Positions 1 through 64,000 of a DNA stretch of 64,000 nt are shown here, in pieces. The DNA lies in assembly GCF_947503125.1 (NCBI RefSeq), contig NZ_CANNCR010000003.1, forward strand, positions 62,001 through 126,000, read 5' to 3'. The stretch is from an uncultured Metabacillus sp. (GTDB lineage Bacteria > Bacillota > Bacilli > Bacillales > Bacillaceae). Each line of letters starts with the position of its first letter. The first letter of the stretch is position 1. The notes under the pieces are model-generated. The model ran no database searches, was not told where the DNA came from, and saw only the letters and a list, made by a program, of their open reading frames with translations. Position numbers and translations under genes: made by a program.

Positions 1-552
1 GACAATACATTTCGATTTTTAGGCTTAACATTTAAATCAATGAAAAGTGAACCAACTGTTGGAACACAAATATCCTCAAGTGTTGAGGCAAGTAATCGCA
101 ATGTTTCACTAGAGGATGCATTTGATTGGTCTAAGTATCCTGCAAAGAAGGTTGTTGCAACAGGGTACACAGCCGGTGTTGAGTCGACTGGAAAAAAAAC
201 CGATCATCCTAGCTATGGGATTACGTATTCAGGAGTAAAGGTTAAACGTGATTTATACTCAACTGTTGCAGCAGATATCAATGTGTTTCCTATAGGAACA
301 ATCTTATTTATTCCGGAGTATGGATACGGTGTTGTCGCTGATATTGGCGGGGCCATAAAGGGCAATCGATTAGACCTTTATTATGAGACAGTAGAAGATG
401 TATATAATAATTGGGGAAAGAAACAATTAGATGTATATGTCATCAAAATGGGCGATGGAACATTAACGGAAGAACAGTTGGAGCGTTTGAATAATGATGA
501 GTCGATGCAAGTTTTTAGACAAAAATATTTAAAGAATAAAACAAAGAGCTAG
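1..552 (+). CDS. yuiC: 3D-domain (YuiC-like) protein, 5' end outside window
   Basis: The reading frame is open from base 1, so the N-terminus lies upstream and the first internal Met (base 40) is probably not the start. The C-terminal half carries the 3D fold: a segment around [10 protein letters not shown], then VVADIGG and NRLDLYY, which supply the conserved aspartates of the domain. In the family this domain belongs to peptidoglycan-active (lytic transglycosylase or stationary-phase Rpf-like) enzymes, and B. subtilis YuiC is a secreted lytic transglycosylase. The neighbour yuiD supports the assignment. The end of the gene overlaps a bidirectional hairpin. Confidence 0.82.
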
Positions 553-574
553 CAGCATTCCTCTAGCTCTTTGT
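543..574. terminator. Bidirectional terminator between yuiC and the BtuF-like gene
   Basis: A perfect 10-bp stem (AAAGAGCTAG / CTAGCTCTTT) with a 10-nt loop sits exactly between two convergent stop codons. T-runs follow in the + direction and A-runs precede it. Confidence 0.75.
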
Positions 575-1363
575 TTCAGTTGGCTTTGGAAACAAAGCGG
601 GATGTAAAAGATGGGCAAGCTGTTTTAATCCCTCTATCAAACGTGGTGAAGGTCTGCAAAAAAGTGATTCTTCTAGTAAATGGATGTGGTCATTTTTCAC
701 AGCCTCAAGGTTTGCAGCATGCTCCCTTTTTAGTACATGCTCCCGCTTCATTCTTGATTGCTTTACACCTACCCATGATAAGCAAATATGCTCGGGATTT
801 CGATTGTATACATCTTCCCAGGTTGTTTTCACACTTGCAAGCTCAACATCATCAAAAATGTTCTTTGCCCCGGCTAATTGGCTAAGCTCAGTAAGCCAGT
901 TGATTTTCCCGGGAGTAAAGATAGGATTTGGCCACCATTCGAAATAAACAGTTTTAGGCTTTTCAATAGTTGCAGCGATTTGCCGATATGTATCAAGAGT
1001 GTGTTGATAGTCTTTAATAGCATGTGAGGTTTCTTTTTCTTTTCCCATCAAGTTTCCGAGTGTTTTTAGGTTTTCGGCAATATCTTGGAAGGATTGGGGA
1101 TGAAACACAATATGAGGAATGTTTCGGTTTATTAATTCATCCACATTTTTCTCCATTCCAGGGACACTTAATGAGGCAAGCACTAAGTCAGGCTTATATG
1201 TCTCTAATAAATCGATATTAATGGAGAGGTCAGGCCCTAGCCGCGGCAGGTGGGAAATCTCCTGCGGCCAATCGGAATAATCATCCAGTGCAACAAGGTG
1301 ATCGGTTAATCCGAGATAAGCGACAAGCTCTGTATTGCTTGGACAAATCGAAATAAGTCTCAT
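563..1363 (-). CDS. BtuF/TroA-like substrate-binding-fold protein, probably cytosolic
   Basis: This 266-aa protein has the periplasmic-binding fold of BtuF/FepB-type proteins: MRLISICPSNTELVAYLG at the N-terminus, then RLGPDLSINIDLLETYKPDLVLAS and a late EESLFCRPSPRLIEGL segment. Full-length relatives are annotated as cobalamin-binding proteins. It starts directly with the domain and shows neither a signal peptide nor a lipobox, so export is unlikely. No ABC permease or ATPase is adjacent. It overlaps the yuiD stop by 4 nt (ATGA), so the two are co-transcribed and probably translationally coupled. Ligand and role are unknown; cobalamin binding is only a family-level guess. Confidence 0.7.
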   Translation of the reverse strand: MRLISICPSNTELVAYLGLTDHLVALDDYSDWPQEISHLPRLGPDLSINIDLLETYKPDLVLASLSVPGMEKNVDELINRNIPHIVFHPQSFQDIAENLKTLGNLMGKEKETSHAIKDYQHTLDTYRQIAATIEKPKTVYFEWWPNPIFTPGKINWLTELSQLAGAKNIFDDVELASVKTTWEDVYNRNPEHICLSWVGVKQSRMKREHVLKREHAANLEAVKNDHIHLLEESLFCRPSPRLIEGLKQLAHLLHPALFPKPTETKS

Positions 1364-1845
1364 TGTAATCCTCCTACAACAAAGTATAAAAATAGAGTGA
1401 GAAGTATTCCAGTTAATCCGCCGAAGAACACTTCAATTGGCTGATGGCCTAGCAGCTCTTTTAATTTTTTTTGTTTATCCTGCTCCGCTTTTTTAGGCCA
1501 AACCTTTGCTTCCTCAACAAAACGATTAAAATCAAGCACAAGCTGGTTTAAAACCGTTGCCTGTTCTCCAGCATGTCTTCTCACGCCTGTTGCATCAAAC
1601 ATGGTAATAATGGCAAACACTGCTGAAACGGCAAAAATGGAGGAGTCAAGTCCATGATCAAGTGCAACCCCGGTAGATAAAGCTGTAACCGCTGCTGAAT
1701 GTGAGCTGGGCATCCCGCCTGTACTTGTTAGGAGGGACCAATCCAATTGTCGTGTAGCGATGAATTGAATAGGCACTTTGATAAATTGGGCAAAAAATAT
1801 TGCTGCTAATGAGGAAAGTAAAGGAAAATTATAAAGTAAATCCAA
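1360..1845 (-). CDS. yuiD: YuiD-like PAP2/DivPAP membrane phosphatase-family protein
   Basis: I chose the TTG at 1845 as start because GAAAGGGG lies 7 nt upstream and the product (161 aa) then begins MDLLYNFPLL like its B. subtilis relative; the upstream ATG at 1896 has no such site. GGMPSSHS (residues 43-50) and GVRRHAGEQA are the signature of the divergent PAP2 (DivPAP) family. Three or four hydrophobic segments make it an integral membrane protein. Its substrate is not established; lipid-phosphate hydrolysis would be a family inference. It is the first gene of a two-gene operon with the BtuF-like gene. Confidence 0.85.
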   Translation of the reverse strand: MDLLYNFPLLSSLAAIFFAQFIKVPIQFIATRQLDWSLLTSTGGMPSSHSAAVTALSTGVALDHGLDSSIFAVSAVFAIITMFDATGVRRHAGEQATVLNQLVLDFNRFVEEAKVWPKKAEQDKQKKLKELLGHQPIEVFFGGLTGILLTLFLYFVVGGLQ

Positions 1846-2049
1846 GTGTATACCCCTTTCATAGATGTACAGAAAACCGCCATGATTAATTTTCACGTTT
1901 GTTTTTGATATGCTTACATAGAGTCTGACTGCTACGTTTTGTATACTAGTAGAGTATCATCAATCGATCGTTCTGCAAAAGATTTCCTTCATTATAGCAC
2001 ATCTTAAAAATGTTCGATCGTATTTATCATGAATTCGGAGGTGCCGCAT

Positions 2050-3549
2050 TTGTTTAAGGTACATAATAAATTAGAACTTAATAAAATGAATGAAACACTT
2101 ATCATTGGTATGTTTCAGCAAAACAGGAAATTATCAGGACTTGCTGCTGAACTGGATCAGCTACTAGATGGGCAAATCACTGAATTGATGAAAGAAGGAG
2201 ATCTGTCCACAAAGCAGAAATCGATTACTAAATTACATACCCTCGGAAGACTGGGAATCAAACGCATCTTTTTTGTTGGATTAGGAAAGGAATTGACATT
2301 TGCTGATGGAAGAGAAGTGTTTGGAAAACTGTTCAAGACTGTTCAACAAGCAAAATTACAAGATGTCACCATTGCTTTAGACACATTTGTAACAGAAGAT
2401 TTTGACCGCAGTGAAGCTGCCTATACACTGGCAGAAGCATTTGCGTTATCTACTTATAAAATTGTCGATTATAAGCAAAAATCCAATGAGCCTGAGAAAA
2501 ATATAGAAACGATCAATGTTGTGATTGATGGGGAAGAGCTGGACGAAATAAAAACAGCATTAGAAGTCGGCTATGCTTTCGGAAATGGAACTAACAGTGC
2601 AAGAACGTTAACAAACATGCCGCCTAATCTTTTAACAGCAACGGAATTAGCAAACTATGCAATAGAGTTAGCAAACAAATATCAATTTGAGTATGAAGTG
2701 CTTGAGAAGGAAGAAATGGAAAGACTTGGCATGGGGGCTCTGCTGGCTGTCAACCAAGGGTCTGAAGAACCGCCAAAGATGATTGTTCTGAAATATCAAG
2801 GAAAAGACGACTGGACAGATGTTATCGGCTTAGTTGGTAAAGGGATTACCTATGATACGGGCGGCTATTCGATTAAGCCGAAAGCTGGCATCGTCGGGAT
2901 GAAAACAGATATGGGCGGTGCTGCTGCTGTGTTGGGGGCAATGGAGATCATAGGTGAGATCAGACCTGAACAAAATGTTGTAGCTGTTATTCCTTCAACA
3001 GATAATATGATTAGCGGCAAAGCATTTAAGCCGGACGATGTTATTGTATCTTTAAGTGGAAAAACGATTGAGGTATTAAATACGGATGCAGAAGGCAGAT
3101 TAGCCCTTGCTGACGGAATAACGTATGCTAAGCACCATGGTGCCAATTATTTAGTGGATGTTTCAACCTTAACCGGCGGTGTCATCATTGCATTAGGAAA
3201 CGATACAACTGGCGCTATGACAAATAATGAACAATTATTTGAACAAGTTTTGCAAGCCTCTCATGAATGTGTAGAGCCAATTTGGCGCCTGCCGATTACA
3301 GAAAAAGATAAAAAACGTGTTCGTAACAGCAAGATGGCTGACCTAAATAATTCACCAGGCCGAGAAGGACATGCAATAATGGCCGGAACTTTCTTAGGCG
3401 AGTTCGCGGAAAATACGCCATGGGTGCACCTGGATATCGCCGGAACAGCTACCACATCAAAGGAAACTGACCTTGGCCCTTCAGGAGCAACTGGTGTAAT
3501 GGCAAGAACGTTAGCAGCGTTTGTTGAACGCTTTGAAACAGGAGAGTAA
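2050..3549 (+). CDS. pepA: Leucyl aminopeptidase, M17 family
   Basis: A cytosolic, two-metal M17 aminopeptidase that releases N-terminal residues from peptides (YuiE in B. subtilis). The TTG at 2050 is preferred: GGAGGTG ends 6 nt upstream, and it gives 499 aa, the usual family length. The ATG at 2029 would place that site inside the coding region. The catalytic domain shows the metal and active-site segments [21 protein letters not shown] and the signature NTDAEGRL (about residues 344-351). The N-terminal domain is divergent, as is normal. It is monocistronic, with its own terminator. Confidence 0.95.
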
Positions 3550-3550
3550 A

Positions 3551-3577
3551 AAATCGGCCGTAATGGCCGATTTTTTT
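3551..3577 (+). terminator. Rho-independent terminator of pepA
   Basis: A 9-bp stem (AAATCGGCC / GGCCGATTT) with a 5-nt loop is followed directly by T7. Confidence 0.9.
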
Positions 3578-3847
3578 GAATCTATAATAATTGCTTGAAA
3601 GAATCGTAAAGTTGCTAGAATAAATGAAAAGTTTGCAAGAAAAGGTAAGCTTTTTCGAAAAAAATCTCCACACTAAAATTTTTCATTATACTTCTAAAAG
3701 CTTAGAAAATGTCTCTCTTTTACTTTAGTCTGCTAATTAGATAAATTTCTTAGTTGACACGATAAAAAAGGTTGTGATAAATTTAGTTCTGTTGTTTTTA
3801 TTTCTCTACCATATTAGTAAACTAAAGGATTTTTGGAGGTTTTATTG

Positions 3848-5182
3848 GTGAATGCTGTTGTAATAGCTGTCATTGTGATGCTCATATTGAGCTTATTAAG
3901 AATAAATGTGGTGTTCGCCCTTATTGTTGGCTCCTTTGTTGGCGGGTTAACAGGCGGGTTGGACGTGGCTACAACGATCGAAACCTTTACTAGTGGTTTA
4001 GGCGCGAATGCAACGGTTGCTCTTAGCTATGCCTTATTAGGAGCATTTGCTGTTGCGATTTCAAAAACAGGGCTGCCAGATGCGATGGTTGCAAGTGCGA
4101 TCAAGCTTGTCGGTCGTGAAGGGGAGACAAACCGAAAAACTCTTTCTAAGGTACTTATCGTTTTCATGATTTTAATCATGGCGATCCTTTCACAAAATGT
4201 GATCCCTGTCCATATTGCCTTTATTCCAGTCCTTATCCCACCGTTATTAAAGGTGTTTAATGAGCTCCAATTGGATCGTAGATTAATTGCATCTGTCTTA
4301 ACATTTGGATTAATTACACCTTATATGTTTTTACCAGTTGGATTTGGCGCGATCTTCCATGGAATTATGCAGCAAAACATGGAGGAAAGCGGCTTAACTG
4401 TATCTTTGGCAGATATTCCAACGGCTATGGCTATTCCTGCGATTGGAATGGTTGTTGGACTTTTGGTAGCGGTATTCTTCTCTTATCGTAAAAAAAGATT
4501 GTATGAAACTCGTGAACGATCAGGCCAAGAAATCACTCAACCATATACGAAAAAATCTCTCATTGTTGCAGTTGTTTCAATCATTGCCTCTCTTTCTGTT
4601 CAGCTTTTTCTTTCCCAAAAGCTTGAAGTTGACGGAATGATTTTTGGCGCCTTAGCCGGTTTAATTGTTTTGTATATCGGGGGTACTCTTAAACGTAAAG
4701 AGGCGGATGTTGTTGTGACAAATGGAATAAAGATGATGGCATTTATTGGATTTGTCATGATGACTGCTTCCGGCTTTGCTAGTGTTTTAAATGAAACAGG
4801 TCATGTTGAACAGCTAGTAGAAGACTCCGTAACGATTATTAATGGCAGTCAGGCAATTGGTGCGTTATTAATGCTTATCGTCGGTTTACTTGTCACAATG
4901 GGAATTGGTTCTTCTTTTTCAACGATTACGATCATTACGACCATCTTTGTTCCATTATGTTTGGAGCTGGGCTTTAGCCCTATGGCAACAATTGCTATTG
5001 TTGGGACAGCAGGTGCTTTAGGTGATGCAGGCTCCCCTGCGTCTGATAGTACGCTTGGGCCAACCTCAGGCTTATCTGCTGATGGGAACCATAATCACAT
5101 ATGGGATACATGTGTTCCGACATTTATTCACTATAATATCCCGTTGATTATCTTTGGCTGGATTGCAGCACTTATTCTATAA
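3848..5182 (+). CDS. yuiF: YuiF-family transporter (NhaC-like)
   Basis: A 444-aa polytopic membrane protein with about 11-12 hydrophobic segments. The GTG at 3848 fits best: TTTTGGAGG ends 8 nt upstream and the N-terminus becomes MNAVVIAVIV. The longer frame from the TTG at 3833 would overlap the ribosome site. Conserved-looking segments include SQNVIPVHIAFIPVLIPPLL and a late GDAGSPASDSTLGPTSGL loop containing several polar residues. The family is annotated as a Na+/H+ antiporter or amino-acid (possibly histidine) transporter. The substrate cannot be read from sequence. Confidence 0.82.
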   Translation: MNAVVIAVIVMLILSLLRINVVFALIVGSFVGGLTGGLDVATTIETFTSGLGANATVALSYALLGAFAVAISKTGLPDAMVASAIKLVGREGETNRKTLSKVLIVFMILIMAILSQNVIPVHIAFIPVLIPPLLKVFNELQLDRRLIASVLTFGLITPYMFLPVGFGAIFHGIMQQNMEESGLTVSLADIPTAMAIPAIGMVVGLLVAVFFSYRKKRLYETRERSGQEITQPYTKKSLIVAVVSIIASLSVQLFLSQKLEVDGMIFGALAGLIVLYIGGTLKRKEADVVVTNGIKMMAFIGFVMMTASGFASVLNETGHVEQLVEDSVTIINGSQAIGALLMLIVGLLVTMGIGSSFSTITIITTIFVPLCLELGFSPMATIAIVGTAGALGDAGSPASDSTLGPTSGLSADGNHNHIWDTCVPTFIHYNIPLIIFGWIAALIL

Positions 5183-5193
5183 AAAACAAAAAA

Positions 5194-5246
5194 GGCTGAT
5201 GCTGTCGCAAAAGGGTTAACCTTTTTTTAAACAGCATCAGCTTTTT
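5194..5246 (+). terminator. Terminator of yuiF
   Basis: A long stem (GCTGATGCTGT / ACAGCATCAGC) encloses a smaller AAGGGTT-AACCTTT hairpin and is followed by TTTTT. Confidence 0.88.
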
Positions 5247-5250
5247 CATT

Positions 5251-5403
5251 TTATCTAATATGTTTAATTCTCTCCAGTAACTCCTCGTCATCCCATTCTA
5301 GTATTGTTTCTGCTAGCTCAGGATGTTTTTCTAGCATTTCTTTTTCAAGCTGTTCTCTTTCATTTATATTTAAAAAATATTTTTTAACCACGATTGTTTT
5401 CAT
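5251..5403 (-). CDS. Small hypothetical protein, 50 aa
   Basis: A short frame reads MKTIVVKKYF...LLERIKHIR. GAGGGTG lies about 8 nt before the ATG. The product is highly charged (many Glu/Lys), has no membrane segment and is predicted helical. It sits convergent to yuiF and shares its terminator region. I recognise no family. The strong ribosome site and clean composition make it more likely real than not. Confidence 0.55.
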   Translation of the reverse strand: MKTIVVKKYFLNINEREQLEKEMLEKHPELAETILEWDDEELLERIKHIR

Positions 5404-5585
5404 TACATTCACACCCTCTTCATGTACTCTACTATTTTTATGGTCAAAACTAGTATCAATTATACCTTTAAAATGGAAAAATAGTAAAAAAGTACGATTG
5501 TGGGAAATTTCGACAATTCTTTCTCTTGTCTACTTTGTTTTTAACGTTGTATCATGAAGATATCCTAATTTTTAGGAGGAATTTC

Positions 5586-6134
5586 ATGAGCTGGATAAAG
5601 GAACATAGGCTTATTGTGACATGTATGATTGTCTTCGCTATTTGTTTAGGGGGATTAGGCATTATTTTAGTAGATATGATTGATCAAAAAGCTGTCTCAT
5701 CTTCTACACAAGCCTCATCAACAAAGGATCATGCGGCTTCAGCTCCGTCAACTTCTGAACAAGTAAATGTGGAAGCGGTAACAGAAAACCCTTTTGATCA
5801 TGGAAATTCAAGCTTAACAGAGGATGAGCTCCTTAATTATATGCATGGCATGTCCCATCAAAAGGTTGAAGCTGAAGAAAAATGGATTCATTATGAAATG
5901 ACTGAGGAACGAATTGGATTTTTACTAACTATTGTTGAGAATGGAAGCTTTAAAAATGAGGATCTCTATTTAGACATTCTAAATCGCTGGGCTGAGGGCG
6001 ACTTCACTCAGGCAGATAAGGACCATAATGCGATTTGGAATTTGCAAGGTGGAACGATTGGAAAGGCGACAGGAGTTTTGTCTCCTGAGGAAGAACAGCA
6101 ATATTTAGAGGATTATAAGAGTAGTATAAAATAG
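5586..6134 (+). CDS. Membrane-anchored hypothetical protein, DUF6241-like
   Basis: The start at 5586 is fixed by AGGAGGA 5 nt upstream; the TTG at 5526 lacks a site. The 182-aa product has a single N-terminal membrane anchor (about residues 9-31), a Ser/Thr/Ala-rich linker, then a soluble domain starting ENPFDHGNSSLTEDELLNYM and including ILNRWAEGDF and DKDHNAIWNLQGGTIGKATG. This domain resembles the Bacillaceae family DUF6241 from memory. The topology suggests an extracytoplasmic domain. Function unknown. Confidence 0.72.
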   Translation: MSWIKEHRLIVTCMIVFAICLGGLGIILVDMIDQKAVSSSTQASSTKDHAASAPSTSEQVNVEAVTENPFDHGNSSLTEDELLNYMHGMSHQKVEAEEKWIHYEMTEERIGFLLTIVENGSFKNEDLYLDILNRWAEGDFTQADKDHNAIWNLQGGTIGKATGVLSPEEEQQYLEDYKSSIK

Positions 6135-6137
6135 TGA

Positions 6138-6164
6138 AGACAGCCTTGGCTGTCTTCTTATTGT
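6138..6164 (+). terminator. Terminator of the DUF6241-like gene
   Basis: A 10-bp perfect stem (GAAGACAGCC / GGCTGTCTTC) with a 2-nt loop, followed by TTATTGTT. Confidence 0.7.
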
Positions 6165-6173
6165 TATACTATC

Positions 6174-6336
6174 AGAATTTATATATTTTCTTAACCATAG
6201 CTTGCGTTTCTGAATCTAGCTCCAGGCGCCATCGGCTCGAGGTCATAAGTCAAACAGGAATTGAAGGTAAAGAACACCTTCTATTCCTGTTGCCTTATGC
6301 TTGTCGCCGATAGGCAGGCGCCTTGCGCTTTTTTTA
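6174..6336. repeat. Dispersed structured repeat R1, copy 1
   Basis: Begins AGAATTTATATATTTTCTTAAC, then CTAGCTCCAGGCGCC. A central hairpin (CAGGAAT..GAAGGT / ACCTTC..ATTCCTG) follows, and the element ends GGCGCCTTGCGCTTTTTT. The terminal GGCGC / GCGCC halves can pair to close a branched hairpin. The same element recurs near 41.1, 50.3, 50.5, 56.7, 56.9 and 60.9 kb. Its T-rich end abuts the bioY stop codon. Confidence 0.88.
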
Positions 6337-6921
6337 TGCAGCGATTCGCCTTTGTGCTGCCTTCGTCACAGCAAAATAAATTCTCGGGGCAATAAGTGCG
6401 CCTAAAATGGTAAGTGATGCGTCCTTGACAATAAACCATGCCATAACTCCCCAAGCAGCTCCATAAGACATTGGTGCGTTCATCCAAACATTTAAAGCAA
6501 GCCACATATAGGTTGTACCTATTACATAAATAAGGGCAATTCCCACAAAGGATGCCGTAAAAAATGTTGCCTGCTTTTTCTCCTTGCTTAGCTCAATGAC
6601 TTTGCCAACAGCATATGCACTAATAATATAGGAAAGAATAAATCCGCCAGTACTGCCAAAAATAACGCCGATCCCGCCGCTGAATTGAGCAAAAACAGGG
6701 GCGCCTGCAATCCCTATTAACGCATAAATCGTCATTGATAATGCGCCCAGCCTGCTCCCTAATAGGAGACCTGCCAAAATACAGAAAAACGGCTGCATCG
6801 ATAAAGGAACATTTGCAATTTGAAGAAATGGCGCCCAGGATGTAATATTAGCACCAACAGCCATTAAAGCAGCAAACATTCCAACCAATGTTATATCATA
6901 TGTAGTTAATTTTCTTTTCAT
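6334..6921 (-). CDS. bioY: BioY, biotin transporter S component
   Basis: A 195-aa integral membrane protein with about six hydrophobic segments and the BioY pattern: MFAALMAVGANITSWAPFLQ, PLSMQPFFCILAGLLLGSRLGALSM, and GVIFGSTGGFILSYI. It is the biotin-binding S unit of an ECF transporter; the energising EcfA/EcfT genes are not in this window, consistent with a shared ECF module. B. subtilis calls it yuiG and places it under BirA control. A BirA-box-like inverted repeat lies in the divergent region upstream. Confidence 0.93.
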   Translation of the reverse strand: MKRKLTTYDITLVGMFAALMAVGANITSWAPFLQIANVPLSMQPFFCILAGLLLGSRLGALSMTIYALIGIAGAPVFAQFSGGIGVIFGSTGGFILSYIISAYAVGKVIELSKEKKQATFFTASFVGIALIYVIGTTYMWLALNVWMNAPMSYGAAWGVMAWFIVKDASLTILGALIAPRIYFAVTKAAQRRIAA

Positions 6922-6979
6922 CGTGATCCCCCTTACATGTTAAGATCTCTTAAAGAAAGAATAATCGAGGATAATTAGT

Positions 6980-7010
6980 GTGTCAACTTATTTTTGGTTA
7001 TGGTTAACTA
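6980..7010. promoter_or_regulatory. Candidate BirA operator between bioY and yuiH
   Basis: GTGTCAAC and GGTTAACTA form an imperfect inverted repeat with about 14 nt between the half-sites, in the gap between bioY and yuiH. BirA boxes in Firmicutes are spaced GTTAAC dyads and bioY is a known target. The left half is degenerate, so this is tentative. Confidence 0.4.
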
Positions 7011-7031
7011 AAGAGGAGGGTATAAGTAAAA

Positions 7032-7631
7032 ATGTATTTTGGGAAAAAGCGAAAAACACATTCATCAGACCGAGTACCGCCGAATCAAAATGTAACCACC
7101 AAGCTGCCGGTACTGCATGCCGGGAATGTCCCCTATTATGAAGATATCTCGAAATGGAATTTGCAAATCTATGGTTTAGTAGAAAATCCGAAGCTTTATA
7201 CTCTTGATGATATCATGACATTATTTCCGCAGGTCGACCTTTCTAATGATATTCACTGTGTAACAGGCTGGTCAAAGCTTGATGCCAGCTGGAAAGGAGT
7301 TCGTACACAGGACATCGTAAAGGACATAAACATTAAGGAAAATGCCCATTATGTCATTTTACATGCTGAAGAAGGTTGGACAACCAATCTGTCCATTGAA
7401 GATTTCTTAAAAGAAACCAGTCTGCTCGCCCATTCGTTTAATAATGAACCGCTAACACCAGAGCATGGATTTCCGCTGCGAGGCGTATTCCCGCATCTCT
7501 ACTTTTGGAAAAGTGTGAAATGGCTCCGCGGGATTCAGTTTACCGAACAAAATCATCCAGGCTTTTGGGAGCGGAACGGGTATCATATGAAGGGGAATCC
7601 TTGGAAGGAGGAGAGATATAGTTTTGATTAG
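7032..7631 (+). CDS. yuiH: YuiH, sulfite-oxidase-fold molybdopterin oxidoreductase
   Basis: The 199-aa protein contains the molybdopterin-binding domain of the sulfite oxidase/MsrP superfamily. The key segment is DIHCVTGWSKLDASWKGV, where the Cys is the expected Mo ligand. HGFPLRGVFPHLYFWKSVKWLRGI then matches the conserved cofactor-binding region. No twin-arginine or other signal peptide is present, so it is probably cytoplasmic. It has an AGAGGAGGG site about 10 nt before the ATG. Its physiological substrate is unknown. Confidence 0.88.
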   Translation: MYFGKKRKTHSSDRVPPNQNVTTKLPVLHAGNVPYYEDISKWNLQIYGLVENPKLYTLDDIMTLFPQVDLSNDIHCVTGWSKLDASWKGVRTQDIVKDINIKENAHYVILHAEEGWTTNLSIEDFLKETSLLAHSFNNEPLTPEHGFPLRGVFPHLYFWKSVKWLRGIQFTEQNHPGFWERNGYHMKGNPWKEERYSFD

Positions 7632-7803
7632 AGAAAAACCTTCACGTGTCAAAATACGATCATTTGAGGACTTTTAAGGCTTTGAGCTTTTCAAGGTCTT
7701 TTTCCTTTTATACCATCCCAAATTAAGATGGCTGAACAAGTTCCTAGTAATAAATGGTAAAATCATAATAGGAACTGAACTTAAATAATGGGGGGAATTA
7801 TTT

Positions 7804-8679
7804 GTGAAAGCAGTTAAGGTTTATCATTATGATGCATTTAGTAATCAACCAAATAAAGGGAATCCAGCAGGTGTTGTTTTCAAAGGAGAGGATCTTACCG
7901 ATGAGGAAATGCAAGAGATTGCTTTAAAAGTAGGTTTCAATGAAACTTCTTTTCCGGTTAAATCTGCTATCGCTGACTTTGGAATTCGCTATTTTACCCC
8001 AGGGCATGAAATGAATTTATGCGGGCACGCAACAATGGCAACTGTGTTTGCGTTAAAAATGAACGGATTATTAGGTGATAAAACAGATTTTACCATTGAA
8101 ACAAAAGCAGGTGTTTTACCAATAAAGATTAGGTCAACTCCTAAAACATCCATCACGATGAAACAAGCTTCACCACAATTTAAAGAATTTAACGGTTCAA
8201 AGGAAGATTTAGCTAACTCAATCGGGTTAACAATAGAGGATCTTGCTGGTGAATTCCCTATTCTTTATGGTAGTACAGGTACTTGGACCCTATTAATTCC
8301 AATAAACACACTTGATTCCTTTAAAAAAATGAAACCAAATAATAAGCTATTTCCAACTATTTTAAAAGAAATGCCAAATGCATCTATTCATCCGTTTTGT
8401 TTAGAAACCTATGACCCTAACGCAGATATGCATGCTAGGCACTTTTCATCACCTTACTCCGGGACGATCGAGGATGCAGTTACGGGAACTGCTTCAGGGG
8501 TAATGGGAGCATATTATGCAACATACATAAACTCCGATTTTGAAAAATCTCTAAATCTTGTAGTTGAACAAGGTCATGAAATCGGAAAGGACGGCCGGGT
8601 TATGGTACAGGTCTTAAAAAACAATGACAATTATGATATCGAGATTACGGGAAATGCAGTATATGTTAAGGAGTTTTAA
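7804..8679 (+). CDS. PhzF-family isomerase/epimerase
   Basis: The 291-aa product has the duplicated PhzF fold (diaminopimelate-epimerase-like). [21 protein letters not shown] opens it. FNETSFPV contains the catalytic-type Glu, [15 protein letters not shown] is the glycine-rich motif, and [15 protein letters not shown] is the C-terminal equivalent. The start is the GTG at 7804, following GGGGGAATTATTT. Many Bacillus PhzF homologues act on unknown substrates; nothing here suggests phenazine synthesis. It stands alone, ahead of a methyltransferase remnant. Confidence 0.88.
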
Positions 8680-8765
8680 GTGGTTCTGTAGAAGAGGAAT
8701 AAGCTCCTAAAATAGCTGTTGGTTTCGTTTTAGGTGGCAATCTTACTAATAGGAGATGATAGAGG

Positions 8766-9012
8766 ATGAAGCAAAACAAGTATGATGATGTAACTTTCTT
8801 TGCTAAATATGAAAAAATGCCACGTTCAGTAAAGGGACTTGAAGGTGCAGGCGAATGGCATGTCAACCTATGTAAATACCTTAATTAATGCCGGTTTTCG
8901 TATCAATGCAGTCAAGGAACCAACTCCTTCTGATGAAATGTTAAAGAAGTACCCTGATATGAAAGATGAACTCCGGAGACCGATGTTTTTAATGATCTCA
9001 GCTGAAAAGTGA
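8766..9012 (+). pseudogene. Class I SAM methyltransferase, internally deleted and frameshifted
   Basis: The 5' part reads MKQNKYDDVTFFAKYEKMPRS followed by KGLEGAGEWH, the standard start of a Bacillus SAM methyltransferase. The frame then dies after a few codons. In another frame, directly after, come MSTYVNTLINAGFRINAVKE and DELRRPMFLMISAEK*, the C-terminus of the same family. The SAM-binding core, roughly 150-170 residues by comparison with full-length relatives, is missing. A ribosome site (AGGAG) still precedes the ATG. The protein cannot be active as encoded. Confidence 0.82.
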
Positions 9013-9060
9013 AAATTTAGTTTGTGCGTTCCTGCAAGAAGTAGGGACGTTTTTCTGATT

Positions 9061-9170
9061 TATCAGCGCCTTTAGAGGAAATCAGCGGTATTTCTCCATT
9101 TATCAGCGTTTACAAATAAAATATCAGCGGTTTGTGCCGATATTTCAGCGCCTTTCCTGTATATCAGCAA
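9061..9170. repeat. Periodic TATCAGCG array A (about 20 nt)
   Basis: Motif starts fall at 9061 (TATCAGCG), 9080, 9101, 9122, 9143 and 9162, with steps of 19, 21, 21, 21 and 19. The intervening bases are not conserved. The phasing and octamer match two other arrays near 36.5 and 63.7 kb. Confidence 0.75.
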
Positions 9171-9240
9171 GTTATCCAGTACCTTCCCAAAATACCAGCA
9201 AATCACCATATATTCCCCAGTGTAATCCCATAATCTAAAC

Positions 9241-9267
9241 AAAAAAGCGCCATCTAGACGCTTTTTT
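9241..9267. terminator. Bidirectional terminator downstream of the YndM-like gene
   Basis: AAAAAAGCG and CGCTTTTTT form a 9-bp stem around a 9-nt loop; either strand ends in a T-run. Confidence 0.75.
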
Positions 9268-9285
9268 ATTCAATATTCAATTTTC

Positions 9286-9732
9286 TCAACGATCCTCTTT
9301 ATCCAATTCCCGTCGTTCTGGTGTTAGCTCCTCAGAAGCTTCAGTTTGAAACCTTACATTGTTCAGCTTTTCATTCGTCTCAACGTTATTCAATACGTTT
9401 GCTTTCATATAGCGATGGAAGAAGGCTTCAAACAAGGAGACACCGACTGCTATTATTAGTGATGCGATAAAGGCATTCGTATCATTGTAGGTTATATTTG
9501 CGAGGTAAAACCATGTTAAGAGCAGTGCTAAAGCAAAATCTGAAATAACTGCTGTTGTATTGCTTGTTCTTGGAAGCAAAAGGAGATCACCAAGAATATA
9601 TGAGATAATCCCTAATAAAAATGTAATCGCTAGAATATTGCCAAAGGAAACATCGAAGCCAATTCCTAAAATGACAAAAAGGAGAACGAAAGTCGCGACC
9701 GCTTTAATAATCAGTGCTTTTATATGCTGCAT
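9286..9732 (-). CDS. YndM/DUF2512-family membrane protein
   Basis: A 148-aa protein with four hydrophobic segments (about residues 8-27, 31-52, 62-80 and 86-105). GDLLLLPRTSN between the second and third, and SLFEAFFHRYM after the fourth, are typical of the YndM (DUF2512) family. The C-terminal 40 residues are hydrophilic and acidic. Function unknown. The start ATG is preceded by AGAAGGGTGATGTAA. Confidence 0.8.
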   Translation of the reverse strand: MQHIKALIIKAVATFVLLFVILGIGFDVSFGNILAITFLLGIISYILGDLLLLPRTSNTTAVISDFALALLLTWFYLANITYNDTNAFIASLIIAVGVSLFEAFFHRYMKANVLNNVETNEKLNNVRFQTEASEELTPERRELDKEDR

Positions 9733-9808
9733 TTACATCACCCTTCTTTTTTCTTTTATTATTTGTGAAGGATGACATAATTATGCAATAATAAAGCAGA
9801 GCAAGCCG

Positions 9809-10054
9809 TTACCGAGAAACAGGGCGCTTAAGCGAATAGAGGTCTTCCTCGGCATTCATATTTCGTTCGTTGATGATTTTAATGGCATCCTGTACACCCT
9901 CGTTATAAAAGTAAGGACCAAGCTTTTCCATGCAAAAATCCAGGAAAGAATCTGCAGCAATTTCTCCAATTTCTTCATCTCTTTCATTGTAAAAAAAGCT
10001 TTTAATTTCTTCCTTCATCATTTCCTTTGCGTCTTTAGAAAGTTGACTAAACAT
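9809..10054 (-). CDS. DUF2164-family small protein
   Basis: The start at 10054 is chosen because GGAGG sits 8 nt before it; this gives 81 aa, the normal size of DUF2164 proteins. The upstream ATG at 10108 lies in the hairpin after ald and has no site. The protein is helical and acidic, with KEEIKSFFYNERDEEIGEIAADSFLDFCMEKLGPYFYNEGV as the conserved core (the longest identical-looking stretch starts at residue 12). Function unknown. Confidence 0.8.
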   Translation of the reverse strand: MFSQLSKDAKEMMKEEIKSFFYNERDEEIGEIAADSFLDFCMEKLGPYFYNEGVQDAIKIINERNMNAEEDLYSLKRPVSR

Positions 10055-10093
10055 TGATAAAACCTCCATTAGTTTTTTCGTCATATACAAATA

Positions 10094-10126
10094 AGGAGAC
10101 ATGCTCATACAAGCTGTCTCCTTTTA
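10094..10126 (-). terminator. Hairpin downstream of ald
   Basis: AAGGAGACATGCT pairs with AGCTGTCTCCTT with one mismatch, just past the ald stop. The T-run is weak on the minus strand. Confidence 0.5.
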
Positions 10127-10128
10127 TC

Positions 10129-11262
10129 CTAATACATTAATTGTTCCTTCGCTAATACTTCTTCAACTGTTTTGTAAGGATAGCCAAGATCACGGGCAAC
10201 AGCTTCATAGGTTACTTCGCCAGCGAGTACATTAACGCCGGCTTTAAGAGCGTCATTGTCACTGATTGCTCGATAAACACCTTTGTTGGCAATTTGCAAA
10301 GCATATGGCACCGTTACATTCGTAAGGGCAATGGTTGATGTACGTGGAACAGCCCCTGGCATGTTGGCAACAGCATAGTGGAGAACCCCGTGCTTTTCAT
10401 AGGTAGGCTGGTCATGTGTTGTAATATGGTCAACTGTTTCCACAATTCCGCCTTGATCGATGGCCACGTCAACGATAACAGAGCCTGGATTCATGGCTTT
10501 TACCATTTCTTCGGTAACTAAGGTTGGCGCCTTTGCACCTGGAATTAATACAGCGCAAATGAGTAAATCAGCTTCTGCTACAGCAGTTGCAATGTTAACC
10601 GGATTAGATATTAATGTCTTGATTTGCGTTCCGAAAATATCATCTAGTTGACGCAGACGCTCCGCACTTAAGTCGATAATTGTTACATCAGCACCTAACC
10701 CAATGGCCATTTTTGCTGCATTTGTTCCAACAACACCACCGCCGATGATCGTAACTTTTCCTCTGTTAACGCCTGGAACACCTGCAAGCAGAATGCCTTT
10801 ACCGCCCTTTGGCTTTTCAAGGAATTGCGCTCCGATTTGCGCTGCCATTCGGCCCGCCACTTCACTCATTGGTGTTAACAATGGCAATGTCTTATTCACT
10901 GTCACTGTCTCATAGGCAATCGCTGTTACCCCTTTAATCTTTAAATGTTCAGCTAAAGCAGGCTCAGCTGCTAAATGTAAATACGTAAATAAAATAAGAC
11001 CTTTACGGAAATAACTATATTCTGATGGAAGCGGCTCCTTCACCTTCATAATCATTTCTGCTTCTTCCCAAACTCTTTCAGCTTTTTCAATGATTTCAGC
11101 GCCTGCTAATGAATAGGCTTCATTTTCAAAGCCGCTCCCTATCCCGGCGTTTTTTTCTACTAATACACGATGACCGCAAGCAACCAATTGAGTTACTCCG
11201 CCTGGTGTTAGTGCAACACGGTTTTCATTATTTTTTATTTCTTTTGGAATCCCGATAATCAT
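10129..11262 (-). CDS. ald: Alanine dehydrogenase
   Basis: Ald oxidatively deaminates L-alanine to pyruvate with NAD+, giving carbon and nitrogen during growth on alanine and during sporulation. The 377-aa protein has the expected N-terminal [18 protein letters not shown], the substrate-side [11 protein letters not shown] and TYLHLAAEP segments with the catalytic Lys and His, the Rossmann motif [19 protein letters not shown], and the C-terminal [19 protein letters not shown]. It lies downstream of, and on the same strand as, its activator adeR with a 109-bp gap. Confidence 0.97.
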
Positions 11263-11357
11263 AAAAACCCATCTCCCTAGAAGCTATATTTCTTATAAAA
11301 AAGTATAAAGAAAATGCTTCTAAACATCTTTGTTTAAAAAAGAGAAAAATGTTTCTT

Positions 11358-11381
11358 GTCTTTGTGAAATTTTACAAAGAC
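11358..11381. promoter_or_regulatory. Inverted repeat at the end of adeR, upstream of ald
   Basis: GTCTTTGT and ACAAAGAC form a perfect 8-bp inverted repeat with an 8-nt spacer, overlapping the adeR stop and about 100 bp before ald. It could be an adeR terminator or an activator site for ald; sequence alone does not decide. Confidence 0.4.
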
Positions 11382-12607
11382 ATGCGATCGAGCTTTAAAT
11401 CGAGGTAGATGGTCATTTTTTGATTCGGGTTTTTCAAGTTTAATTCTGCAATTTCAGCAATTCTTTTTAACCGGTACGATAACGTATTCACATGGATATT
11501 TAACGCTTTGGATACTTCATGGACTTGGCTGTCATGGTCTAAAAAGACCTCTAGTGTTTGGACCAAATTGGTTTTGTGCTGCTTATCATAGTCCTTTAAT
11601 TTTTGTAAGGAGTAGTTTGTGTATCCTTGTTGTTTACGTTGTTCGAATAAGAGATCTAAATACTGATAGATCCCTAGTTCCGAAAAACAGGATAATTCGT
11701 TTGTTTCGGCCGGAAATCTTTTTTTGATACTTTGGACAGCTTGTGCTTCCTTATAGCTTTTTTCAATAAAACCAGGCTGTGAATAAATGCCGCCAATGCT
11801 AGCGATAACATCCTTCATCGAATAACGTTCATTAAGCTGACGAATAAGCGAGCGGGTGAACAGTTTTATGTCCGTTAAAGGCGCAGCGTTTTTTGTAGAT
11901 AATAATATGATTAACTCATCGTAATCAATGGTATCAAGCACGATGTGAGCCTGTTGTGTTGTTTGTAATAAATAGGAGAGCTTTCTTTCCGCTGCACTGT
12001 TTATCTCATGTGGGAGATTAAAAACAACTACGGAAAAGATAAAGGGAAGAGTTAAGTTTAACTCATGAAAGCCTTCACGAATCTCATTTTCGGTTGAAAT
12101 ATGTCCGGTCAATAGCTTCCAAAAAAACTCCTGGTTCCGTTCAGCTTTTTCCGTTTTTCTTATTTGCAAATGCAACATTTTATTTTTAACAGCTTGGGCA
12201 GCCTTTTTTAACAGATGGAGTTCGTTCTCCTGAAGGCGCTTTTCAATTTCCAGCGCCCAAATGAAGCCTAATACCTCATTATTTTTCCAAATGGAAATTG
12301 CGATTCGATTCCCTAAACCAACCTCATCAATCTGTCCAACCCGAATCGGTTCATCTGTGCTTAACAGCTTTGGGATGGTCCCATCCTTCCATAAGCTATT
12401 AATCACCTTTTCGGGAACACGTCGCCGGATAATCGTAGAAATTCTTGCTTGGTCAGTGGATTCGTCATGTGTACTATAGGCTAGTAATCTATGGTTAACA
12501 TCTTCAATGGTAATTGGACATTGCAAAACTTCACTTATTTTGTCTGCAACATCTTCTAATCTATCAAAATGATAGTGAAATGGATTATTTGAAAGCTCAT
12601 TCATCAT
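11372..12607 (-). CDS. adeR: AdeR, PucR-family activator of ald
   Basis: A 411-aa PucR/CdaR-type regulator. The N-terminal part is a sensory GAF-like region (residues about 10-150), followed by a GGDEF-like central domain and a C-terminal helix-turn-helix, with VHEVSKALNIHVNTLSYRLKRIAEI near residues 370-395. In B. subtilis AdeR activates ald in response to alanine; the tandem order here agrees. Two adjacent ATGs (12607, 12604) are possible starts and the ribosome site is weak. Confidence 0.9.
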   Translation of the reverse strand: MMNELSNNPFHYHFDRLEDVADKISEVLQCPITIEDVNHRLLAYSTHDESTDQARISTIIRRRVPEKVINSLWKDGTIPKLLSTDEPIRVGQIDEVGLGNRIAISIWKNNEVLGFIWALEIEKRLQENELHLLKKAAQAVKNKMLHLQIRKTEKAERNQEFFWKLLTGHISTENEIREGFHELNLTLPFIFSVVVFNLPHEINSAAERKLSYLLQTTQQAHIVLDTIDYDELIILLSTKNAAPLTDIKLFTRSLIRQLNERYSMKDVIASIGGIYSQPGFIEKSYKEAQAVQSIKKRFPAETNELSCFSELGIYQYLDLLFEQRKQQGYTNYSLQKLKDYDKQHKTNLVQTLEVFLDHDSQVHEVSKALNIHVNTLSYRLKRIAEIAELNLKNPNQKMTIYLDLKLDRMSL

Positions 12608-12770
12608 ATCCCTACTTTACTCTTATAGATGAGGATAGGAGCCATTTATTTGACTCCCCATGCATTATTTTATCGCTTGTCATTCTTGCTTTTCAATAAA
12701 AGCTATGAAAAAATGGCTAGTGAATCATGCTTGAACGGGTAAGAAATTTACTAATGAAGGGATGAAAAGA

Positions 12771-13523
12771 ATGAATTATTACATTGTAACGGGTGCATCT
12801 CGTGGGTTAGGCGAAGCTATAGTAAGCGAATTGTTAGAAAAGGATAATACGATATTTTATTTGTCTAGGACAAAAATTCATTCCCTTGAGGAAGCTGCTT
12901 TGGAAAACCAAACTGACCTTCAATTTATCGAATGTGATTTAACTAATGTTGCTCAAATAAATGCGGTTATAGAAAGTGTGTTTGCAAAAATCGATGTATT
13001 TAAGGCAGCGAAGATTACATTGGTGAATAATGCAGGAATGGTAGAGCCGATTAAAATTGTTGGCGATGCCGAGGAGAATGATATCATTGCCAATGTTCAG
13101 CTTAATTTACTCGCGCCGATGCTGTTGTGTGAGTTTTTTATGAAAAAAATGAAAGATATTCAATGTGAAGCAGTCATTGTTAATATTACCTCAGGTGCTG
13201 CAAACCGGCCGACATCAGGTTGGAGCGCCTATTGCAGTACAAAGGCAGGATTAAATATGTTTACAAACACAATCGGTGTTGAACAAAGTGAGCGTAACAA
13301 TAAAGTAACTGCCATTGCTTTTTCGCCTGGGATTATGGATACACAAATGCAAGGGACGATACGTTCTGCAGGAAAGGAAAACTTTTCATCACTTGAACAG
13401 TTTAAAGACTACCATGAAAAAGGGTTATTACGGTCACCGAAATTTGTTGCTAATGTGTTGATCCAGCTTCTTTCAGGTTCATTAGAAAATGGACGGGTAT
13501 ACGATATAAAGGAGTATGTCTAG
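12771..13523 (+). CDS. yueD: Short-chain dehydrogenase, YueD-type
   Basis: The ATG at 12771 is 9 nt after AAGGG, so it is preferred to the ATG at 12762. The 250-aa protein has the SDR motifs TGASRGLG (NADP(H) binding), LVNNAG and the catalytic YCSTK, plus SGAA at the catalytic-Ser position. B. subtilis YueD-type relatives reduce benzil to (S)-benzoin, and the family is close to sepiapterin reductases; the natural substrate is unknown. It stands directly next to adeR, where B. subtilis has its type VII secretion genes in between. Confidence 0.88.
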   Translation: MNYYIVTGASRGLGEAIVSELLEKDNTIFYLSRTKIHSLEEAALENQTDLQFIECDLTNVAQINAVIESVFAKIDVFKAAKITLVNNAGMVEPIKIVGDAEENDIIANVQLNLLAPMLLCEFFMKKMKDIQCEAVIVNITSGAANRPTSGWSAYCSTKAGLNMFTNTIGVEQSERNNKVTAIAFSPGIMDTQMQGTIRSAGKENFSSLEQFKDYHEKGLLRSPKFVANVLIQLLSGSLENGRVYDIKEYV

Positions 13524-13629
13524 GCCGAATTATAAATTCTTTGTAAATTTTCTATTTTATTATAAAAAAAGATTCGCAAAAATTGTCAACTGATGCAATA
13601 ATATTTTATGAAGGAAATGGGGAGGATGC

Positions 13630-13758
13630 ATCACGCTGGCTTATGAAAACCTTCCTGCTTATGTTTCACGTAGAGCGATCATTGATGAAGGTAAAAAGTG
13701 GCTTAATGTGCGCTTTTCTTTATATATTGTAAACAGTTTAGAGGTGGCTGAATATTAA
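13630..13758 (+). CDS. Small hypothetical ORF without a canonical start
   Basis: An open frame reads AYENLPAYVSRRAIIDEG and ends NSLEVAEY*. GGGGAGG (13619-13625) precedes it, but the only in-frame codons at usable spacing are ATC (13630), ACG (13633) and CTG (13636); the nearby ATG at 13626 is out of frame and stops after six codons. Its stop overlaps the presumed start of the histidine kinase. I do not recognise the family. It may be a real coupled leader gene with a near-cognate start, or a frameshifted remnant. Confidence 0.4.
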   Translation: MTLAYENLPAYVSRRAIIDEGKKWLNVRFSLYIVNSLEVAEY

Positions 13759-15067
13759 TCGGATAAAACAAAAAAAGGTTGCAGTCATCATCTCCGTAAC
13801 AATTTTACTTATTGCGTTATTATCTTTCATAAACTTATATGCAACCTATGCTAGTACGCGCAAAACGATTGAAGTAACAATTGCAAACCAAGGAATCTCA
13901 ACAGCTAGAGCTGTGCTGAATCAATTTAATGTACATACATATGAGGCTTATTTAAAAGACGAGGATTCTATGTCCAAACTTCAAAGGCTTGAAGAAAATT
14001 TGCGAAATGCAAAACAGGATATCGGTGTAAAGTATGCTTATATCTTAAAGGTTGGTAAAAACCACCAACTAAAGGTGGTTGCAGATAGTATTACAGTAGA
14101 CGCTTCTGTATCAATTAGCGGAGAGTGCTGCAAACTTTCCAATGAACTCAAGAGGGAATTTACAGAAAATCAGTCCTTTTCTATTAGGGTAAAGGATGAC
14201 ATAAATGGGACATATGTGCTGGCAGGGGTCCCTATTATAAACAATAGCGGGCAATCTATTGGATCACTTGTTATCGAAGAAAATGCTGCAACGGTAGACA
14301 ATATAGTGGATAAAGTGATAAAAAGCAGTTTTCCATTTTTTCTATATAGCGGATTGTTTACGTTTTTTACATTTAGTATTTTTCTAGCTTTTCAATTATG
14401 GCTTCGGCGCGATGCGATCTCACAAGTAGGTGATGCAGAAGAAACCTACCAGGGGGAGTATCAATCGATGCTTCAGACAATGAGGTCGATTCGACATGAT
14501 TATATTAACCATATTCAAGTTATACAAGGTTTATTAAAGCTAAAAAGGGAAGACCGGGCATATGAATATGTGAATTCTTTAACGAAAGAAGTAGAATCTA
14601 TGGAATTGCCACAAAAAGTAAACCATCCGGCTCTTTATATTTTATTACAGTCAAAGTGGGTAAGGGCACAAAATGATAAGGTAGATATGCACCTGCTAGT
14701 AGATGATGATCCTTTTCACAAAATGAAATCAATTGATATCATCAAGGTTCTCTCAAACTTGATTGATAATGCATTTGACGCAACGATGATGCTTCCTGAG
14801 GCTGAACGGTTCATTAGCATTGAAGTCAGAGCAACTCCATCTCTGTACATTTTTAAGGTTGAAAACATAGGACCGAAAATTCCAAATGAATTAAAAAAGG
14901 AAATTTTCAAGGCGGGATTTTCAACAAAAGAAGAGAGAAGAGGAGTTCCAAGAGGAGATGGGCTTAGTATTGTCAAACATGTAGTTGATCAATATGGCGG
15001 AATAATTGAGGTTGATTCCAATAAAAATTCCACAATCTTTGTTATTACAATTCCAATAAAATCTTGA
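13754..15067 (+). CDS. Sensor histidine kinase, Spo0B/DcuS-like (orphan)
   Basis: The frame opens before the first standard start (GTG 13913). Extended upstream it gains a membrane helix (VAVIISVTILLIALLSFI), so the true start is probably the ATT at 13754, 7 nt after GAGGTG. Order: TM1, extracytoplasmic sensor (about residues 35-190), TM2 (FFLYSGLFTFFTFSIFLAF), a dimerisation helix with SIRHDYINHIQVIQGLL (the His is the phosphorylation site), then an ATPase domain with NLIDNAFDA, FSTKEERRG and GDGLSIVKHVV. The fold is of the Spo0B-associated CitA/DcuS group. No response regulator is adjacent. Confidence 0.75.
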   Translation: MNRIKQKKVAVIISVTILLIALLSFINLYATYASTRKTIEVTIANQGISTARAVLNQFNVHTYEAYLKDEDSMSKLQRLEENLRNAKQDIGVKYAYILKVGKNHQLKVVADSITVDASVSISGECCKLSNELKREFTENQSFSIRVKDDINGTYVLAGVPIINNSGQSIGSLVIEENAATVDNIVDKVIKSSFPFFLYSGLFTFFTFSIFLAFQLWLRRDAISQVGDAEETYQGEYQSMLQTMRSIRHDYINHIQVIQGLLKLKREDRAYEYVNSLTKEVESMELPQKVNHPALYILLQSKWVRAQNDKVDMHLLVDDDPFHKMKSIDIIKVLSNLIDNAFDATMMLPEAERFISIEVRATPSLYIFKVENIGPKIPNELKKEIFKAGFSTKEERRGVPRGDGLSIVKHVVDQYGGIIEVDSNKNSTIFVITIPIKS

Positions 15068-15120
15068 GACTGTCTTAAAGGAAGTGGCTGATTCCTTAAT
15101 TTTGACAGTCTCTTATTTTT
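15066..15120 (+). terminator. Terminator of the histidine kinase gene
   Basis: GAGACTGTC / GACAGTCTC stem enclosing TTAAAGGAA / TTCCTTAA, then TTATTTTT. Confidence 0.8.
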
Positions 15121-15283
15121 ACTAGATTTTCTCTTCATTAAATTGAAAAATTGTTCCATTCTTCAACATTTTACATATAATAATAAAAATGCTTTATAAT
15201 TGAAAGAAAACCTGCCTTTCTAGTTGAAGATGCTGACTGGATATGTTACATTGATCTGAATATTTAACAAAAGGAGGATGACC

Positions 15284-15814
15284 ATGCGACGAGTAAGAAT
15301 CATGGATATATTTATCCATCCTATTGCACAAAAGTATTTAAATCGATCTGGTGTTTTACATGCGATTAGGGTTGCCCAATATGCTGTTCAACTCGCCATT
15401 AAGCATGGAGTAAATCCGGATATCGCAGCTAAAGCAGGCTTGCTTCATGATATAGGTCATTATGAATGGTATACAAATGGAAAATGGGATTATGAGGAAT
15501 ATAGAAAAAATGACATTCATGCTATTAAGGGGGCAGAGCGTGCCCATAAGCTTCTCATCCGACTTGGCGAGGATCGGCAAAATGCAAAGGAAATAGCGTT
15601 AGCTGTTTTATTGCATACAGATTCCTATTTGCCAGAAAACTCAATGAAGAAAACGTCACTGCAGCAGATAGTTCGTATGGCGGATGAAATGGATGAAGAG
15701 CCTCTTGGAAAACATCATTATCGGAAAATTAGTGAAGAAGAAGCGCTGAAAATAGTCGAACGCTTGGATCAGGAAATAGACCGGTTATTAACGAAATATC
15801 GAAAAACAGTATAA
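15284..15814 (+). CDS. yueE: HD-domain phosphohydrolase YueE
   Basis: AAAGGAGG ends 6 nt before the ATG at 15284; the ATG at 15278 is too close. The 176-aa protein is a single HD domain: the first His in GVLHAIRVAQYAVQL, the HD pair in AGLLHDIGHYEW, further His in IHAIKGAERAH, and a late Asp in VRMADEMDEE. HD proteins hydrolyse phosphomonoesters or cyclic/regulatory nucleotides in a metal-dependent way; the substrate here is unknown. It is monocistronic. Confidence 0.87.
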   Translation: MRRVRIMDIFIHPIAQKYLNRSGVLHAIRVAQYAVQLAIKHGVNPDIAAKAGLLHDIGHYEWYTNGKWDYEEYRKNDIHAIKGAERAHKLLIRLGEDRQNAKEIALAVLLHTDSYLPENSMKKTSLQQIVRMADEMDEEPLGKHHYRKISEEEALKIVERLDQEIDRLLTKYRKTV

Positions 15815-15826
15815 TATAAATAGATC

Positions 15827-15876
15827 ATGGTAAAACAAGCTTTCTTATTAAAAGCAGGTTTTACCATTTCTTTATA
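15827..15876 (+). terminator. Terminator of yueE
   Basis: ATGGTAAAAC pairs with GGTTTTACCAT across an internal GCTTT / AAAGC pair, followed by TTCTTTAT. Confidence 0.65.
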
Positions 15877-15991
15877 TACATAGTTATTTGCATATGAAAT
15901 AAATGAACAGACCATAACGTTTGACTGTACAGTTTTAAAACGATAAAATGAAGGTATTACTAGTAGTACGAGGTGATTTGATGGGGTTACG

Positions 15992-16420
15992 CTGTATAAA
16001 ATTGGTGAAATAGCAAAAAAGGCAAATGTTTCGAAACGGACCATTGATTATTACACTCAAATAGGACTGCTGCAGGTGGAATCAACTTCTTCCTCAAACT
16101 ACCGTTTATATTCTGAACAATCGATTAATGATATTCGCTTTATTGAAATGTGCAAAGAATTAAATATGAGCTTACAGGATATTAAAGAACGTCTGGAGCT
16201 GAAGCGTTCGGGAAGGCAATCGGGCCAACAGCAGGATAAATGCTTAAAACAGGCGGAAATTTTGGCAGCCCATATGAAGCAGCTTGAAATTGAAATTAAC
16301 GAATTGAAGCCGATTTTTGATCGCTTAAGCAAGGATTCACAAAAAAAGGTTTCAAAGCAGATTACTCCGCAAAGCAGGGCTCTAATGCAATCGTTGTTGT
16401 TTCTTTTGCAACAGTTTTAA
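15992..16420 (+). CDS. MerR-family regulator with non-canonical or frameshifted start
   Basis: The frame encodes a complete winged-helix MerR DNA-binding domain, LYKIGEIAKKANVSKRTIDYY onward with NYRLYSEQSI, and a coiled-coil tail ending SLLFLLQQF. The first standard start codon (GTG 16076) would remove the recognition helix. Upstream in frame there is only ACG (15989) and CTG (15992) before the stop at 15974. A good site (GAGGTGATTTG) followed by ATG (15981) exists in another frame. So either CTG/ACG initiates, or a small indel has shifted the frame. Ligand and targets unknown; yugP follows on the same strand. Confidence 0.65.
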   Translation: MYKIGEIAKKANVSKRTIDYYTQIGLLQVESTSSSNYRLYSEQSINDIRFIEMCKELNMSLQDIKERLELKRSGRQSGQQQDKCLKQAEILAAHMKQLEIEINELKPIFDRLSKDSQKKVSKQITPQSRALMQSLLFLLQQF

Positions 16421-16538
16421 TTGTTTAATAAAACATAAGAAGGGCCAGAATAAACAGGGGTATAATAGATGCAAATAAAATTCAAACTCACTAGACAGTG
16501 AGATTTTAAAAAATTTGTTTATAGGAGGTTTTACCAAT

Positions 16539-17219
16539 ATGGGATTTCTTATTTATTTTATTATCATAATGGCTGTACCATTATTGATTCAATTGTATTT
16601 AAGAAACACTTATAATAAATATTCAAATGTAGGTACATCATCGGGCATTACCGGTGCTGAAGCTGCAAGGCGGGTTTTAGACGAGAATGGATTATATCAT
16701 GTTAAAGTTGAAGCAGTAAGAGGTAAACTAACGGACCATTATGACCCTAGAAGTAAAACAGTACGTTTATCTCAGGACAATTATTATGGAAATTCGATAG
16801 CGGCTATATCAGTAGCCACACATGAATGTGGTCATGCTGTTCAAGATCAAGTGAACTATGCCCCGCTTAGAATCAGACACGCTCTTGTACCAGTGGCGAA
16901 CTGGGGTTCAAACCTATCCTTTTTCTTTATTCTAGCTGGTATACTGATGCAGGCTTCCGGAATGTTACTCCTTGGAATCGTATTCTTCGCGGCTTCTGTA
17001 CTCTTTCAGGTAGTTACTCTGCCGGTTGAGTACAATGCTTCATCAAGAGCACATGATTTTATGGTGAGCTCTGGTATGATTCGAAACAACGAAGAGGGTG
17101 GAGCGAGAAAGGTCTTAAACGCTGCTGCTCTGACATATGTTGCTGCGACAATAGTTGCTATAATGGAATTGTTACGTTTTATCCTAATGTTTACAGGGAT
17201 GAATAATAGCGAGGAATAA
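16539..17219 (+). CDS. yugP: Membrane zinc metallopeptidase YugP
   Basis: TAGGAGG lies 9 nt before the ATG at 16539, giving 226 aa. A first membrane helix (residues 2-19) is followed by the zinc-binding motif ATHECGHAVQD (HExxH), two further helices (about residues 120-165) and EYNASSRA, where the Glu is a likely third zinc ligand. A last hydrophobic segment lies near the C-terminus. This is the YugP/DUF2268-unrelated family of predicted membrane proteases; no substrate is known. A decayed copy of its C-terminus follows immediately. Confidence 0.9.
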   Translation: MGFLIYFIIIMAVPLLIQLYLRNTYNKYSNVGTSSGITGAEAARRVLDENGLYHVKVEAVRGKLTDHYDPRSKTVRLSQDNYYGNSIAAISVATHECGHAVQDQVNYAPLRIRHALVPVANWGSNLSFFFILAGILMQASGMLLLGIVFFAASVLFQVVTLPVEYNASSRAHDFMVSSGMIRNNEEGGARKVLNAAALTYVAATIVAIMELLRFILMFTGMNNSEE

Positions 17220-17244
17220 TATGTAACAAGCTCGTGTGTAAAAA

Positions 17245-17367
17245 ATGATCCTTAACGATGAAGAACATTGTATAAATAAATGGTTAAGTGCCGCTGCTTT
17301 AACATATGTAGCAGGAGAATGAATGGCTCTTTTTGAAAGTTTAAGATTTGTTATGATCTTCTTCTAA
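17245..17367 (+). pseudogene. Decayed C-terminal remnant of a second yugP
   Basis: One frame reads MILNDEEHCINKWLSAAALTYVAGE, a stop (TGA at 17320), then MALFESLRFVMIFF*. It aligns without gaps to the end of intact YugP just upstream (MIRNNEEGGARKVLNAAALTYVA, then IMELLRFILMF). Nothing of the protease domain remains. This is the tail of a former tandem duplicate. Confidence 0.78.
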
Positions 17368-17407
17368 AGAGAGGAAGAATAACCTGACAGAGAAAATTTC
17401 ATTTCCT

Positions 17408-17470
17408 AGGAGGTGACTGGGACTGTCCAAGCGAGAAAGTTAATGGTTTACTATTGAAGGCCAGTCCCTT
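17408..17470 (+). promoter_or_regulatory. Hairpin leader before yugS
   Basis: GGGACTG (17420-17426) can pair with CAGTCCC (17462-17468) just before the TTG start. A strong unused AGGAGGTGA sits immediately 5'. The arrangement could mask or control initiation of yugS, but no known riboswitch is recognised. Confidence 0.3.
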
Positions 17471-17473
17471 ATT

Positions 17474-18811
17474 TTGGATATAGTTAACCTGGTAATTGTT
17501 GCGATATTAATAGCAATAACGGCATTTTTCGTAGCTTCGGAATTTGCGATCGTTAAATTAAGAAGTTCACGGCTTGATCAGCTTATTGCAGAGGGGAGCA
17601 CTTCTGCAATAGCTGCGAAGAAAGTGACTTCAAATCTTGATGGCTATTTATCGGCATGTCAGCTAGGAATAACCATCACTGCATTAGGACTGGGCTGGCT
17701 CGGAGAACCGACAGTAGAAAGATTGCTCCATCCGCTTTTTGAAACCTTTCATTTGAATGAGTCGCTTGTCCACCTTTTAACTTTTGTGATTGCCTTTCTT
17801 GCCATTACATTTTTACATGTTGTCATTGGAGAGCTTGCTCCTAAAACAGTGGCGATTCAGAAAGCGGAATTTATTACATTAGCCTTTGCAAGACCGCTTA
17901 TCTTATTTTACAAGGTGATGTTCCCATTTATTTGGATATTAAATGGATCAGCTAATTTGCTTGTTAGGTTATTCGGTCTGAAACCCGCATCAGAGCATGA
18001 ATTAGCCCACTCAGAAGAGGAGCTCCGAATTATTCTTTCTGAAAGCTACAAAAGCGGTGAGATCAATCAGTCAGAATTTAAATATGTAAACCGTATTTTT
18101 GAATTTGATGAACGAATCGCAAAAGAAATTATGGTGCCGCGGACAGAAATCGTAACAACATCAGTGGAAAAAACGTTTCATGAAAACATAGAAATCATGA
18201 GAAACGAAAAATTCACCCGTTATCCTGTCGTAAACGGGGATAAAGACCATATCATTGGTATGGTTAATCTAAAAGAAATTTTTACAGATTTGTATTATTT
18301 AACACCCGAAAGAAGAAATGCAACAACGATAGAAAAATATATTCGTCCCGTGATTCAAGTAATTGAATCCATTCCGATTCATGATTTATTAATTAAAATG
18401 CAAAAAGAGCGCGTGCATATGGCAATATTAGTTGATGAGTACGGAGGCACAGCCGGTCTTGTGACAGTAGAGGATATCATTGAAGAGATTGTCGGCGATA
18501 TCCGCGATGAATTTGACCAGGATGAGGTACCGGACATTCAGAAGCGCGGTGACTCGCATTTTGTAATTGATGGAAAAGTGCTTATTTCCGAGATTAATAA
18601 TATGCTAGGCTTAGATATAAATGATGAAGACATTGATACACTTGGCGGTTGGATTCTTACCCAAAATATTGAGAGTAAACAGGGAGATAAGCTGAATTAC
18701 AATGGTTTTGAGTTCCATATTCTTGATATGGAAGGTCATCTCATCCGCTCAGTTGAAATTCAAAAAATACCTGAGCTAGAACCAGTACAGCTACTGGAAG
18801 TTGAGGATTAG
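17474..18811 (+). CDS. yugS: CNNM/CBS transport protein, YugS-type
   Basis: A 445-aa HlyC/CorC-family membrane protein. It has a CNNM (DUF21) membrane domain with three or four helices (to about residue 175), including [20 protein letters not shown] and [13 protein letters not shown]. Two CBS modules follow (about 215-330; [21 protein letters not shown] and [28 protein letters not shown]), then a CorC/HlyC C-terminal domain. The family is linked to Mg2+ or divalent cation efflux/homeostasis. The TTG start fits relatives (MDIVNL) but its nearest site, GAAGG, is 13 nt away. A strong AGGAGGTGA at 17408 has no in-frame start. Confidence 0.87.
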
Positions 18812-18828
18812 GTTTACGTAATTGGAGA

Positions 18829-18862
18829 AGTGGTTAGATTATAAGTCTAGCTGCTTTTTTCG
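18829..18862 (+). terminator. Terminator of yugS
   Basis: AGTGGTTAGA pairs with TCTAGCTGCT through several G-T pairs around a 7-nt loop, followed by TTTTTT. Confidence 0.6.
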
Positions 18863-19056
18863 TTTTACAAAAAGAAAATATGTAAGGAAACAGGATATTA
18901 TTGGTAAACGTAAGATAAATATTGTACATTTGTTATAGAAAGAAAGACATTTTTGAAACCATTTATCAAAAACGTTCGTATACATAATTAATTCTTATGC
19001 CTGCTCTAGCCATTTTGCCTAGAACAAAAGGTTCTCACGAAACAGGAGGAAAAAGT

Positions 19057-20172
19057 GTGTTTAAATCAAAGATTCATTTTTGGACATTGCAGATTTTATT
19101 GCTGCTCTTAATTATTTATGTTGGTACAAAGGTATCCTTTTTGTTTGAACCGATCATTGTCTTTGCTTCGACGCTATTCTTTCCGATTCTCATTGCGGGG
19201 ATTTTGTATTTTATTTTTGCTCCATTAGTGAAGCTGCTTGAAAGAGGAAAGGTTCCAAGAACATTGGCAATATTAATTCCATATATTGTGTTTATCGGAG
19301 TTATTTCCGCACTTATTGCCTTTATTGGCCCGATTCTTTCGGACCAGGCCACTGACTTGGTTGAAAATTTTCCTACATATGTTGGAGAAATAACAGAGTT
19401 TATTTTAAATATGTCGCAATCACCTGGATTTAAATGGCTGATGGAACAGGAGTATGTTTCCTTTGAGCAAATCGAGGCTACACTATCAGGCTATGCAACA
19501 AGCTTGCCTGAAAACATTACTGCCAGTTTTACAAAGATTTTAGGCGTTGTAACAGATATTACGTTAACAATCATTACGGTTCCGTTTATTTTATTCTATA
19601 TGCTAAAGGACGGTCACAAGCTGCCTTCAACCGCAGTGAAAATCCTTCCTTCTGCCTATCGTCGTGAGGGAATTAAAATTTTCCATGATTTAAATGAAAC
19701 CTTATCAGCTTATATTCAAGGACAGCTAATCGTGTCACTTGCCGTTGGTTTAGGGTGTTTCATCGGTTATACAATCATTGGATTAGATTATTCGTTAGTT
19801 CTTGGAATTGTCGTGGCTGTTGCGAACATTATCCCTTATTTAGGACCGTTCATTGGTGCTGCACCTGCTGTGATTATCGCTCTGCTTGAGTCACCAACGA
19901 AGGCGCTCTTGGCAGCTCTTGTCGTACTTGTTGTTCAGCAGATCGATGGGAACTTTCTCTCACCTCTTATTATTGGGAAACGATTAAACACACATCCGTT
20001 AACGATTATTTTATTATTAATTGGTGCAGGAAGCTTTGGAGGAATTATCGGGATGATATTAGCTGTTCCAACCTATGCCGTGTTAAAGGCGGTCATTCTG
20101 AATATTATTAGACTAATAAAATTAAGAATGAAATACAAAAAGGAGCTTAAGATGGAGAAAGCTGAAGGGTAA
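19057..20172 (+). CDS. yueF: AI-2E-family transporter YueF
   Basis: The GTG at 19057 is preceded by ACAGGAGGAAAAA, so the ATG at 18997 is rejected; the product is 371 aa. About eight hydrophobic segments surround a central hydrophilic stretch, with the family's late motif ANIIPYLGPFIGAAPAVIIAL and QIDGNFLSPLIIGKRLNTHPL. Family members export autoinducer-2 (TqsA) or act as Na+(Li+)/H+ antiporters; this cannot be resolved here. It heads the yueF-yueG-yueH run. Confidence 0.88.
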   Translation: MFKSKIHFWTLQILLLLLIIYVGTKVSFLFEPIIVFASTLFFPILIAGILYFIFAPLVKLLERGKVPRTLAILIPYIVFIGVISALIAFIGPILSDQATDLVENFPTYVGEITEFILNMSQSPGFKWLMEQEYVSFEQIEATLSGYATSLPENITASFTKILGVVTDITLTIITVPFILFYMLKDGHKLPSTAVKILPSAYRREGIKIFHDLNETLSAYIQGQLIVSLAVGLGCFIGYTIIGLDYSLVLGIVVAVANIIPYLGPFIGAAPAVIIALLESPTKALLAALVVLVVQQIDGNFLSPLIIGKRLNTHPLTIILLLIGAGSFGGIIGMILAVPTYAVLKAVILNIIRLIKLRMKYKKELKMEKAEG

Positions 20173-20245
20173 GTAGAACCCTTTTTCCTTTTGCCCATAT
20201 AATGACGTTAAAGCTGCTTTATGGGCAAGAAAGGGAGGAAGAGCA

Positions 20246-20467
20246 ATGCCTGCAATTGTCGGTCCGGTTCAATTGAACTCTATTGAGGGAAATGCGATTT
20301 TTAAGGTAGGAGATTCATTTAGCTTATCTCCAAAAAGTGCAGATAAGTCTTCATCAGGCTCTGGTGTAGCCAATAGCGGGGATTTTATTGAAATGCATAA
20401 TCTATTCAATATAACAAATTTTAGTGATATTGACCTGTTTGATCAATCCGATTTCTTTAATAGCTAA
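20246..20467 (+). CDS. yueG: Spore germination protein, GerPA/GerPF-like (YueG)
   Basis: A 73-aa protein starting MPAIVGPVQLNSIEGNAIFK and containing FSLSPKSADKSSSGSG, the hallmark of the short GerPA/GerPF family. These proteins are made in the mother cell and help germinants pass the coat. GGGAGG precedes the ATG by 8 nt. The C-terminus is Asp/Phe/Asn-rich. It is downstream of yueF with a 73-bp gap. Confidence 0.88.
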   Translation: MPAIVGPVQLNSIEGNAIFKVGDSFSLSPKSADKSSSGSGVANSGDFIEMHNLFNITNFSDIDLFDQSDFFNS

Positions 20468-20494
20468 CAAAAAAAGGGGCAGACTCCAAACTAA

Positions 20495-20549
20495 AATGTA
20501 CCCTATAGAAAGAGCACTTTTTTTTAGTGTCTACTCTATAGGATACATT
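20495..20549. repeat. GTACCCTATAG palindrome, copy 1
   Basis: AATGTACCCTATAGA pairs with TCTATAGGATACATT (14 of 15), around a loop with AGCACT / AGTGT arms and an eight-T run. A close relative lies at 60588-60634. It probably also terminates yueG transcription. Confidence 0.7.
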
Positions 20550-20630
20550 ATAAAAACGGGTCACACCCTTTTTTTGCTATGCAAAATTTACTATAATTAT
20601 AGCAGATGAAAGTTGGAAAGGATGTTGTAT

Positions 20631-20879
20631 ATGAAAATAAGAAAGGCAAACGTACATAATGGAAATGCTTTTATAGAAAATGTTTACATATATGAAAATA
20701 AAAAACAGGAATTCACCATGATTGCGATACCTGAAATTGAATGGTCAACAACGGTGCAATATGAGGAGGAAAGAGAAGAACTTAAAGCTCGGCTTATTGC
20801 GTCCTTGTCGAAAAACGCAGCGGAAAATACAGCGGAAGAGTTGACGGCTAAATTAATTCACTGGGTTGGAGAAATGTAA
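20631..20879 (+). CDS. yueH: YueH-like small protein
   Basis: The start at 20631 follows GGAAAGGATG; the product is 82 aa and begins MKIRKANVHNGNAFIENVYI, ending with KLIHWVGEM. The layout (yueF, yueG, yueH) matches B. subtilis. No domain of known function, membrane helix or signal is visible. Confidence 0.83.
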   Translation: MKIRKANVHNGNAFIENVYIYENKKQEFTMIAIPEIEWSTTVQYEEEREELKARLIASLSKNAAENTAEELTAKLIHWVGEM

Positions 20880-20889
20880 AGCAATTAGT

Positions 20890-20918
20890 AGAGGCTCTTA
20901 GATTAGTGAGCCTCTTTA
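20890..20918. terminator. Terminator between yueH and the hpaB-like gene
   Basis: AGAGGCTC / GAGCCTCT, 10-nt loop, then TTTAATTTATT; lies between convergent genes. Confidence 0.8.
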
Positions 20919-20920
20919 AT

Positions 20921-22366
20921 TTATTCTAAAAAATCTTCAACTTGTTTAATATATTCATCCCTTGGGTAGCCGTTATAGATATTGGAAGCCAGCTTCACTG
21001 GGTCTCCAAAAAAATAACGTTCATATTGTGTTTGGCGCGTTCCAAAGGCACTCATTGTTAAGTCCCAGGCAAGCCTGAAAATTTTCGTCTTTGTGATTGC
21101 ATCACAGGCAGCTCCCTGGCAATACTGAGCCATTTCTACATTTAATTCGGACTGGAAATCCTCTTCATTTGGAAGAGAAACTAAGCCCCCTGCCCCAATA
21201 AGCTGTAAGATTTCAATGATCCGTGGATATAGCTTTGGAAACATCGTTATGGCAACATATAATGAATTCACATTCGGAACTACGGATCCCCAGTCATCCT
21301 CACTAGCTTGGAGCTCAGCGCGATCCAATAGCGCCTTCATCGTTTCTAACCCGATGATGATTTCACTTATTTTTTCCTTAATATGCTGATATTCTGATAC
21401 ATTCAAAGTGAGCACCATTTTCTGGGCAAGCCCTAAAATGAACTCAGTTTTTGTAATTTGCCTAATCACAACTTGGTGAAGCGCTTGTGATGTAAAGCTG
21501 CTTTTGGAAAAGAGTTTTTGTGCTATATCTTGCCGGTGATAAAAAAATACACGCTCCCAAGGTACCAGCACCTTATCAAAAATCATGATTGTATCCATTT
21601 CATGAAAACGCGATGAAAGGGGATAATTAACCGTTGATTCACCTTGATAATAAGATTCGCGGCATACAAACTTTAAGCCCTTTGTATCAGTCGGAATACT
21701 AAAAGAAAAAGCATACTCTTCATCCATTGGATAAGAGCCTGATGGTAATACAAAGACCTCATCAGTCATGCCCCCTTGAGTCGCCAAAAGTCTGGCTCCG
21801 TTCACGATAAGTCCATCCGAGGTCTTTTTCATAATCGTGAGAGCAATTGGCTGAGCAGATTGTTCAACATAGCTTGAAGACCGATTCACCTGTGGATTGA
21901 TAAAGCTATGGGTAAAAGAAAGATCTTTCTCACGCGCCATTTCATAGAGATTGATAAGGTTTTTGCTAAACTCTTCATCTTGGTCATTAAGAATACTTGC
22001 CGAAGCGGCTAACGTCATAAGAACTGTATTCAAATAATCAGGCGTTCGTCCCATCATTCCCGCCGTTTTTGTCGCCCAAATCTTGATCATATGCCTCCTC
22101 GCTTCAAGATCTTCCTTTGATTTAGGCTGTAAAAACGATAACCCGACCCGATCATTTGTTTTGGGCGACCTATATGTCATGTTATTGATTAACTCAGGAT
22201 GAACCTGTAAATCGTAAAGAGCTGCTTTTGTCATCATCGCCCCTTTATATGCAGGGTGCATTGATAAATTCCCTTTTATCTTTTCACCTTTTATCCACAC
22301 CTCGGGCTTTAATTGGTTCATACGTGCTAAGTACTGTTTCCCGTTAATGGCAGGCACCCTTCCCAC
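20921..22366 (-). CDS. HpaB-type FAD-dependent aromatic monooxygenase (YoaI-like)
   Basis: A 481-aa protein of the 4-hydroxyphenylacetate 3-monooxygenase oxygenase-component family: N-terminal GKQYLARMNQLKPEVWIKGEK, mid-protein FINPQVNRSS and GLIVNGARLLATQGG, a KVLVPWERVFFY segment, and the C-terminal LIGAGGLVSLP. Such enzymes hydroxylate phenols using reduced FAD from a separate reductase; no hpaC-like gene is nearby. It is monocistronic. Substrate inferred only from family. Confidence 0.87.
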   Translation of the reverse strand: MGRVPAINGKQYLARMNQLKPEVWIKGEKIKGNLSMHPAYKGAMMTKAALYDLQVHPELINNMTYRSPKTNDRVGLSFLQPKSKEDLEARRHMIKIWATKTAGMMGRTPDYLNTVLMTLAASASILNDQDEEFSKNLINLYEMAREKDLSFTHSFINPQVNRSSSYVEQSAQPIALTIMKKTSDGLIVNGARLLATQGGMTDEVFVLPSGSYPMDEEYAFSFSIPTDTKGLKFVCRESYYQGESTVNYPLSSRFHEMDTIMIFDKVLVPWERVFFYHRQDIAQKLFSKSSFTSQALHQVVIRQITKTEFILGLAQKMVLTLNVSEYQHIKEKISEIIIGLETMKALLDRAELQASEDDWGSVVPNVNSLYVAITMFPKLYPRIIEILQLIGAGGLVSLPNEEDFQSELNVEMAQYCQGAACDAITKTKIFRLAWDLTMSAFGTRQTQYERYFFGDPVKLASNIYNGYPRDEYIKQVEDFLE

Positions 22367-22613
22367 TCCTTACCAATAATATGTAACACTATATGCGGAT
22401 GAAATAATTAATGTGTTTTTATCTTTTAAAAATAGGGAAAGTTAAAAACAATGTAAGAAAATGAAGAAATCTTTTCGAAGGAATTAACCTTCTAGAAACG
22501 GAATAAAGATAATAGCAAGAAGGAATAAATAATGTAAGCGTTTTCTAAATGTTTAAATACATACACCATGGAAAAGATAGGATTAACATCTAATTTTGAG
22601 AGGTGTGAGGAAA

Positions 22614-22730
22614 ATGCACGAAGAAAACTTTATGAAAGGTATGTTTTGGGCAACATTATTAAGTATCCCATTGTGGTTATCCTTTTTCGGTTGGATAAAG
22701 ATGACAATTAGCTTTTTAAAACACTTTTAA
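22614..22730 (+). CDS. Small single-pass membrane protein, 38 aa
   Basis: AGAGGTGTGAGGAAA precedes an ATG that encodes MHEENFMKGMFWATLLSIPL and continues to a second hydrophobic stretch ending FLKHF*. One membrane helix (about residues 9-26) dominates. It has its own upstream gap and ends before the bidirectional hairpin at 22779. No family recognised, but the ribosome site and composition support a real gene. Confidence 0.6.
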   Translation: MHEENFMKGMFWATLLSIPLWLSFFGWIKMTISFLKHF

Positions 22731-22778
22731 TACTTTCGATTTTATAAATGTTAATTTCAGATATGATTTCAATATTAG

Positions 22779-22812
22779 AAGTGCTAGTTAACTTTCACTA
22801 ACTAGCACTTTT
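22779..22812. terminator. Bidirectional terminator at the end of the terC-like gene
   Basis: A perfect 12-bp stem (AAGTGCTAGTTA / TAACTAGCACTT) with an 8-nt loop, then TTTT, between the 38-aa gene and the TerC gene. Confidence 0.85.
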
Positions 22813-23490
22813 TTCTCTTGTTTCATCACGTAAAATGTTGCGCTTCATTTTAATATAACCCACAATTAAGATGGCTGCCACGACAATGATTTCAAAGGCA
22901 TATTGAACCCATTCATCCGCAAAAAGGTTTTGAAGAAAAGGTTCTTTTACAATCATTTTTGTAGCTGTCCAAGCGACAACTGCGGCGCCCACTAATATAA
23001 TTTGCGGATATTTTTCCATGAATTTCAAAATGACTGTGCTCCCCCAGACAACAATTGGGATGGAGATTAACAAGCCTAAAATGACTAATAAAAAGCTTCC
23101 GTGTGCTGCTCCAGCTACTGCCAGCACATTGTCAAGCCCCATTGCTGCATCTGCAATGATAATGGTGCGTATCGCTGCCCAGAAGCTATAGGTTGATTTT
23201 ACCTCATGACTATCTTCTTCCGTCATTAAGTTGTAGGCAATCCATAATAAAACCAAACCCCCAACAAGAAGAAGTCCAGGTATCTTTAGCAAATAAACAA
23301 CAACCAAAGTTGCAAGTGCTCTAATCATAATGGCCCCTACCGTTCCTAATAGAATCACTTTCTTTTGCTGATCCTTAGGAAGATTACGCGCAGCAAGCCC
23401 AATGACAATAGCATTATCACCGGCAAGAACTAAGTCAATCATTACGATTGACAGAAGTGCAGTAAAAAACTCAATAGAGAAAAAATCCAT
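22798..23490 (-). CDS. TerC-family membrane protein (YjbE-like)
   Basis: A 230-aa protein with about seven hydrophobic segments. The TerC signatures are VLAGDNAIVIGLAARNLP near residue 22 and DAAMGLDNVLAVAGAAHG near 115, with paired acidic residues inside membranes that are thought to bind metal. Relatives in B. subtilis (YceF, YkoY, YjbE) move Mn2+ out of the cell and help load metal onto secreted enzymes. No yybP-ykoY-type Mn riboswitch was recognised upstream. Confidence 0.85.
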   Translation of the reverse strand: MDFFSIEFFTALLSIVMIDLVLAGDNAIVIGLAARNLPKDQQKKVILLGTVGAIMIRALATLVVVYLLKIPGLLLVGGLVLLWIAYNLMTEEDSHEVKSTYSFWAAIRTIIIADAAMGLDNVLAVAGAAHGSFLLVILGLLISIPIVVWGSTVILKFMEKYPQIILVGAAVVAWTATKMIVKEPFLQNLFADEWVQYAFEIIVVAAILIVGYIKMKRNILRDETREKSAS

Positions 23491-23782
23491 TTTATTTTCA
23501 CCCCACTTCTTCTAGTTTTGACGGGATGAAGCAATGTATCCTTGTTAAGATTTAACACCAATGGGTAAAGGAAAATAGCGTAAGTTTCTAGTGTTTTAGT
23601 GCATAATGAGTAATAAGAAAAATATAAGGTCGAAGAATTTGACTTTTTTTAAAATTTTTTTCCTACAAACAAAAAATTAAAAAATTAAGAAAAATAAAAA
23701 GGAAACATACATAGGCCGTAGAATTTTAATAATTGTAAAAGCCTTTGTTGAAAATGAACAATTAAAGGAGGTCTTTATCTCT

Positions 23783-24007
23783 ATGGGAGGGCAGCCAACA
23801 TTTTTTGTCTTGGACGATAAGATGGTTGCAGTATTTTCGGTTATGAAAGACAATTGCAAAATTAAAATGGAATGTTTGTTTTCAAAAACTGGAATTGAAG
23901 ACTACACCTTAGAGTATCAGGGGCCTAAAGAGAAAAAAGCAGAATTAATTGAACTAGCAATTATAAAGGCGCAGAATATTTTTGATCATAATATCCTAAC
24001 AGTATAA
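23783..24007 (+). CDS. Hypothetical protein, 74 aa
   Basis: AAAGGAGG lies 11 nt before the ATG. The product begins MGGQPTFFVLDDKMVAVFSV and has alternating hydrophobic beta-like stretches followed by a C-terminal helix (AELIELAIIKAQNIFDHNI). No membrane segment or signal. The gene has its own strong terminator. Family not recognised. Confidence 0.7.
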   Translation: MGGQPTFFVLDDKMVAVFSVMKDNCKIKMECLFSKTGIEDYTLEYQGPKEKKAELIELAIIKAQNIFDHNILTV

Positions 24008-24015
24008 AAACAAAT

Positions 24016-24070
24016 GGGTTGACTTCCTCCGTATGTATGTTTGAATACGGTAGGGAGTCAACCTTTTGTT
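24016..24070 (+). terminator. Terminator of the 74-aa gene
   Basis: GGTTGACT..CCTCCGTAT pairs with ATACGGTAGGGAGTCAACC, then TTTTGTTTTG; a long stem with one small internal loop. Confidence 0.85.
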
Positions 24071-24198
24071 TTGAATAAAAATAACAGCATCCCCCCAATT
24101 TGCTTCTAAGAAGACACGTATCGTTTAGCAGGAGAAAAAAGATATAGAGATGACTGAATCAGGTATAAAGATGTATCGAAAATACATAATTTGGACTA

Positions 24199-24224
24199 TT
24201 GCGTTTGTTTGCGGTATCACGCAT
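24199..24224 (+). promoter_or_regulatory. Candidate ComA-binding site upstream of degQ
   Basis: TTGCGGTATCACGCAT fits the ComA dyad TTGCGG-N4-CCGCAA with two mismatches in the right half. A further TTGCG half-site stands 10 bp upstream, giving the three-element pattern typical of ComA targets. It is about 125-150 bp before the degQ start. degQ is a known ComA target in B. subtilis. Confidence 0.6.
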
Positions 24225-24349
24225 TGAGTATTATGTATTATTTTCGGTGAAAATCAACGGAAAGTATTTTAGAATTTTAATAGATAGAACAATAATGTTG
24301 TGTACGTTGGCCATGCATTCGCTTACCAACTTATAAGGAGTGTGAAACG

Positions 24350-24490
24350 ATGGATCAGCAAAAGATTGAAGAAATGACGAAGCTGTTACTGAAACTTGAA
24401 CAAGAAATTAAAGAAACGAAAGAATCATTACACAGTATAAATAAAAGTATTGATAAGTATGATAAATATGCAGTATTGAACGTCTCTTAA
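24350..24490 (+). CDS. degQ: DegQ, stimulator of DegS-DegU phosphotransfer
   Basis: A 46-aa product, the exact length of B. subtilis DegQ, with the same pattern: a charged first helix, LLLKLEQEIKETKESLHSIN, and KSIDKYDKY. DegQ raises DegU phosphorylation and thereby degradative enzyme, capsule and antibiotic production. AAGGAG is 9 nt before the ATG. Position immediately before comQ is as in B. subtilis. A ComA-box-like site upstream suggests quorum-dependent expression. A strong terminator separates it from comQ. Confidence 0.9.
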   Translation: MDQQKIEEMTKLLLKLEQEIKETKESLHSINKSIDKYDKYAVLNVS

Positions 24491-24504
24491 ATGAATATGC
24501 TTAA

Positions 24505-24537
24505 AAAAACTTGGCACTTTTGCCAAGTTTTTTTGTG
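24505..24537 (+). terminator. Terminator of degQ
   Basis: AAAACTTGGCA / TGCCAAGTTTT stem, 4-nt loop, T-run; separates degQ from comQ. Confidence 0.9.
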
Positions 24538-24654
24538 TTATTAATTGACATTTTTAAGTGAAATAGGTAAAAATGGAATGGAATAGGGTACAATATACTA
24601 TTTTTACTACTCAAATCCTCTTTTGTATAGTAATATTAAGCCGAAGGGGTGATT

Positions 24655-25578
24655 GTGATAGTAGATGTAGACTTTCAATCTATAAAGCAACAGATGAACC
24701 AGGCCATTGCCATAAATGTTAAGAATCCTAATCTGCAAAACCTATTACATTCCTTTGTTAATGAAAAAAAAAGTTTTAATTTTGGTCATTTGGCACTAGT
24801 TCATCATAAGGTGTTCGGGGGAAAAGACCCAGTAGTTCTGCGGATGGCAGCAGCTATTGAATTGTTAATTTTATCGTTTGATATGTTTGATGACCTGGAG
24901 GACTTGGATAATAAGCTTGAGCCTTGGATGCAAATTGATCCTGCCATTGCTTTAAATGCTGCTACGACACTGTATACAGTTAGCCAACACACTTTTTTAA
25001 CACTATCTTCACCGCTTCAACATCAGATTTTGCATGCTGTTAATAAATACGCTCTTCAAGCAATGGAAGGGCAGCACGATGATTTGCAAAACTCCATACA
25101 AACAGAAGAAGAATGTTTAGAGATGATGAAACTTAAGTCAGGGTCACTAATTGCACTTGCTTCTGTAAGCGGAATGCTAATGGCTAATGCCAATTACCCT
25201 GAGGTAGAGGAATATTCTTATCAGATTGGTATTGCTGCCCAAGCTGATAACGATTTCAGAGACCTCTTTCATCCGATGAAAAATGACCGTTCGCTCCAAA
25301 AGAAATCCTTGCCGATTTTATATTTGCAAAAGGGCTACAACAAGCATGCTCATGACCTGTTAACGTTTTTTGCGAGTGGAAAAGAGATTAATGAGGAATT
25401 TGGCGATATCAAAAACTATAAACAAAAACTCATCGATTCTGGAGTTGCCCAGTATTTAAATGTTATTAGACAAGTTTCCATCAACAGGGCGATACGAATG
25501 ATCGAAGAATTGAAAATCGATGCAAAGCAAATTGAAACCTTGAAAACTAATATCATTAAAACTAATAAAACATTCTAA
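24655..25578 (+). CDS. comQ: ComQ, isoprenyl transferase for ComX
   Basis: The GTG at 24655 is 5 nt after AAGGGG; the GTG at 24649 overlaps that site. The ~307-aa protein is of the trans-prenyltransferase fold. FDMFDDLEDLDNK carries the first Asp-rich motif, and AAQADNDFRDLF is the second (DxxxD-type) motif. EGQHDDL and KLKSGSLIALAS are also family segments. ComQ cleaves or processes ComX and attaches farnesyl or geranyl to its Trp. It is followed after 14 nt by comX, then comP, as one operon. Confidence 0.93.
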   Translation: MIVDVDFQSIKQQMNQAIAINVKNPNLQNLLHSFVNEKKSFNFGHLALVHHKVFGGKDPVVLRMAAAIELLILSFDMFDDLEDLDNKLEPWMQIDPAIALNAATTLYTVSQHTFLTLSSPLQHQILHAVNKYALQAMEGQHDDLQNSIQTEEECLEMMKLKSGSLIALASVSGMLMANANYPEVEEYSYQIGIAAQADNDFRDLFHPMKNDRSLQKKSLPILYLQKGYNKHAHDLLTFFASGKEINEEFGDIKNYKQKLIDSGVAQYLNVIRQVSINRAIRMIEELKIDAKQIETLKTNIIKTNKTF

Positions 25579-25592
25579 GGAGTGATAAAACC

Positions 25593-25751
25593 ATGAACGA
25601 AATTGTAAACTTTTTAATTGAAAATCCCGATGTACTAGAGAAAGTTGTTAATGGTCAAGCAAGCTTACTTGGTGTGGATGTAGATGATGTTTTGGGTGTG
25701 GTTGAGGGAATTCTTGGAACAGGCTCTTTAAAGAATTTTTATTGGTATTAA
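25593..25751 (+). CDS. comX: ComX pheromone precursor
   Basis: A 52-aa pre-peptide starting MNEIVNFLIENPDVLEKVVN and ending GTGSLKNFYWY. The single tryptophan is residue 51, next to last, and is the expected prenylation site. Its neighbours are comQ (14 nt upstream) and comP (22 nt downstream). AAGGAG lies 9 nt before the ATG. Pheromone tails vary between strains and species; the extent of the mature peptide and the prenyl length cannot be read from sequence. Confidence 0.93.
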   Translation: MNEIVNFLIENPDVLEKVVNGQASLLGVDVDDVLGVVEGILGTGSLKNFYWY

Positions 25752-25773
25752 TTTAAGCTGAAAGGTGTTTGTA

Positions 25774-28071
25774 ATGCGATTTACTTTTAATAGGATACTC
25801 CAACTAACAGTAATATTCAGTATAATTCTAGTTGCTTATATAATACTGCTAAATTTCAAGTATCCCTACGTTGGAGCTGGAGTAGAAGTAACAAATGAAA
25901 ATAAAATGATTATAGCTAATATAGAACCAAAAACATGGGCTGAAAAAGTAGGAATAAATGTTGGAGATGTTGTAGTAGAGATCAATAATAAAGATCCTAT
26001 GTTACATTATCCTGCTGTTAGAAATGGTCTTTTTGAGCAAGTTTTTACATTTAAATTAGAAAAAAAAGGAATAATACGGGAATATAAAGTTCCTAAAACC
26101 TTAATGAGTTTTCAAATTTTATTTATAACGGTCATACCTTTAACCGTCCTTTTTTTATGCTTATTTTGTATTTATTTTGTTTATCGTTCAAATAAAGAAG
26201 CAAACCTAAAATCTGCCCATTTATTAAATTTGTTTCTATTGATAATTGCATTAGCTTATATAAGTGCAAGTGGTTCCTCCAGAGGGGATATAATTAGCCG
26301 ATACATTAATCTAACGCTATTTATATTAGTTCCAGTGAGCTATCTTCATTTTATTTATCAATATTTCAAAGAACTAGGAAAAAAGCTTTTTCATTTTAAT
26401 TTCATCCGTTTCGGTTATTTGCTTGTTTTTATTAATATCGTTGCAGAAATAGTTTTTAATATGTTATTGGTAAATTTCAGTATTAATAGATTATTAAACC
26501 TTAGTTCTTTTTTTATTATGCTTATCTTAACCTTTGTATTAAAGTTTACAGGATTGAAAAAAATAAAATATTCAGAACAAGCATATATCGTTAAGATCTT
26601 AATTGTAACAAATGTTCTTGCTTTTACACCGTTTTTATTATTTTACGTAATGCCATATTTGATCTTTCAGAGATATGTGTTTTCACCGACATTTCTATCA
26701 GCATTCCTATTGTTAATTCCTTTTTCGTTAGTTTATCAATTTATTGCTACTAAAATATATGACATAGAATTTTTATTGGGCAGGCTAAGGTATTATTCAT
26801 TATTAGCGATCATTCCTGCCATTATTTTGGTTGGGATCATGTTGAATTTAAAGGAAAATAATCCTGGTTTTTATCCAATTCAGCTTTCAGTATATATTTA
26901 TTTAGCTATAATTGGAGTATTTTATATTAAAGAAATCTTCGACTTCCGCTTTAGACTAAAGAGATTCTCGGAAAAATACAATTACCAGGACAGTATCTTT
27001 AAATATACGCAAAGCATTCGGAAGTCGAGCAATTTGGATCAGGTTGTTTCCGAGCTAAAACAGGTGATCGTGGACGTTTTGCTTGTCAGCAAGGCCTTTT
27101 TTATTGAGGTGGATAAGCAAAAAGAGATTAGGTCTGTTGACCCACATGCGAAAGAGGCGGACTATGGACCATATCTTTCAGAAATAAAAGCTGTTTCGAA
27201 TGAAATTGGGAAAATTATTGAACTTGATAAGGGATTTGTCATCAATGTTGGAGAAACCGAGGATAAGAACTATGTGCTGCTTTGTCTGTCCATCTTAAAT
27301 ACGCCGAGACTTACACGTGATGAAATATCATGGCTGAAAACCTTATCTTTTTATACCAATGTTTCGTTAGAAAACTTTTTAAAAATTGACGAGCTCATGC
27401 AGCATTTGCAGAAGATTGAAACTGAGGGGCAAAATCCGGCATGGCTCACAAAGCTGTTATTTTCAATTGAAGAAAAGCAACGGTCTAATCTTGCAAAGGA
27501 CCTTCATGATTCAGTGCTTCAGGATTTGGTTTCTTTAAAAAGACAGTGTGAGCTTGTCCTAACTGGAATTGATGTGGACTCAACAGAATTAAAAAAGCAG
27601 CTGCAAGAAATGAATAGCAATATGACCAAAATCATTAAAACCACACGCGAAACTTGCCAGGAATTGCGGCCGCAACTGCTTTATGATTTGGGCTTGGTTA
27701 AGGCGCTTAATAAGCTTGTGATGCAGTATCAGGAAATTGTAGACTTTGATATAAGATTAAATACAGGAAACTTTACAATGAATCTCGATATTGATACACA
27801 ATTAAATCTTTATCGTATTGTTCAAGAATTGCTGACAAATGCTCATAAGCATTCAAAAGCATCCTCAGTTTTAATCATTCTTGTTTGTATAAAAGAAAAA
27901 ATAGTTCTTCATTATGAGGACAATGGGGTCGGGTTTGATTATAATCATATGTATGATAAAACCGAAAGCATGGGATTGTCAGGAATTAGTGAGCGGGTAA
28001 AAGCCTTAAAAGGATCAATTAACATTGACACAGCAAAAGGTAATGGATTAAAAATTGATGTTGAGATTTAG
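25774..28071 (+). CDS. comP: ComP, quorum-sensing histidine kinase
   Basis: GAAAGGTG is 7 nt before the ATG at 25774; 765 aa, like the 769-aa B. subtilis protein. TM1 is followed by an extracytoplasmic PDZ-like domain (about residues 35-100; VGINVGDVVVEINNKDP), then about seven more helices to residue 395. The cytoplasmic part has a GAF-like linker, the dimerisation/phospho-acceptor motif DLHDSVLQDL (His near residue 577) and an ATPase domain (QELLTNAHKHS, DNGVGFDY). It senses modified ComX and phosphorylates ComA. N-terminal half is AT-rich and likely fast-evolving. Confidence 0.94.
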   Translation: MRFTFNRILQLTVIFSIILVAYIILLNFKYPYVGAGVEVTNENKMIIANIEPKTWAEKVGINVGDVVVEINNKDPMLHYPAVRNGLFEQVFTFKLEKKGIIREYKVPKTLMSFQILFITVIPLTVLFLCLFCIYFVYRSNKEANLKSAHLLNLFLLIIALAYISASGSSRGDIISRYINLTLFILVPVSYLHFIYQYFKELGKKLFHFNFIRFGYLLVFINIVAEIVFNMLLVNFSINRLLNLSSFFIMLILTFVLKFTGLKKIKYSEQAYIVKILIVTNVLAFTPFLLFYVMPYLIFQRYVFSPTFLSAFLLLIPFSLVYQFIATKIYDIEFLLGRLRYYSLLAIIPAIILVGIMLNLKENNPGFYPIQLSVYIYLAIIGVFYIKEIFDFRFRLKRFSEKYNYQDSIFKYTQSIRKSSNLDQVVSELKQVIVDVLLVSKAFFIEVDKQKEIRSVDPHAKEADYGPYLSEIKAVSNEIGKIIELDKGFVINVGETEDKNYVLLCLSILNTPRLTRDEISWLKTLSFYTNVSLENFLKIDELMQHLQKIETEGQNPAWLTKLLFSIEEKQRSNLAKDLHDSVLQDLVSLKRQCELVLTGIDVDSTELKKQLQEMNSNMTKIIKTTRETCQELRPQLLYDLGLVKALNKLVMQYQEIVDFDIRLNTGNFTMNLDIDTQLNLYRIVQELLTNAHKHSKASSVLIILVCIKEKIVLHYEDNGVGFDYNHMYDKTESMGLSGISERVKALKGSINIDTAKGNGLKIDVEI

Positions 28072-28086
28072 GTTCAGCGTCTACTA

Positions 28087-28140
28087 AAGGGGCTTTCTCA
28101 AAACGAAGGGGTCCAACCCTTCATGAGACAGCCCCTTCTT
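28087..28140 (+). terminator. Long hairpin between comP and comA
   Basis: AAGGGGCTTTCTCA pairs with TGAGACAGCCCCTT, enclosing GAAGGG / CCCTTC. The trailing T-run is weak, so it may be an attenuator rather than a full terminator. Confidence 0.6.
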
Positions 28141-28185
28141 AATTGGACATCTCATTGCTAAGTACTTTATTAAAGGGTGAAAAAA

Positions 28186-28836
28186 ATGAAAGAAAAAATA
28201 ACCATTTTAGTTATCGATGATCATCCAGCAGTAAGAGAAGGGACAAAAGCTATTCTGGAAGCGGAGCCCGGGGTTCAGGTAGATTGCTTAAATCCTCCCT
28301 ATACAGTTGAGGCTTTTGAACAATATGATTTTTCCCCATTTGATGCGATACTAATGGATTTGAATCTTGGGGACATTAACGGAATGGAGCTTTCTAAAAC
28401 GATTATTCGCATGGAGCATTCATGCAAAATTATCTTGTATACTGGCTATGATGTGGAGGATTATTTAGAGGAGTCACTTCGACTTGGCATTCATGGAGCA
28501 ATCAGCAAGACCGAGTCGAAGGAAAAGCTGCTCTCCTGTGTTCGTCATGCCATTAATGGAGATATAGTCGTCCCTTATCAATATTTAAGAAATCTGCTTC
28601 ATCATAAACAATCAAAAACTGCTGATTCTGACTCTGTTCAAAATGTCTTTAACGAACGTGAAAAAGCGATTCTGCATGAGGTTGAAAAAGGGTTAACCAA
28701 TCAAGAAATTGCCGATCAGTTGCATTTAAGCAAAAGATCGATTGAATACAGCTTGACATCCATTTTCAATAAATTAAATGTCAGTACCCGTACAGAGGCA
28801 GTTCTCATTGCAAAAGCAGAGGGAATCATTGAATAG
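28186..28836 (+). CDS. comA: ComA, response regulator
   Basis: AAAGGGTG lies about 7 nt before the ATG at 28186; 216 aa. Receiver domain: IDDHPAVREGTKAIL, phospho-acceptor Asp58 in LMDLNLG, TGYDVEDY and the Lys in HGAISKTESKEK. The output domain is LuxR/GerE-type: NEREKAILHEVEKGLTNQEI and ADQLHLSKRSIEYSL. The recognition helix is nearly the same as in B. subtilis ComA, as expected if the TTGCGG dyad is conserved. It activates srfA/comS-type targets and degQ. Separated from comP by 114 bp with a hairpin. Confidence 0.95.
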   Translation: MKEKITILVIDDHPAVREGTKAILEAEPGVQVDCLNPPYTVEAFEQYDFSPFDAILMDLNLGDINGMELSKTIIRMEHSCKIILYTGYDVEDYLEESLRLGIHGAISKTESKEKLLSCVRHAINGDIVVPYQYLRNLLHHKQSKTADSDSVQNVFNEREKAILHEVEKGLTNQEIADQLHLSKRSIEYSLTSIFNKLNVSTRTEAVLIAKAEGIIE

Positions 28837-28966
28837 TAGAGGATAAGGAGCCTGTTCATTTGGCTTCTTTTTTGAATTTACAAAGTCTAATTTAGTTTTT
28901 ACGAAAACTAAACATAGGATAAACATTGTCATGATGTTCATGCTTTATGATGGTAACAAAGCCTGC

Positions 28967-28990
28967 ATGAAAACGGTTAACCGTTTTCAT
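28967..28990. promoter_or_regulatory. Perfect 24-bp palindrome before a micro-ORF
   Basis: ATGAAAACGG-TTAA-CCGTTTTCAT reads identically on both strands and ends only a few nt before the AGGAGG of the 26-aa gene. It could be an operator or an mRNA hairpin controlling access to that site. Confidence 0.5.
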
Positions 28991-29008
28991 AAGATAGGAG
29001 GTTATCAT

Positions 29009-29089
29009 ATGGACATTCTGGCTATAACACCTACATTGCTATTTCTATGTTTCTATTTGCTTTTTGTGGTGGTTTTACTAAGAAAATAA
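29009..29089 (+). CDS. Membrane micro-protein, 26 aa
   Basis: TAGGAGG is 7 nt before an ATG coding MDILAITPTLLFLCFYLLFV and ending VVLLRK*. The product is a single hydrophobic helix with a basic C-terminus. It lies between comA and yuxO. No family recognised; the strong ribosome site and membrane pattern support it. Confidence 0.5.
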   Translation: MDILAITPTLLFLCFYLLFVVVLLRK

Positions 29090-29155
29090 CGATTAGGCTG
29101 TGTTATACTCATTGTATTCTACATAAAGACATTATAAGATGAAGGAGGTAGTGAA

Positions 29156-29548
29156 GTGGACTTTAATGTGAAGAATACCTTAATGGAGGCATTAGGTATA
29201 GAGATCACATCGGTTTCAGCAGAGGGAGTAGTAGCGACAATGCCGGTTGATCACCGTACACATCAACCGTTTGGATTATTACACGGCGGTGCTTCTGTCG
29301 CATTGGCGGAAACAGTCGCAAGCATAGGCGCCTATTCTTTAATTGACCAGGAAACAGAAGCTTGTGTCGGACTGGAAATCAATGCAAATCATATTCGCGG
29401 GAAAAAATCAGGGACCGTGACCGCATACGCTAAGCCTGCCCATAGGGGAAAAACAACAATGGTATGGGAAGTTAAGATTGTTGATGAAGAGAATGAATTA
29501 ATTTGTTTGTCACGGTGTACAATGGCTATTCTAAAAAAGAAGCACTAA
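29156..29548 (+). CDS. yuxO: Hotdog-fold thioesterase YuxO (DHNA-CoA hydrolase-like)
   Basis: A 130-aa PaaI-type hotdog thioesterase starting at the GTG 29156 (GGAGG 7 nt upstream). The motif QPFGLLHGGASVALAETVAS contains the catalytic-type HGG and the acidic residue. GLEINANHIRGKKSGTVTA follows. YuxO/MenI enzymes hydrolyse 1,4-dihydroxy-2-naphthoyl-CoA in menaquinone synthesis; other acyl-CoA substrates remain possible. It is adjacent to comA, as in B. subtilis. Confidence 0.9.
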   Translation: MDFNVKNTLMEALGIEITSVSAEGVVATMPVDHRTHQPFGLLHGGASVALAETVASIGAYSLIDQETEACVGLEINANHIRGKKSGTVTAYAKPAHRGKTTMVWEVKIVDEENELICLSRCTMAILKKKH

Positions 29549-29580
29549 AAAAAGAAGATGGGTTCATCTTCTTTTTTTAG
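29547..29580. terminator. Bidirectional terminator between yuxO and mrpG
   Basis: AAAAAAAGAAGATG / CATCTTCTTTTTTT, 4-nt loop, shared by two convergent genes and overlapping the mrpG stop. Confidence 0.88.
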
Positions 29581-29920
29581 CTTTCCGTGCTTTTTTCAAG
29601 TCATTACGGACACTCTTAGCCCATAAAGGAACACCCGTATTGTAGGCAGCCCTCATAATGAGATGACCAGCTACAGGTGATGTAATAAAGACAAAAACAA
29701 TTCCTAAGAGCACACGGGCACTAACATGATGATCAATTAGTAAATAATACATAAATAAGCCTAACAGAATACTTAAAACACCTAAGGTTGAACTTTTTGA
29801 GGCAGCATGGTTGCGTGTGTACGTATCTGGAAGCCTGACAACACCGATCGCTGCCACTAAACTGAATAGGGCGCCAAGGAGAACGAGAAAGCCGACGATA
29901 AATTTACTGATCTCGATCAT
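29564..29920 (-). CDS. mrpG: MrpG, Na+/H+ antiporter subunit
   Basis: The start at 29920 (MIEISKFIVGFLV) overlaps the mrpF end by 17 nt and is preceded by GAGAAAGGAGA; the longer frame to 29971 lies inside mrpF. 118 aa, three hydrophobic segments, VVRLPDTYTRNHAASKSSTLG and FVFITSPVAGHLIMRAAY are the PhaG/MnhG signature, and the tail is strongly basic. Last gene of the seven-gene Mrp operon (A to G), a multi-subunit Na+/H+ antiporter related to respiratory complex I. Confidence 0.93.
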   Translation of the reverse strand: MIEISKFIVGFLVLLGALFSLVAAIGVVRLPDTYTRNHAASKSSTLGVLSILLGLFMYYLLIDHHVSARVLLGIVFVFITSPVAGHLIMRAAYNTGVPLWAKSVRNDLKKARKAKKRR

Positions 29921-30188
29921 TTTCGATGATTTCTCCTTTCTCCAGCCATTTTGAAAAAGCAACGGTTCCAATGAATGCTAGAATCCCGATTAAGAGAATG
30001 ATCTCCACAAATGCATTTGAATTGAGAACGATTGAGATGATGGCCGTAATGCCAATTAAATTTATGCCTATCGCATCTAGCGCAATCACTCGATCGGGTG
30101 TGGAAGGCCCCTTCACAAGGCGGTAAACAAATAATAAAGTTGAAATTGCAACAATGAGCAGCGATAGGCCGATGACAAATTTAAACAT
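29904..30188 (-). CDS. mrpF: MrpF, Na+/H+ antiporter subunit
   Basis: 94 aa, three hydrophobic helices; YRLVKGPSTPDRVIALDAIGINL is the family signature with the conserved Asp. It overlaps mrpE by 1 nt and mrpG by 17 nt, so stoichiometric translation of the small subunits is probably coupled. In B. subtilis MrpF is also linked to bile-salt (cholate) efflux. Confidence 0.95.
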   Translation of the reverse strand: MFKFVIGLSLLIVAISTLLFVYRLVKGPSTPDRVIALDAIGINLIGITAIISIVLNSNAFVEIILLIGILAFIGTVAFSKWLEKGEIIENDRDQ

Positions 30189-30670
30189 TAACGGCTCACC
30201 TCCTTAATAGCCTTTTCAAATGAATTTTTAATATCAAGGCGTGCTTGCTCTACATCCTCAATATCCATTGCATGAATGTAGAGGGTTTTATTGTCCTCAG
30301 AAACCTCTAACACGAGTGTACCTGGTGTTAAGGTAATTAAATTCGATAGGATGGTAATTTCCCAATCCTTCTCAAGCTCTGTTTCTAAGGCAAAAATGCC
30401 TGGGCGCATTGTAAGCTTCGGTGATAAAATGACTTTTAACACAGAGATATTTGCTTTAACAAGCTCAATGCAAAAAATAAAGAAAAGGTTGATGACAGCA
30501 ATCACATTTAGTAAATAAAAGCGATGGTCAAAAAATTTCCTGAACGCAAAGATAATAAGTCCGCCAAAGAAATAACCTTTAAAAAATGCTAGAGTTGAAT
30601 AATCATTTGATAGAAACATCCATATAAACGCTAGAAAAAAATTAAGTAAAATTTGAAATGCCATATTCAC
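30188..30670 (-). CDS. mrpE: MrpE, Na+/H+ antiporter subunit
   Basis: 160 aa, two or three N-terminal hydrophobic segments, then a cytosolic beta-rich domain with NLITLTPGTLVLEVSEDNKTLYIHAMD, typical of PhaE/MnhE. It overlaps its neighbours by single bases. MrpE is needed for full antiport activity but not for assembly of every subunit. Confidence 0.95.
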   Translation of the reverse strand: MNMAFQILLNFFLAFIWMFLSNDYSTLAFFKGYFFGGLIIFAFRKFFDHRFYLLNVIAVINLFFIFCIELVKANISVLKVILSPKLTMRPGIFALETELEKDWEITILSNLITLTPGTLVLEVSEDNKTLYIHAMDIEDVEQARLDIKNSFEKAIKEVSR

Positions 30671-32151
30671 TACTCCTTCATTACTGCTTGAATATAGATT
30701 GTCGGGTCAAGCAGAGTTTCGGTAGCTTGCGATATATAAGGTGAAATCCATTCAACACCTAATCCATATGCAACAGTTAATGTGAGCAAGATGACAATCG
30801 GTAAGAGCATTCCTTTTGCCGATCCTTTTTTGGATGCCATTTCCGGCTTCGGTTCTCCCCAAAAGCCGTTAATAAAGATCTTCATGACAGAATAAAGGAC
30901 GAGCAGACTTGAGAGAAGGACGATAAAGGAAATCGTATATTCCCCAGCTTCAAAACCGCCTTGGATGATTTTCAGCTTTCCAACAAATCCGCTAAACGGC
31001 GGAATTCCTGCCAGTGCTAATGCAGCAATAAAGAACATCCAGCCCAAAAACGGATGACTTGCAATCAACCCGCTTATTTTTCGTAAATTGCTTGTTCCAG
31101 TTATCGCAATGATCGCTCCAGCTAAGAAAAACAATGCTCCCTTAATGATCATATCATGAACTAAATAATACACGGACCCTTCAACAGCATTTGGCGTATT
31201 TGCAGCCACGCCAAATAGGATAATGCCTACAGCAGTGATAATATTGTAGATGACAATTTTTTTGACATCCCAATATGCGATTGCACCAATGACTCCGAAA
31301 ATAATCGTGAAGGCAGCTAACCATGCCAATAATTGATGGGTAAAGGATGGATCATGATAAAAAATAAGCGTGAAAACTCTCGTTAATGAGTATATTCCAA
31401 CCTTTGTTAACAGCGCACCGAATAGGGCAGTGACAACGGATGGCGGTGCTTGATATGAACCAGGCAGCCAAAAATATAGCGGAAAAAGGGCACCCTTCAG
31501 ACCGAATACAATTAAAAATAGGAGGGAAATAACGGTTAGCAGCCCCGTTTGCCCCATTTCAGCTATTCTTACACTTAAATCCGCCATGTTTAATGTTCCA
31601 GTAACAGCGTAAAGGTACGCAACCGTGATAACGAAAAGCGCAGACGAAATGACGTTTACGAGAATGTATTTAATTGATTCACGAAGCTGAAATCTCGAGC
31701 TCCCTAATACGATTAATAAATACGAAGACATGAGCATCACTTCAAAGAAAACAAACAGGTTGAAAATATCACCAGTTAGAAAAGCGCCTGATACACCTAA
31801 AATGAGAAATTGTACACCAGGATAAAAATAGAATTTTTCCCTCTCCATATTTATCGATGAAAAAGCGAACAATAACGATGTAAAGGCAATAATACTAGTT
31901 GTTAAAACGAGTAAGCTTGAGTACATATCCGCAACAAAAACAATGCCATAGGGCGCCTTCCAATTGCCAATCTCCAATGTTTGAATTCCATTTGTGTGAA
32001 CCGTTTGAACAATAATACACGAAATCATGATTCCGGCTAATGAAGCGATCGCACTCAGCCATCTCTGAATCTTGATGTTTTTGTTAAAAAAGATTAAGAT
32101 GATCCCTGCAAATAAAGGTATAGCGATTGGTAAGATAATTAAGTTATTCAT
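30670..32151 (-). CDS. mrpD: MrpD, NuoN/NuoM-like antiporter subunit
   Basis: The ATG at 32151 is better spaced from AAGGGG than the one at 32160. About 493 aa with 14 hydrophobic segments and the proton-pumping core shared with NuoL/M/N: FFEVMLMSSYLLIVLG, GLKGALFPLYFWLPGSYQAPPSVVTALFGALLTKVG (Lys inside the membrane) and LVHDMIIKGALFFLAG. It and MrpA are the presumed ion-translocating units. The start lies within the mrpC end. Confidence 0.95.
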   Translation of the reverse strand: MNNLIILPIAIPLFAGIILIFFNKNIKIQRWLSAIASLAGIMISCIIVQTVHTNGIQTLEIGNWKAPYGIVFVADMYSSLLVLTTSIIAFTSLLFAFSSINMEREKFYFYPGVQFLILGVSGAFLTGDIFNLFVFFEVMLMSSYLLIVLGSSRFQLRESIKYILVNVISSALFVITVAYLYAVTGTLNMADLSVRIAEMGQTGLLTVISLLFLIVFGLKGALFPLYFWLPGSYQAPPSVVTALFGALLTKVGIYSLTRVFTLIFYHDPSFTHQLLAWLAAFTIIFGVIGAIAYWDVKKIVIYNIITAVGIILFGVAANTPNAVEGSVYYLVHDMIIKGALFFLAGAIIAITGTSNLRKISGLIASHPFLGWMFFIAALALAGIPPFSGFVGKLKIIQGGFEAGEYTISFIVLLSSLLVLYSVMKIFINGFWGEPKPEMASKKGSAKGMLLPIVILLTLTVAYGLGVEWISPYISQATETLLDPTIYIQAVMKE

Positions 32152-32485
32152 TATAATCATTTCCCCTTAGTTGATCCATATCATCTGTTCCAAGCTCCTG
32201 ATAGGATCGATAAGCTAGGACGAGGAAAAACGATGTAACCCCGAAGCTAATTACGATCGCTGTTAAAATTAACGCTTGCGGCAATGGATCAACATAGCTT
32301 TGAGCATGCTCACCAAGCAGGGGAGCAGCTCCCTTTTTTAGTCCGCCCATTGTTAAAATTAATAAATGAGCGCCATGACTTAGTAAACCAGTTCCAATAA
32401 TGATGCGCAATAAGCTTTTGGAAAGCATTAAATAAACGGCAGCAGTAAAAAGAACACCAACCACGATAGACATTAAAACTTCCAT
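32144..32485 (-). CDS. mrpC: MrpC, NuoK-like antiporter subunit
   Basis: 113 aa, three helices, LLRIIIGTGLLSHGAHLLILTMGGLKKG and DPLPQALILTAIVISFGVTS match NuoK/MnhC. Overlaps mrpB by 1 nt and mrpD at its 3' end. A GGAACAGG-type site precedes mrpD inside its last codons. Confidence 0.95.
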   Translation of the reverse strand: MEVLMSIVVGVLFTAAVYLMLSKSLLRIIIGTGLLSHGAHLLILTMGGLKKGAAPLLGEHAQSYVDPLPQALILTAIVISFGVTSFFLVLAYRSYQELGTDDMDQLRGNDYNE

Positions 32486-32922
32486 TATTCCGTCTCTCCA
32501 ATCGTTTGGATAATGGTCATTGTTACACCAATAACAACGAGATAAACACCTAGATCAAATAGGACGGCAGTTGCTAATGAGGTTTTCCCAAGTACAGGGA
32601 GATCAACATAACTGAACGTGTGGGTTAAAAATGGAACATCGAAGAAGAATGAACCTACCCCGGTCATTAGAGCAATAAGCAGACCGGTTGCCGTCAATTT
32701 GATATAGTCAATTTTTAACGAATTCACAACTGTTTTTATATCAAAAGCTAAAAGTAACAGCACAATTGCTGAAGCTGTCATTAATCCGCCGATAAATCCT
32801 CCTCCTGGAGTATAGTGTCCAGAAAAGAAGAGATGGAGGGAGTAAATAATAATAATAAACACAGCGATCTTTGTTACCGTTTGGAATATGAGATCATTTG
32901 TTTTTATATTTGTTTTCTTCAC
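32485..32922 (-). CDS. mrpB: MrpB, Na+/H+ antiporter subunit
   Basis: 145 aa, four helices. YTPGGGFIGGLMTASAIVLLLLAFD is the MnhB family motif, also present as a fused domain in many MrpA proteins. It overlaps the mrpA stop by 4 nt (ATGA). Confidence 0.95.
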   Translation of the reverse strand: MKKTNIKTNDLIFQTVTKIAVFIIIIYSLHLFFSGHYTPGGGFIGGLMTASAIVLLLLAFDIKTVVNSLKIDYIKLTATGLLIALMTGVGSFFFDVPFLTHTFSYVDLPVLGKTSLATAVLFDLGVYLVVIGVTMTIIQTIGETE

Positions 32923-35324
32923 CCTTCTTCCTCCCTTTTTACATTCAGGCGTATCATGCCATAAATACCTAACGAGGCAATGCCCAAAACGGTAATTTCA
33001 AACAATGTATCAAAACCTCTAAAATCGACGAGGATGACATTTACCATGTTTTTCCCCCCAGCAAGCTTATAGCTGTTTTCAATAAAATAGCTTGCAATGG
33101 TGTCTGTAACACGCTGACTGTTGGCTGACAATGCGATCAATGTCACAATCGTTCCTACCCCTAAGGAAATGATCAGGTTCGTCATTCTAAACCGAAGCTT
33201 TTTCTCCTTCTTCTTAAACTCTGGTAAATGATAAAAGCAAAGTAAGAACAGAGCAACTGAAACGGTTTCAATACATAATTGAGTAAGAGCTAGATCCGGA
33301 GCTCTAAATAAAACGAAAAAGAGTGCTAACGAATACCCAACTGATCCAAGGGCAATGATTGCTGTTAAACGGGATTTAGAAAATAAAACAGTGATCGTTC
33401 CAATGATCATTACCGCAGCAAGAACCGCTTCATAAATTCCCACAGGTGCCGTGCCTTTTAGCGAAAAAGAAAATCCTTGTTTCAAGATAAGCGCAGTTCC
33501 TAAAATAACGATAAAAAATGTAAAGATATAAACTAAATAATCCCGAATAAATCCTGTCATATAGAATTTTGTTATTCCTAGAGAGGATTTATCAAGACGA
33601 TATAAGGCTCGGTCATATCCTTTATTTAATGTAAGCTTTTCTGGAACGATGCGATAAACGCCGCGCCATTTTGTCAATGTGAAATAGCCCAGTGCTCCCA
33701 GCAAGACTACACCAATCGTCATATAGAGCTCAGGTGTAGGGCCGTGCCACTGGCTTAGATGAACATGGAAATGTCCACCGTCCCTAAGTAAGTTTGGCAA
33801 AATGGAAGCCATGGCAGGTTCTATAATCGTGTACGCTAAAATGTTAGGGAAGAAAAAGAAAATAATCACAAGCGACGCTAATATAATCGGTGAAATCAGC
33901 ATCCCGATTGGCGCCTCATGCGGCTTTTTCTCAAGCTTCTCAGGCTGATATTTCCCGGTAAATGTTTTAAACACAAGAACCATGCTGTATATGAATGTAA
34001 AGATGCTTCCGACCCAAGCGATAATCGGGAATAAAAGCCCGATCGTTTCAGCATTAAAAAAGTCCATTTCAAGAACATGAAGCATACTAGTAAAGAACAT
34101 CTCTTTACTCAAAAATCCATTAAATGGCGGCAAGCCTGCCATTGAGAAGGCCCCGATTATTGAAATTGTAAAGGTAATCGGCATTAGACTCATTAGACCG
34201 CCAAGCTTCCGAATATCACGCGTACCTGTTTCATGATCGATAATTCCTACGACCATAAATAAGCTTCCCTTAAATGTAGCATGGTTGATTAAATGGAAGA
34301 TCGCTGCGAGTGTTGCGACGATAAAAAGATTATCATCAATTGAATCTAGTGCGATGGCAGCAGATCCGACACCAAGCATGGACATAATCATCCCGAGTTG
34401 ACTTACGGTTGAAAACGCTAAAATTCCCTTTAAATCTGTTTGTTTAACAGCATGGAAAGAGCCCCAGAACATCGTGAAGATCCCAAATGCCGAAACAATC
34501 CAAAACCATTCAGGTGTTCCTGCGAATACAGGGCTGAATCTGGCAACTAAATAAATTCCGGCTTTTACCATTGTTGCAGAGTGTAAATAGGCACTAACAG
34601 GTGTAGGCGCCTCCATAGCATCTGGCAGCCAGATATAAAAAGGGAACTGTGCAGACTTCGTAAATGCCCCAAATAAAATCAAAATTAATGCAGGGATGAA
34701 CAAGTCATGTTGAGTGATTTCAGGCACTTGTCCAATGATTTCTCTAATACTAAAGGAATTTGTCATGATATAAAGCATAATGAATCCGCCAAGCATAAGC
34801 AGTCCGCCAAAAATCGTAATGAACATCGATTTTTGTGCACCATAGCGGGATTTCTCACGCTTATACCAGTACCCAATCAAGAGAAAGGAGGAAAGGGAGG
34901 TGAATTCCCAAAACGTATACAGAACAATTACGTTATCTGATAGGACAACACCTAGCATAGCACCCATGAACAGTAACAAATAAACGTAAAACGTATGTAA
35001 TTGCTCTTTATCTTTTGATAGATAATAAATCGAATATAAAATAACAAGTGCACCAATTCCTGTGATGAGCAATGCAAAAAGCAAGCCTAAGCCATCTATG
35101 TATGCAGTAAAATTAATGCCAAGAGAAGGAATCCAATTGGCTGTAGAGATGACTGGCTGACCGTTCATTGTCGTGTTTATATATTGGAAAAAATAGATAA
35201 AAAGTAGAATTGGTAAAACCAATACGAACCAGCCTGTATGAACTCTATTGAATAATTTATACAGGATTGGAACAAGTATGGCTATTAAAAATGGTGATAA
35301 AATGGCCAAATGTAATAATGTCAT
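32919..35324 (-). CDS. mrpA: MrpA, large Na+/H+ antiporter subunit
   Basis: 801 aa with about 20 hydrophobic segments. The first 500 residues are NuoL-like: FWEFTSLSSFLLIGYWYKR, FTKSAQFPFYIWLPDAMEAPTPVSAYLHSATMVKAGIY with membrane-buried Glu/Lys, and HLINHATFKGSLFMVVG. The C-terminal part has the MrpA-specific NuoJ-like and MnhB-like extension (DLALTQLCIETVSVALFLL). First gene of the operon; AAGGGGG precedes the ATG. The system exchanges internal Na+ for external H+ and matters for alkali, salt and sporulation. Confidence 0.96.
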   Translation of the reverse strand: MTLLHLAILSPFLIAILVPILYKLFNRVHTGWFVLVLPILLFIYFFQYINTTMNGQPVISTANWIPSLGINFTAYIDGLGLLFALLITGIGALVILYSIYYLSKDKEQLHTFYVYLLLFMGAMLGVVLSDNVIVLYTFWEFTSLSSFLLIGYWYKREKSRYGAQKSMFITIFGGLLMLGGFIMLYIMTNSFSIREIIGQVPEITQHDLFIPALILILFGAFTKSAQFPFYIWLPDAMEAPTPVSAYLHSATMVKAGIYLVARFSPVFAGTPEWFWIVSAFGIFTMFWGSFHAVKQTDLKGILAFSTVSQLGMIMSMLGVGSAAIALDSIDDNLFIVATLAAIFHLINHATFKGSLFMVVGIIDHETGTRDIRKLGGLMSLMPITFTISIIGAFSMAGLPPFNGFLSKEMFFTSMLHVLEMDFFNAETIGLLFPIIAWVGSIFTFIYSMVLVFKTFTGKYQPEKLEKKPHEAPIGMLISPIILASLVIIFFFFPNILAYTIIEPAMASILPNLLRDGGHFHVHLSQWHGPTPELYMTIGVVLLGALGYFTLTKWRGVYRIVPEKLTLNKGYDRALYRLDKSSLGITKFYMTGFIRDYLVYIFTFFIVILGTALILKQGFSFSLKGTAPVGIYEAVLAAVMIIGTITVLFSKSRLTAIIALGSVGYSLALFFVLFRAPDLALTQLCIETVSVALFLLCFYHLPEFKKKEKKLRFRMTNLIISLGVGTIVTLIALSANSQRVTDTIASYFIENSYKLAGGKNMVNVILVDFRGFDTLFEITVLGIASLGIYGMIRLNVKREEEG

Positions 35325-35532
35325 TTTTTAACCCCCTTACAGTATTGGCGTTATTTGGTAAATGATCTGGTTGCTGCTTTACTAATTTATTATGTTCTAG
35401 AATGCAGATTGGTATGAAATCGTCACCTGAAATGTCCATTTCAAGTTCATATGAACATAAAAATGATAACAAATTTCTGTGAACTTGTATATTCTTAAGA
35501 TTAAAGAGCATCCTAAATCTTGAGGTGATTTC

Positions 35533-35760
35533 ATGCAAAAAATGAAGCTTCTTGTCGCTGGATGCTTGTTTTCATGCATGTTTGGCAGCGGATGGTTTCT
35601 AAATGAAAAAATCAAAAGAGAATATGTTGATTCGATAATAGAGGGAGAGTCAACTATTCAACTTATTAATACAGAGGCAGAAGTTGAATTTTTACTTCAG
35701 GAAGAAAAAGTATTTGAAAAATTTAAACCACGGGAATATGTTCGGATCGTTACCCGGTAA
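35533..35760 (+). CDS. Small membrane-anchored protein, 75 aa
   Basis: TTGAGGTGAT is 6 nt before the ATG. The product begins MQKMKLLVAGCLFSCMFGSG (a short N-terminal hydrophobic signal or anchor) and continues with a charged helical tail ending REYVRIVTR. Divergent from mrpA with about 210 bp between. In B. subtilis a similarly placed small gene (yufS) sits beside mrpA; I cannot confirm homology. Confidence 0.6.
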   Translation: MQKMKLLVAGCLFSCMFGSGWFLNEKIKREYVDSIIEGESTIQLINTEAEVEFLLQEEKVFEKFKPREYVRIVTR

Positions 35761-35895
35761 ACAGGATGTAAACATAGAAGCATTCTGTTTTTATAGGTAC
35801 ATATTCATAGAAACTGTAAAAATTTACTTGTCAAATAGAGAATTCTACCTCATAATTATGAAGATGAAAAATCAAAGATAATTTGAGGAATGAAA

Positions 35896-36453
35896 ATGAA
35901 AAATACATATTTTACTAGTTACTTTCCACTTATTACGATTTTATTATTCAGTACATCCTTGTCGATTGCGACCGTTATGGCGGTGATCGATTATCTGCAG
36001 ATTTTTGGAATCTATGAAGGTATGCTAGAGTTTTTTTCGAATAATGGAATTAAACTGGCTTTATTTATTTTATTTGCGCTGCTCTATTTTATGGTTTTTT
36101 CAGCATTAAAATTAATTGCAAACACAGTCACCGAGCTTTCCCTTTTATTTTTCTCGAAGGATGTTACAGGTGAGAATCTTTCAAAAATAAGAGGCGGTTC
36201 AGCCATCTACTTGATCGCAGGAGCACTATCTCTAGCTGCAATTCAATTCCCATTAGTGATTGTAGCGATCTTTCTTGTAGCAACAGGCTGTTACTTTGTC
36301 TATATTGTCTACAAAATCAGTAACTCGCTCACTTCCTTTTCTTTGATCGGCTTGGTTTTGTTTCATGTCCTATTTTGGTTTATTTTTCTATTAGGAACGA
36401 TGTATTTATGCTTTAGATTGTATAACAGTATAATGGCAAGTTTGCCGGTTTAG
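35896..36453 (+). CDS. yufK: YufK-like multipass membrane protein (DUF5366)
   Basis: 185 aa starting at the ATG 35896 (TTGAGGA 8 nt upstream). Five or six hydrophobic segments with MAVIDYLQIFGIYEGMLEFF and a short loop SKDVTGENLSKIRGG. Matches YufK/DUF5366 in length, topology and position before yuxK. Function unknown. Confidence 0.82.
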   Translation: MKNTYFTSYFPLITILLFSTSLSIATVMAVIDYLQIFGIYEGMLEFFSNNGIKLALFILFALLYFMVFSALKLIANTVTELSLLFFSKDVTGENLSKIRGGSAIYLIAGALSLAAIQFPLVIVAIFLVATGCYFVYIVYKISNSLTSFSLIGLVLFHVLFWFIFLLGTMYLCFRLYNSIMASLPV

Positions 36454-36487
36454 AGGCGGTTGCGGCGGATATCATTAGAAAAGAATT

Positions 36488-36860
36488 CGTTGACAAAATC
36501 AGAATAGTGCCGATATATTCTGAAATTCGCTGATAAAATCAGAATAACGCCGATATATTCTGAAATTCGCCGATAAAATTAGAATAACGCCGATATATTC
36601 TGAAATTCGCTGATAAAATCAGAATAACGCCGATATATTCTGAAATTCGCCGATAAAATTAAAATAACGCCGATATATTCTGAAATTCGCTGATAAAATC
36701 AGAATAACGCCGATATATTCTGAAATTCGCCGATAAAATCAGAATAACGCCGATATATTCTGAAATCCGCCGATAAAATCAGAAAAACGCTGATATAAAT
36801 TGAAATCCGCTGATAAAAACAGAAAAGCGCCGATATAATTCGAAATCCGCCGATAAAATG
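36488..36860. repeat. Tandem 40-nt (2 x 20 nt) repeat array B
   Basis: About 9.3 direct copies of a 40-nt unit (starts at 36488, 36528, 36568 and so on), degenerating at the right end. Each unit is two 20-mers, CGCCGATATATTCTGAAATT and CGCTGATAAAATCAGAATAA. TCAGAATA and TATTCTGA in each unit form an 8-bp hairpin with a 9-nt loop. There are no unique spacers, so it is not CRISPR. On the minus strand the 20-mers start TATCRGCG, as in arrays A and C. Confidence 0.92.
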
Positions 36861-36869
36861 ATAAGCATT

Positions 36870-36907
36870 AAAAAGATGGAGCTGACATAAAGTCGCTCCA
36901 TCTTTTT
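36870..36907. terminator. Terminator of the yuxK-pbpD transcript
   Basis: AAAAAGATGGAGC / GCTCCATCTTTTT with a 12-nt loop; T-runs on both strands. Confidence 0.87.
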
Positions 36908-36908
36908 C

Positions 36909-37316
36909 TCATGATAAAAATCGTTTCCGAACTTCAGGGGAAGGAATCATGCATTGGTCGCTTTTCCCAAACCATTTATAGCGATTTTTCGCTACAAAAT
37001 TGTAGAGAGCGTCTCTAAGCGGTTTTGGAACAATGATGAACAAGGAGCATAATGTCCAAAGCCCTCCAAATTCTTTGCATACTTGGATGGCAGCTGTTGA
37101 TTTTTGATAGCAAGTGTTATTTTTGATAAGAACGAAGCTGTCAAAATCATGTAAAGGAAGATTGTGCTTTTTTAGCAGTTCTTGCCCAATAGGTGATTGA
37201 AGGGCCGCAAACTTAAATTTTCCCTGTTTATCATGCCGAATAACAAATTGAACCGAATGATTGCAAAAATGACATACCCCATCAAAAAGCAATATGCGTT
37301 CATCTGAAATGTTCAT
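36909..37316 (-). CDS. yuxK: DCC-family thiol-disulfide protein YuxK
   Basis: 135 aa of DUF393 (DCC family). The N-terminal ILLFDGVCHFCNHSVQFVIRHD contains the defining D-x-x-C-x-x-C motif; CYQKSTAAIQV and a basic KNRYKWFG segment complete the pattern. A thioredoxin-like redox role is presumed. It lies 14 nt after pbpD on the same strand, so they form an operon. Confidence 0.92.
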   Translation of the reverse strand: MNISDERILLFDGVCHFCNHSVQFVIRHDKQGKFKFAALQSPIGQELLKKHNLPLHDFDSFVLIKNNTCYQKSTAAIQVCKEFGGLWTLCSLFIIVPKPLRDALYNFVAKNRYKWFGKSDQCMIPSPEVRKRFLS

Positions 37317-37330
37317 TTACAGCCTTCTTT

Positions 37331-39175
37331 CTATTTCATGATATCTCTCCAAATCAGCAGTTGAGGTCCTTGGTCATAAAGATTGCTAACATTACCAGCC
37401 TGATCTTTTCCAACCCAAACACCTGCTGTGTATCGATCTGTTAAGCCGACAAACCAAAGGTCGCGATAGTCACTGGATGTGCCAGTTTTTCCGCCGACAT
37501 ATTCGCTACTAACGGCCGCCTTCTGTCCTGTTCCACTTTTTACAACAGCAGCTAAAAGCTTGCGCATTTGATCATTTGTCGTTTCCTTCCAAACTCGAAC
37601 AGGATTTTCCTTCCATTCATAGAGCGTTTTTCCAGATAAGTCGGTGACTTTATGTATCGCATGATTTTCAACATAAAGTCCATTATTAGCAAATGCTGTA
37701 TAGGCCCCGGTTATTTCTAACGGTGAAATGTCAAGAGCACCTAATGCTGCTGATAGTTCATAATCATTTTGTAATAAAGCAGAAAATCCAAATGGCTCTA
37801 AGTAGGATAAACCTGTATCAATTCCTATTTTATCTAGCATGCGTACCGCTGCAGTATTATATGAATATTTTAAGGCTGTTTCGAGGCTCACCATCCCATA
37901 ATTCTTTTTACTATAATTTTCCGGACAGTAATCAGCTTTACAGAAAGCTCCTGCGTCAATCTTAGAATTTGCTGTTGCCCCGGTTAAATCAATATAAGGT
38001 GCATAATCAAGCAAAGGTTTTATCGCAGAACCCGGATGGCGATATGCTTGATATGCTCGATGGAACGAGTACTTTTTATAGTCCTTTCCGCCAGAAAGGG
38101 CAACAATCTTATGTGATTGATGATCAATTACTGCCGCTGCACCCTGCACTCGGTCAGAAGGTATATGCTGCTCGAGTGCGTTATCAAGCTTCGTTTGTAT
38201 GGACGAATCTAATGCTGTATGAATAATAATCCCTTTGCTTATGATGTCGTTAACTCGTTCTGAAAGCTGTTTTTCGATTTGCTCTTTGTTTTGTGATTTA
38301 GCAAGCTTTTTAGCATAGCCTTCTTTTTCTGAAATTAATTGTTTTAATTCTTCATGAACAAACGTAACATAATCAGGATAACTATCCACTTTTTTGTTAA
38401 TTGAAAGAGTAATAGGGTAGTGGACAGCTTCTTCCATTTCCTGTTTTGAAATGGTCCCGGTTTGATAAAGCAGGCTTAACAGGCGCTCTTGGCGATCCTT
38501 TGTTTTACCAAAGTTTTTTATTGGGTCATACATGGTTGGGTTATTAGGGATAGCACTGATAAAAACAAGCTCTGCTAAATGAAGCTCTTGGATCTGTCTG
38601 CTAAAATAGAAGGTTGCTGCTGTTCCGATCCCGTACGTGCCGTTTCCAAAATAGATTGCATTTAAATAAGCCTCAAGAATCTGCTCCTTTGTAAAGTTTT
38701 TCTCAAGCTGGTAAGAATAAAGGAGTTCACTCAGCTTGCGGTTATAGGTTTGTTCATGAGATAAATAAACATTACGTGCAAGTTGCTGTGTAATCGTACT
38801 GCCGCCTTGCTCCACAGCTTGATTTTTCGCGTTGATAAAAACGGCTCTCAGCATTCCGGCAGCATCAAACCCAATATGCTCAAAAAATCGTTGATCTTCA
38901 GATGCAATATATAAAACTTTAACAGCCTCAGGTATGTTTTCGTAACGTATATATACCCGATTTTGCTGGTTAGAGGTGATTTCTGAAATCAGCTCTCCTT
39001 CATGATCAAAGATATAACTGTTTTGTGCTAATTCTATTGCTTCGATCGGGATCTTTTTCTCCAAAACAGTCCCTAGTCCTTTAACGGCTTTCGATTCTTT
39101 ACCAGCAGCAAATCCGCTGAAAAGAAAAATTGGCACCATGAGGACAACACAAATCCATCCAAATACACTTCGCAA
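37331..39175 (-). CDS. pbpD: Class A penicillin-binding protein, PbpD type
   Basis: 614 aa. An N-terminal membrane anchor (residues 5-25) is followed by a glycosyltransferase GT51 domain (EDQRFFEHIGFD with the catalytic Glu, GGSTITQQLARN) and a transpeptidase domain with the three penicillin-binding motifs: SAIK (serine nucleophile), SYN, and KTGTSSDYRD near the C-terminus. It polymerises and crosslinks peptidoglycan (PBP4 of B. subtilis). The C-terminus ends soon after the transpeptidase domain, as in PbpD. Confidence 0.94.
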   Translation of the reverse strand: MRSVFGWICVVLMVPIFLFSGFAAGKESKAVKGLGTVLEKKIPIEAIELAQNSYIFDHEGELISEITSNQQNRVYIRYENIPEAVKVLYIASEDQRFFEHIGFDAAGMLRAVFINAKNQAVEQGGSTITQQLARNVYLSHEQTYNRKLSELLYSYQLEKNFTKEQILEAYLNAIYFGNGTYGIGTAATFYFSRQIQELHLAELVFISAIPNNPTMYDPIKNFGKTKDRQERLLSLLYQTGTISKQEMEEAVHYPITLSINKKVDSYPDYVTFVHEELKQLISEKEGYAKKLAKSQNKEQIEKQLSERVNDIISKGIIIHTALDSSIQTKLDNALEQHIPSDRVQGAAAVIDHQSHKIVALSGGKDYKKYSFHRAYQAYRHPGSAIKPLLDYAPYIDLTGATANSKIDAGAFCKADYCPENYSKKNYGMVSLETALKYSYNTAAVRMLDKIGIDTGLSYLEPFGFSALLQNDYELSAALGALDISPLEITGAYTAFANNGLYVENHAIHKVTDLSGKTLYEWKENPVRVWKETTNDQMRKLLAAVVKSGTGQKAAVSSEYVGGKTGTSSDYRDLWFVGLTDRYTAGVWVGKDQAGNVSNLYDQGPQLLIWRDIMK

Positions 39176-39497
39176 TCTAAGTCACACTCTTTCTTAACAA
39201 TTATTCTAGTCTTATCTTAATCTTAATATGTAGTGAAGAATCTGCATGTAAAGTTTCGATAAGTTTTGCCATCACAGTAGGAAAATCCACCTACTAACTT
39301 CATTGTAACCGATTCTTTCCAATTAGCGGAAAAATTTTTTGCATGAAGGAGGAAAACCTTTTATTACTTAATCCAATTGAAAAAATAGACAAGGGATAAT
39401 TCATTATTTTTTGAAAAATTGAAGTTAAATTGGCAGCTCCGATGATATAATAATAGAAACAAACTGTTGACTTTACAAAAAGGAGGGTTGAGATAGT
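39176..39497. other. Divergent promoter region, pbpD / kapD
   Basis: About 320 bp of AT-rich DNA between two divergent genes. It must contain both promoters. No repeat, RNA gene or convincing operator was seen. Confidence 0.5.
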
Positions 39498-40121
39498 ATG
39501 AAGGGACAAGAGCGATTAATTTTTATCGATTTTGAATTTACAATGCCGGAAGGAAAGGCAAAGCCTAAAGGGTTTTATCCAGAAATAATTGAAGTTGGCA
39601 TTGTTTCTGTTTTAAACCATGAAATAGAAGAGCAATTTTCCTCATATGTTAAACCGATGCGATTCCCCTTATTAAGCGAGCGCTGTAAAACCTTTCTAAA
39701 GATCTCTCAAGCTAAAATTGATGAGGGAATTTCCTTTTCAGAACTTCTAAAAACGTTAACAAAATACAATGATCCATCTCCTGCTACTATCATTACTTGG
39801 GGGAACATGGACATGAAGGTATTGCGGCAAAATTGTCAGATGAATGGTGAGGTCTTTCCGTTTACCGGGAATATCAGAGACCTATCAATGGAATATAAAA
39901 AATTTTTTGGTGACCGTAACCAAACTGGCCTGTGGAAGGCGGTGGAGGAATATGGGAAAAAAGCAACAGGTAAGCATCACTGTGCGTTAGATGATGCGTT
40001 AACAACCTATAATATATTTAAGTTGGTTGAAGAGGACAAACGATACTTACAGAAACCAACGCCTCCTACAATTGGTGATAGAATTGATCTAGCGAAGGTA
40101 TTAAATAAGTATGCAACATAA
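39498..40121 (+). CDS. kapD: KapD, DEDDh exonuclease-like inhibitor of KinA pathway
   Basis: 207 aa, starting after AAAGGAGGG. The DnaQ-like fold is complete: FIDFEFTMPE (Asp/Glu), TWGNMDMKVL (Asp) and HHCALDDALTTY (His/Asp). In B. subtilis KapD dampens KinA-dependent entry into sporulation; the catalytic residues imply 3'-5' exonuclease activity, possibly on RNA. Convergent to kapB. Confidence 0.9.
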   Translation: MKGQERLIFIDFEFTMPEGKAKPKGFYPEIIEVGIVSVLNHEIEEQFSSYVKPMRFPLLSERCKTFLKISQAKIDEGISFSELLKTLTKYNDPSPATIITWGNMDMKVLRQNCQMNGEVFPFTGNIRDLSMEYKKFFGDRNQTGLWKAVEEYGKKATGKHHCALDDALTTYNIFKLVEEDKRYLQKPTPPTIGDRIDLAKVLNKYAT

Positions 40122-40154
40122 CCAAACACAGACTATACCATTCATAGATAACAT

Positions 40155-40207
40155 ACTCAATAACAATAGTTGTCGTTTTGGTGTACGAATACTTATTGTT
40201 ATTGAGT
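40155..40207. terminator. Long hairpin between kapD and kapB
   Basis: A perfect 14-bp stem (ACTCAATAACAATA / TATTGTTATTGAGT) with a 25-nt loop lies between the two convergent genes. It lacks a clean T-run but is well placed as a bidirectional terminator. Confidence 0.6.
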
Positions 40208-40219
40208 CATGTTGACCGA

Positions 40220-40609
40220 TTACGCTTTATTGGGGAAGTAATCTGCCTCTAATGAAGAAATCATGGTGAGTGATTTTTGCGCCCATGGGGTATCCATCAC
40301 TTCTAATTCGCTTTTTAGAGCAACAACCGCTTGCTTTAGCGAATCCTCATATTCTGGGATAGATCCATCATAAGGTTTGACCATTTGCTTAGGAATATTT
40401 GTTTGTTCATTGTACGCTAATGCACGTCTTTCATGAAAAAGCTGAACATCTGCTTGTTTTGGATGATGTAAATCGCCTTGTTGCGGATGCTTAAGGACAG
40501 CTTTTACTTTAACCAAATAATGCATTGGACGAATATCCGTAATTTCTCCAATATATTTTCCGGTTTTGTAGATTCCTGTAACGATTTCTCCTAACTTTCT
40601 TTCTTCCAT
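40220..40609 (-). CDS. kapB: KapB, sporulation phosphorelay accessory protein
   Basis: 129 aa. The N-terminal half is a small beta-barrel (GEIVTGIYKTGKYIGEITDIRPMHYLVKV); the rest is helical with YDGSIPEYEDSLKQAVVALKSELE. KapB is needed for KinB-dependent sporulation and is normally co-transcribed with kinB. Here it is about 700 bp downstream of kinB, with a repeat, a hairpin and an opposite-strand gene in between, so it probably has its own promoter. Confidence 0.9.
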   Translation of the reverse strand: MEERKLGEIVTGIYKTGKYIGEITDIRPMHYLVKVKAVLKHPQQGDLHHPKQADVQLFHERRALAYNEQTNIPKQMVKPYDGSIPEYEDSLKQAVVALKSELEVMDTPWAQKSLTMISSLEADYFPNKA

Positions 40610-40770
40610 TTCGCATCAATCCCTTTTCTTCTAATTGTACGAGCTTAATCTATTGTTATCTTAACATGCTAGAATAAAAAAATAATATTGAATGTTTTAT
40701 GAAAAGCAAATACAGCCTAGTGAATCGGAGCAAAACTTGTTATAGTAAGGGTAAGAAAGGTCGTGACAAT

Positions 40771-40971
40771 ATGATCCAATTCATCCCTGTTTTAGGTTTG
40801 TTTTTATATTTTCCGGAAGATAAAACGGAATATATTCCAGCAGGTATTACGATGGCGGTCTTTACCATCTTAGCCTTCATCGCTTTTCGTTTTATCATAA
40901 AGCTATCGAAGAAAGAACAGCAAGAAGTAGACGAGCTGATAAAAAAGTCAGAGCAGAAAGAAAAAAATTAG
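40771..40971 (+). CDS. Small membrane protein, 66 aa
   Basis: The ATG at 40771 (GAAAGG about 11 nt upstream) gives MIQFIPVLGLFLYFPEDKTE, one main membrane helix (ITMAVFTILAFIAFRFII) and a charged coil (KKEQQEVDELIKKSEQKEKN). The ATG at 40699 would add a hydrophilic, unsupported leader. It lies between kapB and kinB on the opposite strand. Family not recognised. Confidence 0.55.
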   Translation: MIQFIPVLGLFLYFPEDKTEYIPAGITMAVFTILAFIAFRFIIKLSKKEQQEVDELIKKSEQKEKN

Positions 40972-40976
40972 GTAAC

Positions 40977-41070
40977 CAAAAAGGTCAGATCCCTAACCAA
41001 ACCACAATATACAAGATCTAAGAAAGTCAGAACTTATATATTGTGATTTTTAGAGGGTCTGACCTTTTTA
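40977..41070 (+). terminator. Two-tier hairpin downstream of the 66-aa gene
   Basis: AAAAGGTCAGATCCCTAA pairs with TTAGAGGGTCTGACCTTTT, and inside it CACAATATA pairs with TATATTGTG. The outer stem is followed by a T-run. Its size and symmetry suggest a small palindromic insertion serving as a terminator. Confidence 0.7.
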
Positions 41071-41090
41071 ATAATACACCAGAATTTATA

Positions 41091-41301
41091 TATTTTCTTA
41101 ACATAGCTTGCGTTTCTGAATTTAGCTCCAGGTGCCATCGGCGAAGCACAGGACGTGCAAGTGCAGTTAAGAGATAAGGCCGCCCTAGTTTTTAACTGCC
41201 TCTAGGGTCTAGTCAAACAGGTATTGAAGGTAAAGAACACCTTCTATTCCTGTTCGCCTTATGCTTGTCGCCGAATGCTAAGCGCCTTGCGCTTTTTTTA
41301 A
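41091..41301. repeat. Dispersed structured repeat R1, copy 2 (with insertion)
   Basis: Shares with copy 1 the left end AGAATTTATATATTTTCTTAAC, the TAGCTCCAGG core, the GAAGGTAAAGAACACCTTC hairpin and the terminal GCGCCTTGCGCTTTTTTT. It carries about 65 extra bases (41144-41210) holding a separate AGTTAAGAG / TTTTAACTG-type stem. Confidence 0.85.
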
Positions 41302-41310
41302 AACAGCTGT

Positions 41311-42609
41311 TTAGCCTGCATCTTGCTCATTATCCGAAACATAGTAAGGCAGAGAAACTATAGCAATTGTTCCTTTGTTTGGTTCACTTTTATAGCGGAT
41401 GGAGCCACCGTGATTTTTTATAATCGAATAGGTAACGGTTAATCCTAAGCCTGTCCCTTTTTCCTTTAAGGTAAAATAAGGCTCCCCAATTCTGGCAATT
41501 TGTTCTGGTGACATGCCTATTCCATTATCCATAATTTTTATTCTAACAAATTCATGTGAAACATATGCTTGAATTGAAACTTTGCCATCAACATTAGGTA
41601 CTGCTTCAATGGCATTTTTAATAATATTAATAAATACCTGTTTTAATTTGGCATGATCGCCTATTACATATAGTTGCTTGTTAATGTTTCCGTTAATTGT
41701 TACTGTTTTAAAATTGGCATAGGAGGTCATCAGTGTTTTAATTTCTTCTAGTGTTTCTGCTAAATCGATTTTTTCTTTCGTTATGTATTGCTGGCTCGCT
41801 AAACCTAAATAGTCCGAAATAATCGATTGAGCACGATCTAATTCAGCAAGCACAAGATTCATATACTCTTTTCTTTCGGTTATATTGTTATCTGTTGAAT
41901 TTCCAATTAATTGAACAAAGCCTCTTACAACGGTTAAAGGATTGCGAACCTCATGAGCAACACTTGCTGCAAGCTCGCTGACCATCGACATTTTTTCAGC
42001 TTTCACCAGTTCCATGCGAATCAATGCATTTTCTTTCGTATATTCAATTAAATAGATGGTAACTAAAAGGATCATCGTCAGTACAAGGTTGAATGCATTC
42101 GTCATATAAAGGTCTTTTACTGGAATGATCGCATTTTTAAAAACGCTTTCAACAACGAGCGAACAAATTGAAAATCCAAAGAGGACTGCACCATAAACAA
42201 TTGCCCAGCCTTGCTTCCGTTTTAACCCGAAACTTTGCCATTTGATTCGAAGCAGATAGGGAAGCGTGCAATAAGCAATTAAACATAAAATAACCGAATA
42301 CCATTCTAGATGTAATAGGAAAAAATGGTAAATTAAAGTTGGCATCAATGTTAATAAACCTGGAATAAATCCTCCATAAACAATACTGATAAATAAAGGA
42401 ATCCCTTGAAGGTTAACGTATATTCCTTCCGCAAGTTCAATCGGGTAAAGAATACATAGTATGGAAGATAGAATCGTACTGCAAGAAATAAGAATTTTGT
42501 TTGGCTCTAATACTTGAACATGTGTTTTACTTAGCCAAAATAAATGATAGATGAAAATTGGAAAGATAATAAATGTAATTTGCAGGATGATATCTTTTAA
42601 CAGTTCCAT
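41311..42609 (-). CDS. kinB: KinB, sporulation sensor kinase
   Basis: 432 aa with six membrane helices in the first 200 residues and almost no external loops (5TM-LYT-like). The catalytic part follows: ELAASVAHEVRNPLTVVRGF (phospho-accepting His), NIIKNAIEAV (N box), MDNGIGM (G1) and GTGLGLTVTYSI (G2). It feeds phosphate to Spo0F at the start of sporulation and depends on KapB. Length, topology and kapB nearby separate it from KinA/C/D/E. Confidence 0.88.
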   Translation of the reverse strand: MELLKDIILQITFIIFPIFIYHLFWLSKTHVQVLEPNKILISCSTILSSILCILYPIELAEGIYVNLQGIPLFISIVYGGFIPGLLTLMPTLIYHFFLLHLEWYSVILCLIAYCTLPYLLRIKWQSFGLKRKQGWAIVYGAVLFGFSICSLVVESVFKNAIIPVKDLYMTNAFNLVLTMILLVTIYLIEYTKENALIRMELVKAEKMSMVSELAASVAHEVRNPLTVVRGFVQLIGNSTDNNITERKEYMNLVLAELDRAQSIISDYLGLASQQYITKEKIDLAETLEEIKTLMTSYANFKTVTINGNINKQLYVIGDHAKLKQVFINIIKNAIEAVPNVDGKVSIQAYVSHEFVRIKIMDNGIGMSPEQIARIGEPYFTLKEKGTGLGLTVTYSIIKNHGGSIRYKSEPNKGTIAIVSLPYYVSDNEQDAG

Positions 42610-42715
42610 TAGATTGTCACCTTAGAAGTAGTTTGCCTAATTATACCATTAAATCTTCGCAAGAAGGGTTAATTTTTAATAAATTTACGTTTACATTTTA
42701 TTAAAGAAGTGCTCA

Positions 42716-42745
42716 AAGGGCAGACTCATTGAGACTGCCCCTTCT
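42716..42745. terminator. Terminator of patB
   Basis: AAGGGCAGACTCA / TGAGACTGCCCCTT nearly uninterrupted stem between patB and kinB. Confidence 0.7.
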
Positions 42746-42753
42746 GACAACTT

Positions 42754-43920
42754 CTATTTTAATGCTCTAACTAAACGATTTAATCCATCCTCAACCGTTT
42801 CTCTTGGGCAGGCAATATTCATTCTTAAAAATCCAGCACCGTTTTCACCAAATTTAGAGCCAGGTTCTAAACCAAGCTTTCCTTTTGTGAGAAGAAGTTC
42901 TTTTATTTCTTTGTCTGTCTTCTTTAGATAGCGGGCATCAAGCCAAACAAGATAGGTAGCCTCTGGCCGCATCACTTTTAACTCTGGAAGATGCTCTTTC
43001 AGGAAATCTTCAATAAAATGAATATTTCCTTGTAAATAGTCAATAAGCTCATCAAGCCATTTAGCTCCATGGGTATAAGCTGCTTCCATAGCATCTGTAC
43101 CAAGTGTGTTTAATGTAAAAAGACCATAGAGCTGAAGGACAGCATTATATTTTCTTTTCAGTGTATCGTTTGAAATGAGGACAGCTGATGCCTGAAGTCC
43201 TGCTAAATTAAATGTTTTGCTTGGGGCAATACATGTAATGGTCCGATCCGCTATTTCATGATTAATTGAAGCGATTGGTGTATAGTGGTTATCAAATAAT
43301 AACAAGTCAGAGTGGATATCATCTGAAACTATCAGAACATCGTGCTTGATACAAAGTTCCCCAATTCTTTCTAACTCTTCCTTCCTCCATACACGCCCGC
43401 TCGGATTATGCGGGTTACAGAGAATAAACATTTTCGTCATTGGATCAGAAAGCTTTGCTTCAAGGTCATCAAAATCAATATCATAACGATGATCATTGTT
43501 TAATAAAAGCTGATTATATAAGACCTCGCGATTATGCTTTTTGGCTACTTCAAAAAATGGATAATAAACTGGAGGCTGAACGACAATTTTGTCGTCGGGA
43601 CCTGTATATGCCTGGATTGCCAAACTAATCGCCGTTACGATTCCAGGGCTATATGTAATGATACTTGTGTCAATTTCCCAATGATGGCGGGTTTTTAACC
43701 AGTTTTGAATAGCTTGCTCTGTTTGCGCACTAGGGATGGTATAACCAAAAATCCCATGTTCAACACGTGCATGCAGAGCATTGAGCACCTCATCCGGCGC
43801 TTTAAAATCCATATCGGCTACCCACATTGGCAAGATATCGTCCATGCCAAAGATTCTCTTTGTATCCCATTTCACGGAATTTGTATTCATTCGATTCAGT
43901 ACCTCATCAAATCTGCTCAC
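42754..43920 (-). CDS. patB: PatB, cystathionine beta-lyase (C-S lyase)
   Basis: 388 aa, PLP-dependent fold type I, MalY/PatB subgroup. N-terminal VKWDTKRIFGMDDILPMWVADMDF is typical. APSKTFNLAGLQAS contains the PLP lysine, FILCNPHNPSGRVW the PLP-binding loop, and FLRMNIACPRETVEDGL the C-terminal Arg. It cleaves cystathionine and cysteine conjugates. GTG start after GAGGTG. Divergent from yugE. Confidence 0.93.
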   Translation of the reverse strand: MSRFDEVLNRMNTNSVKWDTKRIFGMDDILPMWVADMDFKAPDEVLNALHARVEHGIFGYTIPSAQTEQAIQNWLKTRHHWEIDTSIITYSPGIVTAISLAIQAYTGPDDKIVVQPPVYYPFFEVAKKHNREVLYNQLLLNNDHRYDIDFDDLEAKLSDPMTKMFILCNPHNPSGRVWRKEELERIGELCIKHDVLIVSDDIHSDLLLFDNHYTPIASINHEIADRTITCIAPSKTFNLAGLQASAVLISNDTLKRKYNAVLQLYGLFTLNTLGTDAMEAAYTHGAKWLDELIDYLQGNIHFIEDFLKEHLPELKVMRPEATYLVWLDARYLKKTDKEIKELLLTKGKLGLEPGSKFGENGAGFLRMNIACPRETVEDGLNRLVRALK

Positions 43921-44032
43921 TTGTTTTCACCTCAGGTATAAGATTGCTTGCTCACCTTGCTTTTCCTATTATCTTTAATGATAAATGTGATACAATGACA
44001 GTGCAAAAAATAAGATTGGTAAAGGTGAAAAA

Positions 44033-44293
44033 ATGGAATCACAGCAAACGAATCTAAAATTAATGGAGCTTTTATTACAGTGGGATCCGCTAGGCTATGG
44101 AGAGGGTAGCTATGAAACGGAAGTAGTGGACGTCCTTCAAGCTGTTCATCAATATGATGATGTCATGCTCCTTGCTAGAAAAATTCAAGCGATCTATGAG
44201 TTTTCATTTGAAGAAATTATCCCTCTGCAAAAATGCGAAAGCTTAGCTAAGCAGCTGCTTCTGATAAAAAATAATTTAAGCTGTGAATTATAA
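44033..44293 (+). CDS. yugE: YugE-like DUF1871 protein
   Basis: 86 aa, helical and acidic. LLLQWDPLGYGEGSYETEVVDVL is the family core. AAAGGTGA precedes the ATG. Function unknown; position between patB and yugF agrees with B. subtilis. Confidence 0.88.
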   Translation: MESQQTNLKLMELLLQWDPLGYGEGSYETEVVDVLQAVHQYDDVMLLARKIQAIYEFSFEEIIPLQKCESLAKQLLLIKNNLSCEL

Positions 44294-44300
44294 TAAAGGT

Positions 44301-44330
44301 TGAGGCAAAAGGTGCTAACACTTTGCCTCA
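44301..44330. terminator. Hairpin between yugE and yugF
   Basis: TGAGGCAAAG / CTTTGCCTCA stem between convergent genes; weak T-run. Confidence 0.6.
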
Positions 44331-44341
44331 GGCAGGAAAAC

Positions 44342-45175
44342 TTAATTGGCATGACAAAATTCAAAAATCATATCTGACACATGCTCCGGTCTTTCTTCAG
44401 GGACTAAATGACCCGTGTTTTTAAAGGAAAAAAAGTTGGAATTAGGCAGGTCGTTTTTGAGTCTTTTGCCGATATGGACAGGGACGACCTTGTCCTCATT
44501 GCCCCAGATCAGAAGACTGGGCTGTTCGATTTTCTTTAACTCCTCTGGAAGCAGATCTCCCTCATGATCACGTATCATTCTGTTAAGCGCCCTGAAAATT
44601 CGGTCATCATGAAATGGCTCCATATATCCATCCATCATCTCTTGGTCAATCAGCGACCTGTCATACACAACATTGTATAAATTTTTTAATACTCCTTGGC
44701 TTGCAAGCCAATGTTTGATCCCTAAATAAAAATAAGGAATGTATGAGCCAACGATCAAGCTTGGATGAACTCGTTTCATATATCCAGAGCTGCAAAGGAG
44801 TACAACCTTTTCAAATAAATCAGGTCTTTCCTTCGCAGCAATCAGCGAAACTTGTCCTCCCATCGAATGACCGACAATATATGCCTTTTTGATTTGCAGG
44901 CTTTCGATTAATTCAATTACCAGCTTTGCCATATTCCGATAAGAATGAACAAACCTTGTTGATTTCTCTGTTTTCCCGAAAGGCGGCAAATCAATTGCTA
45001 TAAGTTTAAATTCATTTTCCAATAACGGAATTATTTTTCGATAGCAAAAGCTAGAAGATAAAAATCCATGTATTAACACCATGGTCGGTTTTGAAGGGTG
45101 TTTCTCATATACTTCATAGTGAACGTTTACACCAAGAATGTTCATAGTACTGCAATAATAATGACTCTTTTCCAT
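44342..45175 (-). CDS. yugF: Alpha/beta hydrolase YugF
   Basis: 277 aa from the ATG 45175 (CGGAGTGA about 8 nt upstream). MVLIHGFLSSSFCYRKI holds the oxyanion region, YIVGHSMGGQVSL the nucleophile elbow (Ser), and the Asp and His are in WGNEDKVVPVH and NTGHLVPEERP. Soluble, no signal. Related to carboxyl-ester and meta-cleavage hydrolases; substrate unknown. Confidence 0.9.
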   Translation of the reverse strand: MEKSHYYCSTMNILGVNVHYEVYEKHPSKPTMVLIHGFLSSSFCYRKIIPLLENEFKLIAIDLPPFGKTEKSTRFVHSYRNMAKLVIELIESLQIKKAYIVGHSMGGQVSLIAAKERPDLFEKVVLLCSSGYMKRVHPSLIVGSYIPYFYLGIKHWLASQGVLKNLYNVVYDRSLIDQEMMDGYMEPFHDDRIFRALNRMIRDHEGDLLPEELKKIEQPSLLIWGNEDKVVPVHIGKRLKNDLPNSNFFSFKNTGHLVPEERPEHVSDMIFEFCHAN

Positions 45176-45433
45176 AAGCATTCACTCCGTTTTTCCTATA
45201 GATAAAAAGTAATCTTATGTTAAAATGAAATGTCGATTAGCATTGCCACTTTGCAAAAAAAGTGCGAGATCATCTACCAGCAATGCAAATGAATTTTATT
45301 TTTTTTATATTTTCACCGAAAAAAAAAGAATCACTCATGTAAAATCTACCCTTAATTCTTTCGGTGAAACATATGAAACCATGCTGTATAATGGTATAAT
45401 TATCTGAAGATTTGAATAGTGGGAGTGGTGAAG

Positions 45434-45934
45434 ATGAAGTTTACAGACAAGGAAGTCGAGATTTTAGAGATCTTAGAAAATGACTGTCGCCTATCTGCAG
45501 AACAAATCGCCAAAATGATTGATTTAACCGAAGCAGAAACAAAACAGTTAATAAAAAATTTAGAGGATCAGCGCATCATTGTTGACTATACTGCCCAAGT
45601 AAATTGGCGAAAGGTTGATGGTCATGAAGGTGTAAAAGCAATGATCGATGTGAAGGTACAGCCTAAACGCGGAGTCGGATTTGATGAAATCGCAAGCCGT
45701 ATTTATAGATTTAATGAAGTGAAATCTGTTTACTTAATGTCAGGTGCCTATGACTTATCTGTAATTATCGAAGGGAAATCTATGTCAGCTATCGCTCAAT
45801 TCGTATCAGAAAAATTATCTACATTAGATTCAGTCTTATCAACAACAACTCATTTTATCTTAAAGAAATATAAGCATGATGGAACAATATTTGAACAAGA
45901 TGATGAGGATAAGAGAATTGTGGTGTCACCATGA
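45434..45934 (+). CDS. alaR: AlaR (YugG), Lrp/AsnC-family regulator
   Basis: 166 aa from the ATG 45434 (GGGAGTGGTGA upstream). Helix-turn-helix at the N-terminus (DCRLSAEQIAKMIDLTEAET) and a RAM ligand-binding domain (GFDEIASRIYRFNEVKSVYLMSGAYDLSV). In B. subtilis the orthologue activates the downstream alanine aminotransferase gene. It overlaps alaT by 4 nt (ATGA). Confidence 0.88.
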   Translation: MKFTDKEVEILEILENDCRLSAEQIAKMIDLTEAETKQLIKNLEDQRIIVDYTAQVNWRKVDGHEGVKAMIDVKVQPKRGVGFDEIASRIYRFNEVKSVYLMSGAYDLSVIIEGKSMSAIAQFVSEKLSTLDSVLSTTTHFILKKYKHDGTIFEQDDEDKRIVVSP

Positions 45935-47100
45935 TCGAGCCTTCTCATTACCTCTCGAGTACAGTCAAAAATTTAAAACCATCCGGTATTCGCAAATTTT
46001 TCGATTTAGCTGCCGGTATGGAAGGGGTTATTTCGTTAGGTGTTGGAGAACCTGACTTCGTAACACCTTGGAACGTCAGGGAAGCATGTATCCTCTCGCT
46101 TGAGCAAGGATATACTTCTTATACAGCAAATGCAGGATTAATTGAATTGAGAAGCGAAATTAGCGATTATTTAAAAGAGAAAACAGCGATTCACTACGAT
46201 CCAAAAACAGAACTACTCGTAACCGTAGGTGCGAGCCAGGCATTAGATATTGCGTTAAGAGCAATCGTCAATCCTGGTGATGAAGTTATCGTGATTGAAC
46301 CTAGCTTTGTATCATATGCATCGCTCGTTTCATTAGCGGGCGGTGTTCCTGTGTCTATCCAAACAAGTGGTGAAATGGAGTTTAAACTCCAGCCGGCAGA
46401 GCTTGAAGCGGCAATTACAGAAAAAACAAAGGCGATTATTTTATGCTCGCCAAATAATCCAACAGGTACTGTTCTTGCAAAAGAAGATCTAGAGAGAATT
46501 GCAGAAGTAATTGAAAAGCATGATTTACTGGTCATTTCAGATGAAATCTACGCGGAGCTTACATATGATGATGCGTATACAAGCTTTGCTTCAATTAAAG
46601 GGATGGCTGAACGTACCATTCTGGTTTCTGGATTTTCAAAGGGGTTTGCTATGACTGGGTGGCGTTTAGGCTATGTGGCTGCAAATCCTGAATTTTTAAG
46701 TGCAATGTTAAAGATTCATCAATATTCCATGATGTGTGCACCAACAATGGCACAATACGCTGCAATCGAAGCGATGAAAAATGGGAAAGAAGATGTTCTT
46801 CATATGAAGAAAAGCTATAGACAGCGGAGAAATTTATTTGTTGGCGCTTTAAATGATATTGGCTTGACATGCCATGTGCCTGGTGGTGCTTTTTATGCTT
46901 TCCCATCAATTAAAATAACGAATCTTTCATCAGATGAATTTGCGGAAGCATTGCTTTTAGAAGAAAAAGTAGCCGTTGTTCCTGGAAGTGTGTTTGGCGA
47001 AAGCGGGGAAGGGTACATTCGCTGCTCATATGCCTCTTCATTAGATCAGCTGCAAGAGGCATTAAAAAGAATGAATCGCTTTGTAAAAAAGCTCGTGTAA
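45931..47100 (+). CDS. alaT: AlaT (YugH), alanine aminotransferase-type PLP enzyme
   Basis: 389 aa, class I aminotransferase. GVGEPDFVTPWNV, VTVGASQALDIALRAI, CSPNNPTGTVL, the PLP Lys in SGFSKGFAMTGWRLGY and the substrate Arg in EGYIRCSYA are present. Forms alanine from pyruvate in B. subtilis. Together with ald/adeR elsewhere in this window the cell has both synthesis and breakdown of alanine under dedicated regulators. Confidence 0.9.
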   Translation: MIEPSHYLSSTVKNLKPSGIRKFFDLAAGMEGVISLGVGEPDFVTPWNVREACILSLEQGYTSYTANAGLIELRSEISDYLKEKTAIHYDPKTELLVTVGASQALDIALRAIVNPGDEVIVIEPSFVSYASLVSLAGGVPVSIQTSGEMEFKLQPAELEAAITEKTKAIILCSPNNPTGTVLAKEDLERIAEVIEKHDLLVISDEIYAELTYDDAYTSFASIKGMAERTILVSGFSKGFAMTGWRLGYVAANPEFLSAMLKIHQYSMMCAPTMAQYAAIEAMKNGKEDVLHMKKSYRQRRNLFVGALNDIGLTCHVPGGAFYAFPSIKITNLSSDEFAEALLLEEKVAVVPGSVFGESGEGYIRCSYASSLDQLQEALKRMNRFVKKLV

Positions 47101-47104
47101 AAAA

Positions 47105-47134
47105 GAGACTGTCCTGATTAGTTCAGTCAGTCTC
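47105..47134 (+). terminator. Small hairpin after alaT
   Basis: GAGACTG / CAGTCTC stem with a 16-nt loop 5 nt after the stop; no clear T-run. Confidence 0.4.
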
Positions 47135-47140
47135 ATATAG

Positions 47141-47192
47141 AGAAAGGGGGGAATACTAGAAAGCCTTGCGCTTGTCTTATTCCCCCTTTCTT
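47141..47192. terminator. Large GGGGGG/CCCCC hairpin
   Basis: AGAAAGGGGGGAATA pairs with TATTCCCCCTTTCTT around a 22-nt loop. Lies before the ECF sigma operon and insulates it from alaT. Confidence 0.7.
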
Positions 47193-47279
47193 ATGAACAT
47201 AAACCACTTTTAAGATATTTTCTAAAGGAAAAATCTTTCATCTCTGCCTCATTTACCACACCTAAAATGTATTCCATTA

Positions 47280-47305
47280 TGAAACAATTGAATAATAAGT
47301 CCCGT
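47280..47305 (+). promoter_or_regulatory. Candidate ECF-type promoter for the sigma operon
   Basis: TGAAAC, 17-nt spacer, CGTTTT. This is the AAC/CGT pattern of ECF sigma factors such as SigW, SigM and SigX, about 30 bp before the ribosome site of the sigma gene. It would imply autoregulation. Confidence 0.5.
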
Positions 47306-47335
47306 TTTATAAGCGAAAAGGGAGGGTAGTTGAAA

Positions 47336-47896
47336 ATGTCTGAAGAAGAACTGATAAAAAAGGCTAAGCAAGGAAATATGAATGCGTTTCAGCAGCTTGT
47401 TGAGCTTCATTATCCTGTTGTTGAAAAGTTTGCCTATCAATTAGGGAATAGACATGATGAAATCGAGGATATCACTCAAGAGGTTTTTATTCGTGTCTAC
47501 CGGTTTATTGACCAATTTTCGAAGGCGAAGTTTTCAACCTGGTTATATAAAATCACCTTAAATGTTACAAGGGATTTTGCTAGAAAACGACAATCAAACC
47601 TTCGGAAGGTTTTTAAAATACAACAGGACTTTCGAAATGATGATTATCCTGAAACAGAAGCAGCCGTGTTAAAAAGTGAAGAAGATCGAATGTTACATTT
47701 AGCGATTCAAAAACTTGATGAGAAATATCGAATACCGATCGTTTTATATTATTTTCACGAGAAAAAATATGAGGAAATTGCTGAAATCATGTCGATTACG
47801 CTATCAACTGTCAAAACAAGAATTTTACGAGGAAAGACGATGCTGAAAAAAGTGATCGAGGACCTTAATAAGAAAGAGGGTGACATAAATGGATGA
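47336..47896 (+). CDS. ECF sigma factor (sigma-70 family)
   Basis: 186 aa from the ATG 47336 (GGAGGG 9 nt upstream; the TTG at 47330 is too close). Region 2: HYPVVEKFAYQLGNRHDEI followed by EDITQEVFIRVYRFI. Region 4: LDEKYRIPIVLYYFHEKKY and STVKTRILRGKTMLKK. Regions 1 and 3 are absent, as expected for group 4. It overlaps the next gene by 8 nt. Not obviously any of the seven B. subtilis ECF factors; no orthologue sits at this locus there. Confidence 0.92.
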   Translation: MSEEELIKKAKQGNMNAFQQLVELHYPVVEKFAYQLGNRHDEIEDITQEVFIRVYRFIDQFSKAKFSTWLYKITLNVTRDFARKRQSNLRKVFKIQQDFRNDDYPETEAAVLKSEEDRMLHLAIQKLDEKYRIPIVLYYFHEKKYEEIAEIMSITLSTVKTRILRGKTMLKKVIEDLNKKEGDING

Positions 47897-49562
47897 CAAA
47901 CAATTTGAACAACGAATGAGAAATTTAAAACAATCCTACGGGAAAATCCCAACGGTATCATCGCCAGATAAAATAATGGATCAGCTAAAAAGACAAGAAA
48001 AGCCAGTAAAGAAACGAATCTTCTTTCAGCTTCCATTTGTCGCATCTTTTATTGGGGTTCTCCTGATCGGAGGAATTTTAGGAATACAATTGCTTTCACA
48101 ATCAAACCTTTTTATAAGCGGAGAAAAAACACCAATAAAGGAACCTGTCTCAGCTAAGGATATAGAAACCGCCAATAATGAAATTAGAGGTTATTATGAA
48201 CGAAGACTCGATGAGCTTATTGAGGAGCTAGACTTCGAAGAGGCTGAGCAATATAAATTTGTACAGGAAGCAAAAGCGGCCGTAGAGAAATTTGAACAAC
48301 GGAAAAATTATGCAACACAAAGAGAACTTACAACATATAGGGACAAGGTAATGGAGATTATAGACGATCGCGTTTCAATGCCTAATGAACAATTTGAAAC
48401 TTTCGAACAGACGGCAGAAGATGGGGAAGAAATACCTGTCAGCCAGATATATAGCTATCTTGATAAATTGGAGCTGCTTTCCGAATTGTTCTATGAAGAA
48501 TGGTATCCATTATATATTGAAAATCAGCAAAATATTACGGATATTGAAGCTTACGTAGAAGGTATCAATAGTGGTGAAACCATAACAGGTGATCAAGAAT
48601 TTATTGACTATACAAATAGACTTCGATCATATGGCTATACCTTTTTCCATGAAGGTGAGGGAAGTATTAATTTTGCGCCTGATTATACGAACGTTTATAA
48701 CGATTTAGAAAGAGCTTTAACAGATGATGCGAAAGTATATTTGAAAATCAAGTCAGAGAAGAAAGCAATGATGGATGGGGCTTTAGTAATTAGTCATACT
48801 GAACTTGGAGAACGATTACTCGCAATTGAAGAATTTATTTTAAAAAAACCATCTTCACCTATAGTAGAGGAGCTTAAACTACAGTATCGGCATTACCTTA
48901 CTCTCTATTTAAAAGGAACAAACAACACAAGCATTGTAACGGATGGTGGGAAAATAAAAGAGGAGATAAAAACCAATTTTGAAAATTTAATTAGTGACAA
49001 TAAATATTCAGAAACGGCAAAAACGGTAGAAGCATTTTATCAAAAATTAAAGGATGCACAATTTATATTGACTGATGAAATAAGAGCAGAAGAAATTAGC
49101 TTGCCCGATTTGTTAAAGCCAAAAATTGAAGAATATTCTTTGGAAAAGCATTTATTGCCAATTACAAAGGAAATGCTTGCTCGATATAAGGCTTTGAAAC
49201 AAAATGGCGATACAACTGTTTACAGTGAAGAATATAGCGGGGCTAATACTTCAATAGAATTTGCAGTCGCAAGAATATACATGCATGCCATTACAAAAGG
49301 CGATTTTGAGACTGCCTATCAACTTTCATATCATGGAAAAGACTCTGATTTGCCTGAGTTAGATGTGTTTATTGAACAAATGAAAGCTGCACAGGCTGAT
49401 TATCAAGCATTATCAAACGAGGTAAAATATGTAAGAACAAATTATAAAGAGGAAGGTGAAGTAATCGAGCATGTTCTCATCAAAGAAACTGGCGAATCAG
49501 TCCTTTTTAAGATGAGACGTGAGAACGGTCTTCCAAAAGTTGAGTATCAACCACTTTCTTAA
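47889..49562 (+). CDS. Membrane-anchored putative anti-sigma / sensor protein
   Basis: 557 aa. A short cytosolic N-terminus (about 45 residues, MDDKQFEQRMRNLKQSYGKI) precedes one membrane helix (about 48-70), then roughly 490 extracytoplasmic residues rich in Glu/Lys and Tyr, mostly helical, with no cysteines of note. The coupling to the ECF gene suggests that the N-terminus holds the sigma factor and the outer domain senses a signal. There is no ZAS zinc motif (HxxxCxxC). The outer domain is unfamiliar to me. Confidence 0.75.
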   Translation: MDDKQFEQRMRNLKQSYGKIPTVSSPDKIMDQLKRQEKPVKKRIFFQLPFVASFIGVLLIGGILGIQLLSQSNLFISGEKTPIKEPVSAKDIETANNEIRGYYERRLDELIEELDFEEAEQYKFVQEAKAAVEKFEQRKNYATQRELTTYRDKVMEIIDDRVSMPNEQFETFEQTAEDGEEIPVSQIYSYLDKLELLSELFYEEWYPLYIENQQNITDIEAYVEGINSGETITGDQEFIDYTNRLRSYGYTFFHEGEGSINFAPDYTNVYNDLERALTDDAKVYLKIKSEKKAMMDGALVISHTELGERLLAIEEFILKKPSSPIVEELKLQYRHYLTLYLKGTNNTSIVTDGGKIKEEIKTNFENLISDNKYSETAKTVEAFYQKLKDAQFILTDEIRAEEISLPDLLKPKIEEYSLEKHLLPITKEMLARYKALKQNGDTTVYSEEYSGANTSIEFAVARIYMHAITKGDFETAYQLSYHGKDSDLPELDVFIEQMKAAQADYQALSNEVKYVRTNYKEEGEVIEHVLIKETGESVLFKMRRENGLPKVEYQPLS

Positions 49563-49701
49563 GCAACGACTTCAATCGTTGCTTTTTTGGCATACTATGG
49601 CTGACAATAGAAAAACCTTTTGAAAAAAAGGTGTAAATGTGATATAATTTTTTATTGCGTATAAAGAGACCTTTAAATATAAGAAAATTAGGAGTGTTAT
49701 C

Positions 49702-50100
49702 ATGACAACAAAGTACGAAGTAGGAAGTGTGCATACAGGTAAAGTTACAGGAATTCAACCATACGGAGCGTTCGTTGCACTTGATGAAGAAACTCAAGGA
49801 TTAGTTCATATTTCAGAAATTACTCATGGATTTGTAAAGGATGTAAACGAACATTTAAAGCTTAACGACGAAGTACAAGTTAAGGTGCTTTCTGTAGACG
49901 AAAATTCAGGGAAAATCAGCTTATCCATTCGCGCAACACAAGAGCCGCCAGCTGAAGAAAAGAAAGAAGCACCGAAAAAACCTAAAAAACACCAAGCAAC
50001 TGTTAAAACCGATACTGAAACTCCACAAGGATTCAATACATTAAAAGATAAGCTCGAAGAATGGATCGAACAATCGAAGCGTGAAGAAATCAAAAAATAA
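49702..50100 (+). CDS. yugI: S1-domain RNA-binding protein YugI (general stress protein 13)
   Basis: 132 aa. A single S1 domain (residues 6-76): VGSVHTGKVTGIQPYGAFVAL, GLVHISEITHGFV, VLSVDENSGKISLSIR. A Lys/Pro/Glu-rich linker and a C-terminal helix (LKDKLEEWIEQSKREEI) follow. Relatives bind ribosomes or RNA in stationary phase. AGGAGTG precedes the ATG by 8 nt. Confidence 0.92.
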   Translation: MTTKYEVGSVHTGKVTGIQPYGAFVALDEETQGLVHISEITHGFVKDVNEHLKLNDEVQVKVLSVDENSGKISLSIRATQEPPAEEKKEAPKKPKKHQATVKTDTETPQGFNTLKDKLEEWIEQSKREEIKK

Positions 50101-50159
50101 ATGATCGGATAAAAAAAACTCGCCGATTGGCGAGCCTGTAAAGGTGAAGACAGAGGGGT

Positions 50160-50246
50160 TAGTTGCCCTTATACTTCATACTTTAAATTGGCCACTACGT
50201 CGAATAGTCTTCTACGCTGCCAATTTATACTTTCGCTTAACGTACA
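50160..50246 (+). repeat. Hairpin repeat R2, copy 1
   Basis: Starts TTAGTTGCCCTTATACTT and contains AAATTGGC (50185-50192) and GCCAATTT (50219-50226) with a 26-nt loop including CTACGTCGAA. A second copy at 60697-60785 has AAATTGTC / GACAATTT with the same loop length, so one base pair has changed on both sides. Confidence 0.7.
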
Positions 50247-50247
50247 A

Positions 50248-50283
50248 AAAAAGGATGGAACGCATTGCGTTCCATCCTTTTTT
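50248..50283 (+). terminator. Strong terminator after yugI
   Basis: AAAAAGGATGGAACGC / GCGTTCCATCCTTTTT, 16-bp perfect stem, 3-nt loop. It follows the R2 element, so yugI transcripts probably include R2. Confidence 0.9.
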
Positions 50284-50310
50284 CATTGGTAAGCGCAAGA
50301 TTAGTTAGAT

Positions 50311-50415
50311 GTCTAGCTCCAGCGCCTAGCCACTCATGAATTGAAGGCAAAGAACGGCTTCTATTCATGAGCGTCTTATTTGCCCTAGGCTGAGCAAGGC
50401 GCTTGCGCTTTTGTT
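50311..50415. repeat. Dispersed structured repeat R1, copy 3
   Basis: GTCTAGCTCCAGCGCC, then CTCATGAAT..GAAGGC / GGCTTC..ATTCATGAG hairpin, then GGCGCTTGCGCTTTT. Central stem sequence differs from copies 1, 2 and 4 but the pairing is kept. Confidence 0.85.
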
Positions 50416-50419
50416 AAAG

Positions 50420-50578
50420 TTTAAGAAAATGTAAAATTTTGTACTTAGTTTTAGTGTCTAGCTCCAGGCGCCATCGGCTCGAGGTCATAAGTCAAATAGG
50501 AATTGAAGGTAAAGAACACCTTCTATTCCTATTCGCCTTATGCTTGTCGCCGAATGCTTAGCGCCTTGCGCTTTTCTT
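50420..50578. repeat. Dispersed structured repeat R1, copy 4
   Basis: A left flank GTAAAATTTTGTACTTAGTTT also precedes copies 5 and 6. The core from 50454 has GTCTAGCTCCAGGCGCC, the AATAGGAAT / ATTCCTATT hairpin and GCGCCTTGCGCTTTTC. Ends at the yuzA stop. Confidence 0.88.
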
Positions 50579-50579
50579 A

Positions 50580-50804
50580 TTATCTTGCTTCTGGACGAGG
50601 TTCTCTTGCAACTTCAGCTGAAGGCTTGAAGAGCAAACCGAGGTTTATTAATCCTGCAATTCCAACTAGACCGTAAATGATACGTGATAATGCAGTATCG
50701 CCGAAGATGATAGCTACTAAATTGAAATCGAAAAATCCGATAAGACCCCAGTTAATTGCTCCGATTATTGTAAGAACAAGTGCTATACGTTGAATGGCGC
50801 TCAT
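50580..50804 (-). CDS. yuzA: YuzA-like DUF378 membrane protein
   Basis: 74 aa, two hydrophobic helices. LTIIGAINWGLIGFFDFNLVAIIFG and RIIYGLVGIAGLINLGLLF are the DUF378 pattern. GGAGG lies about 8 nt before the ATG. Function unknown. Divergent from yugJ. Confidence 0.92.
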   Translation of the reverse strand: MSAIQRIALVLTIIGAINWGLIGFFDFNLVAIIFGDTALSRIIYGLVGIAGLINLGLLFKPSAEVAREPRPEAR

Positions 50805-50946
50805 TGTGCAACCTCCTTTGAATATGACTACATGATTAGATTGTGTAGAAAAGGAAATTATATTCAGTGGGAATTCATGGGAAAAGCAGTTTTCTTTACA
50901 ATAAAAATGGTAATGTACATAATCTAACTATGGAGGCGATCTGAAA

Positions 50947-52110
50947 ATGGAAAACTTTACATACTATAATCCAACTAGACTGATTTTCGGGAAAAGGCAG
51001 GTTCAACAATTAGAAATTGAAGTTCCAAAATATGGAAAAAATGTTCTGCTTGTATATGGTGGAGGAAGTATTAAGCGAAATGGTCTCTATGATGATGTCG
51101 TCAATGTGTTAAAGAAAATTAATGTTAACTTATATGAGTTATCAGGTGTCGAACCAAACCCTAGATTATCAACGGTTCATCGTGGTGTGGAAATATGCAA
51201 AGCGGAGAAGATTGACTTTATTTTAGCCGTAGGCGGAGGCAGTGTTATTGACTGTACTAAAGCCATTGCTGCTGGCGCAAAATATGACGGAGATGCTTGG
51301 GATATTGTGACAAAAAAACATATTCCAACAGAGGCGCTTCCTTTTGGCACAGTTTTAACACTCGCAGCTACTGGGTCTGAAATGAATTCAGGATCTGTCA
51401 TCACAAATTGGGAAACGAAAGAAAAGTATGGATGGGGCAGCCCGCTTACTTTCCCGCAATTTTCTATTTTAGATCCGGTAAATACGTTCACAGTTCCAAA
51501 GGATCAAACGGTATATGGAATGGTTGATATGATGACACATGTTTTTGAGCAGTATTTTCATCATACGAAAAACACACCGCTCCAGGACCGCTTTTGTGAA
51601 TCACTATTAAAAACGGTGATTGAAACGGCACCAAAATTAATCGAAGACCTAGAGAACTATGAACTGCGTGAAACGATTCTTTATTCTGGAACGATTGCTC
51701 TTAATGGCCAATTGCAAATGGGCTATCGTGGAGATTGGGCAACCCACAATATTGAGCATGCAGTCTCAGCCGTTTACGATATTCCGCATGCCGGGGGACT
51801 GGCCATTCTATTCCCAAATTGGATGAAGCATACTCTTGATGAAAATGTATCGAGATTTGTTAAGCTTGCCGTAAATGTTTTTGATGTTGATCCAAGCGGA
51901 AAAGATGTCAGAACGATTGCATTAGAAGGGATTGAAAAGCTTCGTGAATTCTGGAGCAGCATCGGAGCGCCAAGCCGTTTACAAGACTACCAAATTGGTG
52001 ATGAGAATATCGAACTCATGGCAGATAAAGCGATGGTAAATGGTGAATTCGGCAACTTTAAAAAGCTAAATAAACAGGATGTAGTGGCGATTTTGACAGC
52101 ATCATTATAA
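50947..52110 (+). CDS. yugJ: Iron-dependent alcohol dehydrogenase, YugJ/YugK type
   Basis: 387 aa, group III ADH similar to NADH-dependent butanol dehydrogenases. [16 protein letters not shown] (NAD binding), [10 protein letters not shown], and the metal-ligand regions [13 protein letters not shown] and [18 protein letters not shown] are present. B. subtilis has two tandem paralogues (yugJ, yugK); only one is present here. Aldehyde/alcohol substrate unknown. Confidence 0.9.
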
Positions 52111-52130
52111 TATTTCAAGGCTTACTCAAT

Positions 52131-52195
52131 AGGGGCTGACCCATTCATGAAACACTCTTCTAACAGATTGTGTTTAAGTGGTCAGCCCTTTTAGT
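52131..52195 (+). terminator. Terminator of yugJ
   Basis: AGGGGCTGACCCA / TGGTCAGCCCTTT with an inner AACAC / GTGTT pair, then TTAGTCTTTT. Confidence 0.75.
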
Positions 52196-52323
52196 CTTTT
52201 GGTATTAACGAAAAAAATATTATTGGTTACGCTTACATAGGAAGCTTGTCTTGATTTACCTCTTTAGTTTAGATAAAGTGATAATAGCTATAATTATTTT
52301 GATGAATATTGGAGGAAAATGGT

Positions 52324-53676
52324 ATGACACATGTACGCTTTGATTACTCAAATGCACTTTCTTTTTTTAATGAGCATGAACTTACATACTTGCGTGACTT
52401 TGTGAAAGTTGCACATCATTCAATTCATGAACAAACAGGTGCTGGAAGCGACTTTTTAGGATGGGTTGATCTGCCTAAAAATTATGATAAGGAAGAGTTT
52501 TCCCGCATTCAAAAAAGTGCTGAAAAGATCAAATCTGATTCAGATGTTCTTTTAGTAATCGGGATCGGCGGTTCTTACTTAGGAGCACGCGCAGCAATCG
52601 AAATGCTGAACCATTCTTTCTACAATTCTTTATCTAAAGAGCAAAGAAACGCTCCTCAAGTGATCTTCGTTGGAAACAATATTAGCTCTACATATATGAA
52701 GGATGTTCAAGATCTACTTGAAGGCAAAGATTTCTCAATTAACGTTATTTCTAAATCTGGTACAACAACTGAGCCTGCGCTTGCATTCCGTATCTTTAGA
52801 AAGCTTCTTGAAGAGAAATACGGAAAAGCAGAAGCGAAGCAGCGTATTTATGCAACAACAGATAAAGCGCGCGGCGCATTAAAAACTCTAGCAACAGAAG
52901 AAGGCTACGAATCATTCATTATTCCTGATGATGTTGGCGGTCGTTATTCAGTTCTTACTGCTGTTGGTTTATTGCCAATTGCGGCAACAGGTGTTGACAT
53001 TGAAGCAATGATGAAAGGTGCAGCAGCTGCAAGTGAGGACTTCGGTAAATCTGAGCTAGAAGAAAACCCTGCATATCAATATGCAGCAGTTCGCAATGTC
53101 CTTTACAACAAAGGGAAAACAATCGAAATGCTTATTAACTATGAGCCAGGGCTTCAATATTTCTCTGAATGGTGGAAGCAATTATTTGGTGAAAGTGAAG
53201 GGAAAGATCAAAAAGGCATCTATCCTTCATCTGCAAACTTCTCAACAGACTTGCATTCACTTGGACAATATGTTCAAGAAGGACGTCGTGACATTTTTGA
53301 GACAGTTATCAATGTAGAAACTCCACGTCATGAGCTAATTGTTGAGGCAGAAGAAAGCGATTTAGACGGCTTAAACTACCTAGCAGGAAAATCTGTTGAT
53401 TTTGTTAACAAAAAAGCATTCCAAGGTACAATGCTAGCTCACACAGATGGCGGAGTACCAAACTTAGTTGTATCCATTCCAAAAATGGACGAGTATACAT
53501 TTGGCTATTTAGCATACTTCTTCGAAAAAGCTTGTGCAATGAGCGGCTATCTGCTTGGAGTAAATCCATTTGACCAACCAGGTGTTGAAGCTTATAAAGT
53601 AAACATGTTTGCGTTACTAGGCAAACCAGGCTTTGAAGAGAAAAAGGCTGAATTAGAGAGCCGTCTGGAGAAATAA
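52324..53676 (+). CDS. pgi: Glucose-6-phosphate isomerase
   Basis: 450 aa from the ATG 52324, 8 nt after TTGGAGGAAA. Interconverts glucose-6-P and fructose-6-[32 protein letters not shown] (phosphate loop), [14 protein letters not shown] and [14 protein letters not shown] are the expected motifs, including the catalytic Glu region. It supplies or drains the glucose-6-P used for UDP-glucose by the coat-sugar genes that follow, though that link is inference. Confidence 0.97.
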
Positions 53677-53705
53677 GAGTTTTCCCACTAAAAATAGTAT
53701 ATTTT

Positions 53706-53816
53706 AAAACTGAACTTAAGCTTTAATCATATGGGTGAAAAAATGATGTGACCATATTTAGTTAAAATTGGTCACATCAGCCATATGATTTGCAAATGAT
53801 CAATTGATTCAGTTTT
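53706..53816. repeat. Nested palindromic element downstream of pgi
   Basis: Three nested inverted repeats share a centre: AAAACTGAA / TTCAGTTTT (ends), AATCATATGG / CCATATGATT, and TGATGTGACC / GGTCACATCA. The internal loops are asymmetric. It could be a small mobile palindrome, an RNA element or a complex terminator of pgi. Confidence 0.65.
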
Positions 53817-54049
53817 CATTTCCTGACAATTAAAGTTATAAATTAACAAAATAATAAATCGAATAAATAACATTAAATAAGCGTTTTCAATTACAAAACT
53901 TCCAAATGGAATGTCAACGCAGCACGTAATATTAGATTACTTTTTCGAGAATGTTATTGTTAACATATTTAGATATCGCGAAAGTATATTTATTGAAGGG
54001 TACCATTTTTATTTCAGGTTTATTCCGAAGCATAAACAGGATCGCATTA
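53817..54049. other. AT-rich gap without recognised features
   Basis: About 230 bp between the nested palindrome and the Gly-Ser gene. A TTACAAAACTTCC-like region and short frames exist, but none has a convincing ribosome site or family resemblance. Confidence 0.4.
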
Positions 54050-54286
54050 TCAATCAGAGCCGGAGCCAGAACCAGAGCCGGAGCCAGAGCCGGAACCAGA
54101 ACCAGAGCCAGAACCAGAGCCGGAACCAGAACCAGAACCAGAGCCAGAGCCGGAACCAGAACCAGAGCCAGAACCGGAGCCAGAATGTTTACCATTAGCT
54201 TTTGATCCTGGGTTTCTACTTAGGAATTCTTCATTTCCAGCATCTTTTGCCTCTTTAAGTATCTTTTTTATCTCTTCTCTTCCCAT
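54050..54286 (-). CDS. Gly-Ser dipeptide repeat protein, divergent from cotH
   Basis: 78 aa. AAAGGTGG is 8 nt before the ATG. A 34-residue N-terminal region ([20 protein letters not shown], then [14 protein letters not shown]) is followed by 21 Ser-Gly dipeptides and a final Ser-Asp. The repeat tract is encoded by mixed 6- to 12-nt DNA repeats. Other frames give Arg/Gln- or Leu/Val-rich nonsense, and only this frame has a start, a site and a normal N-terminus. Next to a coat kinase it is a good candidate coat protein and kinase or glycosylation substrate. It could instead be a linker-like structural protein. Confidence 0.72.
54055..54186. repeat. Simple DNA repeat encoding the Ser-Gly tract
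   Basis: Interwoven copies of GAGCCGGAGCCAGAACCAGA-like sequence (12-nt and 6-nt periods). Likely variable in length by slippage in multiples of 6 nt, which would keep the frame. Confidence 0.85.
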
Positions 54287-54402
54287 CTATAAAACCACCT
54301 TTCAACAATGATCCTTAATAAATAAGGTAGTGTATTTTATGAAATATTTTTTAATTGGTTCTAAACTAGTTCATTAATTTATTATCAAACGCCCTATTTT
54401 TT

Positions 54403-54411
54403 CATATGATA
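54403..54411 (+). promoter_or_regulatory. Candidate sporulation -10 (CATATGATA) before cotH
   Basis: CATATGATA resembles the -10 of mother-cell sigma factors (SigE CATANNNT, SigK CATANNNTA). It lies about 30 nt before the cotH start, with GGGAGG between. The -35 is not convincing, so assignment is tentative. Confidence 0.3.
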
Positions 54412-54439
54412 GTGAGAAAAGTGGGAGGCAATGATGTAG

Positions 54440-55525
54440 ATGCAGAAAAATACTATACCTACATTAAGTATTTCTATTCAACCCAAACTTCTTGAATTTT
54501 TAGAAGGAAATGTTTGGCATGAAGAACCTATTCCTTCAAAATTAGTTGCAAACAATACTTCATACGATATCGGTATTACTTATCGTGGAAATCACACACG
54601 AAAATTTAGTAAAAAATCTTATAAAATCGACTTTGGAACATTTAATGAGGAATTTGCAGCGCGTGAAGTTCACCTTAATGCAGAATATTGTGATCCTTCT
54701 TTCATTCGAAATAAGCTATCTTTTGATTTTTTTAAGCAAATAGGGAGTATTTCACCTGATTGCAGGTATGTTTTAATTGAGGTTAATGGAATGCCTTCAG
54801 GAATTTACTTGCAGCTTGAATCTGTCGATGATTTGTTTTTGCAAAAAAGACAGCTATTATATGGACCTATTTATTATGCAACAAATCATCAAACTAACTT
54901 TTCTTTATTAACCACGAAGGGAGAGCCCAAAGCTTCACTTATTTCAGGATATTTGCGCAAATTAGGAAATGATGAGGATGACCTTGATTTAGAAAGTCTA
55001 ATAATAAAAATCAATACGATTCCGCGATTTGATTTTGGCAAAGAAATTGTAAAGTACTTGGATGTCAAAAAATATTTAATTTGGCTTTGTGGTGTGGTTT
55101 GTACACAGAACTATGATGCATTCATTCAAAATTATGCCCTTTATCGAAATGGTGAAACAGGGTTGTACGAAATGATTCCATGGGATTTTGATGCAACATT
55201 TGGAAGGAATTGGAATGGAGGAGTTATGAAGTTTAATCGGGTGCCCATAGAAGGATATAATACACTCACTGCACGACTTCTTGATGTAAAGGAATTCCGC
55301 GTTCAATATCGCTTACTCCTAGAAGAAATATTAGACAAATATTTTACAGTTTCGGAATTTGAACCCCGAATTACAAATCTCCACAAGCTATTGCGCCCCT
55401 ATATATCATTAGATCCTTATAAAAAGAATACCATTGAGTTATTTGATCAAGAGCCAGAATTTATCCTAGAATTTATTTCGAATCGCAATGATTATCTTAG
55501 AAAACATCTTAATAATCTGAAATAA
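54440..55525 (+). CDS. cotH: CotH, spore-coat protein kinase
   Basis: 361 aa, essentially the length of B. subtilis CotH. YDIGITYRGNHTRKFSKKSYKIDF and HLNAEYCDPSFIRNKLSFDFF open the kinase-like fold; LIEVNGMPSGIYLQLESVDD and NYALYRNGETGLYEMIPWDF, then DATFGRNW, hold the Asp residues equivalent to the metal-binding and catalytic loops. CotH phosphorylates serines of CotB and CotG in B. subtilis. Here its divergent neighbour is a Ser-rich repeat protein. GTGGGAGG precedes the start by 10 nt. Confidence 0.93.
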   Translation: MQKNTIPTLSISIQPKLLEFLEGNVWHEEPIPSKLVANNTSYDIGITYRGNHTRKFSKKSYKIDFGTFNEEFAAREVHLNAEYCDPSFIRNKLSFDFFKQIGSISPDCRYVLIEVNGMPSGIYLQLESVDDLFLQKRQLLYGPIYYATNHQTNFSLLTTKGEPKASLISGYLRKLGNDEDDLDLESLIIKINTIPRFDFGKEIVKYLDVKKYLIWLCGVVCTQNYDAFIQNYALYRNGETGLYEMIPWDFDATFGRNWNGGVMKFNRVPIEGYNTLTARLLDVKEFRVQYRLLLEEILDKYFTVSEFEPRITNLHKLLRPYISLDPYKKNTIELFDQEPEFILEFISNRNDYLRKHLNNLK

Positions 55526-55591
55526 AAGGGAAAAAGTACTAAAATATAATGCAAAAGGCTCTCAGCATTTTTTATGTTGGGAGTCATTTTA

Positions 55592-55770
55592 GTGTGCCGG
55601 GAATGTTTATCAACTTGGTTGTGAGAGTCATTATGTGTGGGGGATACGAACAATTAGATGAAGGCAAGGGTGCCCCCTTGGTAACGCGGAATCTGAAGGC
55701 AACCCTGGGGACAAATCCTCTGTCTGAGGTACACGAAGCAAATTTGAAGCTCACTGTTATAGGACGAGTG
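55592..55770 (+). mobile_element. Group II intron-like 5' (domain I) fragment
   Basis: Starts GTGTGCCGGGAATG, close to the GUGYG 5' end of group II introns. GGCAAGGGTGCCCCCTTGG, ACGCGGAATCTGAAGGCAAC and CTGAGGTACACGAAGCAAAT follow, as in domain I of bacterial group II introns. No maturase and no 3' domains V/VI follow; the gtaB-type gene begins immediately beyond. An accidental 93-codon frame crosses it (55549-55830) but is better explained as RNA sequence. Confidence 0.6.
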
Positions 55771-55780
55771 ATCCTTTTGT

Positions 55781-56608
55781 CTATTCATCCTCTTGCTCTG
55801 ATTTGCTCATTACTTTTTGGATTAGCTTGAAATATCCTTCTTCAGTACCAATGTCATAACGTTTGCTGGAGACTTCCACTCCGTAGCACTTTTCTAGCTT
55901 TAAAAATTCTTTTATTGAATCGGTCAGTTGAACTTCTCCTCCAACTCCTTTGTGTCCCTTTTCTAAATGTGAAAAAATAGATGGTTCAAAAATGTACCTC
56001 CCGCTTACCGCCAAATTAGATGGGGGATTGGAACGAGGTTTTTCTACAATATCATAAATCTCATAGATATTATCTTTTATATCAATTCCTTTTACTACCC
56101 CATAGTTCTTTAATAATTTTTCATTTACTTTTTCTAGGGCAATTACTGTAGATTGATAATTTTTATATACGTCTAAAAGCTCTCGTAAAGCTGGCTGATC
56201 ATTTTTTAGAAATATATCATCAGGAAGAAGAACAGCAAATGGATCTTTATTAGCAAATCCCTTGCCTAAAAGTATCGCCGCACCTAGTCCATCTGCAAAG
56301 GGTTGGCGTATATATTGAATAGAAATAGCAGGCTCCACGATTTTTTTCAATAAATGATGCTTCCCTGTCTTTTCTAAAAAAGCTTCATATTCTAGTGAGC
56401 GGTCAAAATAATCTAAAATCATATTTTTAGTGCGGGATACCACAATTAAGATTTCTTCAATTCCTGATTCTATGGCTTCTTCAACAATATATTGTATGGC
56501 TGGTTTACCTGCAATGGGAAACATTTCTTTTGGAACTACCTTTGTTATTGGTAAACTTCTCGTTCCATAACCTGCAGCAGGAATGATTGCTTTTTTTACT
56601 GTCTTCAT
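55781..56608 (-). CDS. ytdA: UTP-glucose-1-phosphate uridylyltransferase (GtaB/YtdA)
   Basis: 275 aa. KKAIIPAAGYGTRSLPITKV and VPKEMFPIAGKPAIQYIVEEA are the nucleotide-binding start of the family, with the conserved Lys; LLPDDIFL and GEVQLTDSI follow. Makes UDP-glucose from UTP and glucose-1-P. The context (next to ytcABC and cot genes) favours the sporulation-linked YtdA over the vegetative GtaB. The second of two ATGs (56608) is better spaced from GGAGAGG. Confidence 0.87.
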   Translation of the reverse strand: MKTVKKAIIPAAGYGTRSLPITKVVPKEMFPIAGKPAIQYIVEEAIESGIEEILIVVSRTKNMILDYFDRSLEYEAFLEKTGKHHLLKKIVEPAISIQYIRQPFADGLGAAILLGKGFANKDPFAVLLPDDIFLKNDQPALRELLDVYKNYQSTVIALEKVNEKLLKNYGVVKGIDIKDNIYEIYDIVEKPRSNPPSNLAVSGRYIFEPSIFSHLEKGHKGVGGEVQLTDSIKEFLKLEKCYGVEVSSKRYDIGTEEGYFKLIQKVMSKSEQEDE

Positions 56609-56669
56609 CATAAACCTCTCCTCTTCACTTTCTATATTTTAATCTATAATATTTACTTGGTAATTTGTC

Positions 56670-56820
56670 CGATCAGAAAAGGTGAGAAAGTATAATTTTT
56701 TACTTAGTATTGGTGTCTATCTGCAGCGTCTAGCCAATTTAGAATTAAAGGCAAAGAACGCCTTCTATTCATGAGCGTCTTATTTGCCTTAGGCTGATCA
56801 AGGCGTTTGCGCTTTTTTTC
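56670..56820. repeat. Dispersed structured repeat R1, copy 5
   Basis: Flank AAGTATAATTTTTTACTTAG, then TGTCTATCTGCAGCGTC, hairpin GAATTAAAGGC / GCCTTCTATTC, and GGCGTTTGCGCTTTTTTT. More diverged than other copies. Confidence 0.8.
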
Positions 56821-56824
56821 AAAG

Positions 56825-57010
56825 GTAGAAAGTATAAAATTTTGTACTTAGTTTTGGTGTCCAGCTCCAGCGCCTATCGCCTATCAAACTTCAGATCATC
56901 TCCCTACGATAAGTCAACATCGGTTCGCTTCGCTTACCGTGTTTCCTTTATCTCAGTCGATGCTCCTCCAGTTTGTACGGCGATGACCAAGGCGCTTGCG
57001 CATTTCTTAT
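56825..57010. repeat. Dispersed structured repeat R1, copy 6 (different centre)
   Basis: Has the shared flank AAAATTTTGTACTTAGTTTTGG, the left end TCCAGCTCCAGCGCC and right end GGCGCTTGCGCATTTCTT. The middle is unrelated to other copies (56880-56985) and carries GGTTCGCTTCGCTTACC-like self-complementary sequence. The R1 ends therefore seem to carry different cores. Confidence 0.7.
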
Positions 57011-57121
57011 TTTTGCACCCATTTCATTCTAAATACTTAACCCACTTTCACGTTTTGTATAAAGCTAAATAAGATATTAGTATATTGAATGTTTCTAACA
57101 TATAGCCAATGAGGGTTGATA

Positions 57122-58408
57122 ATGATGAAAATATGTGTCATTGGTACAGGGTATGTTGGTTTAACTACTGGTGCTGTGTTGGCGGACTTAGGTCATGAGG
57201 TTCACTGTGTTGATAAGAATAAATTGAAAATAGAGAAATTACTGGAGGGGGAAATCCCCATCTATGAACCAGGATTAAAGAAACTGATTGTCCGAAATAA
57301 AAAAAGGGGTCTCCTTCATTTTTCAACTGATATTCAGGGCGTGATGAAAGACTGCCCAATCCTTTACATCACAGTCGGTACTCCCACAAATAAGGATGGA
57401 AGTCAAAACCTGACTGCCATTATAGAAGTCATAAACACCATAGTACAGACGACGATAACCTCCCATAAAACCATAATCACTAAAAGTACGGTATTACCAG
57501 GAACAAATGAATGGATACATCAGTCTTTAATAGAAAAAGGGATTGACTCTAGTATGTTTGACGTTGTATCCAACCCAGAGTTTCTTAGAGAAGGAAATGC
57601 TGTATTTGATATGATGAATCCCGATAAAATTGTGTTGGGTGCAAGAAGAACGAAACCTATTGAAATAGTAAAAACGCTGTATGAGAAGCTGCATGCCCCT
57701 TATATTATTACTTCATTAACGGGTGCAGAGATGATTAAATATGCCAGTAATGCCTTTTTGGCAACAAAAATATCATTCATTAATGAAATGGCACGTATTT
57801 GTGACGCCTATAATGTAGAAATATCCCATATTGCAAATGCGTTAGGAACGGACAAAAGAATTGGTCCTTATTTTCTTAATGCCGGATTAGGCTATGGTGG
57901 ATCTTGTTTTCCAAAAGATGTGCGGGCATTAGAATATGCTGCCAAACAGAAAAATATCGTTCCTGAGATGTTAATGGCTGTTCAAAATGTGAATGACTCT
58001 CAAATTGATTTATATATTGATAAACTAGTGAATAAATTAACAAGCCTCGATGGGAAAAAAATGACCGTTTGGGGATTATCCTTTAAGCCTGAAACAGATG
58101 ATATACGCGAATCAAGATCATTATTATTAATCGATAAATTGCTCGAAAGAGGGGCAGAGATCCATGCCTATGACCCTATTGTCCATTTATATGAACCTGC
58201 CATTACCATTCATCAAGATATGTATGAATCTATTAAAGGAGCAGACGCATTAATTATTGCTACAGAATGGAATCAGTTTAAAACCGTTGATTGGAAAAAG
58301 GTAAAGGATTTTATGAAGGGAAATATTTTAGTGGATGGCCGGAATATTATTGACCCTAAAATCGTAACAAGCCATCAATTTCATTATATTGGGGTGGCTA
58401 GAAAATGA
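57122..58408 (+). CDS. ytcA: UDP-glucose 6-dehydrogenase, YtcA-type
   Basis: 428 aa from the ATG 57122 (GAGGG 6 nt upstream). MKICVIGTGYVGLTTGAVLA is the NAD-binding start; VVSNPEFLREGNAV and the catalytic-Cys motif GYGGSCFPKDVRALEYA follow, with WGLSFKPETDDIRES in the UDP-binding domain. Converts UDP-glucose to UDP-glucuronate. First gene of the ytcA-ytcB-ytcC operon. Confidence 0.93.
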   Translation: MMKICVIGTGYVGLTTGAVLADLGHEVHCVDKNKLKIEKLLEGEIPIYEPGLKKLIVRNKKRGLLHFSTDIQGVMKDCPILYITVGTPTNKDGSQNLTAIIEVINTIVQTTITSHKTIITKSTVLPGTNEWIHQSLIEKGIDSSMFDVVSNPEFLREGNAVFDMMNPDKIVLGARRTKPIEIVKTLYEKLHAPYIITSLTGAEMIKYASNAFLATKISFINEMARICDAYNVEISHIANALGTDKRIGPYFLNAGLGYGGSCFPKDVRALEYAAKQKNIVPEMLMAVQNVNDSQIDLYIDKLVNKLTSLDGKKMTVWGLSFKPETDDIRESRSLLLIDKLLERGAEIHAYDPIVHLYEPAITIHQDMYESIKGADALIIATEWNQFKTVDWKKVKDFMKGNILVDGRNIIDPKIVTSHQFHYIGVARK

Positions 58409-59358
58409 GAATTATCGTAACGGGAGCTGCTGGGTTTATCGGTTCTCACTTATGCGAAAGGTTATTAAAGGAAGAACAGAATGTAGTTATTGGCATTGAT
58501 GGCTTTATTGACCCTTCCAAGAAGCAAATTAAATTAAAAAATTTAGAAAATCTTCTGATCCATCCCCGTTTTCAATTTTTTAATCAAAATTTATTAGAAA
58601 TTGATTGGAGTAAAATTCTTTCTAAAGATGATGTAATTTTTCATTTAGCAGCTGTGCCTGGTGTTCGTTCTAGCTGGGGGAACAACTTCCAATTGTATGT
58701 AGAAAATAATATACTCGTTACCCAACGACTGTTAGAGGCTTGTAAGAATGTTCCTTTAAAGAAGTTTATTTATGTTTCCACCTCTTCTATATATGGAGAA
58801 AAGGTTGGCATGGTTTCGGAAGATAGTATGCCTTCCCCTCTTTCTCCCTATGGAGTAACAAAGCTTACAGGTGAGTATTTATGTAAGGTATACAGTGAAA
58901 ACGATGGCCTTCCTATCACCATTCTTCGATATTTTACTGTTTATGGACCTAGACAGCGGCCTGATATGGCGTTTCATCGATTTATTGAATGCATGTTAAA
59001 GAATAAACCTATTCCAATATACGGTGATGGGAAACAAACACGTGATTTTACGTTTGTAAGAGATTGTGTTGAAGGAACTGTTGCCGCTCTTTATGCGGAG
59101 CATACCCTTGGAGAAACAATTAATATCGGTGGCAAGGAACGTAAATCTATATTAGAAGTCATTGAAATATTAGAAGAGATAATGGGGCAAAAAGCAACCC
59201 TTGACTTTATTGGGAAAACTCGTGGGGAACCGCGACATACTTGGGCAGATATTTCAAAAGCGGAGAAAATACTTCAATATAAGCCAGTAGTGTCATTAAA
59301 AGAGGGGCTACTCCATGAAATAGAGGATTTACTAGTTATTTATAAGGGGGTTGAGTAA
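58405..59358 (+). CDS. ytcB: NAD-dependent UDP-sugar epimerase, YtcB-type
   Basis: 317 aa extended SDR. MRIIVTGAAGFIGSHLCERL binds NAD; VSTSSIYGE and YGVTKLTGEYLC hold the Ser/Thr and the Tyr-x-x-x-Lys pair; NIGGKERKSILEVIEI lies in the substrate part. Following a UDP-glucose dehydrogenase it is likely a UDP-glucuronate 4-epimerase giving UDP-galacturonate. Starts inside the ytcA stop (4-nt ATGA overlap). Confidence 0.9.
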   Translation: MRIIVTGAAGFIGSHLCERLLKEEQNVVIGIDGFIDPSKKQIKLKNLENLLIHPRFQFFNQNLLEIDWSKILSKDDVIFHLAAVPGVRSSWGNNFQLYVENNILVTQRLLEACKNVPLKKFIYVSTSSIYGEKVGMVSEDSMPSPLSPYGVTKLTGEYLCKVYSENDGLPITILRYFTVYGPRQRPDMAFHRFIECMLKNKPIPIYGDGKQTRDFTFVRDCVEGTVAALYAEHTLGETINIGGKERKSILEVIEILEEIMGQKATLDFIGKTRGEPRHTWADISKAEKILQYKPVVSLKEGLLHEIEDLLVIYKGVE

Positions 59359-60548
59359 TGAGACTCGCTTTTATTTGTACAGAAAAGCTCCCTTCTCCTG
59401 CCATAAAGGGTGGAGCTATTCAAATGATGATCGACGGTGTAACGCCATTTATCAGTAAAGAATATAATTTTACTATTTTCTCTGTCACCGATCCATCCCT
59501 TCCTGATTATGAAGTACGTAGCGGCGTACAATACATTCGATTACCGCCTGAAAATTATGAAGTAAATATTGCTAAAATACTTGCTGAAAAAGCGTTTCAC
59601 ATTGTTCATGTTTTTAACCGACCATTAAGTATCCCCCTTTATAAAAAGGCTTCCCCATCAAGCCAATTTGTTTTAGGACTTCATAATGAAATGCTTTCCG
59701 AAAAAAAAGTTTCTCTGGAGAAAGGGAAGGAAATTGTAAACTCTGTGGAAAGAATTGTTACTGTAAGTAATTATATAAAACAAACTGTTTTGGAGCGGTT
59801 TCCTGAAGCAGAGTCCAAAATAAAAGTAGTTTACTCAGGAGTAAATTTAATGGAATATCCCCCTGTCTGGTCGCCAGAGGGAGAACAAATTCGCAAGGAA
59901 TATCGACAAAAATACAATATCGGAGATAAGAAGGTCATATTATTTGTTGGAAGGCTCACAAAAAATAAAGGTCCTCATCTTCTGATATCTGCCTTTAAAG
60001 CCATTGCTAAAAGACATCCTAACGCGGTCCTTGTGATTACAGGGGGAAAGTGGTTTAGTGATGATGGGATCAATAAATATATTCGTTATTTAAAGAAATT
60101 AGCCCAACCATTAGGAGACAAAGTTATTTTCACGAATTTTATTCCTGCAAAGGAAATTTCGAATATTTTTTTAATGAGTGATATTTTCGTCTGCTCTTCC
60201 CAATGGCAAGAACCGTTAGCACGGGTTCACTATGAAGCATTTGCTGCTGGAATTCCAACTATCTCAACTAATAGAGGAGGAAATGCAGAGGTCGTTTCCC
60301 ATAAAGAAACTGGCTATTTAATAGAGGCGTACGATCAAGTTAGTGAATTTGCAAAGGGAATCCATTTTTATTTGATGAATCCTGTTACAGCAGATAGAAT
60401 TACAAGAAATGCTAGAAAATTGGTGGAATCAAATTTCCAATTCCATCATGTAGCAAGCCGATTAACCAACGTTTATTCTGAATTGATTCCAAAACTCAAG
60501 GAAGATCAATTTCATAAAAAGTTTGGATTGCCGTTATTTCGATTCTGA
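59358..60548 (+). CDS. ytcC: Family 4 glycosyltransferase, YtcC-type
   Basis: 396 aa GT-B fold. MRLAFICTEKLPSPAIKGGA (N-domain), VILFVGRLTKNKGPHLLISA and the C-domain donor-binding EPLARVHYEAFAAGIPTIST with the E-x7-E pattern. It starts at the ytcB stop (1-nt overlap). Related along its whole length to CotSA encoded 500 bp away on the other strand, so the two are paralogues. Presumably adds the uronic-acid sugar to a coat or crust component. Confidence 0.9.
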   Translation: MRLAFICTEKLPSPAIKGGAIQMMIDGVTPFISKEYNFTIFSVTDPSLPDYEVRSGVQYIRLPPENYEVNIAKILAEKAFHIVHVFNRPLSIPLYKKASPSSQFVLGLHNEMLSEKKVSLEKGKEIVNSVERIVTVSNYIKQTVLERFPEAESKIKVVYSGVNLMEYPPVWSPEGEQIRKEYRQKYNIGDKKVILFVGRLTKNKGPHLLISAFKAIAKRHPNAVLVITGGKWFSDDGINKYIRYLKKLAQPLGDKVIFTNFIPAKEISNIFLMSDIFVCSSQWQEPLARVHYEAFAAGIPTISTNRGGNAEVVSHKETGYLIEAYDQVSEFAKGIHFYLMNPVTADRITRNARKLVESNFQFHHVASRLTNVYSELIPKLKEDQFHKKFGLPLFRF

Positions 60549-60587
60549 TTCATTTAACAATATTTAGGGTAAGCAAAAAGTTAAACC

Positions 60588-60634
60588 GTACCCTATAGGG
60601 TAGACTTTATTTTTATGTCTGCTTTATAGGGTAC
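60588..60634. repeat. GTACCCTATAG palindrome, copy 2
   Basis: GTACCCTATA / TATAGGGTAC with AGAC / GTCT inside and a T-rich loop, 40 nt after ytcC. Same design as the element at 20495-20549. It likely terminates the ytcABC operon. Confidence 0.7.
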
Positions 60635-60658
60635 TTATATGTATAATGATAAAGAATA

Positions 60659-60860
60659 CTTGGCTAGCGCCATGCATTAAGTTTGCCGGGGATTGCCTAG
60701 TTGCCCTTATACTTTAAACTTAAAATTGTCCTCTACGTCGAACTTTCATCTTTGCTGACAATTTATGCTTTCTTAAAGTGTAAAGAAAAATTGGCTAGCG
60801 CCATGCCTTAAGGCGCCGGCGATTGCCTAGTTGCATTTATACTTTTTTAACGTGAAAAAA
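60659..60860. repeat. Composite repeat: hairpin repeat R2 copy 2 and a deleted copy
   Basis: TTGGCTAGCGCCATGC-TTAAG...GATTGCCTAGTTGC occurs twice (60659 and 60791). After the first comes a full R2 element with AAATTGTC (60723-60730) / GACAATTT (60757-60764) and a 26-nt loop. After the second (60826-60860) only the outer parts remain, as if the hairpin were excised. Confidence 0.7.
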
Positions 60861-60951
60861 TAGTCAAATAGGAATAGAAGGTAAAGAGCACTTTTTATTC
60901 CTATTTGACTTATGCTTGTCGTCGAATGCTTAGCGCCTTGTGCTTTTCTTA
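60861..60951. repeat. Dispersed structured repeat R1, copy 7 (right part)
   Basis: AGTCAAATAGGAATAGAAGGTAAAGAGCACTTTTTATTCCTATTTGACTTATGC hairpin region, then GTCGAATGCTTAGCGCCTTGTGCTTTTCTT. The left CTAGCTCCAGG end is missing or replaced by R2-related sequence. The stretch quoted is read in pieces of the published R1 pattern, with AGTCAAATAGGAAT / ATTCCTATTTGACT as a 14-bp stem. Confidence 0.8.
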
Positions 60952-61015
60952 AAATGTCCTTTCCAAAGGGGAAACTTTAGGTTGCCAGCCAACCTTTTAC
61001 CCGCCATTCAAAAGG

Positions 61016-62413
61016 TTAAGATTCAATCGTATTTACCTTGATAGCCATATTTTCTTTATTAAACCATGGCGTTGAAGGAAGAGGGAATTTCTTAATTGGC
61101 TTCTTTAGTTTTTCTCGAACTTGCTTCTTCTCTAATGGGGTCTTTTCAGTTGCTGTTTTTTCAGTTAACGGTTGCTCATCTTTCTTTTCGTTAATTATTG
61201 AAGGAGTACTAATGTCTTTCTCATCATGAATTATTGAAGGACTGCTAATGTCAATGTTATTTTTAATTTTATGCTCAATCCCACTCCAAACTTGGGATAT
61301 ATCATCGATGACTCGATTCCAGTTATGATTTTTTTCTGCAATGTGCCGTCCATATTGTCCCATTTCCCTACAGAGGGAAGGACTAGAGAGTAATTTAGAT
61401 AAGTGTGTGACAAATTCCTGAGGATCGTCTGGTTTCTCAACGATAAACCCATTTTTTCCAATCTCGATTATTTCAGGGTTTCCTCCACGGGCAGTTGTCA
61501 CGATTGGCAATCCTGCTGCCATTGCTTCATAATGTACCCGGGCTAACGGTTCTTCCCATTGAGAAGGACAAACAAAGATATCTGCAGCAGCGAACCAGTC
61601 TTGAATTTGATCTGGCTGCACAAAACCAGTAGTGATCACTGGGATAGGAAGGCGGTCTGCAATCGCTTTAATATAAGAAATGTAATCGGTCATTCGATTA
61701 TCACTAAAGCCTTTGCTTCCCATTAGAACTAAAGCCACATTTGGGTGCTTCTTAGCTAAATCCACCATCGCTCGCAGGAGCACATCTGCCCCCTTGTTCA
61801 CTGAAAGCCGCCCAGCAAACAAAATAACCTTTTTTGATTCAAGGCCGTGTTTTTGACGCATGGAAGCTCTAATTCTTTTGCCTTTTTCCGAATATGTTGG
61901 AACAAATCGATCCAGGTCCACACCAGAATAAATCGTTTGAATTTTAGGTTGGGCATCAGGGTAAAGCTTTACTATTTCTCCTCCAATATAATTACTTATT
62001 GTAATAATTTTATCTACTTGATTAATTGCATTCTGAGCTTCTTCAGGATCTATTTTTTCCCTCTTAAACATATCATTGTGCATGCTTAAAATGATACGTG
62101 AACCTGGTGCCGCTTCCCGTATCGGTAAAACGAGGCGGGGGCGATTAAAAATGTGAATTAAGTCAAAGGTATTGTTTTTAAGAAAATTTACAACACCCTC
62201 CTGATATGTCTCCAATAACCCGCCTGGGACCCTTACATAATGAACACCATCTTTTGTTTCCGTATCTGGTAATGTTTCATCGTCCCTTCCTATTATTGTA
62301 ATAGTATGGTTTTTTCTTAAGTTTGGAATAGCTCCAGCGATGAATGTTTGGATTGCCCCCCCTTTTACTGGTGGCACTGGGAGTTTTTCCGTACTAACTA
62401 TTAGTATTTTCAC
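61016..62413 (-). CDS. cotSA: CotSA, spore-coat glycosyltransferase with C-terminal extension
   Basis: 465 aa, GT4 family. MKILIVSTEKLPVPPVKGGA, VILFAGRLSVNKGADVLLRA and EPLARVHYEAMAAGLPIVTT are present. The first 380 residues cover the whole enzyme (B. subtilis CotSA is about 377 aa). The last 85 form a Ser/Thr/Lys/Glu-rich tail with two near-copies of DISSPSII-(H/N)-(D/E)-EK. It starts with GTG overlapping the cotS stop. Assigned to the spore coat by homology and by its pairing with cotS. Confidence 0.88.
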   Translation of the reverse strand: MKILIVSTEKLPVPPVKGGAIQTFIAGAIPNLRKNHTITIIGRDDETLPDTETKDGVHYVRVPGGLLETYQEGVVNFLKNNTFDLIHIFNRPRLVLPIREAAPGSRIILSMHNDMFKREKIDPEEAQNAINQVDKIITISNYIGGEIVKLYPDAQPKIQTIYSGVDLDRFVPTYSEKGKRIRASMRQKHGLESKKVILFAGRLSVNKGADVLLRAMVDLAKKHPNVALVLMGSKGFSDNRMTDYISYIKAIADRLPIPVITTGFVQPDQIQDWFAAADIFVCPSQWEEPLARVHYEAMAAGLPIVTTARGGNPEIIEIGKNGFIVEKPDDPQEFVTHLSKLLSSPSLCREMGQYGRHIAEKNHNWNRVIDDISQVWSGIEHKIKNNIDISSPSIIHDEKDISTPSIINEKKDEQPLTEKTATEKTPLEKKQVREKLKKPIKKFPLPSTPWFNKENMAIKVNTIES

Positions 62414-63507
62414 TTCCTATTTCCCCCTCTCCATTCTTTCCGCAATTGCTCAATTATTGGCCATTTTGTCTTATCAATTTCTACGATTCTTTGGACAACA
62501 GAATCCAATTCACTATTTAAAGCTATGGTTGGCTCAATCAACATTTCTTTTACATTTTTATAATATAAATTAGGTAATGAAAAATCGATCAATAGAATTT
62601 CAAACAAGTCGTCTGTGATAGGGTTCGCCTCATTGTATGCTTCCAGCATTCCTACAATCCAATTGATATCCCATTTTCCTAGATCATCCATAGAGCCGGT
62701 AATGAGCTTGCGTAAATCTCGAATAGGAATATCATACGCTACTCCATCAAGGTCGATGATCCACATGCCGCCTGGTCCCATTTGTCCATTCGACCATCCA
62801 TAATCCTGATGCACTAATCCCCATTCCTTATTTCCTTTGGAGACCATTTGTTGATATGAGGATTGTTCCAGCATAGTTAATGCTTTTTTTGCTTGCTCCT
62901 CAAATATATCTACTGTGTTTAAAATGGTCCTGCTAGCGGGCATTTCTGAATATAATTTGGCTACATCTTTAAACCAGGTCATTTTTCTAACAATCTTTTT
63001 ATATGCATTTGGCCATCGAAATAGTCTTGAAGCATTTTCTGCTCCTTTAGGAGGAACATATCCTTGAGAAAGTTGATGAAATTCGCCAATGGCATTGCTT
63101 AGTAGCTTTGCCCCTTCAATATCTGCAGATACTTGATAAAGAGGTTCAATCCAATCAGCAACAAACCAGATTTTCCCTCCCATTTCCACTATATTGCTGC
63201 CCGATTTTGTCTTTACAATCGGTGGTACTCTAGCCTTTTTAACATTGACTAAATATTCCTGTGCACCAATGCTAAATAAACTCCTGGATGGTCTCCGATG
63301 GAGTATTTTTAAGCTTTTTGGCCCCTTGCTCGTATTGATTTTCCATATTAGTCCACCCTTATCCGCCTTTGTTGTAATAACTTCCATGCTGTTCACTTTA
63401 AAGTCGTATTGATTAATTACTTGTTGAGCCATTTCCTCTATATATTGTGGAACGTATAAATCATCTAATATTTCATCTGAATCCCATGGTGTAATAAGCT
63501 GCTCCAA
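62410..63507 (-). CDS. cotS: CotS, spore-coat kinase-like protein
   Basis: 365 aa of the CotS/YtaA/YutH family with an aminoglycoside-phosphotransferase fold. WGLVHQDYGWSNGQMG carries the catalytic-loop pattern (HxD...N) and MWIIDLDGVAYDIPIRDL the metal-binding Asp; WKINTSKGPKSLKILHRRP is the N-lobe. The catalytic residues look intact, so it may be an active kinase. TTG start about 11 nt after GGAAGGAATG. Same operon as cotSA. Confidence 0.88.
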   Translation of the reverse strand: MEQLITPWDSDEILDDLYVPQYIEEMAQQVINQYDFKVNSMEVITTKADKGGLIWKINTSKGPKSLKILHRRPSRSLFSIGAQEYLVNVKKARVPPIVKTKSGSNIVEMGGKIWFVADWIEPLYQVSADIEGAKLLSNAIGEFHQLSQGYVPPKGAENASRLFRWPNAYKKIVRKMTWFKDVAKLYSEMPASRTILNTVDIFEEQAKKALTMLEQSSYQQMVSKGNKEWGLVHQDYGWSNGQMGPGGMWIIDLDGVAYDIPIRDLRKLITGSMDDLGKWDINWIVGMLEAYNEANPITDDLFEILLIDFSLPNLYYKNVKEMLIEPTIALNSELDSVVQRIVEIDKTKWPIIEQLRKEWRGGNRK

Positions 63508-63650
63508 AACTAGTCATTCCTTCCCTGGGTATTTTTGTTTTTACATTGTATTCACTTAGTGAAAAATTGGGTGGACATTTGTCCATAGATAAAAATAATT
63601 GTCTATAAGTTCATTTGAATTAAAATGAATCTAAAAGTTATCGAGGGAGG

Positions 63651-63765
63651 ATATCGGCGGAATAGAAAATAAAATAGCGGAAGTAAGGTTGATATTGGCG
63701 AAATAGAAATAAGAACGGCAGAATTGAAGTTGATATCGACGTAATCGAGCAATGATTGGCGCGAG
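63651..63765. repeat. Periodic repeat array C (about 20.5 nt)
   Basis: GCG-type motifs at 63651 (ATATCGGCG), 63672, 63692 (ATATTGGCG), 63713, 63733 (ATATCGACG) and 63754, in steps of 21, 20, 21, 20 and 21. Two of every pair also form a 41-nt tandem unit with GAATAGAAA / AAATAGAAAT between. Degenerate relative of arrays A and B. Confidence 0.7.
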
Positions 63766-63860
63766 CGAAAAAGCAGCCCCACTCATTTCAACACATCTTT
63801 AGCTGCAAAAGAATGTTTTTTTATCATTAGGAAAATCTAAAGGTAAAAGGGGGTTAAACA

Positions 63861-64000
63861 ATGATCGAGATTGAATCAAGATTAGAAGGGCAAACGATTG
63901 AATTGTATGATCTTGAACAAAAGCTAAAGCCTATGGGGTATTCAATTGGCGGCAATTGGGAGTATGATCATGGATATTTTGATTATAAAATTGATTCTCA
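63861..64000 (+). CDS. yugN: YugN-like protein, 3' end outside window
   Basis: AAAGGGGG is 7 nt before the ATG. The visible 46 residues, MIEIESRLEGQTIELYDLEQ and KLKPMGYSIGGNWEYDHGYF, match the N-terminus of the YugN-like family. In B. subtilis yugN is close to pgi; here about 10 kb of spore-coat DNA lies between. Function unknown. Confidence 0.8.
   Translation, partial: MIEIESRLEGQTIELYDLEQKLKPMGYSIGGNWEYDHGYFDYKIDS

Follow-up and report, generated by a model that had tools for sequence, protein, structure and literature searches.

Genes and Features at the cotH Locus

Within the window, that is, the whole 64,000-nucleotide stretch of Metabacillus DNA that was analyzed, cotH (54440..55525, + strand) encodes a spore coat protein kinase (PF08757, E 4.6e-82; PDB 5jd9, E 9.7e-105) with a conserved catalytic Asp, and its own genome holds no other CotH match at E ≤ 10. 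On the opposite strand lies an ORF of 78 aa with an ATG start (54050..54286, stop included, − strand), here named SG-type cotG, or SG gene; 153 bp separate the two start codons, in agreement with the divergent arrangement and the spacing of about 150 bp given in the initial annotation.

The SG protein has two parts. Residues 1–34 (54185..54286, −) make up its N-terminal CotG module, or head, supported by hhalign and a structure model, with one predicted helix followed by FLSRNPGS. The model as a whole is poor (mean pLDDT 56.8, pTM 0.22), and the helix predicted at residues 3–24 is the one element taken from it; the mean pLDDT is 83 for residues 1–10, 72 for residues 11–20, and 60 for residues 21–30. 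Residues 35–78 (54053..54184, −) are the (Ser-Gly)n tract ending in SD, defined by TRF and by residue and codon counts: Ser contributes 22 of its 44 residues, Gly 21, and Asp one, as the earlier count of 22 serines in the last 44 residues had indicated, and the final Asp is the only charged one. Ser is encoded by 16 TCT and 6 TCC codons, Gly by 11 GGC and 10 GGT codons, and TRF reports the DNA as tandem repeats with a period of 12 (score 164) and of 30 (score 213). Thus, the SG protein is modular with tandem repeats, which are terminal and not central. Two sub-cut-off Pfam matches of the 78-aa protein, TrAA12 (E 0.00047) and CFAP143 (E 0.043), were the only ones obtained; both were rejected as below cut-off and judged compositional, and NCBIfam gave no match at E ≤ 0.001.

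Occurrence of the SG Gene and Constraint on Its Tract

Searching named genomes with the window CotH retrieved eight loci, all with a divergent repeat gene upstream (8/8); five of these genes encode (SG)n proteins (Cytobacillus kochii, C. stercorigallinarum, Bacillus sp. CHD6a, Bacillus sp. RO2, and B. pinisoli), and three encode Arg-rich CotG-like proteins. The five, the window, and genome G417 make up the seven SG genomes discussed below; G197, G134, and G128 were taken as repeat records of CHD6a, RO2, and B. pinisoli, and were counted once. The SG gene is divergent from cotH at all seven SG loci, which bears out the co-occurrence that the initial annotation had proposed to look for among the cotH neighbors of relatives; the seven form one CotH clade, and counts over them are far from independent.

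Regarding its distribution, the SG head gave strong matches (E ≤ 5.7e-15) in 5 of the 397 genomes of the order search, and, of 398 genomes sampled from the class, its own genome alone contained it. At E ≤ 0.01, the order search reached 9/397 genomes; the weak matches in G440 and G209 adjoin cotH, and those in G299 and G399 were taken as chance, as were six other class-search matches (E 0.003–0.008) in frames of 583–646 aa. An SG-type CotG is described in none of the titles and abstracts listed for the CotG/CotH, spore-coat, and ytc/CotSA literature; the tables of Saggese 2016, said to be the main survey of CotG-like proteins, may hold one.

The SG proteins are 69, 78, 79, 116, 142, and 167 aa long, with one more, from RO2, cut by the contig end; these between-genome lengths agree with the early guess that the repeat changes length in frame. 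Over the 221 hexamers of the seven loci, bases off the local majority amount to 131/442 at third positions and to 15/884 at first and second positions (0, 2, 23, 3, 10, and 108 along T-C-N-G-G-N), counts in which the copies of an array are not independent of one another. Since the variation is mostly at third positions, the tract is coding and not a drifting microsatellite: it is under coding constraint. The simple 6-nt based repeat, with other frames open too, could suggest a low-complexity ORF that arose by chance on a microsatellite near cotH; this is exceedingly improbable, because it is already contradicted by the comparative evidence, namely the third-position bias, the conservation of the nonrepeat head and of the promoter, and the synteny at 7/7 loci.

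A second alternative takes the SG tail as an unmodified neutral spacer, of which length and flexibility alone matter, with phosphorylation being dispensable. Gly-Ser sequences have the character of flexible linkers, and the SG lengths vary widely. In the available text of PMC9765600, a role of length and flexibility is proposed for CotG repeats, and less charged repeats in B. subtilis CotG hold permeability nearer to the wild type than the deletion does. However, a pure spacer should accept other residues, whereas Ser occupies almost every second tract position at 7/7 loci, with the few first- and second-position changes given above, and the kinase gene always adjoins; on balance, we regard this reading as improbable.

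Promoters in the Intergenic Region

As for its expression, the SG gene is preceded by a sigma-K-like promoter, ACC-N15-CATAAAATA (54333..54359, −), kept at 7/7 SG loci as ACC-N15/16-CATAAAATA 46–47 nt before the start codon; a similar site stands at 49 nt at L059, the (GKGT)n locus described below. The strict pattern AC-N15..17-CATANNNTA has two matches in the window, both strands included, and one of them is this site (54359-54333); it is called sigma-K-like for its resemblance to the sigma-K consensus.

For cotH, a CATATGATA block (54403..54411, +) is a weak candidate for the −10 element; it is identical at 6/7 SG loci, with CATAACATA at L005, and is a relaxed match only, with a 14-nt spacer. 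A strict sigma-K-type promoter for cotH gave no match on the + strand from pgi to cotH; in B. subtilis, the cotH promoter is sited beyond cotG, according to the available text of PMC4130616. Just 5′ of cotH, at 54431-54439, there is a two-codon ATG/GTG-NNN-stop at 7/7 SG loci, one base farther in L002 and L009; it was rejected as a translated ORF and is probably untranslated because it starts 2 nt after the Shine-Dalgarno sequence.

Homology of the N-Terminal Module to CotG

Six aligned SG heads share the invariant residues M1, A13, G17, F21, L22, and N25-P-G-S28, and the classical CotG heads resemble DIxxAVxxAxxxGLxxYLYQEP. Comparison of the two sets with hhalign (7 SG heads, 26 classical heads) gave a probability of 95.9% and a score of 35.2, with an E of 6.4e-9 that stands for one comparison; the homology covers the first ∼27–30 residues. 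The best score of 200 column-shuffled SG alignments was 13.9, a control that leaves in the bias from having picked out the heads with a loose pattern that suits either set, and two of them by hand.

With an HMM of the 26 classical heads, searched against 6880 translated stretches, the window SG protein stands directly below the CotG-type matches (E 0.068), of which the lowest two, L061_47 and L066_76, are CotG-type on inspection; 7/7 SG proteins are matched at E ≤ 5.1, and six of them, together with L059, rank above the first unrelated stretch (E 3.1). With the reciprocal HMM of the SG heads, L044 (E 3.8e-5) and L059 (E 0.0027) are matched, both of which have basic repeats and lie divergent from cotH. 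Below these two matches, unrelated stretches at E 0.17 and E 0.33 outscore the classical heads. The L060 head has an E of 2.1 with the SG HMM and no match at E ≤ 10 with the classical one, so that its relation to the SG heads is only suggestive. The E-values of single proteins (0.068 to 5.1) are weak, and the head homology is drawn from the comparison of profiles, from the way the SG proteins rank together, and from the constant position of the module.

The C-terminal module of YWKxGN type, a feature seen in many classical members here and not a published criterion, is absent, by reading, from the six complete SG proteins, and absent too in L060 and L066; N-terminal-module homology, as a criterion for CotG, is likewise a product of the present analysis. 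The available text of PMC9765600 describes CotG-like members as having no common primary sequence and repeats that are positively charged "in most cases", names a weakly positive member in B. licheniformis, and does not present charge as obligatory.

Judged from its sequence, the SG protein is the CotG of its locus, in which the basic repeats are swapped for (SG)n and the usual C-terminal module is missing; this assignment follows from the homologous N-terminal module together with the graded series of repeats in the CotH tree, presented in the next section. The initial annotation saw no recognisable CotG at this locus, which is wrong in view of the head homology, and its proposal of a separate functional replacement for a missing CotG is not supported by either line of evidence.

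The CotH Kinases and the Repeat Series

Duplicates (L039-L042, L047, and L055-L058) were excluded from the HMM ranks, the tree, and the charge and pairing counts, and L080 from the last three; removal of 25 further near-duplicate rows left 76 of 101 for the tree and the charge analysis. In the resulting CotH tree (76 proteins, quick method), the seven SG CotHs form one clade (100*), which is joined next by L059, beside a (GKGT)n protein (94), and then by L060, beside an RRGT-type protein (99*); the SGRR-type loci L044, L101, and L103 and the GSKGS-type locus L105 are associated more loosely (84).

A divergent CotG head gene occurs at 72/101 CotH loci, as detected with an HMM trained on part of those loci. 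At the other 29, such as L104, L116-L120, L124, and L125, the ∼400 bp upstream contain no CotG head gene at E ≤ 0.01; at least one of them, L130, is a second CotH copy.

The charge per residue of the repeats is −0.07 to +0.08 at the seven SG loci versus a median of +0.33 at 47 others, of which two are at or below 0.05; hence, the positively charged repeats that are a usual CotG trait are lacking in the SG tracts. Ser plus Thr accounts for 0.37–0.49 of the SG tracts versus a median of 0.26 and a maximum of 0.50 in the repeat regions of the 47 others. In the SG tracts, basic charge is lost and acceptor density is kept high or raised.

Regarding the kinase, 7/7 SG CotHs retain the NYD-motif Asp; it is equated with D228 of B. 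subtilis CotH, numbered with the residue that precedes KNQ as Met 1, and the D228Q form is the inactive one in the available text of PMC7821199. At CotH residues ∼147–163 (window ∼54878–54930), 7/7 SG CotHs read NH(Q/K)TNFSLLTTKG in place of the acidic DDDANFSLMSDLER of B. subtilis CotH; this stretch is a possible adaptation to an uncharged substrate. The charge of this CotH loop correlates with that of the repeats with rho −0.42 (n 54), but with rho −0.13 (n 47) without the SG clade. Charge matching between CotH and repeats was consequently set aside as a lead only, and the presence of a positive stretch in several CotHs with no adjoining CotG head gene also speaks against it.

CotB is the second substrate known for CotH. 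A profile of the CotB N-domain has no match at E ≤ 0.001 in 7/7 SG genomes and matches 59 of 78 CotH-bearing genomes; genomes without a match are thus 7/7 of the SG set versus 12/71 of the others with CotH (Fisher p 1.9e-5, relatedness ignored). CotB is also unmatched in 18/20 other genomes of the window genome's own genus, and for this reason its absence is partly background and, for the window genome, may be no more than that.

The Spore Glycan Cluster and Its Island

Downstream of cotH stand genes of the kinds found in the ytaA/cotS-cotSA-ytcC-ytcAB-ytdA cluster: a ytdA-like UTP-glucose-1-phosphate uridylyltransferase gene (55781..56611, −; PF00483; TIGR01099 9.6e-92, 307 bits, below the cut-off of 326.8), a ytcA-like UDP-glucose dehydrogenase gene (57116..58408, +; PF03721; TIGR03026 7.7e-140), a ytcB-like NAD-dependent sugar epimerase gene (58405..59358, +; PF01370 2.3e-56), and two GT4 glycosyltransferase genes matching PF00534, one ytcC-like (59358..60548, +) and the other cotSA-like (61016..62413, −), with a gene for a CotS/CotI-family spore coat kinase-like protein (62410..63507, −; TIGR02906 6.8e-90) at the end. 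The C-terminal tail of the cotSA-like protein varies: the protein has 465 aa in the window versus 528–561 in four other SG genomes, part of the difference being due to longer assumed starts, and its gene contains a 36-bp repeat. Elsewhere in the window, at 36484-36859, a 40-bp tandem repeat runs for 9.4 copies with 90% match.

These genes, cotH, and the SG gene lie on an island of approximate extent 53677..63650, bounded by pgi (PF00342) on one side and, on the other, by a YugN-family gene (PF08868) starting at 63861. The island is missing at the pgi/YugN site in 4/4 relatives examined (G016, G018, G005, and G014), and the gap between the two flanking genes measures 361 bp in G016 versus ∼10.2 kb in the window. 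At the right edge, a 41-bp repeat occupies 63650-63745, and the empty site of G016 has a short match to it containing GATATCGGCG.

None of the other 20 own-genus genomes has a match to the window CotH at E ≤ 1e-30; at 1e-10, eight of them show remote or broken matches. In G014, of the same genus, at L134 1860-2327, there is a broken CotH remnant, a C-terminal part with two stops, at a different site. The window Pgi is 87–98% identical within its genus, 85–88% to G128, G134, G197, and G417, and 78–79% to the two Cytobacillus; conversely, CotH identity is 84% with the two Cytobacillus and 73–76% with the other four SG genomes, and the corresponding values for ytcC are 83–85% and 74–77%. Because the order of identities for CotH and ytcC is reversed relative to Pgi, the ∼10-kb spore-surface island looks to have come by horizontal transfer, with no direction assigned; contamination is unlikely, since the flanks on both sides are 91–98% identical to G016.

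The linkage of this cluster to cotH makes glycosylation a serious rival of phosphorylation, as the bracketed "or glycosyltransferase" of the initial annotation had allowed. According to this rival, the (SG)n tail would carry glycans: uronate-containing sugars, products of the ytdA-, ytcA-, and ytcB-like enzymes, would be attached to its serines by the ytcC- and cotSA-like GT4 enzymes, and CotH would act elsewhere or additionally. In animals, alternating Ser-Gly repeats of the serglycin type serve for glycan attachment, an analogy to the SG tract for which no homology is claimed. All seven SG genomes have ytcB- and ytcC-like genes after cotH and a cotSA-like gene near it (for the two Cytobacillus, ytcC and cotSA were placed by matching contig coordinates), four of the seven have ytdA and ytcA at the cotH cluster, and a CotS-family gene is present in the cluster in 5/5 SG genomes read far enough. 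Furthermore, the 18–20 kb around the cotH of L142 (GKGT), L143 (RRGT), and L145 hold no relatives of the window cluster genes, and the ytcC genes of the SG genomes form their own group with 74–100% identity, the window ytcC being 74–85% identical to the other six and at most 60% to those of the other genomes searched.

Against the glycan carrier, this type of spore cluster was already known, and cotH has no occurrence in the available main text of the report describing it (PMC2860764), which suggests another job for these enzymes; besides, CotH pairs with CotG-like genes also in genomes without linkage to the cluster. Among the best 25 of 34 and of 41 NCBIfam families for the two glycosyltransferases, none reached its cut-off, and SdgA, the only protein O-glycosyltransferase for Ser repeats among them, scored ∼30 bits versus a cut-off of 800. 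Taken together, we consider the glycan carrier rather unlikely. A combined reading, in which the tail would be both a phospho- and a glycan-acceptor, a spore-surface Ser-Gly glycan scaffold on a transferable cassette, is less probable; if true, the cassette would join a kinase, sugar-nucleotide enzymes, and glycosyltransferases, and rebuild the spore surface of a recipient that has no CotB.

Proposed Role of the SG Protein

The reading that we favour, with some reserve, is that the SG protein is the CotG of its CotH, and that its neutral, Ser-dense tail is both a substrate of this kinase and a spacer. The sigma-K-like promoter would place the putative coat protein in the mother cell at a late stage; there, the helical head may dock the protein in the coat or to CotH, and CotH would phosphorylate the flexible, uncharged tail at many sites. 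In an ordinary CotG, the phosphates counter the charge of a basic chain; the SG tail, neutral to begin with, would become a polyanion, and in a spore without CotB it could be a phospho-acceptor and at the same time a spacer within the outer coat. That the head docks, that the protein sits in the coat, that CotH phosphorylates the tail, and that the tail works as a spacer are inferred by extension from work on B. subtilis CotG and CotH, in the available texts of PMC9765600, PMC7821199, and PMC4130616.

In conclusion, the CotG/CotH module was already known, and what is new is a variant of it with charge-free Ser-Gly repeats. CotG repeats are discussed as highly positive (PMC9765600, available text), and a naturally occurring CotG that retains head and kinase while lacking charge parts charge from acceptor density, so that the two can be tested against each other; it also offers a very simple candidate substrate for CotH. 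Moreover, the common head provides a sequence criterion for the CotG family, and the make-up of the island suggests joint mobility of a spore glycan cluster and a kinase with its substrate.

Comparison with Known Systems

The SG protein shares with B. subtilis CotG and CotG-like proteins the short-range divergence from cotH, the head module, the adjoining CotH kinase, and long Ser-containing tandem repeats. It differs from classical CotG in that its repeats are uncharged (SG)n and not Lys/Arg-rich, in that the tract reaches the C-terminus without a YWKxGN-type module, and in that its genome has no CotB match.

Next come the (GKGT)n protein of G209 (L059, cut at the contig end) and the RRGT-type protein of G176 (L060), which are also divergent from cotH, in their case from those of the closest outgroup CotHs (66% and 59% identity, respectively) and have Gly-containing repeats, with a related head in L059. 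Unlike the SG tracts, both repeats are still basic, and that of L059 has Thr instead of Ser; unlike the SG genomes, G209 and G176 have CotB, and the ytd/ytc cluster was not seen adjoining their cotH, the 53% ytcC-like gene of G209 being away from it.

ExsB of the B. cereus group, likened here by description and not by sequence, is also CotG-like, with many phosphorylated residues reported in its repeats and a CotH as the probable kinase; it differs in being phosphorylated on Thr (PMC7821199, available text). Finally, the cluster downstream of cotH differs from the ytaA/cotS-ytdA cluster as described in the available text of PMC2860764 in that SG-type cotG and cotH are joined to it here.
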